The notes under the pieces were generated by a model, which was given only the letters and a program-made list of their open reading frames with translations, had not been told where the DNA came from and searched no databases. Both the position numbers and the translations under genes were made by a program. From NCBI GenBank assembly GCA_025059545.1, contig JANXDJ010000005.1, forward strand, positions 1-50,616: DNA of 50,616 bases, given 5' to 3'. Source of the DNA: Archaeoglobaceae archaeon (GTDB lineage: Archaea; Halobacteriota; Archaeoglobi; Archaeoglobales; Archaeoglobaceae). Within the stretch, counting starts at the first letter, position 1. Every line of letters begins with the position of its first letter. This document shows, piece by piece, positions 1-50,616 of this stretch.

Positions 1-984
1 TCCAAAAAAGTCATCTGGCCATTTGAAGCCTATAAGAGTTCTTATAAGCTCTGAGTCTTCTCCACGTCGCATTTTCTCTCTTTCTTCCTTAAGTGTTTTG
101 AGAGCCCTTTCAACTTCAGCACCAAAGAGAGATTTTAGATAGTCTATTGGGATCCTTTCCTCGTTTGTAAGCCTTCCATCCTTGTCAAACTTTGGAGATG
201 AAAGAGGTGGGATGTAGTAGACGTTTGGCTCCGTGTTGAACTCTGGATGCAATGGTAAAGCGACTTTCCACTTTTTAACGAGTTTATAGACTGAGGAGTT
301 CTTGTCTTCGAGAAAGCCAAAGTGAACCGCTCTTGCTGGGCAGGCTCTTGCACAGGCTGGAGCTACTCCTTTTTCGAGTCTTGGGAAGCAAGCGATGCAT
401 TTCTGCACGATATTTAGCTTTTTATTGTAGTTTGGTATCTTGTAAGGGCATGCAGATATGCATTTCTTACAACCATTGCATTTCTCTTCATCTATCAACA
501 CAACTCCATTTTCTGTCTTTTTTATTGCTCCAATATCGCACGCTGCAAGACATGCAGGCTTTGAACAATTATTGCAGAATTTTGGAAGATAAAAATGCCA
601 GCTATTCGGCCAATCTCCCCCTCCAACGTCTTCTTCCCAGTTGAATGTCCACTTGGGCTTCTTCTTCAATACAACAGGTTTTCCATCTATTAGCTCAACA
701 TTTAATTCTCCATTGACTTTCCAATCATATTCAACCCAATCGTGCAGTTCTCCATCGCTCGGTATTTTTCCAAATACCAAGTTTCCCTTAGAATCAAAAC
801 CACCTCCCATCTTCTCCCATCCCTTGGGATACCCTAAACCGGGCATAGTTAAAACAACGCACCAGAATTGTTCTTTTTCATCAGCAGATTCGCTTAGCCA
901 AAGAGTCCAGCAGTTTTCTACGCACGTAGGACAACCATTGCACTTGTTCAAGTCAAAAACCCACGCAATCTGAGACAAAGACAC
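1..984 (-). CDS. Molybdopterin oxidoreductase Fe-S beta subunit, NarH/EbdB/DdhB type (C-terminus off window)
   Basis: This is an electron-transfer subunit of a complex iron-sulfur molybdoenzyme. 328 codons are visible and the frame is still open at base 1. Four cysteine groups are present: CNGCPTCVENC near residue 14; CNNCSKPACLAAC; CNGCKKCISAC; and CIAC followed 10-11 residues later by CARAC. Spacing, the PYK after cluster III and the FPRLEKG stretch in cluster IV match type II beta subunits (nitrate reductase, ethylbenzene dehydrogenase, dimethylsulfide dehydrogenase) better than DmsB. All 16 cysteines are present, including the place where NarH has a Trp. The start is GTG 984 or, better spaced from AGGTGG, TTG 978. 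No catalytic alpha-subunit gene lies upstream, so the gene appears to begin its own transcript. Which substrate it serves cannot be told here. Confidence 0.85.
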   Translation of the reverse strand, partial: MSLSQIAWVFDLNKCNGCPTCVENCWTLWLSESADEKEQFWCVVLTMPGLGYPKGWEKMGGGFDSKGNLVFGKIPSDGELHDWVEYDWKVNGELNVELIDGKPVVLKKKPKWTFNWEEDVGGGDWPNSWHFYLPKFCNNCSKPACLAACDIGAIKKTENGVVLIDEEKCNGCKKCISACPYKIPNYNKKLNIVQKCIACFPRLEKGVAPACARACPARAVHFGFLEDKNSSVYKLVKKWKVALPLHPEFNTEPNVYYIPPLSSPKFDKDGRLTNEERIPIDYLKSLFGAEVERALKTLKEEREKMRRGEDSELIRTLIGFKWPDDFFG

Positions 985-1127
985 CACCTAAAATCAAAAC
1001 TAATTTATAGTATTTTAAATTTATCGTGATTATTGAAGACTAATACACAAAGATCAGCAACAATGAGCTTAAATAATCAAAATGTGCTATTTCTTAAAAT
1101 TACAAAAAGGAAAATTAAGTCGACTTT

Positions 1128-1685
1128 TCATTTTATGATGATCTCAAAACCATGGGGAAATACGGAATAATCGACAAATACATCGAAGTGTCTCTCCAGA
1201 GAGATCTTAATAACTTCGCACAAAAGAGTGTTAAAATCTTTTTTCATCCTTGAGGAGACGATCACATGAATCTCTTTTCCAAATTTCTGAACATCTACGG
1301 ATAAAGCAACGTTCATAGCGGGTAAAATTACTTTCATAAATTTCACAACTTCATCGATCGATATTTTGTCTATGGATCTCTTGAAATACCATTCCAAAAG
1401 TATCCTCAACTCATTCTCCTCGATTATCTTCTTCAGATTTCCAGATGCGCCAGCATCTACGGTTTCATAACTGAGAAGAATCATCCCAATCTCTCTAACC
1501 ATTCTTAAAATTAGAAAATCCCTTTCAGATGGTTCTTGACCGATATTCTCTATGAAAGAGTCGTAAGTTCTTATAGCGTTCTCGATCACTCTGTTCAAAC
1601 TCTCGTATTTCGGAAGGTATTTTTGGATAATTTTTTCGTATATATCCTTATCGATCGTGGTTTGAATTCTGACTTTTTTTGACAT
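1128..1685 (-). CDS. Ribbon-helix-helix-type putative transcriptional regulator
   Basis: A 185-residue protein. Residues 1-45 (MSKKVRIQTTIDKDIYEKI, then a helix containing SLNRVIENAI) have the strand-helix-helix pattern of ribbon-helix-helix DNA-binding domains. The rest is a helical and mixed domain I do not recognise, probably for dimerisation or ligand sensing. The start is supported by AAGGTGTT about 6 nt upstream and an A-box TTTATAAT near 1720-1730. It is divergent from the FmdE-like gene at 1795, with about 110 bp between them, so it may regulate that gene and/or the oxidoreductase subunit downstream at 984. The DNA-binding fold is moderately sure; the target is inferred from position only. 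Confidence 0.65.
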   Translation of the reverse strand: MSKKVRIQTTIDKDIYEKIIQKYLPKYESLNRVIENAIRTYDSFIENIGQEPSERDFLILRMVREIGMILLSYETVDAGASGNLKKIIEENELRILLEWYFKRSIDKISIDEVVKFMKVILPAMNVALSVDVQKFGKEIHVIVSSRMKKDFNTLLCEVIKISLERHFDVFVDYSVFPHGFEIIIK

Positions 1686-1794
1686 TATTATAACACCTTA
1701 AGCTTCTAACACTACTCTCATTATAAAGCTTGCGGATTCCAAATAATTATAGCCTTTTAGTAAAATTTTTAAACGTGTAAATAATTTTGGGGGC

Positions 1795-2370
1795 ATGGAC
1801 TCGGAGACAATTGAATTTGCTATAAAATTGCACAGCCATCTTAGCCCAGGACTTGCTCTCGGAATTAGAATGGCAGAAATAGCTTATAAGAATTTAGGAA
1901 TAAAGATAAGAGGTAAAGGACTTGTAAGCATTGCTGAGACTTCTTTATGCGTTCCAGATGCTTTGCAAGTGGTGGTTGGAACAACTATTGGGAACAGAAA
2001 TTTGATCTTAAAGGACTACGGTAAGCTTGCACTTTCAATAGTGAGATTAGACTCTATGGAGGGCTACAGAGTTAGCTTGAAGAAGGATGCAGTAAATAAA
2101 TCAGAATTGATGAGAAAATTCCTTTTAAGAGAGGGCAAACTCGACAAAGATGCCGAAAATAAACTTGCAATGGAATTTCTATCTCTTGAAGAGCATTTCT
2201 TTGACGTGAGAAAAATAAAATTACTAATAAGTGTTGAAAAGAGAAAAGAGGGTATTGCTGAATGCGAAAAATGTGGAGAACTTCAGCCAATTAGTTATAC
2301 TGTAGAAAAGGGTGGAAAAAGGATTTGTATTGCTTGCAATGGAGATCGATATTTTGATGAAATAAAGTGA
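1795..2370 (+). CDS. FmdE-like protein with C-terminal zinc-finger pair
   Basis: 191 residues of the FmdE (formylmethanofuran dehydrogenase subunit E-like) family. The N-terminal domain carries HSHLSPG (H13, H15, P18) and CVPDALQVVVGTTIGN (C52). The C-terminus has a zinc-binding CEKC...CIAC. In the usual family pattern the first motif is HxHxCP and the second contains GCT; here both of those cysteines are replaced (S17 and T63), so metal binding at that site may be altered. The ATG at 1795 is probably leaderless: an A-box ATTTTTAAAC lies about 26 nt upstream. Many FmdE-like proteins outside formylmethanofuran dehydrogenase operons are linked to molybdenum enzymes, and the neighbours here (MoeA and a Mo-enzyme beta subunit) agree with that. 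The precise role is unknown. Confidence 0.75.
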   Translation: MDSETIEFAIKLHSHLSPGLALGIRMAEIAYKNLGIKIRGKGLVSIAETSLCVPDALQVVVGTTIGNRNLILKDYGKLALSIVRLDSMEGYRVSLKKDAVNKSELMRKFLLREGKLDKDAENKLAMEFLSLEEHFFDVRKIKLLISVEKRKEGIAECEKCGELQPISYTVEKGGKRICIACNGDRYFDEIK

Positions 2371-2403
2371 TTTTAAAAATTTTTATACCCAAAAGAAATT
2401 AAA

Positions 2404-3591
2404 TCAATCGTAAAGGTTTACTTCGACTTCTTCTCCTTCCATAAGATCTCTTTCCGCAATAACAAAACCATCCGATAACGTGCTTCTCGGCATAGAAGCT
2501 ATTATACTCGGTTCATAACCTTCCGAAAAGGTAGTTGACAAAATATAACCTTTGTAGCTAACAGGAACCGCAAATCCATCTTCAAGCTTTACAAATAAAA
2601 AGTAGCTGAAACCGTCAGAGGGAATTCTAACGGTAGAAGCCAATTTAGCCTTAACCTTTGGATACGGTTTCTCTCCTATGAAGAAGATTCTAATGGAAAG
2701 CAACGCTATAAAAGCTCCAGCGGGTTTTCCCGGTAATGCAAAAACGGGCTTATCATTCACAATTGCTACTGTCAGAGGCTTTCCGGGTCTCTGCTTTACT
2801 TGATTAATTAAAATATCTCCAATTTCACCTAAAACTTGTATAACATAGTCCTTCTTTCCTAAGCTTATCCCTCCGCTCGTCATAACCACATCAAAGTTCT
2901 CAGTTCCATACTCTATCATCCGCTCTACTTCTTCCTTATTATCTCCGACAACTCCAAGAAATTCTACTTCACAACCCCATTTCTTTAGAAATGCCGAGAT
3001 CATAGCGGAATTGGAATCCGGGATAATTCCTTTTTTTATTTCATCTCCATTAGAAAATATTCCCACTCTTAACTTCTTGTAAACCTTAATTTTTTCATAA
3101 CCCAAACTTGATATGACTGCAATCTCCTGTGGATTCAATTTTGTTCCCTTTTTTAGAATCAATTCCCCCTTCTTAGCCTCGCTACCTGCTCTTAGAACAT
3201 ACTTTCCTCTCTCAACTTCCTCTTCAATTTCAATTTTACCATCCTTTATCTTTGCTATCTCCACTTTAACAACTGTATCTGCATTTTTAGGTATTTTTGA
3301 GCCAGTAGATACGTAAAAACACTCATCTTCAGCTATTTCGTAATCTTCCATATCCCCAGAGTAGATCTCTCCAACGATTCGATATTCTCTTCTTCCAAAT
3401 TTGACAGCAAAACCATCCATAGTTGCCATATCATAAGCAGGAACGTCCTTTTTTGCTATTATATCTTCAGCAAGTTCTCTACAAACCGCATCTCTTACAG
3501 AGACTTCTTCTGTTTCTCTTTTAAAATAATAATTGCTCCTTAGCTCTTTCATTATCTTCCATGTATCATCAATCGTTACCAATTTTTTCAT
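2404..3591 (-). CDS. moeA: Molybdopterin molybdenumtransferase MoeA
   Basis: A 395-residue MoeA-family protein, which inserts molybdate (or tungstate) into adenylylated molybdopterin in the last step of cofactor synthesis. Visible family marks are the DGFAV segment near residue 60, STGSKIPKNADTVVKVE, SNGDEI, TSGGISLGKKDYV and LPGKPAGAF, followed by the C-terminal domain IV. The length is normal. The frame is open upstream to 3663, but ATG 3591 is preferred: an A-box TTTAAAAAT is about 26 nt upstream, as for a leaderless message, and the extra N-terminal residues match nothing. It is convergent with the FmdE-like gene (33 bp apart). Together with the oxidoreductase subunit at the left edge it points to local molybdenum or tungsten enzyme metabolism. 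Confidence 0.93.
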   Translation of the reverse strand: MKKLVTIDDTWKIMKELRSNYYFKRETEEVSVRDAVCRELAEDIIAKKDVPAYDMATMDGFAVKFGRREYRIVGEIYSGDMEDYEIAEDECFYVSTGSKIPKNADTVVKVEIAKIKDGKIEIEEEVERGKYVLRAGSEAKKGELILKKGTKLNPQEIAVISSLGYEKIKVYKKLRVGIFSNGDEIKKGIIPDSNSAMISAFLKKWGCEVEFLGVVGDNKEEVERMIEYGTENFDVVMTSGGISLGKKDYVIQVLGEIGDILINQVKQRPGKPLTVAIVNDKPVFALPGKPAGAFIALLSIRIFFIGEKPYPKVKAKLASTVRIPSDGFSYFLFVKLEDGFAVPVSYKGYILSTTFSEGYEPSIIASMPRSTLSDGFVIAERDLMEGEEVEVNLYD

Positions 3592-3696
3592 ACTAAATAA
3601 TTTTCGAATGTTATTTTTAAATGTTGCCCTTAAATGAGTTATATCATAATCCTCCGTTCGCATTTATGATTATAGAATACCACATATTAGCAAAAT

Positions 3697-3705
3697 CTTT
3701 ATAAC
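3697..3705 (+). promoter_or_regulatory. A-box promoter of the SCP2/acyl-CoA dehydrogenase operon
   Basis: CTTTATAAC is a good archaeal A-box. Transcription would begin near 3725, which puts the in-frame ATG at 3714 outside the message and supports ATG 3756, which has a strong GGAGGTGG Shine-Dalgarno. Confidence 0.55.
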
Positions 3706-3755
3706 TGAAAAACATGAGAGACCTCTTAATCTGTAATATACGTGGAGGTGGTAAA

Positions 3756-4370
3756 ATGGCAGTTGTTTTTCCATCGAAAGAGTGGATGGACGAACTTTTG
3801 AAAAAAATCAACAGCGATGAAACCTACAAGAAGGTTGCGGCAAACTGGGAGGGGGACTTTCTCTGCAAAATTTTGCTTGATAATGAAGCTTTGAAGGACT
3901 TTCAGAATCCAGAAAAGCTTGCGGGATTTATTTCAATGATGGCTATGATACCAAAGGATAAGCTGATGAATTTCAAGGGTAGAGCAGAAGAGAAGCTTCT
4001 CAATAAATTGGGAGTAACACTTGATCCTAAACTTGACTTTGCAAAGCTCAACGCAAATGAGCTCGCTAAAAAGATTGCAAACATAAAGCTTGAAGAGGTG
4101 CAGGGAGCGGCAAGTTATGTCTGGATGGACTTCTGGCATGGTCAACTCAGGAACTTGGAAGTCGTTACTCCCGGAGAGAAGGAAAATGCTCGATTTAAAC
4201 TAACTGGTCCATACTCTGTTTTCAAGCAGATGGTTGGAGGAAAGGCGGATCCAATAACACTGATAGTTGGTGGAAAGATAAAGCTACAAGGCGATATGGG
4301 TTACATGATGCGTAATATGGCTTCAGTAAAGAGGTTTACAGAATTGATGGCATCAGTTCCCATAAAATAA
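3756..4370 (+). CDS. SCP2 sterol-binding-domain protein, first gene of lipid operon
   Basis: 204 residues from ATG 3756, which follows GGAGGTGG by 4 nt. The C-terminal half (GPYSVFKQMVGGKADPITLIVGGKIKLQGD, shown here as GPYSVFKQM and GGKIKLQGD) resembles SCP2 domains, which bind fatty acyl-CoAs, sterols or other hydrophobic ligands. The N-terminal half (FPSKEWMDELLKKINSDETY) is typical of stand-alone archaeal and bacterial SCP2-like proteins. There is no signal peptide or membrane segment, so it is cytoplasmic. It sits 15 bp before an acyl-CoA dehydrogenase gene, so a role in presenting or holding a lipid substrate for that enzyme is a reasonable inference. A smaller SCP2 protein is encoded at 21467. 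Confidence 0.8.
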   Translation: MAVVFPSKEWMDELLKKINSDETYKKVAANWEGDFLCKILLDNEALKDFQNPEKLAGFISMMAMIPKDKLMNFKGRAEEKLLNKLGVTLDPKLDFAKLNANELAKKIANIKLEEVQGAASYVWMDFWHGQLRNLEVVTPGEKENARFKLTGPYSVFKQMVGGKADPITLIVGGKIKLQGDMGYMMRNMASVKRFTELMASVPIK

Positions 4371-4385
4371 TTTTTTGGTGATTTA

Positions 4386-5681
4386 ATGAATTTCTTAGAC
4401 TTAGAAGAGCTCACTGAAGAGGAGAAATTAATCAGAAGTGAGGTGCACAGATTTGCAGAGGAAGTAATAAGACCTGCTTCGATTGAATTAGACAGAATGC
4501 CCGCTGAAGAGAGAATAAAACCCGGCTCACCATTCTTCAAGGTAATGAAACAGATGAAGAAACTCGGATACCACAAGATCATGATCCCACCAGAGAAGGG
4601 TGGCATTGCCATGACTCCACTTCAGCGATCCATAATTTTTGAAGAACTTGCTTGGGGTAGTCTTGGCTTTGCCACTGCACTTGGAGTGGACATGATCCCC
4701 TTTACTTCAGCAGCATTATTTGGAAGTGAACAGGCTTACCACGATCTCGTCGTTCCATGGCTTGAAAAAGAAGATTGGCATGGATGCTGGGGGGTAACAG
4801 AACCAGAACATGGAAGTGACTACCTAATAATGCTAAGAGAAGAAAAAGAATCAGTGGAGAGAATGGGTAAAGGTAACGTTGTAGCTGAAAAAGACTGTGA
4901 TGAATGGGTGATCTCTGGGCAGAAATCTGCTTGGGTTTCCTCTGCACCTGTAGCAACCCATTGCGGACTCCATGTGCAGGTTAAGGGAGAAAAAACTTTG
5001 GCAAATGGTCTTTTCTGCATTGTTCCCTTAAACCAAAAAGGAGTTAGAAAGGGGAAACCAGCAGAAATGCTTGGAATGCGTGATGATCCACAGGGAGAAT
5101 TGTTCTTCGACTGCGTTAGGATCCCCGAGCACTATGTCATAGTAGCACCAAGCTTTTTCTATGGTGTTTTCTGCGATCAACTTCTCTGTTTAACAAGCTG
5201 TGGAATGGGCGCTTTTTCTGTAGGACTTGCAAGAGCAGCATTTGAAGAAGCTTTAAAGTATGCAAGACAGAGAATTCAAGGAGGGGTGCCACTTGTAAAG
5301 CACAAGAACATCAAACTCAAACTCTATGAAATGTTTGAAAAAGTTGAAACCGCAAGAGTCTACGTTAGAAAAGCAACTGAGTATACTCACAGAAGAATTC
5401 TCGAACTTGGAACCAATGACGCTTCTCCGAGACATGCACGAATGGCACAGATCTATGCCAAAAAGATAGCCTTTGAAGTTGCAAACGATGCTCTGCAGAT
5501 CTTTGGTGCTTACGGACTTAGCAAAGAGTTCATTATAGAGAAGTTCTTTAGAGATGCGCGAGCTTTGCAGATCGAAGATGGCACAGTCGAGGTTCTCAGC
5601 CTTGAAGCAAGCGAAGACTTAATAGATAACTACGAAAAGGACTACTATGATGTTTGCCATATAAATAGGTTTTATTGTTGA
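4386..5681 (+). CDS. Acyl-CoA dehydrogenase
   Basis: A 431-residue flavoprotein of the acyl-CoA dehydrogenase family, which oxidises acyl-CoA to the 2,3-enoyl-CoA and passes electrons to ETF. Family features in order are the N-terminal helical domain, CWGVTEPEHGSD (FAD and substrate region), WVISGQKSAWVSSAP, the C-terminal helical domain with FGAYGLSKEF, and the end motif QIEDGTVEV. At the position of the catalytic Glu in MCAD-type enzymes (the E of YEGT) this protein has Asp, approximately residue 398. That is unusual and may point to an alicyclic or other non-standard acyl-CoA. The start has GGTGAT 5 nt upstream. It is the second gene of the 3756-8339 operon. Substrate unknown. Confidence 0.9.
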   Translation: MNFLDLEELTEEEKLIRSEVHRFAEEVIRPASIELDRMPAEERIKPGSPFFKVMKQMKKLGYHKIMIPPEKGGIAMTPLQRSIIFEELAWGSLGFATALGVDMIPFTSAALFGSEQAYHDLVVPWLEKEDWHGCWGVTEPEHGSDYLIMLREEKESVERMGKGNVVAEKDCDEWVISGQKSAWVSSAPVATHCGLHVQVKGEKTLANGLFCIVPLNQKGVRKGKPAEMLGMRDDPQGELFFDCVRIPEHYVIVAPSFFYGVFCDQLLCLTSCGMGAFSVGLARAAFEEALKYARQRIQGGVPLVKHKNIKLKLYEMFEKVETARVYVRKATEYTHRRILELGTNDASPRHARMAQIYAKKIAFEVANDALQIFGAYGLSKEFIIEKFFRDARALQIEDGTVEVLSLEASEDLIDNYEKDYYDVCHINRFYC

Positions 5682-5712
5682 TTATGTTCTTATAATTAAA
5701 GGAGGTGATAGT

Positions 5713-6450
5713 ATGATTAAGGGAATACCACTCGATGCCCCCTTATATGAAATCGATGAGGAAAGGGGGATTGAATATAGAAATTGTAAGGCGGTTACCG
5801 CGCTCTTTACTCTTAAAAACGATCTCGGCGATCTAATTCCTGAAGGCTTGAAATCGATGGGAAATGGTGGGGTATGGATTTCCCACTATAGCTTCAGCAC
5901 TGTCGGGATCTACAATGAATACATTAGCGTTGTGCAGGTTGAGGACGAGGTAGGAGATCGAGGTTACTATATTCCCTATATCTACGTAACGAACGACTCC
6001 GCATTAGCTGCTGGAAGAGAAGTTGCTGGAGCGCCGAAGAAGTTGGCAAAGATTGAGCTAACGCAAGAGCTCGATCTCGTTCAAGGCATTCTTGAGAGAC
6101 CTACTGGAAAAAGACTTGTGACAGTTACGATGAAGCCAAACGTAAGGGCAAAGGAACTGATTGATTACATTCTGCCAAAGCCGACATATCTATACTCAAT
6201 CAGACATCTCCCACCTCTCAAAGGGAAAGGTGGAGCGACGCAGTTGATAAAATGGTATGCGGACATCGACTTCCATGTGGATCCTGCGGGCGAGAAGGTT
6301 ATTTTCATGGGTCCAGTGAGCATAACATACGATTCTCCTTCTGTCATAGATCCCGTGCATAAGCTTGAAATCGGAACTGTGATTTCCGCAATATACTTCG
6401 AGTTCGACATGAAACTCGGCTTTGTGGACATCTTAAGAGAACTTAGGTGA
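5713..6450 (+). CDS. Acetoacetate decarboxylase-family protein, copy 1
   Basis: 245 residues with the acetoacetate decarboxylase fold signature. YYIPYIYVTNDSAL is followed by GREVAGAPKKLA, in which K109-K110 match the Schiff-base lysine and its neighbour in true decarboxylases. The catalytic lysine is therefore kept. Family members cleave beta-keto acids (acetoacetate to acetone and CO2), but others in the superfamily act as aldolase-dehydratases, so the reaction cannot be fixed. A strong AAAGGAGGTGATAGT ribosome-binding site precedes ATG 5713. The gene lies 31 bp after the acyl-CoA dehydrogenase and 6 bp before a paralogue, so it belongs to a lipid or keto-acid degradation operon. Confidence 0.85.
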   Translation: MIKGIPLDAPLYEIDEERGIEYRNCKAVTALFTLKNDLGDLIPEGLKSMGNGGVWISHYSFSTVGIYNEYISVVQVEDEVGDRGYYIPYIYVTNDSALAAGREVAGAPKKLAKIELTQELDLVQGILERPTGKRLVTVTMKPNVRAKELIDYILPKPTYLYSIRHLPPLKGKGGATQLIKWYADIDFHVDPAGEKVIFMGPVSITYDSPSVIDPVHKLEIGTVISAIYFEFDMKLGFVDILRELR

Positions 6451-6456
6451 ACAAAA

Positions 6457-7269
6457 ATGCTAAAAGGGGGTAGAGAGGGACTATCGATACCTTTGGACGC
6501 TGGTTTATACGGCGCATCGATGCAAACTCTGGCAAAAGATGTAGTTACAGAGTATATAAATTGCGAGGCTTTAATGGCTTTCTTCACAACGAGCGAAGAA
6601 GTCGATGCTCTGCTTCCAGAAGGACTTAACCTTTACAGCAATCCACCAAACGCTGGAGTTTTCATCACAAACTACCCTTATTCCACGCTCGGTCCATACT
6701 ATGAGATGTTCTCGCTCATCCAAGTAGACTTCAACGGCTCCTTGGGTTACTACATACCCTACATATACGTAACAAACGATTCGGCACTTACAGCAGGCAG
6801 AGAAGTTGTAGGAGCGCCGAAAAAGCTGGCTAACATTGGAATAATGAAAGAGAACGACATAGTTCTCGGCTATCTTGAGAGACCAAAGGGTAAAAGGATT
6901 CTGAGCATGACAGTGAAACCGGAGCAGAGAGTGTCAGATGAATTTCTCGATTCTTTGATGCCAAGAAGGCTTGAACTCTACTCCCTTCGTGTCCTTCCAC
7001 CCATAGAAGGCGGAGATGGAGTTGCACAGCTCGTTAGATGGATCTCTTTCATGGACATACATACCGATCCAGAGGAAAAGGTAACCTTTGACAACGTAAA
7101 GCTCGGAAGAAAAAGGATCTGGGGCGGAAATGCGATGATTACTTATGACTCACCATCCATTTCAGATCCTGTGCACAAGATAGCGGTTAAAGAGATTCTT
7201 TTAGGTGCTTACTTACATTTTGACATGGCTTTAAAGCCTGATAAGGTGGTGAAAGAGTGGAAATTGTAG
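6457..7269 (+). CDS. Acetoacetate decarboxylase-family protein, copy 2
   Basis: 270 residues, clearly a paralogue of the preceding gene. They share YYIPYIYVTNDSAL, then GREVVGAPKKLA with K122-K123 retained, the LERPKGKRILSMTVKP strand region and YDSPSISDPVHKI near the C-terminus. It has an N-terminal extension of about 12 residues and an insert near residue 205 relative to copy 1. The two may form a hetero-oligomer or act on different keto acids. The 3' end overlaps the 3-hydroxyacyl-CoA dehydrogenase start by 13 nt, which indicates translational coupling. Confidence 0.85.
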   Translation: MLKGGREGLSIPLDAGLYGASMQTLAKDVVTEYINCEALMAFFTTSEEVDALLPEGLNLYSNPPNAGVFITNYPYSTLGPYYEMFSLIQVDFNGSLGYYIPYIYVTNDSALTAGREVVGAPKKLANIGIMKENDIVLGYLERPKGKRILSMTVKPEQRVSDEFLDSLMPRRLELYSLRVLPPIEGGDGVAQLVRWISFMDIHTDPEEKVTFDNVKLGRKRIWGGNAMITYDSPSISDPVHKIAVKEILLGAYLHFDMALKPDKVVKEWKL

Positions 7270-8339
7270 GTATTGCGGGCGCGGGAACGATGGGATCAGC
7301 AATCTCCGCACTTTTTGCAAACGCTGGTTACGAGGTGGTTCTTTACGACATAAGCGAAGAAGCTTTGAAAAGAGCCAAGAGTAGAAATAGCCACGAACAT
7401 CTTATAGAACTTGAAAAAGCTGGGCTTAGATTGCGGGAAACACTGGATAACATAGAATACACAACGAATTTTTCAGACTTGAAAGGTTGTGATCTTCTTT
7501 TAGAGACGATAAAAGAGGATCTGGATATAAAAATTCAATTTTTTAAAAAAATCGCGAGTATTTGTAAAAATGCGATCTTTGCAACAAATACCTCATCTTA
7601 TATGCCTTCTGAGATTTCTGAAGGAGCAAAAGTAAGCGTTTTTCTCTTTCATTTTTCCAATCCGCCGATCGAGATGCCTCTTGTCGAGATCTCCGGAGAG
7701 GGAGATGTGAAAAAGCTTGTTGAATATGCAGAAAGAATAGGAAAGAAGCCAGTGGTATTGAAGAAACAATGTAGAGGACATGTTTTAAATAGAATGCTCT
7801 GTGCCCTCGGCATTTCGCTTGGCTATGCTTTAAAAATGGCAAGTCCTTATGAGATCGATGCTTCGATCAAGCTATTTGGGTTCAAGTATGGTTTGTTCGA
7901 GATCTTCGATAGGATCGGTTTGGATATTTCATTAGACGTGCTTAAAAGCCTTGAAGAAGCGTATCCGAGATTTTCATCTGATTTTACGAAGGATGTGCTT
8001 AAACAATTTGTAGAATCGGGTAAGCTCGGAAAGAAGAGCGGAGAAGGATTTTATAAATGGGCTGGAGAAGAACCAATAGCTGAGAATGTTGAAGGTTATC
8101 CAGATGTCACAATTTTGCTTGGAGTGATAATAAATGAGGCTTTCAGGATGATCGAAGAGGGTATTGCAGATAAAGAGACTATAAACGAAGTTTGGAAGCT
8201 CGCAACCCTATCCCCGGGAATTTTTGATCTTGCTAAGCTCATAGGCTACGAAAACTTGATCTCAAATCTTGAAAAGGCTTACAAAGAGAGTGGTGCTGAG
8301 ATCTTCAAACCGATGATTCGAAAAGATTTAAATTTTTGA
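7257..8339 (+). CDS. 3-hydroxyacyl-CoA dehydrogenase
   Basis: A 360-residue NAD-dependent 3-hydroxyacyl-CoA dehydrogenase, the third step of beta-oxidation. The Rossmann motif GIAGAGTMG is at residues 5-13. The catalytic His is in FHFSNPP (H132), with the partner Glu region TIKED and NTSS. RGHVLNRML starts the first C-terminal dimerisation domain, ending in GKKSGEGFYKW, and a second, shorter helical domain follows. There is no enoyl-CoA hydratase domain, so hydration must be done by another protein. The start is GTG 7257 after AAGGTGGT and overlaps the end of the previous gene. It is the last gene of the SCP2/ACAD/ADC/ADC operon. Confidence 0.9.
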   Translation: MEIVGIAGAGTMGSAISALFANAGYEVVLYDISEEALKRAKSRNSHEHLIELEKAGLRLRETLDNIEYTTNFSDLKGCDLLLETIKEDLDIKIQFFKKIASICKNAIFATNTSSYMPSEISEGAKVSVFLFHFSNPPIEMPLVEISGEGDVKKLVEYAERIGKKPVVLKKQCRGHVLNRMLCALGISLGYALKMASPYEIDASIKLFGFKYGLFEIFDRIGLDISLDVLKSLEEAYPRFSSDFTKDVLKQFVESGKLGKKSGEGFYKWAGEEPIAENVEGYPDVTILLGVIINEAFRMIEEGIADKETINEVWKLATLSPGIFDLAKLIGYENLISNLEKAYKESGAEIFKPMIRKDLNF

Positions 8340-8354
8340 AGATTAAGATCTTGC

Positions 8355-8818
8355 ATGAACATTGTTCGGCTTTTTGTCTCAATAGCCTTGGTTATGTTGA
8401 TTGGAATTTTAGGTTCTTATTTTACCGCCCAGTCAGTTGAGGATTGATATCCCGCTCTTAAAAAGCCGTTTTTCACTCTGCCAAACTGGCTTTTCGCTTC
8501 CGCATGGACTTTTCTATACATCTTTATAGGCATAACGCTGTATATCTGCTGGAATAATGGATTTTGGAATGATTTTAAGCTGAAATTAGCCTTTTTTTAC
8601 AGCTTGCATTGAACTTTCTCTGGTCTCCACTTTTCTTCGGACTCAGAAGTCCATTTTTAGGACTTATTGATATTTTTGCATTGGATTTAGCTGTCATTGC
8701 AACGATTGTTTTGTTATTAAAGCACTCAAAAATTGCTTCTATGCTTCTAATCCCTTATCTTGCTTGGATCTTGTTCGCAACTCTACTTAATTTATTTGTT
8801 TACCTTCTCAATCCTTGA
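8355..8818 (+). pseudogene. tspO: TspO/MBR family membrane protein, broken by a nonsense codon and a frameshift
   Basis: Reading from ATG 8355 gives a hydrophobic TspO-like N-terminus. The frame meets TGA at 8445-8447, exactly where the family has the conserved Trp of the WYxxLxKP motif (the next residues read YPALKKPFFTLPNWLF). It continues as ASAWTFLYIFIGITLYICW until a run of seven T (8592-8598). Adding one T restores FFLQLALNFLWSPLFFGL and the rest of TspO through LLIPYLAWILFATLLNLFVY to the stop at 8816. Repaired, the protein would be 154 residues and five membrane helices, the normal TspO size. One TGG to TGA change plus one homopolymer deletion make a functional product unlikely. A sequencing error could explain the T-run but not both lesions. 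Confidence 0.88.
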
Positions 8819-8860
8819 TTAGCTTAGATTCTAAGCACTGCAAAAACTGAATAAGGTAAT

Positions 8861-8870
8861 GCTTATAAGT
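8861..8870 (+). promoter_or_regulatory. A-box of tRNA-Ser
   Basis: GCTTATAAGT is centred 28 bp before the mature tRNA 5' end, the usual archaeal spacing. Confidence 0.5.
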
Positions 8871-8893
8871 AGTCATAAGAACCTTTAAATCAT

Positions 8894-8978
8894 GCCGGGG
8901 TTGCCGAGTCCGGCTAAGGCGGTAGACTCGAGATCTACTGCTCTTGCGAGCGCGTGGGTTCAAATCCCACCCCCGGCG
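8894..8978 (+). tRNA. tRNA-Ser (anticodon CGA)
   Basis: The acceptor stem GCCGGGG pairs with CCCCGGC (8971-8977), followed by discriminator G 8978. The anticodon stem GTAGA/TCTAC encloses loop CTCGAGA with anticodon CGA. A long variable arm (CTCTTGCGAG region) is present, as expected for serine. The T-arm is GTGGG-TTCAAAT-CCCAC. CCA is not encoded and no intron is seen. Confidence 0.97.
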
Positions 8979-9147
8979 TGAATTTCTCAAAGTCCAACCT
9001 TGTTCAATTAAATATTTTATTTTACAGTATTTCCTAATGGAACTTAAAGCTCCTAAGTTGAGGTTTAGATCTGCATTTTAGCTCCTCTTATAGGATGGTT
9101 TAGGGTAGGTTAAGCAACAGATTTAAAATTTTCTGCGCACTTTTTTC

Positions 9148-9351
9148 ATGCCGATTGTGCAGGTTTATGTTTGGAGGGGAATCTCTTCGGAGGCTAAAAA
9201 GAAAATAATTTTGGGCATCACAAAAACTTTTGTGGACTTGGGCATACCCGCCGAGGCTGTTGAAATCGTAATTCAAGAGATTCCAAAAGAAGATTGGGGA
9301 ATTGGAGGACAATTAGCAAGTGAGAAGCTCAGAGATATAAAACCTCCTTAA
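9148..9351 (+). CDS. 4-oxalocrotonate tautomerase-family protein
   Basis: A 67-residue small tautomerase-fold protein. After removal of Met the N-terminal residue is Pro, the catalytic base of the family, in PIVQVYVWRG. Helix EAKKKIILGITKTF and the strand VEIVIQEIPKEDWGIGG follow as in 4-oxalocrotonate tautomerases. An A-box (ATTTAAAATT, 9121-9130) lies about 22-26 nt before ATG 9148, so the message is probably leaderless. It has no operon partner and is followed by T-rich DNA. The physiological substrate is unknown; such proteins isomerise enols or dehalogenate small acids in other organisms. Confidence 0.85.
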   Translation: MPIVQVYVWRGISSEAKKKIILGITKTFVDLGIPAEAVEIVIQEIPKEDWGIGGQLASEKLRDIKPP

Positions 9352-9370
9352 CTTTTATTTTTGATTTTTA
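9352..9370 (+). terminator. T-rich terminator after the tautomerase gene
   Basis: ACTTTTATTTTTGATTTTTA follows the stop codon directly. Clusters of T on the coding strand are the usual archaeal termination signal. Confidence 0.45.
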
Positions 9371-9688
9371 AGTAGAACCCTAAGCGTCATAAACCGAGCT
9401 ATTTGGATAAGGTTGGTGAAAAAATATAGCATGAGAGATTGAGAGCATAAACCTGGAGACGAATGCAAAGATATATCCACTCGGAGTAATAGAAATAACC
9501 CTTTCCACAGAATTTAGAAATTCAAGTTTTGACATGAGAATCGAGAAAGCCTACGGATCTCTTCGAACTGTTTTCGTTCGTTCTGGTATTGGAGTTGCCT
9601 GCTGAACTGAGAATTGAGGTGATCGACTACGTTCATGATTTGAGGAACATTTTGAAGTTCGCAGGCTCTAATTTATTTTTATCCGAAA
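9371..9688 (+). other. Gene-poor stretch with possible degraded coding fragments
   Basis: No intact gene is seen here. An open stretch at 9435-9605 without a good start codon reads IYPLGVIEITLS and then MRIEKAYGSLRTVF, and ends in TGA. In the +1 frame, 9589-9693 reads LELPAELRIEVIDYVHDL, helical and charged like small antitoxin-type proteins. The two could be pieces of one or two decayed genes. I recognise neither, and the reading may be accidental. Confidence 0.2.
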
Positions 9689-9714
9689 TTTAGGTTAACC
9701 TAAAAATTTATAAG
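9689..9714 (+). promoter_or_regulatory. feoAB promoter with DtxR/IdeR-like palindromic operator
   Basis: TTTAGGTTAACCTAAA (9689-9704) is a perfect 16-bp palindrome whose arms match the TTAGGTTA half-site of DtxR/IdeR iron-dependent repressors. It abuts the A-box TTTATAA (9708-9714), so a bound repressor would block TBP/TFB. The gene it controls is ferrous-iron transport feoAB. Iron-dependent repression is inferred from half-site likeness and target. Confidence 0.65.
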
Positions 9715-9744
9715 CAGAATTTGAGATCCTTAAACGGAAAAATT

Positions 9745-9960
9745 ATGCTTACATTGGAAAATGCCACTGGAATGGTTAGAGTGAGAGAGATTAAGGGTAG
9801 CAGGAGTTTTGTGCGAAGACTTGCAGATCTGGGTCTTGCTCCGGGGCAAATTGTAGAAGTATTGAGCAATGGACCACCGGTTGTGGTTAGAATTAAGGAT
9901 ACAAAGATCGCAATTGGAAAAGGAGTTGCAAGAAAGGTGATAGTGGAGAATGCAGAATAA
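9745..9960 (+). CDS. feoA: FeoA-like ferrous iron transport protein
   Basis: 71 residues with the SH3-like FeoA fold: RVREIKGS, then RRLADLGLAPGQIVEVLSNG (the family's LGLxPG motif) and strands through IAIGKGVARKVIVE. FeoA is a small cytoplasmic protein thought to bind FeoB. A TTG at 9721 would extend it, but the A-box at 9708-9714 puts transcription near 9738, so ATG 9745 is chosen. It overlaps feoB by 11 nt, which indicates coupled translation, and it lies directly behind the iron-box-like palindrome. Confidence 0.88.
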   Translation: MLTLENATGMVRVREIKGSRSFVRRLADLGLAPGQIVEVLSNGPPVVVRIKDTKIAIGKGVARKVIVENAE

Positions 9961-11938
9961 AATATACTTGATCGCCCAGCCAAATTCGGGAAAGACAACT
10001 CTTTTCAATCTTCTTGCTTGTGAAAATTGCTACGTTGCAAACTGGCCAGGAAAAACGGTAGAGGTTTTTCAAGCTAAAATTGTCCATCATGGAAGAGAAC
10101 TGCTCCTCGTCGATCTGCCCGGAATAAACAGTTTCAAGACTTTGGGCAGAGAAGAAAGTCTTACTAAGGAGTTCATAATGAAGGAAGACGAAGGCATTGC
10201 GGTTGTTATCGTTAATGGAGAATCGCTATACAGATCCTTTTACTTTGCAATTCAGGTTCTTGAGATGAAGAAAAGGTCAATCTTGGTGATAAACAAGTCC
10301 GATTATCTTGAAAAGAGGGGAGTACACATAAATCTTGAAATTCTGAAAGAAAAGCTTGGTGTAGAGGTTGTTCAGATCAGTGCCCTTCATGGCACTGGAA
10401 TTAATCAGTTGATGGATAGAATTTTAGACATTTTGGATGGAAGAATTAAGGGAAAAAGGCTGAAAATAAACTACGGAACACTTGAGAGTTATATAAACAA
10501 AGCTGAGGCAATTATTGGGAGCAGAAGCTTGGCTATAAAGGCAATCGAGGGAGAAGAGGAGATATTAACTTTACTTCCTGAGGAAAAGAGAAGAGAAATA
10601 GAGAAAATAAAGAAGGAAATAGAAGAGAAGTTTGCGAGTCCAGAGGAAATAATTGCAATGCATCGCCACAAATTCGTTGAAAACCTCCTTAATTCTGCTG
10701 TAAAAGAAGTAAAAGTTGCAAGATCTTCTTTCGAAGAAGGGCTTGACAAGATCTTTTTCAGCAAACTTGGAGCGATTTTTTCTATCTTGATCCTATTCAG
10801 CACCCTTTTTGTGGCTTTTACTGTAAACACTGGATTTCCGTTGAACCTGATCATTAAATTCTCAGGCAACGAAACCCTGGCAGAGCTTTTAGAGAACCTC
10901 AGTTTAGTCGGGATCATTTCGATGATTTTTGATTACCTTTCAGAGCTTTTAGATACGAATCTTCCCGATTCTCCCCTAAAAAGCCTGTTTATAAATGGAA
11001 TCTTAGCTGGGATAGGTGCTGTCGCATCCTTTTTCCCTCTTATATTAATATTAAATTTTTTAATGTCTCTGGTGGAAGACAGCGGTATTATGGCAAGGAT
11101 TGCAACCTCAATGGACAGATTTTTCTCCTTTTTCGGTCTCACTGGAAAATCTGTATTTCCTTTTGGTGTAAACTTGTCATGCAACGTTCCAGGAGTGATG
11201 GCGTCAAGAATTCTTGAAACTGATGCGGAAAGGATCAGAGTTGCATTGGCTTCTTCATTCGTTATCTGCCAGGCAAGACTACTGGTTATAATTCTATTTG
11301 CTATATTCTTCCTAGCATCTGCATTTCTTCAGAGTGCAGTAGTGATTAGTATCTACTTGCTTTCAACATTTATGTTTCTTTTAGCCACGAAAGTCTATGG
11401 AAAAGCAGTTAAAGAAGAAACTTCCGATCTTTTGATTGAATTACCTCCTTATCATCTCCCGAACCTTAAAGTTGTGTGGTGGATTACATGGGAGAGAAGC
11501 AAGTCTTTTATCCTCAAAATATCTCAAATTCTGCTACTATTTGCAATTTTAGCATGGTTCATAAACTACATTGGAATTGCAAACTTGATCGGCGCAGGAA
11601 TTGCTAAGATCCTTTCACCATTCGGTTTGGAAGATCCTCGATTGGGTTTTGCACTTTTAATGGGGTTCTTTGCCAAGGAACTAATAATTTCCTCTTTAGC
11701 AGTCTCATTTGGCACTTCAGATCTAATTAAGATCTCTAATGAGCTCGCTTTGAGCACTCCTCAGGCGACAGCCCTAATTGTTTTTACAGCGTTTTACACA
11801 CCTTGCATCGCAACTATTTCTGCAATTCATTCTGAAGTTAGAAACTATAAGCTTTTGTTTTTCTCAATTGCATTTCAACTTTTGAGCGCTTATTTATTAG
11901 CTCTCCTGACTTTCTTGATCTTATCCTACCTAATTTAG
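9950..11938 (+). CDS. feoB: Ferrous iron transporter FeoB
   Basis: A 662-residue membrane protein. The N-terminal G domain has P-loop QPNSGKTTLFN (residues 10-20), DLPG (55-58) and NKSD (115-118). A helical spacer rich in Glu and Lys (about 165-255) is followed by the membrane part with the two gate segments, including CNVPGVMASR and the later CQARLLV, where FeoB has conserved cysteines. The length is in the usual range. It imports Fe(II) across the cytoplasmic membrane. The residue before the P-loop is Gln where most FeoBs have GN, a minor variation. It is the second gene of the feoAB operon and is followed by a convergent gene. Confidence 0.95.
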   Translation: MQNKIYLIAQPNSGKTTLFNLLACENCYVANWPGKTVEVFQAKIVHHGRELLLVDLPGINSFKTLGREESLTKEFIMKEDEGIAVVIVNGESLYRSFYFAIQVLEMKKRSILVINKSDYLEKRGVHINLEILKEKLGVEVVQISALHGTGINQLMDRILDILDGRIKGKRLKINYGTLESYINKAEAIIGSRSLAIKAIEGEEEILTLLPEEKRREIEKIKKEIEEKFASPEEIIAMHRHKFVENLLNSAVKEVKVARSSFEEGLDKIFFSKLGAIFSILILFSTLFVAFTVNTGFPLNLIIKFSGNETLAELLENLSLVGIISMIFDYLSELLDTNLPDSPLKSLFINGILAGIGAVASFFPLILILNFLMSLVEDSGIMARIATSMDRFFSFFGLTGKSVFPFGVNLSCNVPGVMASRILETDAERIRVALASSFVICQARLLVIILFAIFFLASAFLQSAVVISIYLLSTFMFLLATKVYGKAVKEETSDLLIELPPYHLPNLKVVWWITWERSKSFILKISQILLLFAILAWFINYIGIANLIGAGIAKILSPFGLEDPRLGFALLMGFFAKELIISSLAVSFGTSDLIKISNELALSTPQATALIVFTAFYTPCIATISAIHSEVRNYKLLFFSIAFQLLSAYLLALLTFLILSYLI

Positions 11939-11954
11939 CAATTCTCAAAAATTT

Positions 11955-13175
11955 TTAATGGTCTTGTAATTCCCTGATCTTCTCGTAGAGTATTGGCAAG
12001 AATAAACCCACATCGGTAACAACACCAATCGCTTGATGTGTCCCACGATCCATCAGTTTCATAACCGTCGCTGGATTTGAATCAACGCAGATCGTTTTAA
12101 CCCATGAAGGGAGTAGATTTCCCACTGCAACACTATGCAAGGTTGTTGCAAGCATTATAACCATGTCTATTCCTTCTAATGCTTTTTTCATTTCTGCCTT
12201 CGCAACCATGACATCCGTGATCACCTCTGGGAGTGGTCCGTCGTCTCTAATTGATCCTGCAAGTATAAATGGGATATTTCTGCGAACGCATTCGAACATT
12301 ATTCCATCCTTAACGATCCCACTCTCTACTGCCTTCTTTATTCCACCAAAAGCGATGATCTTACTGATCGTGTAAAGATGATGTCTATTACCTCCCGGAA
12401 CAGGTTTGCCCGTTTTTAGATCCATGCCCAAGGATGTGCCAAAGATTGATATTTCGATGTCGTGAACCGCTAAGGCATTTCCAGACAACAAAAGATCCAC
12501 AAAACCATCTCCTATCATTCCTGCAAGTGCATCTCTTGCAGCAGTATGATCTACAGCTGGTCCTGCAACCACAGCAATTTTTCCTCCAGATTTTTTCAGT
12601 TCCACAATTTCCTTTGCTATTGCTTCGATCATTTTTTCAGTAGGTCTCTCTGAAGAGATCTTTCCACCCATAAACTCGAAATACGTGGACTTTCTCGGTC
12701 TTTCTGGTGGAATGACTCTTACTCCTTTCTCCCCAACAACAACTAAGTCTCCTTTCTTCACATCACTTATTGGCAAACATAGAGCCTTTCCATCCTTAAG
12801 AACTATGATCCTATCCATGGCAATGCCTTCTACTTCAAGCCACTTCCCATTATGATGAACAAAGGTTAGGTTATTCGTCGTAACGTAGAAATTATCTGGA
12901 AGAATTTTATCTCCAGGAGCTTCAGCAAATTCAACCTCTTCTGCTTCAGGAATTCTTGCTCCGATCTTATGCAGCTCTTTAAGAATCAAAGCAAGATGCT
13001 CTTCATCTCTTCCAAAAACGATTATTCTTGCATAGCTATAATCCTGTTTCTTCTTTCCAACTTTAAATTCGACGATCTCGAACTCACCTTCAAGATCGAG
13101 GATCAAATCTAAAGCCTTTGGAAAGATCATCGAATCTATTAAATGCCCCTCAAACTCGAGTTCGCGAGCAATCAT
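11955..13175 (-). CDS. Archaeal ornithine cyclodeaminase (TIGR00300 / LOR-SDH-like family)
   Basis: 406 residues of the TIGR00300 family. The N-terminal LOR/SDH-like domain (ELEFEGHLIDSMIFPKALDL) is followed by a Rossmann-like NAD-binding domain (KIAVVAGPAVDHTAARDALA, LLSGNALAVHDIE, VPGGNRHHLYTISK, CVDSNPATVMKLMDRG). Archaeal members have been shown to convert ornithine to proline with release of ammonia. Its start overlaps the end of the TIM-barrel gene by 4 nt in a run argB to TIM-barrel to this gene. That places an ornithine-consuming enzyme with an ornithine-synthesis enzyme and supports the assignment. Confidence 0.85.
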   Translation of the reverse strand: MIARELEFEGHLIDSMIFPKALDLILDLEGEFEIVEFKVGKKKQDYSYARIIVFGRDEEHLALILKELHKIGARIPEAEEVEFAEAPGDKILPDNFYVTTNNLTFVHHNGKWLEVEGIAMDRIIVLKDGKALCLPISDVKKGDLVVVGEKGVRVIPPERPRKSTYFEFMGGKISSERPTEKMIEAIAKEIVELKKSGGKIAVVAGPAVDHTAARDALAGMIGDGFVDLLLSGNALAVHDIEISIFGTSLGMDLKTGKPVPGGNRHHLYTISKIIAFGGIKKAVESGIVKDGIMFECVRRNIPFILAGSIRDDGPLPEVITDVMVAKAEMKKALEGIDMVIMLATTLHSVAVGNLLPSWVKTICVDSNPATVMKLMDRGTHQAIGVVTDVGLFLPILYEKIRELQDH

Positions 13176-13942
13176 AAACTCCCCTTCAGATATCGGAATA
13201 AATACTCTCTTGTCTCTAAAATTGAGTTCTCCTCTCTTGTCTCGATCGTCATATAACTATCATATTCTGCCAAAGGAAATAAGCTTAAGTCTAATTTTCC
13301 TCTTCCAAGAGCTAAATGCTCATCTCTATCGCCATTGTTGTCATGCAGATGGACGTTCACAACTCTATCAAAGTTTTCAAGGAAAAATTCGCATTTTTGA
13401 ATGTTGTAATGCCCCAGATCGAGTGTTAAAGCTAATTCCGTCTCGTTAAGAATCTGCTTGAGGGCTTTCTCAATTCCACCCTTGATCGCAACCGTGTTCT
13501 CAAGAGATAGCAAAATTTCAGTTCTTTTAAGAAATGGCTTCAATTCTTTAAGCAATACTTTCTCGTTGTGCTCATCAAAAAGCTCTTGGGGAAAATAAAA
13601 GCTTCCATTATTTATAAATCCTGGGTTCCAGCCTATATGGAACGTTACGACTTCAGCTCCTGCTCGATCTGCTATGTGGAGCACTTTTTGCATTTCTGCA
13701 TAACTTGCCTTTCTCATGTTCTCGCTTGTAGCTATGAAATTTGTCGTCGTTGAAGGGGAATGGATCAATAGCTCTAAGTCGTAGCTCCACTTTAGCTCGA
13801 TCAACTCATTGTAGCTCAAGAGATCTGGAGAGTATAGCGGATGATCCATCAGAATTTCCACATGCTCAAAGCCATTGTTTGTCGCAAACTCGAAAGCCTC
13901 TTTTGGATTATGTCTGATGTCTGGCTGGGTCCCAATTTTCAT
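13172..13942 (-). CDS. TIM-barrel sugar-phosphate isomerase/epimerase-like protein
   Basis: A 256-residue protein of the xylose isomerase-like / AP endonuclease 2 TIM-barrel superfamily. Metal-ligand candidates are H in VEILMDHPLY and HSPSTT, E in EVVTFHIGWNPG, E in LSLENT, D and H in LTLDLGHYN, VHLHDN and MTIETRE. The sequence cannot show whether it is a sugar isomerase or a DNA-repair endonuclease; the short length and lack of extra loops favour an isomerase. It overlaps argB and the ornithine cyclodeaminase gene by 4 nt on each side, so it is co-translated with them, yet no sugar step is known in proline or arginine synthesis. Confidence 0.75.
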   Translation of the reverse strand: MKIGTQPDIRHNPKEAFEFATNNGFEHVEILMDHPLYSPDLLSYNELIELKWSYDLELLIHSPSTTTNFIATSENMRKASYAEMQKVLHIADRAGAEVVTFHIGWNPGFINNGSFYFPQELFDEHNEKVLLKELKPFLKRTEILLSLENTVAIKGGIEKALKQILNETELALTLDLGHYNIQKCEFFLENFDRVVNVHLHDNNGDRDEHLALGRGKLDLSLFPLAEYDSYMTIETREENSILETREYLFRYLKGSL

Positions 13943-14811
13943 AATTCCACCAGAGTTCCTATGCCCTCTTTAGTGAATAGCTCCAGAAGGATCGCATGCT
14001 TCCTGGAACCATCGATCACATGGACTTTTTCAACACCTCCTCTTAATGCCTTGGAGATCGCATCTACCTTCGGAAGCATCCCTCCTTTAAGAGAACCACT
14101 TTCAAGCATTTTTTCAAGTTCTAAAAGTTTTATCTTAGAGACCAGAGAATTTTTGTCGTTCACGTCTCTTAGAATTCCGGGGACATCTGTTAACATGATC
14201 AACTTCTTAGCCTTTAAAGCACTTGCAATGTCTCCAGCAACGTTGTCAGCGTTGAGATTGTAAACATTGCCCTCAAGATCCGCAGAGACTGGAGAAACTA
14301 CAGGAATAAATCCATTATCGAGCAAAATTCTTAGAATTTGGGGATTCACAAGTTTCGTCTCACCGACAAATCCAAGATCGACCATTGTCTCCTCCATTCC
14401 CTTCTTAAGTTTTAGAATCTTCTTTTCAGCGATGATCAGTAAACCATCTTTTCCGCTTAACCCGACCGCTTTCCCACCATTCTTTATAAACATTGAAACG
14501 ATCTTTGAATTTATTTTTCCATCAAGAACCATTTCAACCACTTCTATTGTTTCTTTATCGGTAACCCTTAGCCCTTGAACAAATTTCGGCTTTAATCCAA
14601 GCTTTTCCATTTTCTCAGAGATCTCAGGACCACCACCGTGCACGACAACAGGCTTTATGCCTGTGAAGTATAGAAGAAGAATGTCCTTTACAGTTTCTTC
14701 GAGGACTTCGTCATTCACCATCGCATGTCCGCCAATCTTGATCACCATCGTCTCTCCATAGAACTCTCTTATGAATGGTAGAGCTTCGAGCAGGATCTCG
14801 ACGTTTTCCAT
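13939..14811 (-). CDS. argB: Acetylglutamate kinase
   Basis: A 290-residue amino-acid kinase that phosphorylates N-acetyl-L-glutamate in arginine (ornithine) synthesis. Visible motifs are VIKIGGHAMV, VVVHGGGPEIS (glycine-rich loop), FVQGLRVTD, GLSGKDGLL, NLNADNVAGDIA (nucleotide and substrate binding) and ML-TDVPGIL. The length is normal. It is the first gene of the argB/TIM-barrel/ornithine-cyclodeaminase operon and is divergent from ubiD with about 77 bp between them. It could in principle be an aminoadipate kinase (LysZ), but lysA elsewhere in the window indicates the diaminopimelate route to lysine, so acetylglutamate is favoured. Confidence 0.92.
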   Translation of the reverse strand: MENVEILLEALPFIREFYGETMVIKIGGHAMVNDEVLEETVKDILLLYFTGIKPVVVHGGGPEISEKMEKLGLKPKFVQGLRVTDKETIEVVEMVLDGKINSKIVSMFIKNGGKAVGLSGKDGLLIIAEKKILKLKKGMEETMVDLGFVGETKLVNPQILRILLDNGFIPVVSPVSADLEGNVYNLNADNVAGDIASALKAKKLIMLTDVPGILRDVNDKNSLVSKIKLLELEKMLESGSLKGGMLPKVDAISKALRGGVEKVHVIDGSRKHAILLELFTKEGIGTLVEL

Positions 14812-14888
14812 GATCCGAATTAGTTGCGAGATTAAGAATTTTGCTTAACCTAAGAAGAGATTATATTTTTAAATACTCTTCATATTTC

Positions 14889-16331
14889 ATGCCCTATCGG
14901 GATCTTCGAGAATTCATTGAAAAGCTTGAAAGTTCCAACGAGCTTGCAAGGATCAAGATCGAGATTAGTCCAGAGCTTGAGATCACGGAGATCACGGACA
15001 GAGTTGTTAAAGTAGGAGGAAAGGCTTTGATTTTTGAGAAGCCAAAGGGTTATTCTATTCCCGTTTTTATTAATGCTTTTGGAACTGAGAAAAGGATGTT
15101 AATGGCTTTGGAAATTGAAAGCTTTGATGAGATCAGAGAAAGGATTTTTTCAATTGTGAAAAATCGCCCATCCTCGCTTTTCGATGTTATAAGGAATTTT
15201 GATTCTTTAAAAGAATTAATGGCGATTGCACCAAAAAAAGTTAGTGATGCACCATGCATGGAAAAAAGAGCGGATAGTCTTGAAAAGTTTCCGATCCTGA
15301 AGTGCTGGCCAAAGGATGCCGGGAAGTTTATAACCTTGCCAATAGTTATAACAAAAGATCCGATTACAGAGGAATATAATGCAGGAGTTTACAGAATGCA
15401 AGTTTTTGATGGAAAGACAACTGGAATGCACTGGCAAATTCACAAGCATGGGGCAGAACACCTTAGGAAATGCAGAGAAATGGGAAAAGATCGAATAGAA
15501 GTCGCAGTGGCAATTGGCGTAGATCCAGCGGTTTTGTATTCTGCAACCGCTCCATTGCCTGAAGGTATAAGTGAGTTTGCATTTGCTGGATTCTTGAGAA
15601 AAAAACGTGTAGAACTTGTTGATTGTGAAACAGTTGATTTACAAGTCCCAGCAACAGCAGAGATCGTGCTTGAAGGCTATGTTAAGGTAGATGAGCTACG
15701 TATTGAAGGTCCATTCGGAGATCACACTGGCTATTACACTCCTCCTGAGCCCTATCCGGTTTTTCACATAACGAATATAACTCATCGCGAGGATCCGATC
15801 TATCACGCTACAATCGTTGGAAAACCACCAATGGAAGATGCATGGCTTGGTAAAGCAACTGAGAGAATATTTTTACCAATAATACAGCTTTTAAATCCTG
15901 AAATAGTCGACATGAATCTACCCGTTGAGGCAGGATTTCACAATCTTGCCATCGTATCCATTCGCAAAAGGTATCCAGGACAGGCTAAGAAGGTCATGTT
16001 CTCCCTTTGGGGAACTGGAATGCTCTCGCTAACGAAAATAGTGATCGTAGTTGACAGCGATGTTAACGTTCAGAATTTAAGTGAAGTGATCTGGGCGGTA
16101 ACTACGAGGTTTGATCCCGCCAGAGATGTTGTTTTAATCCCTCCCTCGCCTACAGATGCCTTGGATCATTCAGCCTATCTACAAAACCTTGCTGGTAAGC
16201 TTGGAATCGATGCAACAAAGAAGCTAAAGGAGGAGGGCTATGAGAGAGAATGGGCAGAAGTCGTGGAAATGTCTTCCGAAGTTAAGGAAAGGATCAGCAG
16301 AATCTGGAGAGATTTAGGCAGATTTCTATGA
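14889..16331 (+). CDS. UbiD-family decarboxylase
   Basis: 480 residues from ATG 14889, chosen because an A-box TTTTTAAATA lies about 26 nt upstream. This is the UbiD family of prenylated-FMN-dependent decarboxylases. Characteristic segments are AGVYRMQVFDGKTTGMHWQIHK (shown as YRMQVFDGKTTGMHW), KKRVELVDCETVDLQVPA, EGPFGDHTGYYTPPEPYP, ERIFLPIIQ and the conserved end with DHSAYLQNLAGKLGIDATKK. In Archaea members of this family either decarboxylate trans-anhydromevalonate phosphate in the archaeal mevalonate route to isoprenoids or work in quinone synthesis. Either role fits this organism and sequence alone does not decide. The stop overlaps the next start (ATGA). Confidence 0.9.
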   Translation: MPYRDLREFIEKLESSNELARIKIEISPELEITEITDRVVKVGGKALIFEKPKGYSIPVFINAFGTEKRMLMALEIESFDEIRERIFSIVKNRPSSLFDVIRNFDSLKELMAIAPKKVSDAPCMEKRADSLEKFPILKCWPKDAGKFITLPIVITKDPITEEYNAGVYRMQVFDGKTTGMHWQIHKHGAEHLRKCREMGKDRIEVAVAIGVDPAVLYSATAPLPEGISEFAFAGFLRKKRVELVDCETVDLQVPATAEIVLEGYVKVDELRIEGPFGDHTGYYTPPEPYPVFHITNITHREDPIYHATIVGKPPMEDAWLGKATERIFLPIIQLLNPEIVDMNLPVEAGFHNLAIVSIRKRYPGQAKKVMFSLWGTGMLSLTKIVIVVDSDVNVQNLSEVIWAVTTRFDPARDVVLIPPSPTDALDHSAYLQNLAGKLGIDATKKLKEEGYEREWAEVVEMSSEVKERISRIWRDLGRFL

Positions 16332-17815
16332 GCGTTGTCGATTTAAGTAAAAATTTATTCATTTTGCCCAAAGTTAAAATTTTGGCGGTTTTTTATGCTA
16401 CAATAGCCATAATTTCACTTTTTATCAGTTTCCAAGCTTTTTTATTTTTAATTATCCTTACAGCAACAATATTTTGCTCTATACCTCTCCTAAGACTTAG
16501 ATTTAACCTTAGAAGGGTTTTATTCCTCTCAATTTTAGTATCTACGCTGAGTCTTCTATCTTTTGTCGTTTCAGGAATCTTTGCGGGCTCATTCTTCCTT
16601 TTTCTTGCGGTTATGCACTTCTGTTCTGAAAGAGGATTTATTCCTTCAACTTTTGTCTCTGCAATTCCATTCTTAGCTCTTCAGCCGAGCTCCATTTTTG
16701 CTTTGCTACTCTCTGCTTTTCTTTTCTATATCTATCTTAGATTTATGAATGTAAGAATCGGGAATTCTTCGATGAGAGAATTCGTTGAAAGCTTCGTGAA
16801 ATTCTGGCTTACAAATGAGCCGAGATATGCGGAAGAGATTTTGATTAAGAACTCTGATATTTTTGAAGGCAGGGTGAAATGCCTTAGATTGAACGATTTC
16901 AAACTGATCTCAACCGATTTTCATCCCGGTCCTTTTAGAAACGTTGGTGGAGCAAAGCTTGTAGATCTATTAGAGTCTCCAAACTCGGTTTATCTCCACT
17001 CTCCTTCTTCCCATGATAGAAATCCAGTCTCCGAAGAAGATTTGATTAGAATTCGAGATGCTTTGAGATGTGAAGGAGTTGAATTAGCACCAATGAAACC
17101 TTTTGAACTGGAAAGCGAAAATTTTAGAGTTTTTTGTTTTCCATTCGATAAGATAAAACTGATATTTGTAAGCGGAAAAAGAAGACTCGATGATTTTATT
17201 TTAGACTCAAAAAACTTCGTAGTTGACTGCCACAACGCGAACTTCTTTGGAGATTTAGAGACTGAAGAAGTAAGAGAGATCGAGACTGTGGTCAGAAAAG
17301 CTGAGAATATTATTTCTGAGCCATTAAGTGCGGTAAAAGGTTCATTTTTAAAAATAAGTGCTGAAACTGAAAGCATTTCTAAATACATTTCTGCAATCCT
17401 TCTTGATTATGGTTTTTCCAAATATGCAATAATAGTATTTAATTCAAACAACATTGATCCGGATTTCAGAGAACTTGTAGAGCGGAGATTTCGTGAATTG
17501 GGTTTTAGAGCAATAGTATGCTCGACAGACAATCACTCAAAAACGGGGCTCAAGGTTAAGGAATCATATAAACCCGCTGGAGGATGCAAAGATGATTTTG
17601 AATTTCTTGAAAAATTGGTGGAAAAAACTAAGACTGTAGAATTCGAAACTTTGAGCTTAAGATATGGAGAATCGCTTGTAAGAGTGAGAATTTTAGGCAG
17701 TGTTAGAGAAAAGATAGAGAATCTTGCGGGTAGAGCGGGAAAATATATTTACCTATTTTTCATCCTAATCTTTCTAAGTTGGCTCATCTCGGTAATCATC
17801 TCGAAAGTTATTTAG
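16328..17815 (+). CDS. DUF2070 family archaeal membrane protein
   Basis: A 495-residue protein. Residues 15-145 contain several hydrophobic helices; a soluble domain of about 300 residues follows; one more hydrophobic helix is at about 470-492. The soluble part has His/Asp-rich conserved-looking motifs: STDFHPGPFRNVGG, HSPSSHDRNP, VDCHNANFFGD and CSTDNHSKTG, which look like a metal centre. I assign it to DUF2070, an archaea-specific family of unknown function. It is translationally coupled to ubiD (ATGA overlap), which suggests a link to isoprenoid or lipid metabolism, but that is inference. Confidence 0.7.
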   Translation: MSVVDLSKNLFILPKVKILAVFYATIAIISLFISFQAFLFLIILTATIFCSIPLLRLRFNLRRVLFLSILVSTLSLLSFVVSGIFAGSFFLFLAVMHFCSERGFIPSTFVSAIPFLALQPSSIFALLLSAFLFYIYLRFMNVRIGNSSMREFVESFVKFWLTNEPRYAEEILIKNSDIFEGRVKCLRLNDFKLISTDFHPGPFRNVGGAKLVDLLESPNSVYLHSPSSHDRNPVSEEDLIRIRDALRCEGVELAPMKPFELESENFRVFCFPFDKIKLIFVSGKRRLDDFILDSKNFVVDCHNANFFGDLETEEVREIETVVRKAENIISEPLSAVKGSFLKISAETESISKYISAILLDYGFSKYAIIVFNSNNIDPDFRELVERRFRELGFRAIVCSTDNHSKTGLKVKESYKPAGGCKDDFEFLEKLVEKTKTVEFETLSLRYGESLVRVRILGSVREKIENLAGRAGKYIYLFFILIFLSWLISVIISKVI

Positions 17816-17841
17816 TCAACGAAGCCTAATTCTATTGGGTG

Positions 17842-19005
17842 ATGAATGTGGAGGAATTAAGAGAACTGATCAGAGAAGACTATTACATGATAAACGCAGA
17901 CGAGACGATCTCGAAGCTGTTTCCATTGATCGAGAAACTTGGAAAAGACAAAGCGAATGCAATTCTTGTCGAAGAAGATCGTGAGATCTTGGGAGTGGTG
18001 AGGGAAAAGGATCTGATAAGAGGTAGAGCATTAAAAAATCCGCACGAGACAAAGGTAAGGTCTTTACTTGTAAAAACTGGAATCATTCCAATATCTGAGC
18101 TAACTGCTGAGAAAGTAGCAAGGAGATTTATAGAAGATTCCACGCCATTTGTTGTTGTAGAGCATAATGGTAAGTTCGGAGTTATATATATAAATGACTT
18201 TATAAAGTTTATAAAATATAAATTTAGAGGTATTAAGGTTCGAGATCTGATGAATGAGGAATTTACTACTGTAAGAAGATTTGATACGGTAGCAAAAGCT
18301 CTTTCGTTGATGAAGAAAAACGGAGTTGACAGAGTTGTGGTTTTAGATGAAAACGGTAAAGTCATTGGTGTTCTTACTGGTAAGGACGTCATAGATAGAG
18401 TAATCTCTCCAAGAAAGAGGGCAAGAAGTGGAGATTTTAGTGGTGAGAAGGAAAAGAGTCTCTCAATTATGGTTGAGAGCATAATGAGTGCTCCTCCGAT
18501 TTGTGCAAAAGCAAATGACAGCGTTTCTGAAGTGATAGATCTGATGGCAGAAAACAGAATTTCAAGCATCGTAGTCGAGAGAGACGGAATACCTGAGGGA
18601 ATTTTGATGAAAAGAGACGTTCTCGAGTTTTTCCTGAAATCTGAAGAAAAGAGTGAATTGAGTGTGCAGTTCATAATTCAGAACATAACTCCAGATGAGT
18701 TCGAGAGAGACGAGATCATAAAAGATATTGAGAGGTTCATGCGAAAATACAAAGACTTCCTTGGAGAGACGCACGTTTACGTATACCTGAAAAAGCAAAG
18801 AGTGCACTTCAGAAGCCTTCCATTAGTCAGTGCAAAGGTGAAGCTTTGGAGTGCTAAGGGACTTTTTATCGCCAGTGGTGAGAGCTGGGGTATTGAATAT
18901 GCGATCCACGTTGCCTTAGACAAGCTTGAAAGAGAAGTACAGAAAGAAAAAGATTTAGTTGAAGAAGGAAGACTTGAAAAAGCAGTTTACGAGTTCTTCG
19001 AGTGA
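17842..19005 (+). CDS. Four-CBS-domain protein with C-terminal HPF/RaiA-like domain
   Basis: About 387 residues. Four CBS repeats form two Bateman modules: DETISKLFPLIEKL...ILGVVREKDLI, then VVEHNGKFGVIYINDFI, VRDLMNEEF...VIGVLTGKDVIDR, and ESIMSAPPICAKANDSVSEV. The last ~100 residues do not look like CBS. They read as one helix (DEIIKDIERFMRKY), beta strands (ETHVYVYLKKQRVHF, SAKVKLWSAKGLFIASGES) and a closing helix AIHVALDKLEREVQKEKD, closely resembling ribosome hibernation factors RaiA/HPF. An adenine-nucleotide-sensing ribosome-binding factor is inferred. GTG 17839, ATG 17842 and GTG 17848 are all possible starts. The 3' end overlaps convergent hisD by 19 nt. Confidence 0.78.
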   Translation: MNVEELRELIREDYYMINADETISKLFPLIEKLGKDKANAILVEEDREILGVVREKDLIRGRALKNPHETKVRSLLVKTGIIPISELTAEKVARRFIEDSTPFVVVEHNGKFGVIYINDFIKFIKYKFRGIKVRDLMNEEFTTVRRFDTVAKALSLMKKNGVDRVVVLDENGKVIGVLTGKDVIDRVISPRKRARSGDFSGEKEKSLSIMVESIMSAPPICAKANDSVSEVIDLMAENRISSIVVERDGIPEGILMKRDVLEFFLKSEEKSELSVQFIIQNITPDEFERDEIIKDIERFMRKYKDFLGETHVYVYLKKQRVHFRSLPLVSAKVKLWSAKGLFIASGESWGIEYAIHVALDKLEREVQKEKDLVEEGRLEKAVYEFFE

Positions 19006-20207
19006 TCGAGTCTTATTTTTATACTTTTTGCATGATATTTCAATCCTTCTGCCTCTGCAAGCTTTACAACAGCATTTCCTATTCTCTTTATAGTCTCCGG
19101 AGTTAATTGCTGGAAAGTGATCGACTTCATAAAGCTCTCAACAGTTAGCCCGCTGTAGATCTTCGCATAACCGGAAGTTGGGAGAACATGATTTGTTCCA
19201 GCAGAATAATCTCCCATCGCCACTCCAGACCAGTCACCAATGAAAACACTACCAGCGTTTTTGACCTTCTCTAAATATTTTTCCGCATTTTTACAAAAGA
19301 TCGAGAGATGTTCTGGAGCAAAGTCGTTAGAGATCTTTATTGCCTCATTGAGGTCTTTAACGAGTTCTACTGCTAAATTGGTTTCCCCCATCTTTTCGAA
19401 AACGATTCTCTTTACCTCGTTAACAACTCTTTCAGAAGTTGTCAAAACCACAGCAATTGCCAATGGATCGTGCTCTAACTGGGCTAAGCAGTCGTAGGCT
19501 ATAAATTCTGCATTTGCCGAGTCATCTGCAATCACGAGAATCTCAGAAGGACCAGCTGGCATGTCGATTGCAACATCCTTGGCAACGAGCAATTTTGCTG
19601 CGGTAACGTAGGCATTTCCTGGACCCACTATTTTTTGGACTTTTGGAATGCTCTCTGTTCCATATGCCATCGCAGCAATGGCTTGAGCACCACCCGCGCA
19701 GTAGATCTCATCGAAACCTGCAAGATCGCAAGCTACAAGCGTTAGCGGATTTACTTTTCCCTCGGAATTTGGAGGAGTGCAAGCTACTATTTTTTCAACA
19801 CCAGCGATCTTCGCTGGAATTCCCGTCATCAGAGCGGTTGAAGGATAACTCGCTCTGCCACCCGGAACATATGCCCCAACGATCTCCAGAGGAGTGTAAA
19901 TCTTGCCCATTATACAATCTTCGAACTGGATCTTGATCTCCCTCTCAACGCTTGTAAGCATGTGGAATTTTTCTATATTCTCCTTAGAAGTTTCTAGAGC
20001 ATCTATTAACTCATCATCGATCTCTTCGTAAGCCGAATCGATCTCCTTCTTTTTTATTTTTAACCTCTTCAAGTCTACTTTGTCAAAAAGCTTTTCATAT
20101 TTAAGAACCGCTTTATCGCCATTTTTACGAACATCTTCAACGATCGGTCTAACTTTCTCAATGAACTCCTCGAAATTGATCTTTTTTCTCAAACTATCCG
20201 GTTCCAT
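18987..20207 (-). CDS. hisD: Histidinol dehydrogenase
   Basis: A 406-residue zinc enzyme that oxidises L-histidinol to L-histidine in two NAD-dependent steps. Conserved parts are PGGRASYPSTALM, ACTPPNSEGKVNPL, KIVGPGNAYVTAAK, IDMPAGPSEILVIAD, LAQLEHDPLA, DFAPEHLSIF (catalytic Glu-His), GDYSAGTNHVLPT and the C-terminal EAEGLKYHAKSI. Length is slightly short but normal for Archaea. Its start overlaps the NUDIX gene upstream by 14 nt, so the two are co-transcribed; its 3' end overlaps the CBS gene on the other strand. No other his genes are in the window, as is common in scattered archaeal his pathways. Confidence 0.95.
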   Translation of the reverse strand: MEPDSLRKKINFEEFIEKVRPIVEDVRKNGDKAVLKYEKLFDKVDLKRLKIKKKEIDSAYEEIDDELIDALETSKENIEKFHMLTSVEREIKIQFEDCIMGKIYTPLEIVGAYVPGGRASYPSTALMTGIPAKIAGVEKIVACTPPNSEGKVNPLTLVACDLAGFDEIYCAGGAQAIAAMAYGTESIPKVQKIVGPGNAYVTAAKLLVAKDVAIDMPAGPSEILVIADDSANAEFIAYDCLAQLEHDPLAIAVVLTTSERVVNEVKRIVFEKMGETNLAVELVKDLNEAIKISNDFAPEHLSIFCKNAEKYLEKVKNAGSVFIGDWSGVAMGDYSAGTNHVLPTSGYAKIYSGLTVESFMKSITFQQLTPETIKRIGNAVVKLAEAEGLKYHAKSIKIRLDHSKNS

Positions 20208-20754
20208 AGCTATCCCTTAGCTTTTTGAAAAAATCATCAATAGAGCCGTATTTAAAAACGATCCTCATATAGAGATCTTCCAAAACCCTACTTGATGCTC
20301 CCCAAACAAGTTCACGGGAACATTCAAAATTTGGACCCCAATCCGCAATTCTTCTCGATTTTAAAACTTTTTCTAGACTGTCAACAAGAATTTTGCTAAC
20401 TTCTCTCGTATCAGGTTTGAATTCTCTCTCATCGGTTATCCCAACAATCGGAGACAGTGGGATCTTGTATTCCCTAACTTCTCTGGATTTCAAAAATCCA
20501 ACAATCTCAATCTTTTTCCTACCAACGCCGAGTTCTTCTTCGAATTCTCTCAAAGCAGTTTCAACAACATCTTCTCCTTCTTCTCTCATTCCACCCGGAA
20601 AAGCAACGTGCCCAGCATTACGTGTCAGGTTCTCCCCCCTCTTTATCATTAGGATCTTTGGCTCTCTGCAATCGAGAATAGGAACAAGCACAGCAGCCAT
20701 TACCTCCCCGTCTAGTTTTGGGCTGAGGATCTCCTTTAGCATCACCTTAAGCAC
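20194..20754 (-). CDS. NUDIX hydrolase, CoA-pyrophosphatase-like
   Basis: 186 residues with a complete NUDIX box starting at GGMREEGED and ending REFEEELGV (about residues 54-77), which binds the catalytic Mg ions. Upstream, LMIKRGENLTRNAGHVAFPGG resembles the CoA pyrophosphatase (NudL/PCD1) subgroup, in which LLxKR and H.GqvaFPGG are typical. It would hydrolyse CoA or acyl-CoA to phosphopantetheine and 3',5'-ADP, or clean up a related diphosphate. It is transcribed with hisD and overlaps it. The subfamily call is moderately sure. Confidence 0.82.
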   Translation of the reverse strand: MLKVMLKEILSPKLDGEVMAAVLVPILDCREPKILMIKRGENLTRNAGHVAFPGGMREEGEDVVETALREFEEELGVGRKKIEIVGFLKSREVREYKIPLSPIVGITDEREFKPDTREVSKILVDSLEKVLKSRRIADWGPNFECSRELVWGASSRVLEDLYMRIVFKYGSIDDFFKKLRDSYGTG

Positions 20755-20863
20755 AGATCTTCTCTTTCACAAAATATATAAGATTTTAGACTAATGCTTT
20801 CGTGAATAATTTCGATCTATAAACAAATCGTTCATTATATTGCCCCCTAAGGTTGGAAACAGA

Positions 20864-20870
20864 TTTATAT
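20864..20870 (+). promoter_or_regulatory. A-box of tRNA-His
   Basis: TTTATAT is centred 28 bp before the tRNA 5' end. Confidence 0.5.
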
Positions 20871-20894
20871 CCAGCGAGCAAATTCCTACGACAT

Positions 20895-20967
20895 GGCCCG
20901 GATGGGGTAGCGGCGATCCTTTGGGACTGTGGATCCCAAGAGGCGGGTTCGAATCCCGCTCCGGGCC
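20895..20967 (+). tRNA. tRNA-His (anticodon GTG)
   Basis: The anticodon stem TGGGA/TCCCA encloses loop CTGTGGA with anticodon GTG. The T-arm is GCGGG-TTCGAAT-CCCGC. The acceptor has eight pairs: GGCCCGGA (20895-20902) with TCCGGGCC (20960-20967), so the extra G-1 that marks histidine tRNAs is encoded and pairs with C73. CCA is not encoded and there is no intron. Confidence 0.96.
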
Positions 20968-21065
20968 CTTTCGTTTAGCTTTTTATTGATTAAAACCCAT
21001 TTTTCATTGCGCAGTCTCGAGTTAGATATGAAAAGATTAATATATTCGTCCTTGAAGATCCAACC

Positions 21066-21362
21066 ATGGCAATGAGTGGAGAAATAACCACGTTTTTCGG
21101 AATGAGAGTTTACACAGATGAAGGAAGATACGTTGGCAGAGTCGAAGATGTAATTATAGACAGCGATTCAAACACAATTACTGGTATAGTAGTCGTTGAT
21201 TACAACAAGGCAATAATCGACTCCACTACAAGAGGGGTGATCATCCCATATCGTATAGTAAGAGCAGTTGGAGACATAGTCATTGTGAAAGATGTTTTCT
21301 CTCGTAGAAAAATACCCACGTCTGAAGTTAGAGAACTCGTTTTGGGCGACTCTGAAGAATAG
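21066..21362 (+). CDS. PRC-barrel domain protein
   Basis: A 98-residue single-domain PRC-barrel protein: EITTFFGMRVYTDEGRYVG, then RVEDVIIDSDSNTITGIVV and IIPYRIVRAVGDIVIVKD. Small archaeal PRC-barrel proteins are common and may bind RNA or protein partners. An A-box (TTAATATATT, near 21037) is about 26 nt before the ATG, so the start looks leaderless; ATG 21072 is an alternative start two codons later. It stands alone, followed by a T-rich terminator. Confidence 0.85.
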   Translation: MAMSGEITTFFGMRVYTDEGRYVGRVEDVIIDSDSNTITGIVVVDYNKAIIDSTTRGVIIPYRIVRAVGDIVIVKDVFSRRKIPTSEVRELVLGDSEE

Positions 21363-21374
21363 CTAAATTAATAG

Positions 21375-21386
21375 TTTTTGTTTTTT
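21375..21386 (+). terminator. T-rich terminator after the PRC-barrel gene
   Basis: TTTTTGTTTTTT follows the stop codon by 12 nt and ends the transcript before the SCP2 gene. Confidence 0.5.
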
Positions 21387-21466
21387 GAATCTTTAAAGCT
21401 TCTCGCTTTCCAATAAAAACCAAAAAACTTATATTCTTTAATTAATCGATTGGAATTGGTGATGGT

Positions 21467-21820
21467 ATGAGCGAGGCGAAAGAACTTGTTAAGAAGATGT
21501 GCGATATACAGAACAAGGATCCAGAAATTCAGGCAGCGATGAAGGGTTGGAAAGGCGTTGTGCAGTATCAAATCGATGGCAGTGAAGAATTCTTTGTTGA
21601 ATACTCTCCAGATGGAAAGTGCGTCTTTAAGGATGGGAAGGCTGAAAAGCCCACATTTACCATAATTGCAACATCCAAGTTCTGGTGCGACGTTTTGAGA
21701 GGCAAAGAGGATCCAGTTGCAAGCTTCATGATGGGCAAATACAAGATCACGGGCAACATAATGGAGTCCCAGAAGCTTGGAAAAATTGCGAAACAATTCA
21801 GGGGCAAGTATCAACTTTAG
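21467..21820 (+). CDS. SCP2 sterol-carrier-domain protein, single domain
   Basis: 117 residues, essentially one SCP2 domain: GVVQYQIDGSEEFFVEYSPDG, then PTFTIIATSKFWCDVLRGK, FMMGKYKITGNIMESQKLG. It would bind hydrophobic acyl groups in the cytoplasm. The start at 21467 follows TTGGTGATGGT. It lies 32 bp before a rhomboid gene with two T-runs in the gap, so co-transcription is uncertain. Compare the larger SCP2 protein at 3756. Confidence 0.87.
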   Translation: MSEAKELVKKMCDIQNKDPEIQAAMKGWKGVVQYQIDGSEEFFVEYSPDGKCVFKDGKAEKPTFTIIATSKFWCDVLRGKEDPVASFMMGKYKITGNIMESQKLGKIAKQFRGKYQL

Positions 21821-21825
21821 AAAGT

Positions 21826-21852
21826 TTTTTAATCCCTCTAACTTCTTTTTTT
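21826..21852 (+). terminator. Two T-tracts between SCP2 and rhomboid genes
   Basis: T6 at 21826-21831 and T7 at 21846-21852 flank CTAACTTC. They look like an archaeal terminator squeezed into the gap before the next GTG start. Confidence 0.4.
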
Positions 21853-22482
21853 GTGGAACTTGATCATCTGACTTACAAAAGGCGAAAGCTGTTTCCCTAT
21901 GGTGTAAACAATCTAATCTTATTTATTTGCTTGATCTTCTTCTTCATTTCAATCTTTGCAAGTTTGGAAATGGTCAAACTGTTTGCACTCTACCCCTCTC
22001 AAGTTCTAGAGAAACCTTGGCAACTGATCACAAGCATGTTTTTGCACGTTGATTTCTGGCACTTCTTCATAAACTGCTTTGTGCTATTGTTCTTTGGAGC
22101 AGAGTTAGAACGACTTTTAGGTGAAAAAGGCTATCTTAAAGTCTTTTTTGCTTCAGGCATTGCAGGAAATCTGGGTTATATTGCCTATGCTTATACGTTG
22201 AACAGCTTTATCCCTGCTTTAGGAGCCTCTGGAGCAATATTCGGAATTATGGGATGCTTAGCTATGATCGCTCCGGGGATAAGGATCATAATATTTCCAA
22301 TTCCGGTTCCGATCAGCATTAGACTTGCGTTGCTCGTCTTTGCCCTATATGACTTCAGCATGCTAATGTTGACAACCGCACATGTAGTAGGTAGTGGTGT
22401 TGCTTACATAGCACATCTTACGGGATTAGCGGTGGGAGTGCTTATTGGGGAAAGGATAAGGTTCAGATCCCTGTATGCTTAA
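21853..22482 (+). CDS. Rhomboid-family intramembrane serine protease
   Basis: 209 residues from GTG 21853. Six hydrophobic helices are visible. Motifs are HVDFWHFFIN (the HxxxN oxyanion region in TM2), GASGAIFG with catalytic Ser126 in TM4, and AHLTGLAVGVLIG with catalytic His188 in TM6. The frame stays open upstream to 21685, but that part overlaps the SCP2 gene and has no family likeness. The 3' end overlaps the following radical SAM gene by 8 nt. Its substrates are not predictable. Confidence 0.9.
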   Translation: MELDHLTYKRRKLFPYGVNNLILFICLIFFFISIFASLEMVKLFALYPSQVLEKPWQLITSMFLHVDFWHFFINCFVLLFFGAELERLLGEKGYLKVFFASGIAGNLGYIAYAYTLNSFIPALGASGAIFGIMGCLAMIAPGIRIIIFPIPVPISIRLALLVFALYDFSMLMLTTAHVVGSGVAYIAHLTGLAVGVLIGERIRFRSLYA

Positions 22483-23389
22483 GTTTTGGAAAGAAAAAGA
22501 GAGGTATAAGGGGAAAACTGAGGATTGTCTAACTGCAATAATAACGACTAAGGGTTGTTCATGGAGAAATTGCTATATGTGCGGATACTGGAGCGAATCG
22601 AGAGATTTGAAGGAGGAAGTATTGAAGGGACAAATTGATCAGGTATTTGAAAAAATTGGGGAGATTAGAATTTTGAAGTTGTTCACTTCGGGTAGCTTTT
22701 TAGACGAAAGAGAGATCCCCGTGGGAATAAGAGAATACTTTTTAGATCGGTGCAGAGAAATTGGGATTAAGAAGTTAATAATTGAATCCCGCCCCGAGTT
22801 CATTGAAAAGGAGAAGATTAAAGATTTCAAAGGTATTGAGCTCGAAGTTGGAATTGGTCTTGAGACTGCGAACGATTTTATAAGAATGCAGTGCATAAAC
22901 AAAGGATTTGATTTTTCAGATTTTGTGAGATCTGCGAAAATTCTCAGAGAGGAGGGCTTTAGAATTAAATGTTATCTTCTCTTGAAACCCCCATTTTTGT
23001 CTGAGAAGGAGGCTATCGCCGATCTGATCGACTCAGCAGATAAAGTGAGGGAATACGTGGACGTGATCTCTTTAAACTTGATGAACATTCAAAGAGACAC
23101 ACTCGTGGAAAGATTATGGGAAAGAGGACTTTATCGCCCTCCTTGGCTATGGAGTGCAGTAGAAGTTCTAAAGAGCATTTCTACGGAAATTATATGTGAT
23201 CCGGTAGCAGGTGGAAAGATAAGAGGACCTCATAACTGTGGACGATGTGATAAAGATGTTGTGAGTGCTATAAAGCTCTTTTCTCTTAAACAAGACAGAA
23301 GTTTGCTCGATCTCGATTGTGAGTGCAAAAAAATTTGGTTTAAAGCTCTGGAACTTGAAGACTACTCGAGAATACCACTGTTTCCATAG
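22475..23389 (+). CDS. Radical SAM protein, archaeosine biosynthesis RaSEA family
   Basis: 304 residues with the radical SAM cluster motif GCSWRNCYMCGYW (C28, C33, C36). A TIM-barrel core follows, with FTSGSFLDEREIP, IESRPEFIEKEKI, EVGIGLETANDFIR and LKPPFLSEKEAI, then a C-terminal GPHNCGRCDKDV with further cysteines. This pattern matches the TIGR01210 family, now known as RaSEA. RaSEA works with ArcS to turn the lysine adduct of preQ0 in tRNA position 15 into archaeosine. The start at 22475 overlaps the rhomboid stop. The assignment is from motif memory, not a search. Confidence 0.8.
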   Translation: MLKFWKEKERYKGKTEDCLTAIITTKGCSWRNCYMCGYWSESRDLKEEVLKGQIDQVFEKIGEIRILKLFTSGSFLDEREIPVGIREYFLDRCREIGIKKLIIESRPEFIEKEKIKDFKGIELEVGIGLETANDFIRMQCINKGFDFSDFVRSAKILREEGFRIKCYLLLKPPFLSEKEAIADLIDSADKVREYVDVISLNLMNIQRDTLVERLWERGLYRPPWLWSAVEVLKSISTEIICDPVAGGKIRGPHNCGRCDKDVVSAIKLFSLKQDRSLLDLDCECKKIWFKALELEDYSRIPLFP

Positions 23390-23391
23390 CT

Positions 23392-23814
23392 CTAAAATCT
23401 AAAATTTATAAGCCATGGTGGCTTGAATATTGCAGAAAAGATCATGCTGAAGATCGCAGTTAGCACCATCACACAGGCGACGCTTATTAGAACTGCAACG
23501 ATTGCATGAAGCCATCCAAGGTCGAGAATTTCCTTGAAAACCCACAAATAAATGAGTGCAAAGATCAATGGGGAGAAAAGTATTAGAAGAGGAATTGAGG
23601 ATAAGATCGTTGTTATAAAGGCAGAGGCGACGAATGCGACGAGATTCGCGAATCCACATTTAAACAAAGATCTCTTTTTACCTATAAGTGCAAGTGCAAG
23701 CCATATGAAGAAACCCGGGACAACTATGAGCAATAGAATTAATACTATAAGAGATAAGAGGGCTAAAAATCCAAGTCCCAATATAGTTACAGAATCAAAG
23801 AAGAACCGCTCCAT
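23392..23814 (-). CDS. Small polytopic membrane protein, unknown function
   Basis: About 140 residues with four hydrophobic segments (around residues 8-45, 52-70, 75-95 and 105-130) and few charges. I recognise no family; the shape recalls small Yip1-like or DUF-type archaeal membrane proteins. ATG 23814 has GGTG 7 nt upstream and is preferred over GTG 23823. It overlaps the ilvD 3' end by 20 nt and so is co-transcribed with it, but nothing suggests a function in amino-acid synthesis. It is convergent with the RaSEA gene. Confidence 0.6.
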
Positions 23815-25432
23815 CTTCCGCACCGCTTACAAGCTTTGAATATCTTGCCAAATACCCTCTAAGCTCTTTCTTCACAGGTTTCCACTTTGCTCGCCTCTCT
23901 TTCAGTTCATCTTCGCTCAGCTTGACATCAAGTCTTCTTCCGAGAATATCTATGGTTATCAAATCTCCATTTCTCAGCAATCCAATTGGTCCACCTTCGG
24001 TCGCCTCTGGGACTACATGTCCTATGCATGGTCCACGAGTGGCTCCGCTAAATCTACCATCGGTGACCAGTGCAACTCTCTGCAATCCCATTCCCGCAAT
24101 CGCTGCAGTTGGAAGCAACATTTCTGGCATTCCCGGAGCACCTTTTGCCCCCATGTATCTTATCACAACGATCTCACCTTCGGAGATCTCATTGTTGAGA
24201 ATAGCCTTTAATGCATTCTCTTCACCATCAAATACCTTCGCAGCCCCCTCAAACCTCAGCATGTCTTCACGAATTGCTGACGCTTTAACAACCGCACTGT
24301 TCGCAAGATTTCCCTTGAGAATTGCTATTCCCCCCTCTTTTCGATATGGCTTATCCGCCATAATTATATCTCTTCCCCTCAGCACCGCATTTTCTGCAAT
24401 CTCGTATATTCTTTTTCCACTAACAGTCATTTCGTTGTTGAAGTATTTTTTCATCTTCTTTACGATCATCGGCACTCCTCCGCTCTCATCAAGATCTACT
24501 ACTGTGTCTTTGCTTGCAGGATCAAGTGAGACTATGTGTGGGGTCTTTCTGCTGACCTCATCAAACTTCTCAATTCTCAGCTTTATTCCCGCTTCTTTTG
24601 CGATCGCTGGCAAATGTAGCACAGTGTTAGTTGAGCCACCGATCATCATGTCCATTGTTACCGCATTCTCAAATGATCTCTCGTTCACGAAATCAAGAGG
24701 TTTGATGTTATCTTTGACAAGTTCCACAACTCTTTTACCGCTCATCTTTGCAATTCTTAGCTTTCTTGAAGAAGCACTGGGGGATGTGGAGCAGTAAGGA
24801 AGACTCAAACCAAGGGTTTCGGTTAAGATCTGCATCGTATTTGCAGTATAAAGCCCCTGACAACTTCCACAGTAAGGAGCGCAAAAGTCTTCGTATAATT
24901 TCAGTTCCGCTTCACTTATTTTTCCCGACTTGTAAAGTCCGGAAGCTTCGAAAGCATCTTTTATAGAGACTTTTTCACCTTTGACTCTCTCCGAAAGCAT
25001 AGGACCGCCTGTTACAGCGATTGCAGGAATGTTCAATCTAAACATCGCCATTAGCATTCCCGGAACGATCTTATCACAGCTTGCAACGACAACGAGCCCA
25101 TCAAAACCATGAGCTTCGACCATACATTCAATACTATCCGCTACTATTTCTCTTGACGGCAAAGAAAAAAGCATGCCTCGATGACCCATTGCAATTCCAT
25201 CGCAAATCCCGATTATTCCAAATTCAAATGGAACACCACCAGCAGAGTAAACTCCTTCTTTGACCGCATTTGTGATCTTGTCAAGGTTCATGTGTCCGGG
25301 AACAATTGTACTGTAGGCGTTTGCAATCCCTATGAATGGCTTATCAAGATCTTCATCGAGAACACCAAGAGATTTAAACAGTGCACGATGCGCAACTCTA
25401 TCGATTCCCTTTTTCACGATCTCGCTCCTCAT
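23795..25432 (-). CDS. ilvD: Dihydroxy-acid dehydratase
   Basis: A 545-residue Fe-S dehydratase for the third common step of valine, leucine and isoleucine synthesis. Conserved parts are [23 protein letters not shown] (cluster Cys119), [17 protein letters not shown] (cluster Cys), [21 protein letters not shown]-like [25 protein letters not shown] and HVVPEA. The length is usual. ATG 25432 is preferred over ATG 25441. The gene is divergent from the CBS/DUF47/PiT operon with about 50 bp between starts. It works with ilvBN at 37639-39787. Confidence 0.96.
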
Positions 25433-25483
25433 AAATTTCAAAGAATGGCAAAAGCTTATAAAGATTTCATCTCTCCCTGCTGT

Positions 25484-25867
25484 ATGCGGGTCGAAGAAAT
25501 AATGAACAAGAGGATCGAATTCGTGGATCCAGATCTGACTGTTTTGGAAGTTATTGAGAAGATCGTGAACAAGAGGATTCGTTTAGTAGTTGTTAAACCG
25601 AAGGAAAAAGATTATGGGGTAATAACGATCAGAGATATAGTTTACAAATGCCTGGCTAAGGGAAGAGATCCAGAGGACATGAAAGCCTACGAAATAGCCT
25701 CAAAACCTCTAATTGCTGTTGGAAAGGGGGCGACTGTTGAAGATGTCCTTGCGATCATGGAAAAATCGAAAATTGCCAGCGTATTTGTTAAAGATGGTGA
25801 TAAGATAATCGGAGTTGTAAGTTTAATGGATTTGATGACCGGCTATCTTATAGGGAGACTTCTATGA
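25484..25867 (+). CDS. CBS-domain pair protein heading the phosphate-transport operon
   Basis: 127 residues forming two CBS motifs (one Bateman module): [20 protein letters not shown]...[10 protein letters not shown] and [19 protein letters not shown]...[12 protein letters not shown]. Bateman modules bind adenine nucleotides or S-adenosylmethionine. The frame runs far upstream over the ilvD antisense strand, but ATG 25484 is chosen because TTATAAA (25457-25463) sits about 24-26 nt before it, as for a leaderless start. It overlaps the DUF47 gene by 4 nt (ATGA), so it probably senses energy state for the phosphate transporter encoded downstream. Confidence 0.82.
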
Positions 25868-26469
25868 GGGCGGAAGAGAGAGTTATGGGGAATATAGGTC
25901 AAATGTTGAATTTGGCTCTCTCTGCTTGTGAATTGCTCCAAAAGTCGGTTCTTGAGAAGAACAAGTCTTTATTAGACGAAGTTTCCAGACTCGAGAGAGA
26001 AGGGGATGATTTGAGAAGAAGCACTGCAAGAGAAATCTATAAGGGGGCATTTCTGCCTTATCTGAGGTCTAACATTCTTAGACTTGTAGAAGACGTCGAC
26101 GACATACTGAACACAACGGATAAAGCGGGAAAATACTTTCGGAAAATTCAGAATTTTGAATTTCTAAATTCGAGTCACGAAGTTGAGAAGATCCTGGAAC
26201 TCAACGTGATTCTCTGCAAGATTCTATCCAAGAATTTCATGGACTTCTTTGAAACTCCAGAAAAGCTTAGAGAAGCGGTAATAGTGGTCAGAATGCTCGA
26301 GAAAGAAGCAGATAACTTGAAGCATTCACTTCTCGAAAGATTGAGGGAGAAACATTTTGATTTCTGGGATGGTATATTTACCTTCAACTTTGTAGAATCG
26401 ATTGAAGAAATAAGCGACGTTGTCGAAGATACGACGGACACACTTCAAGTAGTCGTTTTAAGCCTTTAG
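25864..26469 (+). CDS. DUF47 (PhoU-like, TIGR00153) phosphate-transport accessory protein
   Basis: A 201-residue all-helical protein with the DUF47 pattern: SRLEREGDDLRRSTAREIYKG (shown as LEREGDDLRR), FLPYLRSNILRLVEDVDDILN, and EKEADNLKHSLLERL. The acidic E/D plus His residues bind metals in PhoU-like proteins. DUF47 genes are regularly placed just before pit transporter genes, and here the transporter starts 3 bp after the stop. It probably modulates transport activity. Confidence 0.9.
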   Translation: MRAEERVMGNIGQMLNLALSACELLQKSVLEKNKSLLDEVSRLEREGDDLRRSTAREIYKGAFLPYLRSNILRLVEDVDDILNTTDKAGKYFRKIQNFEFLNSSHEVEKILELNVILCKILSKNFMDFFETPEKLREAVIVVRMLEKEADNLKHSLLERLREKHFDFWDGIFTFNFVESIEEISDVVEDTTDTLQVVVLSL

Positions 26470-26472
26470 TTC

Positions 26473-27408
26473 ATGATCGAACTCGCCCCCCTAATAGCTT
26501 TTTTAGCAATCGCTTTCAGTATAGGCTCTAATGATACTTCTAATGCATTCGGAATTTGCATTGGCTGTAGAGTCATAAGTCTGAAAAAAGCATCATTTCT
26601 TCTGTTTGTTTTCGTCATCTTAGGGCTAATAATGCAAGGAAGCAGAGTGATAAAAACTGTTGGTGAAGATCTCGTTTCACCGAGCACTCAAATCTCTGCA
26701 ATAGCACTGATAATCTCAGCTTTGATCGTTGTTCTGACAAACATTCGTGGTATTCCAGTCTCAACTCATCAGGTGATCGTTGGAAGTCTTACTGGCGCAG
26801 GGGTTGCCTTTGGGGCTTCTGTTAGCCTTAAGACTTTGACAGAGATAGTTATTTCTTGGCTTTTATCTCCATTCATAGCGGGAATACTGGCAATTCTGTT
26901 ATTAATTTCAATCGAAAAGGCATTAAGAAGTTTCCCGGTGCTGAAAGTCGAGAAAATAGTGAGATATTTAATGCTCTCTTCTGCACTCCTTATTGCATAC
27001 AACATGGGTGCAAACGAACTTGCAACCGCAATCGCACCGCTTGTGGCTACGGACACTGAATATTACTCGAAAGCACTTCTTGGTGCGTTATCTGTTTCTG
27101 CAGGAGCAATAGCTTTAAGCAAGAGAATCGTAGAAACGTTATGCAAAGGGATAACGAGTATAGATCCTAAATCAGGATTCTCCGCTCAGTTTGGTGCGGG
27201 TTTGAGCGTTTACCTATTCACAATACTCGGTATGCCAGTATCGACTACTTACTCACTCGTTGGTGGAATTTCAGCAATAGGATTCTTTAAAGGTTTCAAG
27301 ACAGTTAAAACAAGAAAATTAGGAGAAATAACTTTAAACTGGATCTCCGCTCCCCTTATTGCATTCATTCTCAGCTTCACAATGGCAAAAATTTTTATTG
27401 GATTTTAG
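26473..27408 (+). CDS. PiT-family inorganic phosphate transporter
   Basis: A 311-residue polytopic membrane protein. Both PiT signature repeats are present: GSNDTSNAFG near residue 18 and GANELATAIAP in the second half, plus PVSTHQVIVGSLTGAG and PVSTTYSLVGG. It moves phosphate (possibly as metal-phosphate) with cation symport. The length is short, as in archaeal PiT proteins. Start ATG 26473 is 3 bp after the DUF47 gene. The 3' end overlaps convergent aCPSF1 by 4 nt. Confidence 0.93.
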   Translation: MIELAPLIAFLAIAFSIGSNDTSNAFGICIGCRVISLKKASFLLFVFVILGLIMQGSRVIKTVGEDLVSPSTQISAIALIISALIVVLTNIRGIPVSTHQVIVGSLTGAGVAFGASVSLKTLTEIVISWLLSPFIAGILAILLLISIEKALRSFPVLKVEKIVRYLMLSSALLIAYNMGANELATAIAPLVATDTEYYSKALLGALSVSAGAIALSKRIVETLCKGITSIDPKSGFSAQFGAGLSVYLFTILGMPVSTTYSLVGGISAIGFFKGFKTVKTRKLGEITLNWISAPLIAFILSFTMAKIFIGF

Positions 27409-29297
27409 AAGAATCTTACCGTTTCAAGATTCAATGGTGCTCTCGTTTCGATCTTGAAAGTCTTGTAGATCGTTGAAGCGAGATCTATGCACTTTCCTTC
27501 GTCGCCATGAACTGTAATGATCTTTGAAGGCTTTGGAGTCAGGTATCTAACATAATTAACGAGTTGTCTTCTGTCAGAATGTCCTGAGAAACCATCTACA
27601 GTTTCAACACGCATTTTGACTTCAACAACTTCTCTTTTACCATTCGTTGGGAATGGTATTTCCTTCCAGCCTTTCTGAACTTTTCTACCCATCGTCCCTT
27701 CTGCTTGATAGCCGACAAAAACGATCGTATTTTTCTCATTAGATGCTAATTGTTTGAAATACTCCATAACTGGTCCGCCGTTGAGCATTCCTGAAGGAGA
27801 GATTATAACACATGGTGAAGGATCGTTGATGATCTCTTCTCTCTTGGAGCTTACGTCAACTTTAACGAAGCTCTCGCTTATAAATGGGTTAACTCCATTG
27901 TAGAAGATTAGATCTCTTAGATTTGCGTTCAGATACTCTGGATATGCGGTATGAATTGCGGTTGCTTCGTAGATCATTCCATCTACGTATATTGGCACTT
28001 CTTTTAGCCTCTTCTCTCTTATTGCCTCCTCAAGCACGATCATAACTTCTTGACTTCTTCCGACTGCAAAAGTTGGAATGAGAACTTTACCGCCATTTTC
28101 AACTGTTGAGTTTATTACTTCAACGAGTTTTTGCTCCGCTTCAGCCCTTGATGGCTGAAAATCGTTTGCCCCTCCATAGGTTGCCTCCATGATCAGTGAT
28201 TCTACCCTCGGGAAGGTATTTGTTGCCTTGTCAAAAAGCCTCGTTTTTTCGAATTTAAAATCTCCAGTAAAGGCTATATTGTATAGCCCCTCGCCAACAT
28301 GGAAGTGCGCTATTGCAGAGCCTAGAATATGTCCAGCGTTGTAAAATGTAAGCCTTAGATCTGGACTTATGTCAGTCACTTCTCCATAGTCGAGTGTTAT
28401 CGTGTGCTTTAAAGCATCTCTTACCATTGCAGAGTTGTATATAGCTTCATTCTCCCTTCCCGCAACTTCTATGAAGTCTAACTGGAGCAAAGTCATTAGA
28501 TCTCTGGTGGGCGGTGTTACATAAATTGGACCGTTATATCCATACTTGTAAAGCAAAGGCACGAGACCACAGTGATCCAAGTGCGCATGTGTGATCACGA
28601 TCGCATCGATCGAGTCAAGTGGTTGAACTTCTGGCAAATACAGATAAGGCGTCTCCGAAACGTTGCTAACATTAACACCACAGTCGATCAGAACCTTTGT
28701 ATTTCTTGTCTGAAGTAGATAACAACTTCTTCCAACTTCCCTGCATCCTCCCAAAAATGAAACCCTAACCCAGTTCTCATCTATTAGAACTCTTCTGTGA
28801 ATTCTATCACCAATTCTCTTTAAAATCTCTCTTCTTTCTTCACGAACGCTCGTCAGGTAATTTCTAACGCTTTCAATGATCTTGGACTTTATCGGTGGTG
28901 TCCTCGTTACTCTTGGACTCCAACCCACTTCTTTCATTATTTCTCTAAAAGTAGCTCCCTGCTTTCCTATTACGATTCCGGGCTTTTCAGCTTCTATTAA
29001 GACTTCCCCGTTCTCATCGTCAAAGCTGATATTTGAAATTTTAGCTTCTTCAGAGACGATCTTTTTTATTATTTCTTCTGCCTCGTTCTTTGGCTTTAAG
29101 ATCTTTGGATCTGGTCTAATAACAATTCTCTTTCTCAACTCTTTGGCGAGCTTTTTAATCAGATCTATTCCAGCAATTTCCTGTGGGTTTTCAATATAAA
29201 CTACCAAAAGCGGACCTTCAAATTCTACATTCTTAATCCTTACGTTCTCAGGAACGAGTTCCCTTATCTTGTTCCTTATCTCGTCCAGTTCTACCAT
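27405..29297 (-). CDS. Beta-CASP ribonuclease aCPSF1
   Basis: 630 residues. N-terminal KH-type RNA-binding region (about 1-150; GKQG at 111-114), then a metallo-beta-lactamase core with HAHLDH at 237-242 and a beta-CASP insertion (GRSQEVMIVLEEA, SPSGMLNGGPV, QAEGTMGRKVQKG), ending FSGHSDRRQLVNYV and ITVHGDEGKC. This is the archaeal CPSF73-like nuclease that cleaves RNA 3' ends at U-rich sites and acts in transcription termination. The T-rich gene ends in this window are its expected targets. It lies 5 bp downstream of the proteasome beta gene. Confidence 0.96.
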   Translation of the reverse strand: MVELDEIRNKIRELVPENVRIKNVEFEGPLLVVYIENPQEIAGIDLIKKLAKELRKRIVIRPDPKILKPKNEAEEIIKKIVSEEAKISNISFDDENGEVLIEAEKPGIVIGKQGATFREIMKEVGWSPRVTRTPPIKSKIIESVRNYLTSVREERREILKRIGDRIHRRVLIDENWVRVSFLGGCREVGRSCYLLQTRNTKVLIDCGVNVSNVSETPYLYLPEVQPLDSIDAIVITHAHLDHCGLVPLLYKYGYNGPIYVTPPTRDLMTLLQLDFIEVAGRENEAIYNSAMVRDALKHTITLDYGEVTDISPDLRLTFYNAGHILGSAIAHFHVGEGLYNIAFTGDFKFEKTRLFDKATNTFPRVESLIMEATYGGANDFQPSRAEAEQKLVEVINSTVENGGKVLIPTFAVGRSQEVMIVLEEAIREKRLKEVPIYVDGMIYEATAIHTAYPEYLNANLRDLIFYNGVNPFISESFVKVDVSSKREEIINDPSPCVIISPSGMLNGGPVMEYFKQLASNEKNTIVFVGYQAEGTMGRKVQKGWKEIPFPTNGKREVVEVKMRVETVDGFSGHSDRRQLVNYVRYLTPKPSKIITVHGDEGKCIDLASTIYKTFKIETRAPLNLETVRFF

Positions 29298-29302
29298 CTC
29301 TC

Positions 29303-29941
29303 CTATTTTTTAAATTTTGAAATTATCTTATCTATTTCCTTTGGCTCAAACTGGTAAAATTCCTTTTCTGTAATTTTTACAACATCTATTCCGTCTCCAG
29401 AAGCGGAATCCCTCTTCATGGCAGACATAATCGCTCTCACAGCAAGTTCAACCGCTTCATTCGTTGTAGTATCAGGAGTAAAGCGATCTTCAAGGACACC
29501 GTAAGCGGTGAAGCTACCACTGCCAGTCGCTACGATCTCTTTCTCGTCGATTGCACCGCCTATCGGATCAATGGAGAAAACCTTTGCACCTTCTTCGTCA
29601 ATTCCTCCTATGAGAAGCTGAACGAAGTAGGGATAGTATCGATATGAATTCAGCAGATTTGATGTGAGTGTTGCAATTGCCCGAACTGTTGGCTTTCTCT
29701 CTCTTTTGATCTCATAAAGGCTTGCTTCGACTCTTATAATTCTGGCAAGGAACTGTGCATCGCCAACACTTCCAGCGGTAGTCATTGCAATTCTGTCCGC
29801 AACTTGGTAAATCTTCCTCGCGGTTCTACTTGCAATCAAATTTCCCATTGTTGCCCTCTTCTCTGTAGCGAGCACTACCCCATCCTTGCAAACCAGACCT
29901 ACGGTGGTCGTTCCTTTATATATTTTCCCTTCCATCTCCAT
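29303..29941 (-). CDS. psmB: Proteasome subunit beta
   Basis: About 212 residues, the catalytic beta subunit of the 20S proteasome. The short propeptide MEMEGKIYKG would be cut before Thr in TTTVGLVCKDG, exposing the N-terminal catalytic threonine. Conserved later parts are GSVGDAQFLARI, ATGSGSFTAYGVLE, and SASGDGIDVVKIT. ATG 29941 or ATG 29935 is likely; the latter is better spaced from GGTGA. The longer open frame to 29971 would give an unusually long propeptide. It is followed at 5 bp by aCPSF1. Confidence 0.95.
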   Translation of the reverse strand: MEMEGKIYKGTTTVGLVCKDGVVLATEKRATMGNLIASRTARKIYQVADRIAMTTAGSVGDAQFLARIIRVEASLYEIKRERKPTVRAIATLTSNLLNSYRYYPYFVQLLIGGIDEEGAKVFSIDPIGGAIDEKEIVATGSGSFTAYGVLEDRFTPDTTTNEAVELAVRAIMSAMKRDSASGDGIDVVKITEKEFYQFEPKEIDKIISKFKK

Positions 29942-30020
29942 ATATTCACCCAAAATAGCCCACTCGGGCACTAAAAATAGTAGGAAAAAAGATTTTTAAA
30001 GGTTTCGCTGATTTACTTCC

Positions 30021-30548
30021 ATGATTCAAAATGCCATAGAAGTGGGAAAAATGCTCTTTCAGTCTCGATTGGTCGATGGAGCAAGTGGAAATATCAGTTT
30101 TCGAGAGAGAGAAAAGATTCTAATTACAAAATCTGGGACAAATCTTGACTCATTAAGTGAAGAGTCTTTCGTAGATATATCTCATCCTCAAGCTTCGAGA
30201 GATCGATTAGTCCATGCAAAGATCTACGAAAATACGAACTATAACGCAGTGATCCATTGTCATGGTGTTTTTAATGTTGTTTTAAGTCTAAAAAATAAAA
30301 AAATTTTGCCTTTGGACTTAGAAGGAAAGCTATACTTGGGAGAACTAAAAGTTGTAAATGCGGAATTTGGAAGCAAGGAATATGCAGAAGAGATTGCAGA
30401 AATGATTAAAGCAAACGGAGTAGTGATTGCAAAAGCTCACGGAATATATTCAGCAGGAAAAGATCTCATCGATGCCTTCAACAAAGCTTGCTATGCTGAG
30501 CATTCATGCGAAGTTCTTTACTACCTAAGTCTTCTCGACAAGCTTTAA
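30021..30548 (+). CDS. Class II aldolase/adducin-family protein
   Basis: 175 residues, near the low end for the family. Zinc ligands are visible as HCH (H79, H81, in VIHCHGVFN) and H140 (AKAHGIYSAG). At the place of the catalytic Glu in L-fuculose-1-phosphate aldolase (SSEW) there is SRD, so Asp replaces Glu. In methanogens a relative makes lactaldehyde from fuculose-1-phosphate for F420 side-chain synthesis; that role is possible here, but other archaeal members are uncharacterised. The A-box TTTTTAAAGG sits about 25 nt before ATG 30021. The 3' end overlaps the convergent MfnF gene by 24 nt. Confidence 0.82.
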   Translation: MIQNAIEVGKMLFQSRLVDGASGNISFREREKILITKSGTNLDSLSEESFVDISHPQASRDRLVHAKIYENTNYNAVIHCHGVFNVVLSLKNKKILPLDLEGKLYLGELKVVNAEFGSKEYAEEIAEMIKANGVVIAKAHGIYSAGKDLIDAFNKACYAEHSCEVLYYLSLLDKL

Positions 30549-31457
30549 CATTGCAAATGCGGGAAAAAGCTTTGAAGCATTTCCATATTTCTCGGACAAT
30601 TTAATGCATTCAAACGCTTGTTCTATTAGAAATTCTCCAATACCACAAGCTAAAACTCTTTTCAGGTCATAATTGAGCACTTTCGCTTCTATTTCCTTCT
30701 GCAAAATTTTTATTATGGCTTTTTTAGCCTTGAAAGAGATTAGTTTTACTTTCATCTCTCCCAATTCTTCGAGATCACAGCAAACAGTTCTTGCAATCCT
30801 TTGCATACACTCCTTTACACTCTTGCCCCCTGAATCCGGTGTTTCGCAATTGTAGTCCTCTTCCTTGAGGTCTCCAGTTACTCTAAAGATGTCAGCGGTT
30901 ATTGCAAAATATTCAGGACAAAGCTCTACACCCGCGAATTTTCTGAGAACGTAAAAAACTGGAGTTCTCAAAACTCCAATGTATATAAGTTCTTTTCTAC
31001 GCAGTCTCTCAAAATCTGTTTTTCCTGCAATCGCTCTCTCTTTTACTGGGATTAAGTCAATCGTTGTAGATCCCATATCCACAAATAGAAAGTCTCTAAA
31101 CCCCTCTTTCAGTAGAAAGGAAACCGATGCCATCCAATTACTTGCGCAGAATTTCATTGGATCGTCAATATTTTTCTTAAGGCGACCTTCAACATCGAGA
31201 AAATACACCTCTTTAAAGACTTCCTTGCATATGCTTGTAATATACTCTATACCCTCTCTTTTGCTCTTGAAAACATCTGCAAGTTCCGCAGTGATTACAA
31301 CTCCTGCTTTCTCCGCTTTAAACTCTTTTGAGATCTCTTTGAGCCTATCTTTCAGCTCTGGAGCTTTCTTCCACATTGGGAAGTAAATGATCCTGTTTTC
31401 TTGCCCATCAGAAACCTTGAGGTTTGCTCCGCCTATGTCAATCCCTAAGGAATTCAT
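30525..31457 (-). CDS. MfnF-like / H4MPT-linked C1-transfer pathway protein (TIGR03123)
   Basis: 310 residues of the ASKHA-fold hydantoinase-like family: LGIDIGGANLKVSDG at the start, FVDMGSTTIDLIPV in the middle, and a short cysteine-containing C-terminal half with CPEYFA and ARTVCCDLEELG. In methanogens this family includes MfnF, which joins the furan and tyramine-glutamate halves of methanofuran. ATG 31457 is preferred because the shorter form starts with the family N-terminus; the frame is open to 31523. It overlaps the MBL gene 3' end by 20 nt, as the last gene of an AAA/MBL/MfnF operon. Confidence 0.82.
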   Translation of the reverse strand: MNSLGIDIGGANLKVSDGQENRIIYFPMWKKAPELKDRLKEISKEFKAEKAGVVITAELADVFKSKREGIEYITSICKEVFKEVYFLDVEGRLKKNIDDPMKFCASNWMASVSFLLKEGFRDFLFVDMGSTTIDLIPVKERAIAGKTDFERLRRKELIYIGVLRTPVFYVLRKFAGVELCPEYFAITADIFRVTGDLKEEDYNCETPDSGGKSVKECMQRIARTVCCDLEELGEMKVKLISFKAKKAIIKILQKEIEAKVLNYDLKRVLACGIGEFLIEQAFECIKLSEKYGNASKLFPAFAMLKLVEKT

Positions 31458-32202
31458 CGAGTGTCCCTTCACCAAAGGAGAACGTTTGATTGTCTTCGCC
31501 GACGGGATAATAGCGATTTGCAATCTTAAGTGGTGGGAAGAAGTGTCCTAAATGAGAAAGGACTACCTTTTTTGCTTCAACTCGTTCAGCCAAAGATAAA
31601 GCTTCTTTAGCGTTCATGTGCTTTTTAAATTTACCGCTTGGAGCGATCGAGTTCACTATAAACAGATCAGGTTCATGCATTTCTTCAATGCTCACTTCTG
31701 GGATCTCGATGTTTGTGTCACCCGTTATGACTACCTTATAACCATTCCACTCTATCTTAACACCAACCGCCTCTACTGGCGGGTGATTAACAGGAAATAG
31801 GGTGAAAGAGAGATCTGAAATGGAAAAATGCTCGTAAACGTTTACTTCTCTCTTTTTATAGCTTAGAAACTGTAGAAATTTTCCAATACTTTCGTGGATT
31901 TGTGGAGTTGTGTAAACGTCGATATTTCCCTGAACTCTGTAGAATTCGCTGAAACCACCAAAGTGATCGAAGTGAGGGTGTGTCCAGATAACCGCATCAA
32001 CTTTCTCAATGCTGTTATCGAGTAGCTGCCTTCGCATGTCTGGAGAAGTGTCAATAATTATTACCTTGTCCGCATTTTTAACGAGGATCGAATATCTCCT
32101 CCTTTCCCACCTATTCTTTCTGGCATCTTCACAAGTTTTGCAGTGGCAATTCAGCACTGGAGTTCCCGGCGAGTCTCCTGTGCCAAGAAGCTTTATTATC
32201 AT
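31438..32202 (-). CDS. PhnP-like metallo-beta-lactamase-fold hydrolase
   Basis: 254 residues. Metal-binding THPHFDHFGG (H75, H77, D79, H80), the later GDTN and LSHLGH match MBL-fold phosphodiesterases. Near the N-terminus LNCHCKTCEDAR carries the extra cysteine cluster found in PhnP, the cyclic phosphate phosphodiesterase. No phn genes are nearby, so phosphonate breakdown is not implied; a cyclic-phosphate or nucleotide substrate is possible. It overlaps the AAA gene by 4 nt and the MfnF-like gene by 20 nt. Confidence 0.85.
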   Translation of the reverse strand: MIIKLLGTGDSPGTPVLNCHCKTCEDARKNRWERRRYSILVKNADKVIIIDTSPDMRRQLLDNSIEKVDAVIWTHPHFDHFGGFSEFYRVQGNIDVYTTPQIHESIGKFLQFLSYKKREVNVYEHFSISDLSFTLFPVNHPPVEAVGVKIEWNGYKVVITGDTNIEIPEVSIEEMHEPDLFIVNSIAPSGKFKKHMNAKEALSLAERVEAKKVVLSHLGHFFPPLKIANRYYPVGEDNQTFSFGEGTLDEFLRD

Positions 32203-33431
32203 GTCTCCTGAACTCTTATTTTGAACCTGCTCTTTATATCCTCAATCGCAAAAATCAAATCTCTTTGAGTGAGATTTTTTCTACCTTCGAGCAAAGCTTT
32301 AAGCACCGCTTCCCTTACCACGAGCTTAATATCTGCTCCAGTAAATCCTGCTGTTTCTTTAACGATTTCATCAATATTAAACTCTCCCTCAACTTTTTCG
32401 AGGAATATTTCGAATATTCTTTTTCTTATCCTCTCCTCGGGTTCAGGAAACTCGAGAACTTTATCAAATCTTCTCCAGACTGCTAAATCCAAAATCGAGG
32501 GATGATTTGTTGCTGCGATCAGCAAAACTCCATCATTTACTAGGTTTATGTCGTCGATTGCCTTGAGCAAAGTATTAACCGCTCTTTTTATTGCAGCATG
32601 CTCATCGCTTGTCCTCATTTTCGCTACGTAGTCGAATTCGTCTATAAACAAAATGCACGGGCTCAATTTCTTTGCAATCTCAAACACTTTTTCGATGTTC
32701 TTGGATGTTTCCCCAAGATACTGGCTCGTGATCATTGATAGCTTCACTTCGAGAAGTGGTAAATATAGCTTTTTGCTCAAAGCTCTCGCAGTTGTTGTCT
32801 TTCCAGTTCCCGGAGGACCGATAAACAGGATCTTCCCAATATCCACAAGACCAATCTTTCTTAGATATTCCTTCTCGTTGAGTGCTGTCTCAATCTTTTT
32901 AACTTCTTCAATTTGCTCTTCACTCAGTGCTATTGAGTCGAAATCGACATTTATTTCCTCAGGTGAGAATATTCTAACAAGCTCGAGCATTCCTCTCGTT
33001 TCTTCACCTTTGCTAAGTTCTGCAATCACGCTCGAAAGCCATTCTCTATCGCCATGCACTGGCGGATTGAATTTTTTAGCCTCTTCATAAGAGACATCTA
33101 AAGAATCGAAGTTTTCATAGTAATATGCAAGCACAGGATTGCGTTTTATCAAATCTAAGCCTTTTGTTGCGAGCCATTTTGTAGCAAGTTCAAAAGAAGT
33201 TATTTTGAACTGTTTCGTCATTGGATTGAAGTCTACAAAGGGCAAATCGTTTGAGTTTTTGCCAGAATATCTAATAGCATTCTCCTCTTTCACAACAATT
33301 GGTCTCTTTAGCACTCCTTTGTTATACAAAGCCTTTCTTATATCCCTTGGAATGTCACTTTCGTTCAGATTCTCATATCGGTTGAAGATCTCAGCAGTCA
33401 ACAAGAGCTCTATCAACTTTGTGCTTTCCAT
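32199..33431 (-). CDS. AAA-family ATPase with an unrecognised N-terminal domain
   Basis: 410 residues. The first ~170 residues form a domain I do not recognise, with little hydrophobicity (contains FVDFNPMTKQFKITSFELA and HGDREWLSSVIAELS). A single AAA module follows: Walker A GPPGTGKT (205-212), Walker B LFIDEFD (261-267), sensor-1 AATNHPSILD and arginine-rich WRRFD, with a C-terminal helical lid. A single AAA module of this kind resembles archaeal Cdc48/Vps4-like and proteasome-type ATPases, but no family can be given. It heads the AAA/MBL/MfnF operon and is divergent from the archaeosortase gene. Confidence 0.8.
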   Translation of the reverse strand: MESTKLIELLLTAEIFNRYENLNESDIPRDIRKALYNKGVLKRPIVVKEENAIRYSGKNSNDLPFVDFNPMTKQFKITSFELATKWLATKGLDLIKRNPVLAYYYENFDSLDVSYEEAKKFNPPVHGDREWLSSVIAELSKGEETRGMLELVRIFSPEEINVDFDSIALSEEQIEEVKKIETALNEKEYLRKIGLVDIGKILFIGPPGTGKTTTARALSKKLYLPLLEVKLSMITSQYLGETSKNIEKVFEIAKKLSPCILFIDEFDYVAKMRTSDEHAAIKRAVNTLLKAIDDINLVNDGVLLIAATNHPSILDLAVWRRFDKVLEFPEPEERIRKRIFEIFLEKVEGEFNIDEIVKETAGFTGADIKLVVREAVLKALLEGRKNLTQRDLIFAIEDIKSRFKIRVQET

Positions 33432-33506
33432 CTTAACTAATCCAAAATCAGGATTTTTAAAATTTTTGGCAAAGCTTAAAAATCCTTCTGATAAAAACCT
33501 AAACCA

Positions 33507-34262
33507 ATGTTATCTGAAATCATAGCGTCTGTTAGCATAATTCCTATGTTGATCTACGTTTTAAGAAAAAAAGCGATAATAGGTTCATTAGCTTGGATTT
33601 TTTTTGCTTTTGCTTGCCTAATTAAGGCAATAGAGTTCCTTTATGGCAAGGATTATGTTAACTTCTTTATATTCCTTCTTGGAACCTTGTTTTTTGTTTT
33701 GATGGCAAAGGCAATTTTTGCTAGAAACTCGAGGACTTTTTTAGATGTAACCGCTTTCTCAGCTTTAGCATGCATGATCTACTTTCCCTTCGTTTTCATT
33801 CAATCCTTTAATTCGGCAATTATAGAAACTACTGCTTATCTAACTGCAAGCCTCGGCAAACTTCTTGGCTATTCGATGAATGCCTATGGGAGGGTTGTGG
33901 AGTTGAATAGCAGTTCCGTAGAAATAATACTCGCCTGCACTGCAATAGAGAGCATGGCTCTTTTCACAGGTGCAACTCTTGGGATAAATGCGGAAAGGAA
34001 AAGAAAGTTGAAAGCTTTTTTGGTATCTGTTCCAGTTATATACTTTTTAAATCTTTTCAGAAATGTTTTTGTCGTTGTAAGCTTTGCATACCTTCTGTTT
34101 GGAGAAGACAGCTTCTACATTGCTCATCACGTAATTGCCAAAGCTTTCTCGTTCATAGCATTGGTAGCCATAGCTTATGTTGTATTTCGCACTCTACCTG
34201 AACTTACGGAACTCATTTATTCATTGAAAGAAGAGATTGTGAGAGGTGTTAAGGGTGATTGA
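33507..34262 (+). CDS. artA: Archaeosortase (ArtA-like)
   Basis: A 251-residue multi-pass membrane protein of the exosortase/archaeosortase family. The catalytic triad is visible: Cys144 in LACTAIESM, Arg185 in NLFRNVFVV and His207/208 in YIAHHVIAK. It is an archaeal transpeptidase-like enzyme that trims PGF-CTERM proteins and attaches them to lipid. The two genes after it make archaetidylserine and archaetidylethanolamine, the lipids needed for that anchoring in haloarchaea, so the assignment to the ArtA type is well supported by context. An A-box lies close upstream. Confidence 0.88.
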   Translation: MLSEIIASVSIIPMLIYVLRKKAIIGSLAWIFFAFACLIKAIEFLYGKDYVNFFIFLLGTLFFVLMAKAIFARNSRTFLDVTAFSALACMIYFPFVFIQSFNSAIIETTAYLTASLGKLLGYSMNAYGRVVELNSSSVEIILACTAIESMALFTGATLGINAERKRKLKAFLVSVPVIYFLNLFRNVFVVVSFAYLLFGEDSFYIAHHVIAKAFSFIALVAIAYVVFRTLPELTELIYSLKEEIVRGVKGD

Positions 34263-34842
34263 AAAGGGTGGTTTGAAGATCTTCTGCCTCCTTATGGCAC
34301 TATCTGTGCCATTCTTATTCATATATCTTCCAATAGCAGTTCTTTTGTTATTTTTTGCAATTTTTACTGCATACTTTTTCAGAGATCCGGAAAGAAAGAT
34401 CGGGGATGGAGTGGTGTCTCCAGCAGATGGAAAAATAGACTACATTGCAAATAACCGACTTGAGATCTTCATGTCTCCGTTTGACTGTCATGTAAACAGA
34501 TCCCCGGTTAGCGGTAGGGTATTAAAAACGGAATTTAGAGAAGGTAGAGTTCTACCAGCCTTTAAGAGAATAAAAGACCCAAGAATGAACGAAATTCTCA
34601 TAGAAGGCGGAGATGGGATCTTCAAGGTCATTCAGATCGCGGGCATATTTGCCAGAAGGATCGTGTGCTATGTTAAACCGGGCGAAAATTTGACAAAAGG
34701 CGAAAGAATAGGTATAATCCGATTTGGTTCTCGAGTTGTGCTCGAAGTTCCAGAAGGATATAGATTTGTCAAAAAAGTGGGAGAAAAGGTTAAGGCTGGA
34801 GAAACGGTGGCTGTTAAGGATGAGAATATTCCGAGAGGTTAG
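34255..34842 (+). CDS. asd: Archaetidylserine decarboxylase proenzyme
   Basis: About 195 residues. Two N-terminal membrane segments (roughly residues 5-45), then FFRDPERKIGDGVVSPADGKI (shown as FFRDPERKI and VSPADGKI), SPFDCHVNRSPVSGRV, and the autocatalytic cleavage site FGSRVV, where the Ser becomes the pyruvoyl group. It converts archaetidylserine to archaetidylethanolamine in the membrane. GTG 34255 has GAGGTG well placed; GTG 34246 is possible too. It overlaps artA by 8 nt and the pssA-like gene by 23 nt. Confidence 0.92.
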   Translation: MIEKGGLKIFCLLMALSVPFLFIYLPIAVLLLFFAIFTAYFFRDPERKIGDGVVSPADGKIDYIANNRLEIFMSPFDCHVNRSPVSGRVLKTEFREGRVLPAFKRIKDPRMNEILIEGGDGIFKVIQIAGIFARRIVCYVKPGENLTKGERIGIIRFGSRVVLEVPEGYRFVKKVGEKVKAGETVAVKDENIPRG

Positions 34843-35470
34843 TCTTGCAGACTCTCTAACTGTTTTAAACGCTCTTTTTGGATTCTCTGCGATAGCTTAT
34901 GCCATTCATGACTTCGAAAAGAGCTTCGCATTATTTTATCTTGCTCTAATCTCAGACGGGCTTGATGGATGGATCGCTTCAAAAACTGAAAAAAGCAGAA
35001 TTGGTAAAGAACTCGATTCACTTGCGGACTCTATTTCCTTTGGTATTTTTCCTGCTGTGGCGATGATAGTTTACAATATTTCTCTTTTTGCCTTTTCATC
35101 TCTTTTCTTAGCCTTTTCCATCCTAAGACTTGCCAGATTCAATATTTTAAGCTTAGAGGGATTTTTAGGGATACCCACAAGTGTCAGTGCCATTGCGATA
35201 ACATCCTTAGTTAGAATTCAGCAACCCTTTGAAGTCATTGCTACCACTTCAGTTATCCTTTCCATTCTGATGATTTCAGACCTGAATTATCCAAGACTTA
35301 AAGGAGTTTATCTTACTATCCCCGGAATCTTCTTATTGCTGGCAATTTTTTACTTGGAATTCTGCTATCTTTTGCTTCTCTCCGTAATTATATACACTCT
35401 TTATCCGGTGGTGGATCTATGGAAAAAGAGATTGATAAAAGGGCAATTGCAAGTTTTGAAGCGGGAATAA
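34820..35470 (+). CDS. pssA: CDP-archaeol:serine archaetidyltransferase (PssA-like)
   Basis: 216 residues from ATG 34820, where the conserved VSLADSLTVLNALFGF begins; the longer frame upstream lies inside asd. The CDP-alcohol transferase motif is DGWIASKTEKSRIG followed by KELDSLAD, keeping the aspartates, but the Arg usual after the A of DGxxAR is Ser with Lys next. Several membrane helices follow. It makes archaetidylserine from CDP-archaeol and serine, feeding Asd. It overlaps asd by 23 nt and MptD by 52 nt, unusually long overlaps. Confidence 0.9.
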   Translation: MRIFREVSLADSLTVLNALFGFSAIAYAIHDFEKSFALFYLALISDGLDGWIASKTEKSRIGKELDSLADSISFGIFPAVAMIVYNISLFAFSSLFLAFSILRLARFNILSLEGFLGIPTSVSAIAITSLVRIQQPFEVIATTSVILSILMISDLNYPRLKGVYLTIPGIFLLLAIFYLEFCYLLLLSVIIYTLYPVVDLWKKRLIKGQLQVLKRE

Positions 35471-35757
35471 AGCTTGGAGCACTTTTTCACCAGTTCATAG
35501 GGGTTCCAGTTTCTGAGAAAAATGTGGAGATACTTGAAAAAGCGATCGAGAGTTGTGTGAGGTTGCAACCATATGTAGTGGATATAGAAATCAAGATCGA
35601 TAGAAAAAAGCTCAAAGAAGTTTCAAGCTTTGGATACTGCTCTCTATCTCCTGAAATGATAAAGGCAAGAGTTGTGGTAGAATTTGAGGGGGAAAGGGTT
35701 GAAGCAATTCTCGAATGGGATGAGAAACTTCGGTATCCGTTGATGAAGCTGTTATGA
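35419..35757 (+). CDS. mptD: Archaeal dihydroneopterin aldolase MptD
   Basis: 112 residues matching the archaeal dihydroneopterin aldolase (former DUF372): RAIASFEAGIKLGALFHQF, then IGVPVS and SCVRLQPYVVDIEIKID, and SFGYCSLSPEMIKARV. It cleaves 7,8-dihydroneopterin to the 6-hydroxymethylpterin in tetrahydromethanopterin synthesis, fitting the C1 metabolism of this organism. ATG 35419 follows GGTGGTGG. It starts inside the last 52 nt of pssA, so it is translated in another frame over that stretch. Confidence 0.88.
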   Translation: MEKEIDKRAIASFEAGIKLGALFHQFIGVPVSEKNVEILEKAIESCVRLQPYVVDIEIKIDRKKLKEVSSFGYCSLSPEMIKARVVVEFEGERVEAILEWDEKLRYPLMKLL

Positions 35758-35801
35758 AAAGTTTTAAATTCCATGAAATGCTTTGCTTCTAAGGTGTCAA
35801 G

Positions 35802-36257
35802 ATGGCAAGGATGCATAAAAGCAGAAGGGGTAAGTCTGGATCGAAGAAGGTTTACAGAAATGTTCCGCCAGAGTGGGTAGAGACATCAAAAGAGGATGTT
35901 GTGAAGAAAATACTGGAGCTTTACAACGAAGGCTTGGAACCATCCAAGATCGGAATGGTTCTCAGAGATAGATATGGCATCCCCTCAGTTAAACAGATAA
36001 CCGGCAAGAGACTTGTTGACGTTCTTAAGGAGAATGGTGTTTCGATAAAATATCCCGAAGATTTAAAGGCTCTAATAAGGAAGGCTTTGAAATTGAGAAA
36101 ACATCTCGAATCTCACAAGAAAGACTTGCACAACAGAAGAGGACTGCAATTGATCGAAGCAAAGATCTGGAGACTTTCGAGCTATTACAAAGAGAAAGGC
36201 ATACTACCAGCAGACTGGTCATACGATCCCGAGAAGCTTCGTGTAGAATTATCTTAA
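35802..36257 (+). CDS. rps15: 30S ribosomal protein S15 (uS15)
   Basis: 151 residues, the archaeal/eukaryal long form of S15 (S13e). Starts MARMHKSRRGKSGSKK; conserved core SKIGMVLRDRYGIPSVK, LKLRKHLESHKKDLHNRRG and WRLSSYYKEKGILP. Upstream are an A-box TTTTAAA (about 35762) and AAGGTG before ATG 35802. It binds 16S rRNA in the 30S subunit. lysA starts 3 bp after its stop, so the two are co-transcribed. Confidence 0.97.
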   Translation: MARMHKSRRGKSGSKKVYRNVPPEWVETSKEDVVKKILELYNEGLEPSKIGMVLRDRYGIPSVKQITGKRLVDVLKENGVSIKYPEDLKALIRKALKLRKHLESHKKDLHNRRGLQLIEAKIWRLSSYYKEKGILPADWSYDPEKLRVELS

Positions 36258-36259
36258 TT

Positions 36260-37513
36260 ATGTTTTCTCGTAAAGATGGAATTCTTTTTATTGAAAACGT
36301 TTCTACAACTGAAATAGCAGAAAAATACGGCACACCAGTTTACGTAACCTCAAAATCACAGCTTGAAAAGAATCTCGATGCATACAAGAAAGCTTTTTCT
36401 GATGCGGAGAAGTTATATGCGGTTAAAGCAAACAACAATTTAGCCATAATGAAAATAATAGCGTCAAATGGATTTGGAGCAGACGTTTTCAGTGCAGGAG
36501 AGCTTTATTTAGCACTTTTAGCAGGTTTCGATAGAGAAAGGATGTTGTTTAATGGAAATTCAAAAAGTGATTCGGAGATAGAGATAGGAATTCGGGCAGG
36601 CGTTAAATTCAGTGTTGACAGCTATGACGAGCTGAAAACCATACATAACATTGCCAAAAACGAAGGTAAAGAGGTTGAGATCGCATTTCGCATAAATCCA
36701 GACATAGACCCAAAAACTCATCCAAAGATCGCTACTGGGTTAAAAGAGTCGAAGTTCGGAATACCAGAGGATCAGGCGATAAAGGCTTATGAAATGGCTT
36801 TAAAAATGGAAAATGTAATTCCGATAGGAATTCACTGCCATATTGGGAGTCAAATTCTCGAAACTTTGCCCTTTCTATCCGCAATGCGAAAGATCGGAAA
36901 AATTGCCAGTGATGTTGAGAGACTCGGTGTTGAGCTTGATTTCCTTGATCTTGGCGGTGGTCTCGGAATTGACTACGAAGGAAAAGGTTCAATCACTCCC
37001 TTCGAGCTTGCTAAAGATTTAATGCCTGTTTTTAACGAAGTTTGTTCGAATCTCAGATCCAAGCCAGAGCTTTGGCTTGAGCCAGGAAGGAGCATAGTTG
37101 GAAATACTACAATACTTCTCACGAGAGTTAATGCTGTCAAGAGAGGATACAAGAACTTTGTTGCAGTTGATGCTGGATTTAACTTGCTAATTCGTCCCGC
37201 AATGTATGGTTCTTATCACCGCGTATCTTTAGCAAACAGAGAAGGAAAAGAGGAAGAAATTTACACGATCGTTGGTCCGATTTGTGAGAGCGGAGACGTG
37301 CTTGCAAAGGATCGAATGTTGCCAAAAGTAGAAAAAGGAGACCTGATCGCAATTTTTGACGCTGGTGCTTACGGATTTGCAATGAGCAGTCAATATAATG
37401 GTCGTCCAAGGTGTGCTGAAGTTCTTGTAAGTGGCAGTAGAACCGCTTTAATCCGAGAACCAGAATCATTTGGCGATTTGATTGCTAAGCAAAGAATTCC
37501 GGAGTGGATTTGA
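36260..37513 (+). CDS. lysA: Diaminopimelate decarboxylase
   Basis: A 417-residue PLP enzyme that decarboxylates meso-diaminopimelate to lysine. The PLP lysine is K56 in YAVKANNN. Other marks are HCHIGSQI, DLGGGLGIDY, EPGRSIVGN, VDAGFNLLIRPAMYG, GPICESGDVLAKDR and the C-terminal DAGAYGFAMSSQYNGRPR. The length is typical. It lies 3 bp after the S15 stop with no clear promoter of its own. Confidence 0.96.
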   Translation: MFSRKDGILFIENVSTTEIAEKYGTPVYVTSKSQLEKNLDAYKKAFSDAEKLYAVKANNNLAIMKIIASNGFGADVFSAGELYLALLAGFDRERMLFNGNSKSDSEIEIGIRAGVKFSVDSYDELKTIHNIAKNEGKEVEIAFRINPDIDPKTHPKIATGLKESKFGIPEDQAIKAYEMALKMENVIPIGIHCHIGSQILETLPFLSAMRKIGKIASDVERLGVELDFLDLGGGLGIDYEGKGSITPFELAKDLMPVFNEVCSNLRSKPELWLEPGRSIVGNTTILLTRVNAVKRGYKNFVAVDAGFNLLIRPAMYGSYHRVSLANREGKEEEIYTIVGPICESGDVLAKDRMLPKVEKGDLIAIFDAGAYGFAMSSQYNGRPRCAEVLVSGSRTALIREPESFGDLIAKQRIPEWI

Positions 37514-37537
37514 GCGATCTATCCACTAAAGCAAAAA

Positions 37538-37545
37538 TATTTAAA
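37538..37545 (+). promoter_or_regulatory. A-box of the ilvBN transcript
   Basis: TATTTAAA. Its centre is 26 nt before ATG 37568, which would make the transcript start at the small leader ORF, about 70 nt before ilvB. Confidence 0.55.
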
Positions 37546-37567
37546 CCGACAAAGCTACGCATTGCCA

Positions 37568-37618
37568 ATGGGTTACTCAATGAATTTGTTGGTATTGAGC
37601 TCTGTAGTCCTATTTTAA
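37568..37618 (+). CDS. Possible leader peptide ahead of ilvBN, rich in Leu and Val
   Basis: A 16-codon ORF, MGYSMNLLVLSSVVLF, in the 5' region of the ilvBN message. Four Leu and three Val make up 7 of 16 residues, the products of the pathway. The A-box spacing predicts that transcription starts at this ATG (leaderless). A short inverted repeat CTCAAT (37576-37581) / ATTGAG (37593-37598) lies inside it. ilvB follows with its own GAGGTGG. It may be a translated regulatory leader like bacterial ilv attenuators, or a chance ORF; no clear terminator hairpin is seen. Confidence 0.35.
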   Translation: MGYSMNLLVLSSVVLF

Positions 37619-37638
37619 AGTTACTTTGAGGTGGGTTT

Positions 37639-39300
37639 ATGCGTGCTGCCGATGCCTTTGTCAAGGCTCTTGAAAAGGAGGGTGTTGAGGTCGTTTTTGG
37701 CATACCCGGAGGGGCAATAATCGAAGTATACGATGCTCTCTACGACTCAAATATAAAGCACATCACTACGAGGCATGAACAGGGAGCAACACATGCTGCA
37801 GATGGCTATGCAAGAGCGAGCGGAAAAGTTGGTGTTGTATTCGCAACTTCTGGTCCTGGGGCTACAAACACTGTGACTGGAATTGCAAATGCTTACATGG
37901 ACTCTTCCCCAATAGTAGTCTTTACTGGGCAAGTTGCAAGACATTTGATCGGCAACGACGCCTTTCAGGAAGCGGATATAACTGGAATAACGATGCCAAT
38001 CACAAAACACAATTATCTGGTTACTGATCCTAAGAAGTTGCTGAGGATCGTGAAAGAGGCTTTTCATATCGCTTCTACTGGTCGTCCTGGTCCGGTGCTT
38101 ATCGACATTCCAAAAGATGTTTCCCAAGCGGATATCGAGTTTGAATATCCAAGCAAAGTGGAATTGATGGGATATAAGCCGAAATATGAGGGACATCCAA
38201 TGCAGATCAAAAAGGCTTCAGAGCTAATAATGAAATCAGAAAGACCTATAATACTCGCTGGAGGAGGTGTAAGAATATCAAATGCAGAAAAGGAGTTAAC
38301 AGAGCTTGCTGAAACAATTCCAGCGTTTGTCGTAACAACGCTAATGGGTAAAGGCTCTATAAGTGAATATCATCCTCTTTGCCTTGGCTTTGTTGGGATG
38401 CATGGTTCCAAATATGCAAATTATGCGTTGAGCGAGAGCGATCTTATTATAGCGGTTGGCTGTCGGTTCAGTGATCGAACAACTGGTAACACCGCATTAT
38501 TTGCTCCAGAAGCGAAGATCATTCACATTGACATAGATCCCGCAGAAATTGGTAAAAATGTTCGAGTTGACGTGCCAATAGTTGGAGATGCAAAAAGGAT
38601 CCTGGCTCAGCTTAAAAAGGTGGTTCAATATAAACAGAGGAAGGAGTGGGAAGAGATCGTTAAAGGGTGGAGAGAAAAATTCCCTCTGAAATATAGCAAG
38701 AGAGGATTTAAGCCACAGTTTGTTATTGAAAAAGCTTGTGAGTTCTTCCCTGATGCAATTATAACTACTGAAGTTGGTCAGAATCAGATGTGGACTGCGC
38801 AGTTCTTCAAAGTGAAGTATCCAAGGCAATTTATAAGTAGTGGCGGTCTTGGGACGATGGGCTTTGGATTTCCGGCAGCGATGGGGGCAAAGGTTGCTTG
38901 TCCTGATAAAGAAGTGATCGACATCGCTGGTGATGGTAGCTTTTTGATGAACATTCAGGAGCTTGCAACCTGTGTTCATTACGAAATTCCAGTTAAAGTT
39001 TTCATCATGAACAATGGGTATCTTGGAATGGTGAGGCAGTGGCAACAGATTTTCTACAAGGAAAGATACTCCGCAACATGCATTGGTTGTGAAAAAGTGA
39101 GCTTTGAAAATATTGCTAAGGGATTTGGAGCTATAGGAATTACAGTTGAGAAGCCAAGCGAAGTGGAAGATGCCTTTAAGATTGTTAAGGAGAACAAAGA
39201 CGTTCTAGTGGTAGTTGATTTCAAAGTAGACTTCCAAGCGAATGTTCTCCCAATGGTTCCGCCGGGGAAAGGTTTAAAGGATCTAATCGAGGGGGAATGA
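37639..39300 (+). CDS. ilvB: Acetolactate synthase large subunit
   Basis: A 553-residue ThDP enzyme, first common step of branched-chain amino-acid synthesis. N-terminal [14 protein letters not shown], catalytic Glu47 in [38 protein letters not shown], and the ThDP-binding [12 protein letters not shown] ending in [13 protein letters not shown]. The RQW, MPITKH and FQE parts favour the anabolic AHAS type. ATG 37639 has GAGGTGGG 5 nt upstream. It is followed at 1 bp by ilvN. Confidence 0.96.
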
Positions 39301-39301
39301 T

Positions 39302-39787
39302 ATGAAGTTCACAATTGCGGTGCTCGTGGAAAACAAACCGGGGGTTTTGGCAAGAGTTGCTTCGCTTTTCAGAAGAAGAGGATTTAACATTGAAAGCCTA
39401 ACCGTAGGAACGACGGAGAGAGAAGATCTTTCAAGAATGACGATCGTGGTAAATGGAGATGAGAGAGTTCTTGAGCAAGTCACAAAGCAGTTGAACAAGT
39501 TGATAGAAGTGATAAAAGTAAGTGATGTTAGCAAAGACTCCGTTGAAAGGGAATTATGCTTAATAAGGATTAATTCGCCTCCAGAGAAGAGAGGAGAAAT
39601 TATTGAGCTTACAAATATTTTCAGAGGAAGGATCGTGGACGTGGCGAGAGATAGCTTTATCGTCGAGATCACTGGAGATGAGGACAAGATCAATGCATTT
39701 ATAGATCTAATGAGGGCTTACGGGATAAAAGAGGTTGCAAGGACTGGGAAAGTTGCGATGGTTCGAGGAGGAAAGAACAGCAAGTGA
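39302..39787 (+). CDS. ilvN: Acetolactate synthase small (regulatory) subunit
   Basis: 161 residues. N-terminal ACT domain: [22 protein letters not shown] then [13 protein letters not shown] (valine-binding region), followed by the C-terminal domain ([26 protein letters not shown]). It stabilises the large subunit and confers feedback inhibition by valine. ATG 39302 sits 1 bp after the ilvB stop, with GAGGGGGA upstream inside ilvB. The length is normal. Confidence 0.95.
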
Positions 39788-39894
39788 GATTTTGAAGATT
39801 TAAAAATTATTATAATTTCATATTAAAAGAAAAAAATCGTTTTTAAAGACACGAAAAACGAAATCTTTTTAAAATTACAAAAACAAGATTTATT

Positions 39895-41673
39895 GTGAGA
39901 ATAATTGTTATTAGGAAGAGAGAAGATCTCAAAGACTGTGATCTGGCACTCATCGACAGCGAAGACGTTGATCTTTTACGTGAAGCAAGAAAACACAGTA
40001 AATTTGTCGTTTTTTTAGGTAAGAAGTTAGGAGGAACAGAGATTTTTAGTAAAATCGATAATTTAATCTCCGAATACGAGATGTTCAAGTCGATTTTAGA
40101 ACAAATCATTCATCCGATAATTATATTCGATGTAAATGGAGTTCTCTACACAAATCCAAAGGCTAAGGAATATTTCGGATCGGAATTGTCAAAAATAGAA
40201 GTCCTATTGGACTTTTTGTATCCTTATACTCGAGAAAAGGCTTTAGAAAAGATTCATAAAGTTCTAAGAGGGATGAAAGTTGAACCAAGTGAAGAACTTT
40301 TCGTCATGCCAGATGGTAGAAAATTATGGTTCGAATCAAATTTCTCTCTTTTAAATTTTAAGGGAAAAGAGGCTATTCTGCTGACTCTCAGAGATATCAC
40401 AGAGAAAAAGAAATTCGAGGAGAAACTTGAAGAAAGCAACAAGAGATACAAGGAATTCTTCGATAATTCCCTCGATATCATCGCTGTAACAGACCTAAAA
40501 GGTAATTTTGTTGAAGTTAATAAGGCTTTTGAAGATGCTTTTGGATACACAAAAGAGGAAGTGAAAGGGAAAAATTTTGCCGAAGTGTTGAAGCTTGGTA
40601 AGGAAGTAGCGGAGGAGATCTTCAAAAGTTATAACAAGGCTTTTAGAGAAAAAAGGGATCTTATTGGATTAGTGTTCGAAGTTAAAAGGAGGGATGGTAG
40701 AGAAATAATTGTTGAAGGAAACATCAGATTAATAAGAGAAGGATCCAATGTGCTGGGCTTTATTGGGAATTACAGAGACGTTACTGACAGAATTAAACTT
40801 GAAAAGAAGCTTAAAGAAAGCGAAGAAAGATACAGAAAGATATTTGAGAACTCTCCCTCTCTTATTGCACTGGTAGACAAGAGCGGTATTTTTATTGAGG
40901 CAAATCAAGCAATGGTAGAGAGCATAGGTGAGAATCCCGTTGGAAAAAGTCATTACGATCTTTTTTCTAAGGAAGTTGCGGAAAGAAGAATAAATAACAT
41001 GAAAAAGGCTATTGAGGAAGATAAAATAATCTCATTCCAGGATGAAAGAGAAGGGGGGTTCTTTTTCAACCAATACATTCCAATAGAACTGGAAGGAAAG
41101 AAGCATTGTCTGATCATCGCTCAGGAAATCACCGAATTATTGAGACTAAACAATCTTTTGAGAGGAATAGCGCTAATAGGTGAAACTTTGGCAATAGTTA
41201 GAGATCGTGAAAAATTGAAGGAAAGTGTTGAGAAAATTCTTTCAGATTACTCTGCAAAGATCTCAGAAAAACCCGAGGGAATTTATTTTCCTATAACTTA
41301 TGGGGAAAAGAACTATGGCTATCTTTGTGTGAAATCAGCTGGAGAAGAGGAAAGAAGGTTGCTAAAGACTTTAGCAGACGATCTTGCCTTAGTTTTTAAA
41401 TCGATAGAAGACGAAGAAAGAAAGCAGGAGCTTTATGAAAGACTATCTGAGAACATCCGGACTATCGCCTATCTCATAGATGGAATCAGAAATCCTCTTG
41501 CCGTGATGTTGGCGTATGTCGAAATGCTAATTGAGGATGAAAAAGCAAAAGAAAGGGTTTTTCAGCAGATCGACAGAATTCTCAGAATTATGAGAGAACT
41601 CGATGTTTCTTGGATTAGGTCTGAGGAGTTAACTAGTAGTAAAATGATCCAGTCCAATAATTACCTAAATTAG
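39895..41673 (+). CDS. Multi-PAS sensor protein with degenerate histidine-kinase-like end (HTR-like)
   Basis: 592 residues. A short N-terminal receiver-like stretch (1-50), PAS1 (~55-165, IIFDVNGVLYTNPKAKEYF), PAS2 (~185-295, AVTDLKGNFVEVNKAFEDAFGYT), PAS3 (~300-410, ALVDKSGIFIEANQAMVES), a GAF-like region, and a DHp-like helix pair with IDGIRNPLAVMLAY. In a true kinase this box has His where Asp (of IDG) is seen, and no ATPase domain follows. It is therefore probably a sensor or adaptor, of the type called HTR-like in Archaeoglobus. GTG 39895 is preceded by TTTTTAAAA at leaderless distance. Confidence 0.85.
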   Translation: MRIIVIRKREDLKDCDLALIDSEDVDLLREARKHSKFVVFLGKKLGGTEIFSKIDNLISEYEMFKSILEQIIHPIIIFDVNGVLYTNPKAKEYFGSELSKIEVLLDFLYPYTREKALEKIHKVLRGMKVEPSEELFVMPDGRKLWFESNFSLLNFKGKEAILLTLRDITEKKKFEEKLEESNKRYKEFFDNSLDIIAVTDLKGNFVEVNKAFEDAFGYTKEEVKGKNFAEVLKLGKEVAEEIFKSYNKAFREKRDLIGLVFEVKRRDGREIIVEGNIRLIREGSNVLGFIGNYRDVTDRIKLEKKLKESEERYRKIFENSPSLIALVDKSGIFIEANQAMVESIGENPVGKSHYDLFSKEVAERRINNMKKAIEEDKIISFQDEREGGFFFNQYIPIELEGKKHCLIIAQEITELLRLNNLLRGIALIGETLAIVRDREKLKESVEKILSDYSAKISEKPEGIYFPITYGEKNYGYLCVKSAGEEERRLLKTLADDLALVFKSIEDEERKQELYERLSENIRTIAYLIDGIRNPLAVMLAYVEMLIEDEKAKERVFQQIDRILRIMRELDVSWIRSEELTSSKMIQSNNYLN

Positions 41674-41730
41674 GAAAAATTAAAGAGTAATTTGGAAAAA
41701 TATTTATTTTCTCATTACTGATAATTTATC

Positions 41731-43443
41731 ATGTCTGGTGCTGGAAAGACTATAATGGAACTTAGACCTGAGGATGTAGAGAGAATTTGGATTAAGCATT
41801 ATGACAAAGGTGTTCGAGACCACATAGACTATCCTGAAATTCCACTTTATGCTCTGCTTGAAGAAAGTGCTAAGAATTATCCAGATAAACCTGCTTTGAT
41901 ATTTTATGGAAAGAGGGTCACTTATGGAGAGTTAAACGAGCTCTCTAACAAGGTTGCTGGTTATTTATACGACTTGGGAATAAGGAAGGGTAGCAAAGTC
42001 GTGATCGATCTCCCGAACATTCCACAATACGTGATCGCATACTATGGCATCTTGAAATTAGGGGCAACAGTAGTGCAATGCAATCCGCTTTACACTGAGA
42101 GAGAGATAAGATATATAGTTGAGAATAGCGAGGCTGAGGCTGGTTTCTTCTTTGAATCAATATTTCCAAGAATTGAGAAGATCTTGAACGAAGGAAAGCT
42201 TAAAAAAGCAATAATTTGCAAGGCTGAGGATTTTCTACCTTTCCCGCTCAATTATCTCTATCCATTGAAAAAGGAGAAGGTTAAGATACCAAAAAGGGCA
42301 GAAGTTTCTTTCTGGAAGGAAATTGAAAAACACAAGCCATTAAGAGAAAGACCAGAGATAAATCCAAAAGAAGACGTAGCGGTGTTTTTATACACTGGTG
42401 GAACCACTGGAGTTCCAAAAGCGGTTATGAGCACACATTACAATCTCGTAGCAAATACATATCAAGTTCTTGAGTGGCTTCCAGATAAGGATTCACAAAA
42501 AGATGTGTATATAGGTGTTCTACCATACTTCCACAGCTACGGAATGACCACTTCTTTGAATGGACCAATCGCTTTTGGGGCGACGATAGTTCTCGTTCCA
42601 GATCCGAGGGATATAAAGACAATACTGAAGTTCATCCAGAAATACAAGGTCACAATATTCTGTGGTGTTCCAACAATGTATGCAGCAGTTCTGAACTATC
42701 CGGGGAGGAAAAAATACGATATATCTTCGGTGAGAGCATGTATAAGCGGTGCTGCACCATTGCCAATTGAGCTGAAGAAGAATTTTGAAAATGCTACGGG
42801 TGGAAAACTTGTTGAGGGCTATGGGCTAAGCGAGACCTCGCCAGTGACGCATGCAAATCCAATTTATGGTTTGAATAAAGCTGGAAGCATTGGAATTCCG
42901 ATGTCCGACACTTTGGCGGTGGTGATTGACGATGAAGGCAACGTTTTACCAGCTGGTCAAATAGGGGAGCTTGTGATCTATGGTCCTCAAGTCATGAAGG
43001 GATACTGGAAGATGGAAAGTGAAACTGCGAAAGTTCTCGTAAATGGCTGGCTTCTCACAGGAGACATGGCTAAAATGGACGAAGATGGCTACTTCTACAT
43101 AGTTGAAAGAAAGAAAGACATGATCATCGCTGGAGGCTATAACATATATCCAAGAGAGGTTGAAGAAGTGCTCTACGAGCATCCTGCAGTGCTCGAAGCA
43201 GCTGTTATCGGTGTTCCGGATCCTTATAGAGGAGAAACTGTGAAAGCCTTCATAGTTCCTAAGCCTGAGTTCAAGGGAAAGATCAGTGCTGAAGAGATCA
43301 TAAAATTCTGCAAAGACAAGCTTGCTGCATACAAGGTTCCCAAGATCATAGAGTTTAGGGATGAGCTACCAAAATCTGCGGTTGGGAAGATCCTTAGAAG
43401 GGTTTTAAAGGAGGAGGAGACGAAAAAATCAAGTGGCTCCTAA
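41731..43443 (+). CDS. Long-chain acyl-CoA synthetase (AMP-forming ligase)
   Basis: A 570-residue ANL-superfamily ligase that activates fatty (or other carboxylic) acids to acyl-CoA. AMP-binding motif YTGGTTGVPKAVMSTH, LPYFHSYGMT, GYGLSETSPVTHANP, YGPQVMKGYW, GDMAKMDEDGYFYIVERKKD and the catalytic lysine near PKSAVGKILRR. Length and motifs fit long-chain fatty acyl-CoA ligases. The ATG lies after an A-box-like TATTTAT (41700-41707). The genes after it code for cytochromes and a membrane oxidoreductase that could take up electrons from oxidation of the acyl-CoA it makes. Confidence 0.93.
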   Translation: MSGAGKTIMELRPEDVERIWIKHYDKGVRDHIDYPEIPLYALLEESAKNYPDKPALIFYGKRVTYGELNELSNKVAGYLYDLGIRKGSKVVIDLPNIPQYVIAYYGILKLGATVVQCNPLYTEREIRYIVENSEAEAGFFFESIFPRIEKILNEGKLKKAIICKAEDFLPFPLNYLYPLKKEKVKIPKRAEVSFWKEIEKHKPLRERPEINPKEDVAVFLYTGGTTGVPKAVMSTHYNLVANTYQVLEWLPDKDSQKDVYIGVLPYFHSYGMTTSLNGPIAFGATIVLVPDPRDIKTILKFIQKYKVTIFCGVPTMYAAVLNYPGRKKYDISSVRACISGAAPLPIELKKNFENATGGKLVEGYGLSETSPVTHANPIYGLNKAGSIGIPMSDTLAVVIDDEGNVLPAGQIGELVIYGPQVMKGYWKMESETAKVLVNGWLLTGDMAKMDEDGYFYIVERKKDMIIAGGYNIYPREVEEVLYEHPAVLEAAVIGVPDPYRGETVKAFIVPKPEFKGKISAEEIIKFCKDKLAAYKVPKIIEFRDELPKSAVGKILRRVLKEEETKKSSGS

Positions 43444-43462
43444 CTTTTTTATTTTACAATTT
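43444..43462 (+). terminator. T-rich terminator after the acyl-CoA ligase gene
   Basis: CTTTTTTATTTTACAATTT follows the stop codon at once and separates the ligase from the cytochrome operon, which has its own A-box (GTTTATAGC, near 43524-43532). Confidence 0.5.
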
Positions 43463-43573
43463 TTCTCCACTCTTTTGAAAACAAAATTGGTTTCAAAGAC
43501 AGAATGCAATCAAATTGAGAAAAGTTTATAGCTTGGAATATGACGGAAGTTAGAGAACCAAGAAGGTGAAAAG

Positions 43574-43945
43574 ATGAGGTGGACTATACTAATCCCTATC
43601 TTGGCTTTACTTATGCTTGGATGCGTCGAGCAGAAAGCGACGCTTAACGTGGAAAGAAACGTCGTTTACAACTGCCAGTGCCACGAAGAGCCGTGGAAAT
43701 ACGTTAAGCATTATTCAAATGTTTCTAGCTGTAAAGATTGCCATGGAAACGAGATCTTGGCAACCCATAAGAACCTCTCTGGTTGGGTCTGGGATCATGC
43801 CTACAATGCAACTTGCACTCTCTGCCACGATTCATCTCTACTTGCAAACCACATGCCAGATAAATGCGAGATCTGCCATAAGACGATGGTCGAAAGGCAC
43901 AGCAAATATCTAAAAGAATATATTGAACACGGGGTGAAATCATGA
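43574..43945 (+). CDS. Multihaem c-type cytochrome, probable lipoprotein
   Basis: 123 residues. A hydrophobic signal peptide ends in LMLGC (C17), a lipobox-like site, so the protein is probably lipid-anchored on the outer face of the membrane. Three CxxCH haem sites: CKDCH (53-57), CTLCH (81-85), CEICH (98-102). A fourth candidate is CQCH (34-37), one residue short of the standard spacing, preceded by extra His. Several further His residues could be distal ligands. Start ATG 43574 follows AAGGTGAAAAG. It overlaps the next cytochrome gene by 4 nt, so the operon is co-translated. Confidence 0.87.
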   Translation: MRWTILIPILALLMLGCVEQKATLNVERNVVYNCQCHEEPWKYVKHYSNVSSCKDCHGNEILATHKNLSGWVWDHAYNATCTLCHDSSLLANHMPDKCEICHKTMVERHSKYLKEYIEHGVKS

Positions 43946-44343
43946 AGAGGTTTTTATTCGTCTTTTTAATAAGCTTTGTAGTTTTCTTTGCCCCTATAAA
44001 TGCCCAACAAAGCGTTCATACTTGCGACACTTGCCACAGACATGCAGACGTTTATACCGCTCACCTTTCTACTTGGACTAAATGTGCTGACTGTCATGGA
44101 GATCTGCATGCTCTACATTCTTCAAAGGATGCAAGCTGTCAGGATTGCCATGGAGGAAACCCATTCACGATCCTTTGTCATTCGATGCCAAGTGATATGA
44201 ATATACCGACAACAGAAGGTCTTGGTGCTTCATGCGTAAAATGCCATGCGATTGTGACCGAACATCAGGGAGATTGCAAGAGCTGTCATACCGAAGACAT
44301 TAATGTGATCCATAAGGATGCCAACATCTTCGGAGGTGAGTAA
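43942..44343 (+). CDS. Pentahaem c-type cytochrome
   Basis: 133 residues. Signal peptide KRFLFVFLISFVVFFAPINA, then five CxxCH sites at residues 28-32, 48-52, 66-70, 98-102 and 112-116. A stray CH at 79-80 (FTILCH) lacks its first cysteine. The exported protein would carry electrons outside the membrane. Its gene overlaps the previous cytochrome by 4 nt and ends 2 bp before the fused membrane oxidoreductase start, so the three form one unit. Confidence 0.9.
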   Translation: MKRFLFVFLISFVVFFAPINAQQSVHTCDTCHRHADVYTAHLSTWTKCADCHGDLHALHSSKDASCQDCHGGNPFTILCHSMPSDMNIPTTEGLGASCVKCHAIVTEHQGDCKSCHTEDINVIHKDANIFGGE

Positions 44344-44345
44344 AG

Positions 44346-46337
44346 ATGCTTGAATTCATTTATTATGTCTTACTAATCATAGCTTTGGCAATTTTTGCTA
44401 AGGGGCTAAAAGAAAAGATCGATTTTGTCAACAGCGGTCGTCCAAGCTCGGAGCCGAGAACGAACAACAAGCTTAGAAGGTTAAAATACGTGATTGTAGA
44501 TGCTTTTCTTTTGATAAGGCTAATTAAGAGAGAGAAAAAGATGGGCATAGGGCATTTCTTGGTGCTTTGGGGCTTCATAATTCTCTTCATAAACATATTT
44601 GTCTTAATGCTCGCTGCTGTGATGCCGGACTTGTTCAGGAGCAGTTATCAGATCTTTGCATTTTCTCTTAGCGGCTATGAGATCTTCAAATACTTGATGA
44701 CGATCTCAGCAATCCTTTTCTCCTTGGGTCTGCTTTACATGGCTGTAAATCGCTACATTCTTAAGCCATCGAGGTTCGGAAGAAAGTATGATAACGCTAC
44801 TGATGATAACCTTGTATTACTAACCCTGATCTTTGCAGCTATTTTTGGAGTTGCTCTTAAAGAATATTTCAGATTCGCTCCAGACTTTGTGTTCAGAATT
44901 CCAGTAATAGGCTTCAAAATAAGCATTCCAAACGAAATCTTTGTTAATATTCTATGGTTTGCCCATGCGGTGCTAATTCTTGCGATCCTCGCTTTGATTC
45001 CATATACAAAGCTTCTACACATACTCACAGCACCGGTTGCGATCTTCACAAAGACAGAAAGAAAGCCCGGAGTGCTTAGACCAACACCACAAACAGAAGA
45101 CTACGTGGGAATGGTGAAGAGATCCGATCTTACAAGAAGAGATCTGCTTGCCAGCTTAGCATGCATGCGTTGCGGAAGATGTCAAGACAATTGCCCAGCT
45201 TTCAACTCAAAGACGTCGCTTTCACCAATGTTCCTTGTGCAGAATATTAGACACTTAGATAAAATTTTGAAGGACGAAATGCCTATTGGAAAGCCATACG
45301 ACGTTGTGCTCGAAGAAGATGGTGGTGAAGCTCAAGAGCCATTATTGCTCGACAACGTCTTGGACATGCACGCGATATGGGCATGCACGACTTGCAGAGC
45401 CTGCATGGAGATGTGCCCGGTATACATTGAGCAAATGGACATGATCATAGAGATGCGTAGAGGTGTGATCGAAAGCGGAGAAACTCCGCCAGACGTGAGA
45501 GATCTCCTAACGAACATACAGAAGCAGAAGAATCCTTGGGGAGAAGGAAAGTTCAAGAGAGACCAATGGGTGAAGAAAGCTGAGGTTCCAGTGCCAACAG
45601 TTAAAGATAACCCTGAGTTCGAATGGTTATGGTTCGTAGGCTGTGCTCACAGCTTCGACAACAGGAATATCCCAGTTACAGCAAAGCTTGCAAAGATCCT
45701 TAAGGACATTGGCGTTAACTACTCAGTTCTCGGAAGAGATGAAGGCTGTTGTGGAAACGATGTGCGAAGAGTTGGTGAAGAAGGGTTGTTCCAAGTGCTC
45801 AAAGAAGAAAATGTTGCCCAATTTGAGAAATTTGGAGTTAAGAGGATCATCGCAACCTCTCCGCACTGCTTCAACACCCTGAAGAACGAATACGATGGCT
45901 ATGAAACAAAGTTCATCCTTGAAGTGATCTATGAAGCGATAAAGAATGGAAAACTGAAGCTTAAGAAGCCAATAAACAAGACTGTCACCTTCCACGATCC
46001 GTGCTATCTTGGAAGATACAATGGACTTTATGAGTTACCAAGAGAGATCTTGAAGTCAATTCCTGGGCTTAAGCTTGTTGAAATGCCAAGAAACAGAAAC
46101 AGAAGCTTCTGCTGTGGTGCAGGTGGCGGAAATCTTGTCAGAGAGTATCCAGGGCAGTTCAGACCGAACAACTTGAGAGCGAAGGAGGCTGCAGAGACTG
46201 GAGCAGAAGTGCTTGCAGTAGCTTGCCCGTTCTGCATGATCATGCTCGAAGATGGGGTCAAAAGCGAGAAGCTCGAGCAAAAAATAACAGTGCTTGACGT
46301 AATTGAGCTTGTTTACGAATCCGCATACGGACAATAA
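44346..46337 (+). CDS. Fused NarI-like cytochrome b / HdrD-like Fe-S oxidoreductase (EMO or DsrMK-like)
   Basis: 663 residues. The N-terminal third has about five membrane helices with haem-ligand His candidates in IGHFLVLWGF and WFAHAVLIL...LLHILTAP. Then two 4Fe-4S groups: CMRCGRCQDNCPA (~residue 272) and CTTCRACMEMCPV (~346), and two CCG domains: FVGCAH...CCGNDVRR (~467) and DPCYLGRY...CCGAGGGN (~589). This is the layout of EtfAB:menaquinone oxidoreductase (EMO) and of a DsrM-DsrK or HdrE-HdrD fusion. It would move electrons between a cytoplasmic donor and the quinone pool, with the two cytochromes encoded just upstream as partners. The exact donor is inferred. Confidence 0.85.
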   Translation: MLEFIYYVLLIIALAIFAKGLKEKIDFVNSGRPSSEPRTNNKLRRLKYVIVDAFLLIRLIKREKKMGIGHFLVLWGFIILFINIFVLMLAAVMPDLFRSSYQIFAFSLSGYEIFKYLMTISAILFSLGLLYMAVNRYILKPSRFGRKYDNATDDNLVLLTLIFAAIFGVALKEYFRFAPDFVFRIPVIGFKISIPNEIFVNILWFAHAVLILAILALIPYTKLLHILTAPVAIFTKTERKPGVLRPTPQTEDYVGMVKRSDLTRRDLLASLACMRCGRCQDNCPAFNSKTSLSPMFLVQNIRHLDKILKDEMPIGKPYDVVLEEDGGEAQEPLLLDNVLDMHAIWACTTCRACMEMCPVYIEQMDMIIEMRRGVIESGETPPDVRDLLTNIQKQKNPWGEGKFKRDQWVKKAEVPVPTVKDNPEFEWLWFVGCAHSFDNRNIPVTAKLAKILKDIGVNYSVLGRDEGCCGNDVRRVGEEGLFQVLKEENVAQFEKFGVKRIIATSPHCFNTLKNEYDGYETKFILEVIYEAIKNGKLKLKKPINKTVTFHDPCYLGRYNGLYELPREILKSIPGLKLVEMPRNRNRSFCCGAGGGNLVREYPGQFRPNNLRAKEAAETGAEVLAVACPFCMIMLEDGVKSEKLEQKITVLDVIELVYESAYGQ

Positions 46338-46370
46338 ATTTTTATTTTAATTATTTTATTCTAATCTTTT

Positions 46371-46396
46371 AACCAAAACTCTATAACCAAGAACTC
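46371..46396 (+). repeat. Direct repeat flanking the ZIP-gene A-box
   Basis: AACCAAAACTC and AACCAAGAACTC (46371-46381, 46385-46396) lie on each side of and overlap CTATAA. This may be a two-half-site operator for a metal-responsive regulator. Confidence 0.3.
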
Positions 46397-46408
46397 CCTA
46401 AATTTTTC

Positions 46409-47191
46409 GTGCTCCAAAACTTCATCGAATTCGTGATCTCAATAGAAAACGAACTTCTGCTCGCCTTTCTTGCAGGAGCTTTGGTGGCATTTGCCACATT
46501 CCTCGGTTCTCTTTTCGCACTAATACATAGAAAAGCTCCAGAATTTGCAATTGAGTTGAGTTTATCTTTCTCAGCTGGAATAATGCTTGTAGCAGGATTT
46601 CTCAGCCTAATAATGCCATCGATTGAGATGAAAGACTTTAAGACTGCAAGCATCGGAATACTGCTTGGAGTTCTGATTATTCACCTTTTAGACAGATTTT
46701 CCCCACATGAGCACATCATAAAGGGCTACGAAGGACCAGAAGAGTTTAGAAGAAGAATTAAAGTAATTTGGCTGATCTTGATTGCGGTAGTGATCCACAA
46801 CATTCCAGAAGGCTTAGCTGTTGGAACTCTGCTCGTTTACGATGTTGAACAAGGTCTTACGACTGCTTTTGCAATAGCGATTCAAGATGTGCCTGAAGGG
46901 GCGATCGTGGCTTTGCCACTTGCAGTTCTTGGGATAGGGAAATTCAGAGCTATTTTCTATGGAGTTCTAACCGGGATCTCAGAAATGGTGATGGTGCTAT
47001 TAGGGGCTCTTTTCTTCACATTATTTAGCTCTCTGCTTTCATACGGACTCTCATTTGCAGGTGGGGCAATGCTTTACATTGTTGTTAAAGAGATGATCCC
47101 CGAAATTTACAAAAAAGAAGAAGATAATCTTTTAGCCTCTGTTGGCTTCCTTTCTGGCTTTTATCTAATGCTATTCCTTGAAACGATTTAA
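46409..47191 (+). CDS. ZIP-family metal transporter (GufA-like)
   Basis: A 260-residue polytopic membrane protein. Signatures are VIHNIPEGLAVGTLL in TM4 and AIQDVPEGAIVALPL in TM5, the GufA subtype pattern with Gln in place of the second His; eight helices fit. It imports divalent metals such as zinc into the cytoplasm. GTG 46409 is preceded by A-box CTATAA (46381-46386) at leaderless distance. It is convergent with cdhB. Confidence 0.9.
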   Translation: MLQNFIEFVISIENELLLAFLAGALVAFATFLGSLFALIHRKAPEFAIELSLSFSAGIMLVAGFLSLIMPSIEMKDFKTASIGILLGVLIIHLLDRFSPHEHIIKGYEGPEEFRRRIKVIWLILIAVVIHNIPEGLAVGTLLVYDVEQGLTTAFAIAIQDVPEGAIVALPLAVLGIGKFRAIFYGVLTGISEMVMVLLGALFFTLFSSLLSYGLSFAGGAMLYIVVKEMIPEIYKKEEDNLLASVGFLSGFYLMLFLETI

Positions 47192-47195
47192 AAAA

Positions 47196-47732
47196 TTAGA
47201 TTTTGCTGAGTATTTCTTCAAGCATTGTATAGTGCATTTCCTTGTCCTTGGTGAGATTTGTAAAGCTGAACTTTGCATGTGGATGGTAGAATTCGTCGAT
47301 GGCTATAGTTGTCAAATCTGAGAAATGCTTCAACGCTGAGAGCATCCTTGAAAGATAATACGGCAAAAAGCCGAGGAAGAGAACGAGATCGAAGTTCTTT
47401 CCGTTGTATTTGAAGTCTTCGTCGAGTAAGAATTGTGTGATCTGATGTAGAGTGTAGGTTTTAAAGATTGGCTTAACTCCTTGCTCAATTAAAGGCTTGC
47501 TTGAACCACCAGTAGCTATTATTGGAATTCCCTTCTTGTGAAACTTCACCGCAATCTCAACGAGCTTCTGATCCTTTAGCAGTGCTCCACCTGTGATCAG
47601 CACCGGATTCTTTGCCTTCTTTATCATGTTTGCAACAACTACGGGCTTCACAGCTGTTGCTTCTTTGGAGACTTGGAGATCGGCAACGTTGTAACGCTTT
47701 GCGATCGGGAATTTTTCCTCTTTGCTTATCAT
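47196..47732 (-). CDS. cdhB: CODH/ACS epsilon subunit CdhB
   Basis: 178 residues from ATG 47732, which has AGGAGGTGA well placed inside the cdhA stop. Conserved parts are MIKKAKNPVLITGGALL, PIIATGGSSK and FLGFLPYYLSRMLSALKH (CdhB family). It forms the alpha2-epsilon2 CO dehydrogenase with CdhA. It is the last gene of the cdhAB pair; no cdhC, D or E follows, since the next gene downstream is the convergent ZIP gene. Confidence 0.93.
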   Translation of the reverse strand: MISKEEKFPIAKRYNVADLQVSKEATAVKPVVVANMIKKAKNPVLITGGALLKDQKLVEIAVKFHKKGIPIIATGGSSKPLIEQGVKPIFKTYTLHQITQFLLDEDFKYNGKNFDLVLFLGFLPYYLSRMLSALKHFSDLTTIAIDEFYHPHAKFSFTNLTKDKEMHYTMLEEILSKI

Positions 47733-47737
47733 TTCCC

Positions 47738-50119
47738 TCACCTCCTGTATTTTGCGAAAACTTCTTCGACTATTGTTGGGTTAAAGCCAGCATCATAGCT
47801 TCTAATTGGTCCTTCTACGATTTTCCTCTTCTCCCAGTCGATCTTCCATCCGTGTTCTTCTTCAAGCACTTTAAGCAGTTCTTCGCGCATCTTCAAAGGC
47901 AGATCTGCTTCGCTTCTAACAAATACATACCAATCGTCAGGTAGATCGCCCATATACTTCTTGCTAAGCTCTATATAGTGCGTCAGCTTTATTTGTCTGC
48001 CCATCGAAGTGTCATTTGGACGGATGCAGAGCCTTGCAAGCTGAACGATTGCTTCCTCCTTCGTTTCAACTGCAACGAGCATTGAATCTGGAGCGGGTTC
48101 GATGAATACCTTTTGTCCAGTTTTTATGTCATAAACCCACCACTTATCCTTCTTCCAAGGTTTACCAAGGAAAGCTCTACGATACTTCATAGCATGAGGT
48201 CCAACGACAACCGGCACTCCGAGGCGGTTAAAGCCGGTAGCGATGCTTGCAGCCTTATGGCTATATGGTCCCCAACTGAAACCTACAGCACCAACTCTGT
48301 TCAGAATGTAGTCCGCAATTTCCGCATAATTGCCACGCAAAGGACGCATTGCGAAGATGTTTGCGATCTTTATCGTAGCTCCTGCAATGTGGGAATTTGC
48401 AACACAACTGCCAACGTTTACAATGCAACCAGCATCGAAATTCCCCGGATATTTCTCATACAAAGTTTTACCTTCTTCATCCTTTATCATTCCAATGTCC
48501 ATTGCATGACAGCCAGAAGTTACGACGATGAACCTCCGCTTTAGGAACTCTTCAAGGATCTCGACTATGGACTTCATCTCATCTGGGAAGTTAATACATC
48601 CAACTGCAGCGATAACGCCAGGAATTTGTCCAAAGACTATTGGTTGCCCAACTTTCCTGATCTCTGTATCTTGAATAGGACCTCTTCCAACTCTCGTTTT
48701 TCCTGTTTTGCTGTAAAGCTTATCGAAGTTGCTCCGCATTATTACATTTACAATCTTTATTCCCTTTGGACAAACCTGCTCGCATTTGCCACAAGCAAGA
48801 CACTGCTCTTCAAGAATTGCAAGTTTGCTAATTTCTCCTGTTTTCTGTGCATGAGCCATGCCAAGATCGATTCTCAAGTTATGTGGACAAGTGAATACGC
48901 AGTTCATGCATTGAGTGCATTTAGAGATCTCTGCTTTGAATTCCTCATCATTCGCAAAGAACCGATATTTTCTGTCCTTTGTTCTCTTAAAAATCTCTTC
49001 AGCTACCATTGGAGCCACTTCTCCCACTTTTTCAGGAACTGGCAGAAATACACCCTTTAGTTTACCGCTAACAAGTGCTTCGACGATTTGCTTTACTTCC
49101 CAGTCGCTCACATCTGGCAGTCCACGAACCGCAGCATCGCTTGTTGCGATCACAGGAATCCCCATCTTACTACAAAGCTCAACGAGATCAGCTCTTATAC
49201 ACTGCTCATCGCTAACAACAACATCAGGCAATCCCGCTCGAATTACACGTAGCTGGTAGCTTATTGGTCCGAAGATCTTGGCTCTGCTGTTGTATCTCGT
49301 CATATCGTGTGCGGTGCAACAAAGTCCTGCAACTTCGAAATCTTCAATTCTGCCCACTTTCTCAAGATAGTCCATGATTGGGCGAGAATACATCACATTG
49401 TGCCCAACAACGCAGATCACAGGTTTCTTTGTGTCGATAATTCCAAATCCAGTGGGCACTAAGTCAGTATCTGCCTTTGCCTTTGGAAAACCAAAAGCTA
49501 CGATTTGTGCTATATCTGCAACCTCCATGCCCACATGATCCGCCATGCTCACATGCATCGCCTTGCTTTCAAAGTCCGCAAAGCTTTCCTCGTTACCAAT
49601 GTGTGTAGAGTGAAGAACTTTCACGATCTCCTTTTCAACCCATTCCAATGCTTTTCTCAGATCTCCGAGCGTTTTTGGCTTTATACCAATAACAGTTCTT
49701 ATGATCGGTGCTTCTATGTTTACTTCTCCTCCCAGATCTATTGGGAAATCTTCGCCGTATTCCTCGATCAGATGATCTACAAGATGCCTTGCATGAGCGG
49801 TATGTGAAGAAGTGCCTATGCAACAAGCGATCGTTACAAGCCTCGCTTTCGCAGTTTTTAGATCGATCCCGCACGCCCCTCTTTTGTTAAATGATAAGTC
49901 GCATGGTCCCATTGTGCAAAGATTGCAGAAATCTTGAACGGGGGCGTAGAATGGTTGATAGCGTTCGATCAGCTTTTGATCCCATTTTCTAAGATCAGTC
50001 ACTCCTGGTTTTGGTGTTGGTCCAAGAGCTTCCCAATCTTCTTCCTCTGTTATTTCCCCTATTTTTATACTTACATTTCTTAACTCATCTACAAAAATCC
50101 CCTTTTTTATCTCAAACAT
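47738..50119 (-). CDS. cdhA: CODH/ACS alpha subunit CdhA
   Basis: A 793-residue Ni-Fe-S enzyme that oxidises CO or reduces CO2 in the acetyl-CoA pathway. CNLCTMGPCDLSFNKRGACG carries N-terminal cluster cysteines; two ferredoxin-type motifs are CTQCMNCVFTCP and CLACGKCEQVCP; C-cluster ligands include ACCIGTSSHTAHARH, VVTSGCHAMDIG and NVGSCVANSH. ATG 50119 is chosen because GGTGAAGACT precedes it; GTG 50131 would lie in that site. An A-box TATATAAAGG (50151-50160) lies upstream. It is divergent from the FmdE-like gene at 50320. Confidence 0.96.
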   Translation of the reverse strand: MFEIKKGIFVDELRNVSIKIGEITEEEDWEALGPTPKPGVTDLRKWDQKLIERYQPFYAPVQDFCNLCTMGPCDLSFNKRGACGIDLKTAKARLVTIACCIGTSSHTAHARHLVDHLIEEYGEDFPIDLGGEVNIEAPIIRTVIGIKPKTLGDLRKALEWVEKEIVKVLHSTHIGNEESFADFESKAMHVSMADHVGMEVADIAQIVAFGFPKAKADTDLVPTGFGIIDTKKPVICVVGHNVMYSRPIMDYLEKVGRIEDFEVAGLCCTAHDMTRYNSRAKIFGPISYQLRVIRAGLPDVVVSDEQCIRADLVELCSKMGIPVIATSDAAVRGLPDVSDWEVKQIVEALVSGKLKGVFLPVPEKVGEVAPMVAEEIFKRTKDRKYRFFANDEEFKAEISKCTQCMNCVFTCPHNLRIDLGMAHAQKTGEISKLAILEEQCLACGKCEQVCPKGIKIVNVIMRSNFDKLYSKTGKTRVGRGPIQDTEIRKVGQPIVFGQIPGVIAAVGCINFPDEMKSIVEILEEFLKRRFIVVTSGCHAMDIGMIKDEEGKTLYEKYPGNFDAGCIVNVGSCVANSHIAGATIKIANIFAMRPLRGNYAEIADYILNRVGAVGFSWGPYSHKAASIATGFNRLGVPVVVGPHAMKYRRAFLGKPWKKDKWWVYDIKTGQKVFIEPAPDSMLVAVETKEEAIVQLARLCIRPNDTSMGRQIKLTHYIELSKKYMGDLPDDWYVFVRSEADLPLKMREELLKVLEEEHGWKIDWEKRKIVEGPIRSYDAGFNPTIVEEVFAKYRR

Positions 50120-50150
50120 AGTCTTCACCAAAATAAATTTTGGAAGACCA

Positions 50151-50160
50151 CCTTTATATA
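50151..50160 (-). promoter_or_regulatory. A-box of cdhAB
   Basis: TATATAAAGG on the minus strand, centred about 26 nt before a start site at about 50130, leaving a very short leader that contains GGTGA. Confidence 0.55.
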
Positions 50161-50291
50161 CTCAACTCGCTTTTTCTATATTAAAAAAATAAAAATAAGT
50201 GCGATCTAATGTTATTTTTGAAATCTAAAGTATATCAGGCAATTTAATAAATAATTCTTCATGATTTAGACTAAATAACAAAAAAGAAAAG

Positions 50292-50298
50292 ATTTATA
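50292..50298 (+). promoter_or_regulatory. A-box of the right-edge FmdE-like gene
   Basis: TTTATAA is centred about 25 nt before ATG 50320, a leaderless arrangement. Confidence 0.5.
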
Positions 50299-50319
50299 AC
50301 ACTTTGTCAGTCTTATTAT

Positions 50320-50616
50320 ATGAATTTAGCTACATTATTAACAAAAGCAAAGGATTTCCATGGACATATTTGCCCTTTCTTAGCCATAGGAGTAAGAATT
50401 TCTTCGATTGCGATGGAGGAGCTTAGAATTCGCAGAGACGAGATTGTGAGCATTGGTGAAGAAATCCTTGCGATCGTTGAGTGCAATAATTGCTTAACAG
50501 ATGGAATCCAAGTTGCAACTGGTTGCACTTTTGGTAACAACAGCCTTATATATGCGGATCTTGGCAAAAACGCTTTTACACTTGTTAAAAGAAGTGATTG
50601 GAATGGAATCAGGATT
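50320..50616 (+). CDS. FmdE-like protein, 5' part (continues off window)
   Basis: 99 codons from ATG 50320, open at the right edge. FHGHICPFLAIGVRI gives the HxHxCP metal motif intact (H14, H16, C18), and CLTDGIQVATGCTFGNNSLIY keeps the GCT cysteine. This is the classic FmdE pattern, unlike the copy at 1795. The C-terminal zinc-finger, if present, lies beyond the window. It is divergent from cdhA (about 200 bp apart). Involvement in formylmethanofuran or molybdenum-enzyme chemistry is inferred from family. Confidence 0.85.
   Translation, partial: MNLATLLTKAKDFHGHICPFLAIGVRISSIAMEELRIRRDEIVSIGEEILAIVECNNCLTDGIQVATGCTFGNNSLIYADLGKNAFTLVKRSDWNGIRI

Follow-up and report, generated by a model that had tools for sequence, protein, structure and literature searches.

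What does a single-chain protein joining a NarI-like cytochrome b to HdrD-like iron-sulfur domains do when it is encoded directly behind two predicted exported multihaem cytochromes? The question arises in an Archaeoglobaceae contig (JANXDJ010000005.1, assembly GCA_025059545.1), of which positions 1 to 50,616, the whole stretch of DNA analysed, are referred to here as the window. Open reading frames for an acyl-CoA ligase, the two cytochromes (CYT1 and CYT2) and the fusion protein follow one another on the plus strand, with these features:

41731..43443, + strand: acyl-CoA ligase (570 aa; Pfam AMP-binding, 1.1e-103)
43512..43534, + strand: promoter-like block AAATTGAGAAAAGTTTATAGCTT, upstream of CYT1 in a diverged spacer
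43574..43945, + strand: CYT1, lipoprotein-like predicted exported cytochrome, 123 aa, three CXXCH plus CQCH
43673..43684, + strand: CQCH (CX1CH) motif of CYT1, aligning with the first CXXCH of CYT2
43942..44343, + strand: CYT2, predicted exported cytochrome, 133 aa, five CXXCH
44176-44181, + strand: LCH of CYT2
44346..46337, + strand: fusion, 663 aa, NarI-like cytochrome b, two [4Fe-4S] and two CCG domains, EMO/EtfD-type
44529..45050, + strand: NarI-like membrane domain of the fusion, invariant H70, H207 and H225
45162..45416, + strand: two CXXCXXCXXXCP [4Fe-4S] motifs of the fusion (C273-C283, C347-C357), invariant in 67/67 aligned rows
45642..45869, + strand: CCG domain 1 of the fusion, C433, C468, C469, S505-P-H507-C508
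46002..46235, + strand: CCG domain 2 of the fusion, C553, C589, C590, C627, C630

The stop codon of CYT1 and the start of CYT2 overlap by 4 nt, and 2 nt separate the CYT2 stop from the fusion start. The preliminary description had placed two cytochromes and a NarI/HdrD-type fusion in tight packing near a ligase, and its coordinates and motif counts agree with ours. The ligase matches Pfam AMP-binding and AMP-binding_C, and its best NCBIfam models are long-chain-fatty-acid-CoA ligases, all with scores below cutoff. It is not clearly in the transcription unit, because a 130-nt spacer containing the promoter-like block, which we take to be BRE/TATA-like, separates it from CYT1. Of five relatives compared, L002, L015 and L020 share the window's block exactly, L091 differs from it at one base and L001 at several. 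Of 18 loci (window counted, several of the other contigs being short), 9 have the ligase next to the cassette, in two arrangements: upstream in the window, L001, L002, L004, L015, L020 and L091, and convergent and downstream in L010 and L011. The spacer block and the 9/18 adjacency rule it out as a sure operon member, and these sequence features suggest that it is probably a neighbour transcribed on its own.

Pfam identifies a 4Fe-4S dicluster region and two CCG stretches in the fusion, and a NarI match falls just short of its cutoff (22.3 against 22.9 bits). The best solved-structure match is Mycobacterium smegmatis EtfD (PDB 9ojn; 292 bits, E 7e-86), an HdrB structure matches at E 1.6e-6, and the curated HmcF and TmcB models, at 51 of 750 and 90 of 735 bits, do not reach their cutoffs. 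EtfD and bacterial EMO, as presented in the accessible text on EtfD (PMC13083937), have the same one-chain plan, with a five-helix membrane part, one haem b, two [4Fe-4S] and two CCG domains; all of these domain types are found in the single chain of the fusion, the haem-b domain with its slightly sub-cutoff NarI score. The same text gives His78 and His241 as haem ligands of EtfD and His583 as a non-catalytic histidine capping the D2 cluster, and H70, H225 and H507 of the fusion, aligned with these, are invariant in 67/67 rows. The cysteines of CCG domain 2 correspond to the EtfD D2 cysteines and are invariant in archaeal rows and 0.97-1.0 conserved in bacterial rows. Opposite the CCG domain 1 residues of the fusion, EtfD has C503, C538, T539 and C581-P-H583-C584; its linear [3Fe-4S] D1 set (C503, C538, C581 and C584, with Thr539), which may not define all EMOs, is absent from the fusion, and 7/7 archaeal fusion rows shown have C433, C468, C469 and C508 with Ser505. 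Since C469 stands for Thr and S505 for Cys, cluster D1 of the archaeal fusions is not identical to that of EtfD; bacterial relatives vary at position 469 (Cys fraction 0.7 of 37 rows). The S-P-H-C motif is not exclusive to fusions: it also occurs in HdrD-like proteins that are soluble, some encoded in the same genomes and some in others (L110, L115, L118, L012, L022). The archaeal protein further differs from EtfD in having no long C-terminal tail, and in the two predicted exported multihaem cytochromes packed in front and the co-occurring NrfD module described below. On these alignments the fusion is most plausibly an archaeal EMO/EtfD, that is, an ETF:menaquinone oxidoreductase.

Fusions linked to cytochromes (group A) form one clade, with support 100/99. 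Their sister group among archaea (group B, 13 family genomes, 54-59% identity to the window protein) has the same domains and ligands; among the matches listed, no genome holds both groups, and on the RNA polymerase tree at least three switches between A and B are needed. CYT1 (E <= 1e-30), CYT2 (E <= 1e-40) and an NrfD protein (E <= 1e-40) share one distribution: all three are present in 17 of 55 family genomes, the ones with a group A fusion, and absent from the other 38/38 at these thresholds; none of the three was found at these thresholds in group B genomes. No ORF with two or more CXXCH lies in the fetched group B flanks of L014 and L016-L019, and none with three or more in 16/16 loci of bacterial relatives, some of them short. 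The earlier proposal that an EMO-like fusion is here tied to two predicted exported multihaem cytochromes is borne out, and this tie distinguishes it from the bacterial relatives fetched and from group B. A test on independent pairs had too few of them to reach significance (3 pairs, p 0.25); since the partners coincide exactly with the fusion label, it amounted to testing that label against itself.

Among 149 window ORFs (at least 60 aa, six frames), only CYT1 and CYT2 contain two or more CXXCH, and residue shuffling reached the observed number in 0/20,000 trials for each, which makes a chance origin of the haem sites very unlikely. Pfam gives sub-cutoff matches only (Cytochrome_C7, 24.1 and 21.5 against 24.8 bits), CYT2 has no more than weak sequence matches in the PDB (best E 0.23), and AlphaFold models CYT1 and CYT2 poorly (pLDDT 64 and 57). 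Judged by sequence, the two cytochromes are homologous to each other. All 35 database members of the CYT1 family have one CQCH and three CXXCH, and the spacing from CQCH to Y..H equals that in CYT2; the extra site in CYT2 is [L/F]CH across relatives and LCH in the window. Together the two proteins have eight canonical haem sites, and up to ten if CQCH and [L/F]CH bind haem. Conservation in 35/35 members and alignment with a CYT2 CXXCH make the CQCH a candidate that may carry haem. The idea of a CXCH-type motif is already in print, since the accessible text of one paper lists CXCH among the patterns for which a pipeline searches; a search of open papers for 'CX1CH' found nothing relevant, and we found no demonstration of CXCH haem attachment in the open literature. 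The invariant CQCH offers a clean case for asking whether CX1CH can attach haem.

The NrfD protein is encoded with a ferredoxin and a tetrahaem cytochrome in 17/17 genomes with a group A fusion, the three genes standing side by side in 12/12 fetched separate loci and adjoining the cassette in five. The module had been described as compact, which holds for the packing of CYT1, CYT2 and the fusion and does not extend to this additional set. Linked co-transfer alone could account for co-occurrence in the five linked genomes, and the unlinked genomes are mostly close kin. The ferredoxin has a twin-arginine-like start (predicted export) and the tetrahaem cytochrome an N-terminal hydrophobic stretch; a PDB sequence search with the latter gave only weak matches (best E 0.0035). 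An NrfD-family membrane protein (PF03916, 129 bits) and a multi-cluster, predicted exported ferredoxin (PF13247, 93 bits) beside a multihaem cytochrome are also the components of NrfCD-type quinol dehydrogenases, QrcCD and HmcBC included. The archaeal set differs in lying outside the curated families (57 of 348 bits for the NrfD equivalog, 161 of 378 for NrfC) and in occurring together with an EMO. Its composition suggests an NrfCD-type menaquinol dehydrogenase.

The same subunits invite comparison with DsrMKJOP and Hme of sulfate reducers, which are alike in types of subunit, and the preliminary description had called the fusion a single-chain DsrMK. A DsrMKJOP-like thiol/disulfide complex would have M and K fused, the cytochromes as J and the NrfD protein and ferredoxin as OP, and would work on DsrC or on a carrier of that kind. 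Every type of component is there (NarI-like, HdrD-like, haem c, exported ferredoxin and NrfD), and against the DsrO model the ferredoxin reaches 191 of 200 bits, with 35% identity to a true DsrO. The fusion itself reaches 78 bits against a DsrK cutoff of 400, DsrM is not among 25 of the 26 families listed for it, DsrJ matches neither CYT1 nor CYT2, DsrP does not match the NrfD protein, and the curated DsrK/M/J/O/P cutoffs do not place the system in this class. In the positive control L100, DsrO, DsrM, DsrK and DsrJ pass their cutoffs and DsrP does not (74 of 350), so the DsrP model is a weak test here. M and K of DsrMKJOP and Hme are separate, with one CCG stretch in K and three CXXCH in J, unlike the window fusion. 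A separate dsrOPMKJ set exists in G011 (DsrO, DsrM, DsrK and DsrJ above cutoffs) and, by gene order, in G010, both of which also have the fusion-cytochrome system, and dsrA was not found in the genomes closest to the window (G001, G002, G015, G020, G055). The sub-cutoff Dsr scores rule out the DsrMK identity, the single-chain DsrMK label is abandoned, and a DsrMKJOP-like complex in the broader sense is very unlikely.

A heterodisulfide reductase is the assignment that published annotations point to. As a membrane HdrDE, the fusion would take electrons from menaquinol and, by way of haem b, deliver them to a catalytic cluster at which CoM-S-S-CoB or another disulfide is reduced, with the cytochromes as accessory electron entry. 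The accessible parts of published reports describe high expression of a 'fused hdrDE' in Ca. Methanoglobus hypatiae, an organism without HdrB, and annotate HdrDE in Ca. Methanomixophus and, as AF0755, in A. fulgidus (PMC3949148); the two CCG domains of the fusion would also suit such a role, as would mcrA, present in five relatives of the window. Judging from the gene content of G055, where a single full-length fusion stands beside several HdrD-like proteins that are soluble, the Ca. M. hypatiae gene would belong to this fusion family, and AF0755, equated by description and not by accession, is probably a member of group B. In the A. fulgidus study, as far as its accessible text goes, growth on H2/thiosulfate induced AF0755, interpreted there as HdrDE, along with the Vht hydrogenase; lipid genes were induced too, and etfAB was constitutive (PMC3949148). 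The AF0755 induction pattern counts against the EMO reading. In CCG domain 1, Ser505 replaces one Hdr cysteine and His507 stands where HdrB has Gly, as does the cap described in the accessible EtfD text. The site reads C-N-G-C in the two HdrB chains compared, and the full cysteine set ending in CXXC is replaced by S-P-H-C in the 7/7 archaeal fusion rows shown, whereas GlcF-type HdrD-like proteins of G055 (L112, L113) keep the full set. Nor does the fusion keep regular company with mcrA, which was found in 5/17 group A and 0/13 group B genomes and not in the other 12 of group A, some of these genomes being incomplete. We consider a heterodisulfide reductase unlikely, and the 'HdrDE' label of the literature probably does not apply to the fusion. 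Some genomes with the group A system carry mcrA, some dsrA and some neither gene, so the system does not appear to have CoM-S-S-CoB or DsrAB as its common partner.

By distribution, classical-type ETF (at least 110 bits) goes with the fusion: it occurs in 30/32 family genomes that have one (2 of these 32 counted from fragments) vs 5/23 without (Fisher 3e-8, ignoring relatedness among genomes). The five with ETF and no fusion are G022, G025, G026, G028 and G029, and classical ETF was not found in the sequence searched of two group A genomes (G007 and G015). No group A locus examined has etfAB in the fusion operon. In G002, where genes were named by similarity and by eye, the contig with the cassette also carries etfBA and an acyl-CoA dehydrogenase gene, both upstream of the ligase, and the second gene past the fusion resembles one for a 3-hydroxyacyl-CoA dehydrogenase. 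Two of the 16 bacterial loci (L030, L032) have etf genes directly in front of the related fusion, whose start EtfA overlaps. This co-occurrence and the bacterial etf genes are indirect evidence, from which we infer that the fusion accepts electrons from ETF. Flow could run the other way: electrons would arrive through the cytochromes, and the fusion would pass them on to ETF or to some other carrier in the cytosol that serves reductive reactions. Wires of haem b and cytochromes can in principle work in both directions, and the closest genomes, methanogenic by gene content, could use outside electrons. The acyl-CoA ligase and beta-oxidation neighbours fit outflow better, and we regard electron uptake as improbable.

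An EMO-type fusion and a co-occurring NrfD module make the cassette look like half of a route from ETF through menaquinone to cytochromes, and an archaeal EMO/EtfD partnered with CYT1, CYT2 and the NrfD module is, in our judgement, the likely overall reading. We infer donor, direction, complex formation and final acceptor as follows. Acyl-CoA dehydrogenases would reduce ETF, which would deliver electrons to the CCG clusters of the fusion; the conserved ligands suggest onward passage through two [4Fe-4S] clusters and one haem b to menaquinone, from which NrfD and the ferredoxin would feed the tetrahaem cytochrome, CYT1 and CYT2 and then an acceptor outside the membrane. One clade would hold an EMO in fixed partnership with CYT1, CYT2 and the NrfD-ferredoxin-tetrahaem module. 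We speculate further, and think it rather doubtful when taken jointly, that these proteins form one ETF:cytochrome c supercomplex with at least 12 haems c, that Archaeoglobi, methanogenic ones included, put beta-oxidation electrons straight onto extracellular cytochromes and partly bypass menaquinone, that CYT1 binds haem via CX1CH, and that what is called 'fused HdrDE' in archaea is an EMO, not a heterodisulfide reductase. A search of the open literature found nothing uniting methylmenaquinone oxidoreductase, electron transfer flavoprotein and Archaeoglobus, and no title on this system.

Electrons from acyl-CoA have a rather high potential, and how anaerobes hand them to menaquinone is a known energetic problem; an EMO wired to exported cytochromes would, if true, let these electrons out directly. 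Should the fusion be an EMO, the regeneration of CoM and CoB attributed to 'fused HdrDE' in the accessible text on methanogenic Archaeoglobi would need another enzyme, and the role assigned to AF0755 in A. fulgidus, as given in the accessible part of that study (PMC3949148), would need a new test.

As the preliminary description had it, genes for an acyl-CoA ligase, two exported multihaem cytochromes (CYT1 and CYT2) and a 663-residue NarI/HdrD-type membrane fusion are present, the last three forming a tightly packed plus-strand cassette:

41731-43443, + strand: ORF of the ligase
43574-43945, + strand: CYT1, tightly packed with CYT2 and the fusion
43673-43684: CQCH of CYT1, invariant; possible non-canonical haem site
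43942-44343, + strand: CYT2, tightly packed with CYT1 and the fusion
44176-44181: [L/F]CH of CYT2; possible non-canonical haem site
44346-46337, + strand: fusion, tightly packed behind CYT2

CYT1 and CYT2 alone among the 149 ORFs of the window have two or more CXXCH motifs, and none of 20,000 residue shuffles of each attained the number seen, so these motifs are not due to chance. The ligase is separated from CYT1 by a spacer of its own and borders the cassette in just half of the loci; it is a plausible pathway neighbour, because beta-oxidation-type genes and etfBA surround the cassette in one relative (G002). There, the ~11 kb before CYT1 hold etfBA together with genes for a thiolase-like protein and an acyl-CoA dehydrogenase, and the second gene after the fusion is 3-hydroxyacyl-CoA dehydrogenase-like (named by similarity and by eye). 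Between ilvN and the ligase (39895-41673) is a three-PAS sensor protein with HisKA and no ATPase domain among its Pfam matches; homologues of similar length occupy the same place in loci L002 and L015, and a similar ORF in L091. A second lipid-like cluster (3714-8339), identified by eye, contains SCP2-like, acyl-CoA dehydrogenase-like and 3-hydroxyacyl-CoA dehydrogenase-like genes and two acetoacetate decarboxylase-like paralogues.

In the fusion, Pfam and NCBIfam recognise a NarI-like region, ferredoxin motifs and a pair of CCG domains; of 26 NCBIfam families, none of the 25 listed is matched at its cutoff (bits/cutoff: TfrB 169/385, DsrK 78/400, HmcF 51/750, TmcB 90/735). Its best solved relative is the ETF:menaquinone oxidoreductase (EMO) EtfD of M. 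smegmatis (9ojn, E 7e-86), described as having a single haem b with ligands His78 and His241, a linear [3Fe-4S] cluster (D1), and a noncubane cluster (D2) with five cysteines and His583 that is called non-catalytic (PMC13083937). The three histidines align with H70, H225 and H507 of the fusion, which are invariant, with eight [4Fe-4S] cysteines, in 67/67 archaeal and bacterial rows. The same site reads C-P-H-C in EtfD, S-P-H-C in archaeal fusions and C-N-G-C in the two HdrB chains compared; because it has P-H where HdrB has N-G, and H507 is invariant, the fusion is, as judged by alignment, EtfD-like at the residue said to distinguish electron wires from sites that reduce disulfides. However, Cys469 and Ser505 replace Thr539 and Cys581 of EtfD, and the make-up of D1 may therefore differ. 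That alignment also includes 14 soluble HdrD-like proteins, five of which show S-P-H-C (L110, L115, L118 and the L012 and L022 proteins), three S-P-H-A and six C-x-G-C, so the motif extends beyond the fusions.

A highly expressed 'fused hdrDE' has been proposed to regenerate CoM and CoB in Ca. M. hypatiae, where dsrMK and dsrOP are also reported and the word 'cytochrome' is absent from the main text of the paper (PMC10945360). HdrDE has been proposed for Ca. Methanomixophus too (PMC7380581), and is described as common among Archaeoglobi (PMC6474303). In A. fulgidus, the fused hdrDE homologue AF0755, which has dual CCG domains, is reported to be induced on H2/thiosulfate, along with Vht hydrogenase and many lipid genes (PMC3949148). 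We infer from these accounts that the published proteins belong to the present family. The residue evidence favours EMO; the A. fulgidus data as reported do not point clearly to either function, because hydrogenase and beta-oxidation genes rose together. The fusion is probably misnamed in the literature.

The preliminary reading of an EMO-like fusion with two exported cytochromes stands, and its suggestion of a single-chain DsrMK is abandoned, given the DsrK score of 78 of 400. Identity with DsrMKJOP is likewise improbable, since two genomes (G010 and G011) carry separate dsrOPMKJ-type genes as well as the cassette. In G011 (locus L100), DsrO, DsrM, DsrK and DsrJ exceed their cutoffs and DsrP falls under (74 of 350); G010 (L106) has the same gene order by eye. 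Genes of the dsrOPMKJ type directly follow an etfBA operon in three Archaeoglobus-type genomes that have dsrA (L100, L106 and L109; family scores obtained for L100 only).

All named full-length fusion matches above 50% identity are from Archaeoglobi, as are the best 22 of 38 genome loci, and these relatives place the window in Archaeoglobaceae; the fusion of the closest genome (G055) is 92% identical to that of the window. Among 16 bacterial loci (L023-L038), several being short contigs or gene fragments, EtfA directly precedes the fusion and overlaps its start in L030, as do EtfB and EtfA in L032, with EtfA overlapping; BLASTP with archaeal queries (1e-5) found neither in the other 14, and no locus has an ORF with three or more CXXCH. 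CYT1-CYT2 directly precede the archaeal fusion in L001-L013, L015, L020, L021, L091 and the window (group A), and do not in L014 and L016-L019 (group B). The pairing of both cytochromes with the fusion, first noted in the window, marks one lineage: in a maximum-likelihood fusion tree of 50 rows, group A forms a single clade (17 rows, support 100/99) apart from group B (13 rows on one side of a branch, 90/87) and from bacteria (20 rows, likewise, 100/100), the program warning of long bacterial branches. No genome among the matches listed has both types. On an RNA polymerase tree covering 26 of 30 A-or-B genomes, A versus B takes four changes, three forced by well-supported branches; since at least three changes are forced whereas group A is one fusion clade, the systems have been exchanged or differentially lost between genomes.

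CYT1 has a lipobox-like N terminus with a nearly invariant Cys17, three CXXCH and one CQCH; exactly this set of three CXXCH and one CQCH recurs in 35/35 database relatives. In CYT2, five CXXCH are joined by a single [L/F]CH, and 19 of its 20 matches have five CXXCH and the extra CH, the remaining one being weak (E 2.9e-4, three CXXCH). Where organism names are present (most matches are nameless), they are Archaeoglobaceae, Archaeoglobales or Archaeoglobus; a DnaJ-class chaperone label on two CYT1 relatives in the source database is a misnaming. Homology between the two cytochromes is evident from hhalign (probability 99, E 5e-18), which puts CQCH at the position of the first CXXCH of CYT2, with equal His-to-Tyr (six residues) and Tyr-to-next-His (three) steps at both. 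CQCH is an unusual conserved haem-like motif and a putative haem site; four invariant further histidines to four CH motifs would fit four bis-histidine haems in CYT1. In CYT2, five further invariant histidines face six CH motifs, and [L/F]CH may for that reason be haem-free. Four group B genomes (G014, G016-G018; loci L055-L058) have distant CYT2 relatives, by eye paired pentahaem lipoprotein-like proteins with Pro/Thr-rich linkers, lacking a fusion in the small loci read and adjoined in 3/4 by KaiC-like ATPases.

In L009-L012 and L021, CYT1 is preceded by three genes: one for an NrfD membrane protein, one for a ferredoxin whose N terminus is twin-arginine-like, and one for a tetrahaem cytochrome. 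Searching 55 family genomes (E <= 1e-30 for the CYT1 profile, 1e-40 for the CYT2 profile and NrfD protein) placed each in the same 17, those with a group A fusion; best values in the other 38 were 1.8e-6, 2.2e-16 and 2.3e-30, respectively. The NrfD gene is apart from the cassette in 11/17 genomes (at least 17 kb away or on another contig), and G013 has one copy located elsewhere as well as a tetrahaem fragment before CYT1, where the contig ends; the module's three genes are side by side in 12/12 separate loci fetched. For linked genes, the exchange or loss of the systems says little about function beyond linkage; the 11 genomes with unlinked halves, most of them close kin, keep both. Family model scores put the NrfD protein outside the equivalogs for NrfD, HmcC and QrcD and leave the ferredoxin slightly under the DsrO cutoff (191 of 200). 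By its resemblance to the NrfCD family, the module would be a menaquinol dehydrogenase feeding haems c. In L012 (4649-6639), a second CYT1-CYT2 pair follows a QmoC-like ferredoxin/membrane protein and precedes the NrfD gene.

Some genomes being incomplete, mcrA was found in 5/17 group A genomes and none of the remaining 55-genome set, and dsrA over cutoff in 8/17 group A genomes, so the common partner of the fusion looks to be neither CoM-S-S-CoB nor DsrAB. Classical ETF is present in 30/32 fusion genomes (two by fragments) versus 5/23 without (Fisher 3e-8, uncorrected for kinship, some genomes incomplete). Most likely, electrons would enter the fusion from ETF, pass to menaquinone, and leave through the NrfD module to the tetrahaem cytochrome, CYT1 and CYT2 and the outside; possibly, haem b could instead reduce CYT2 directly, avoiding menaquinone. 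The system is best read as an EMO variant linked to cytochromes, with more parts than first noted.
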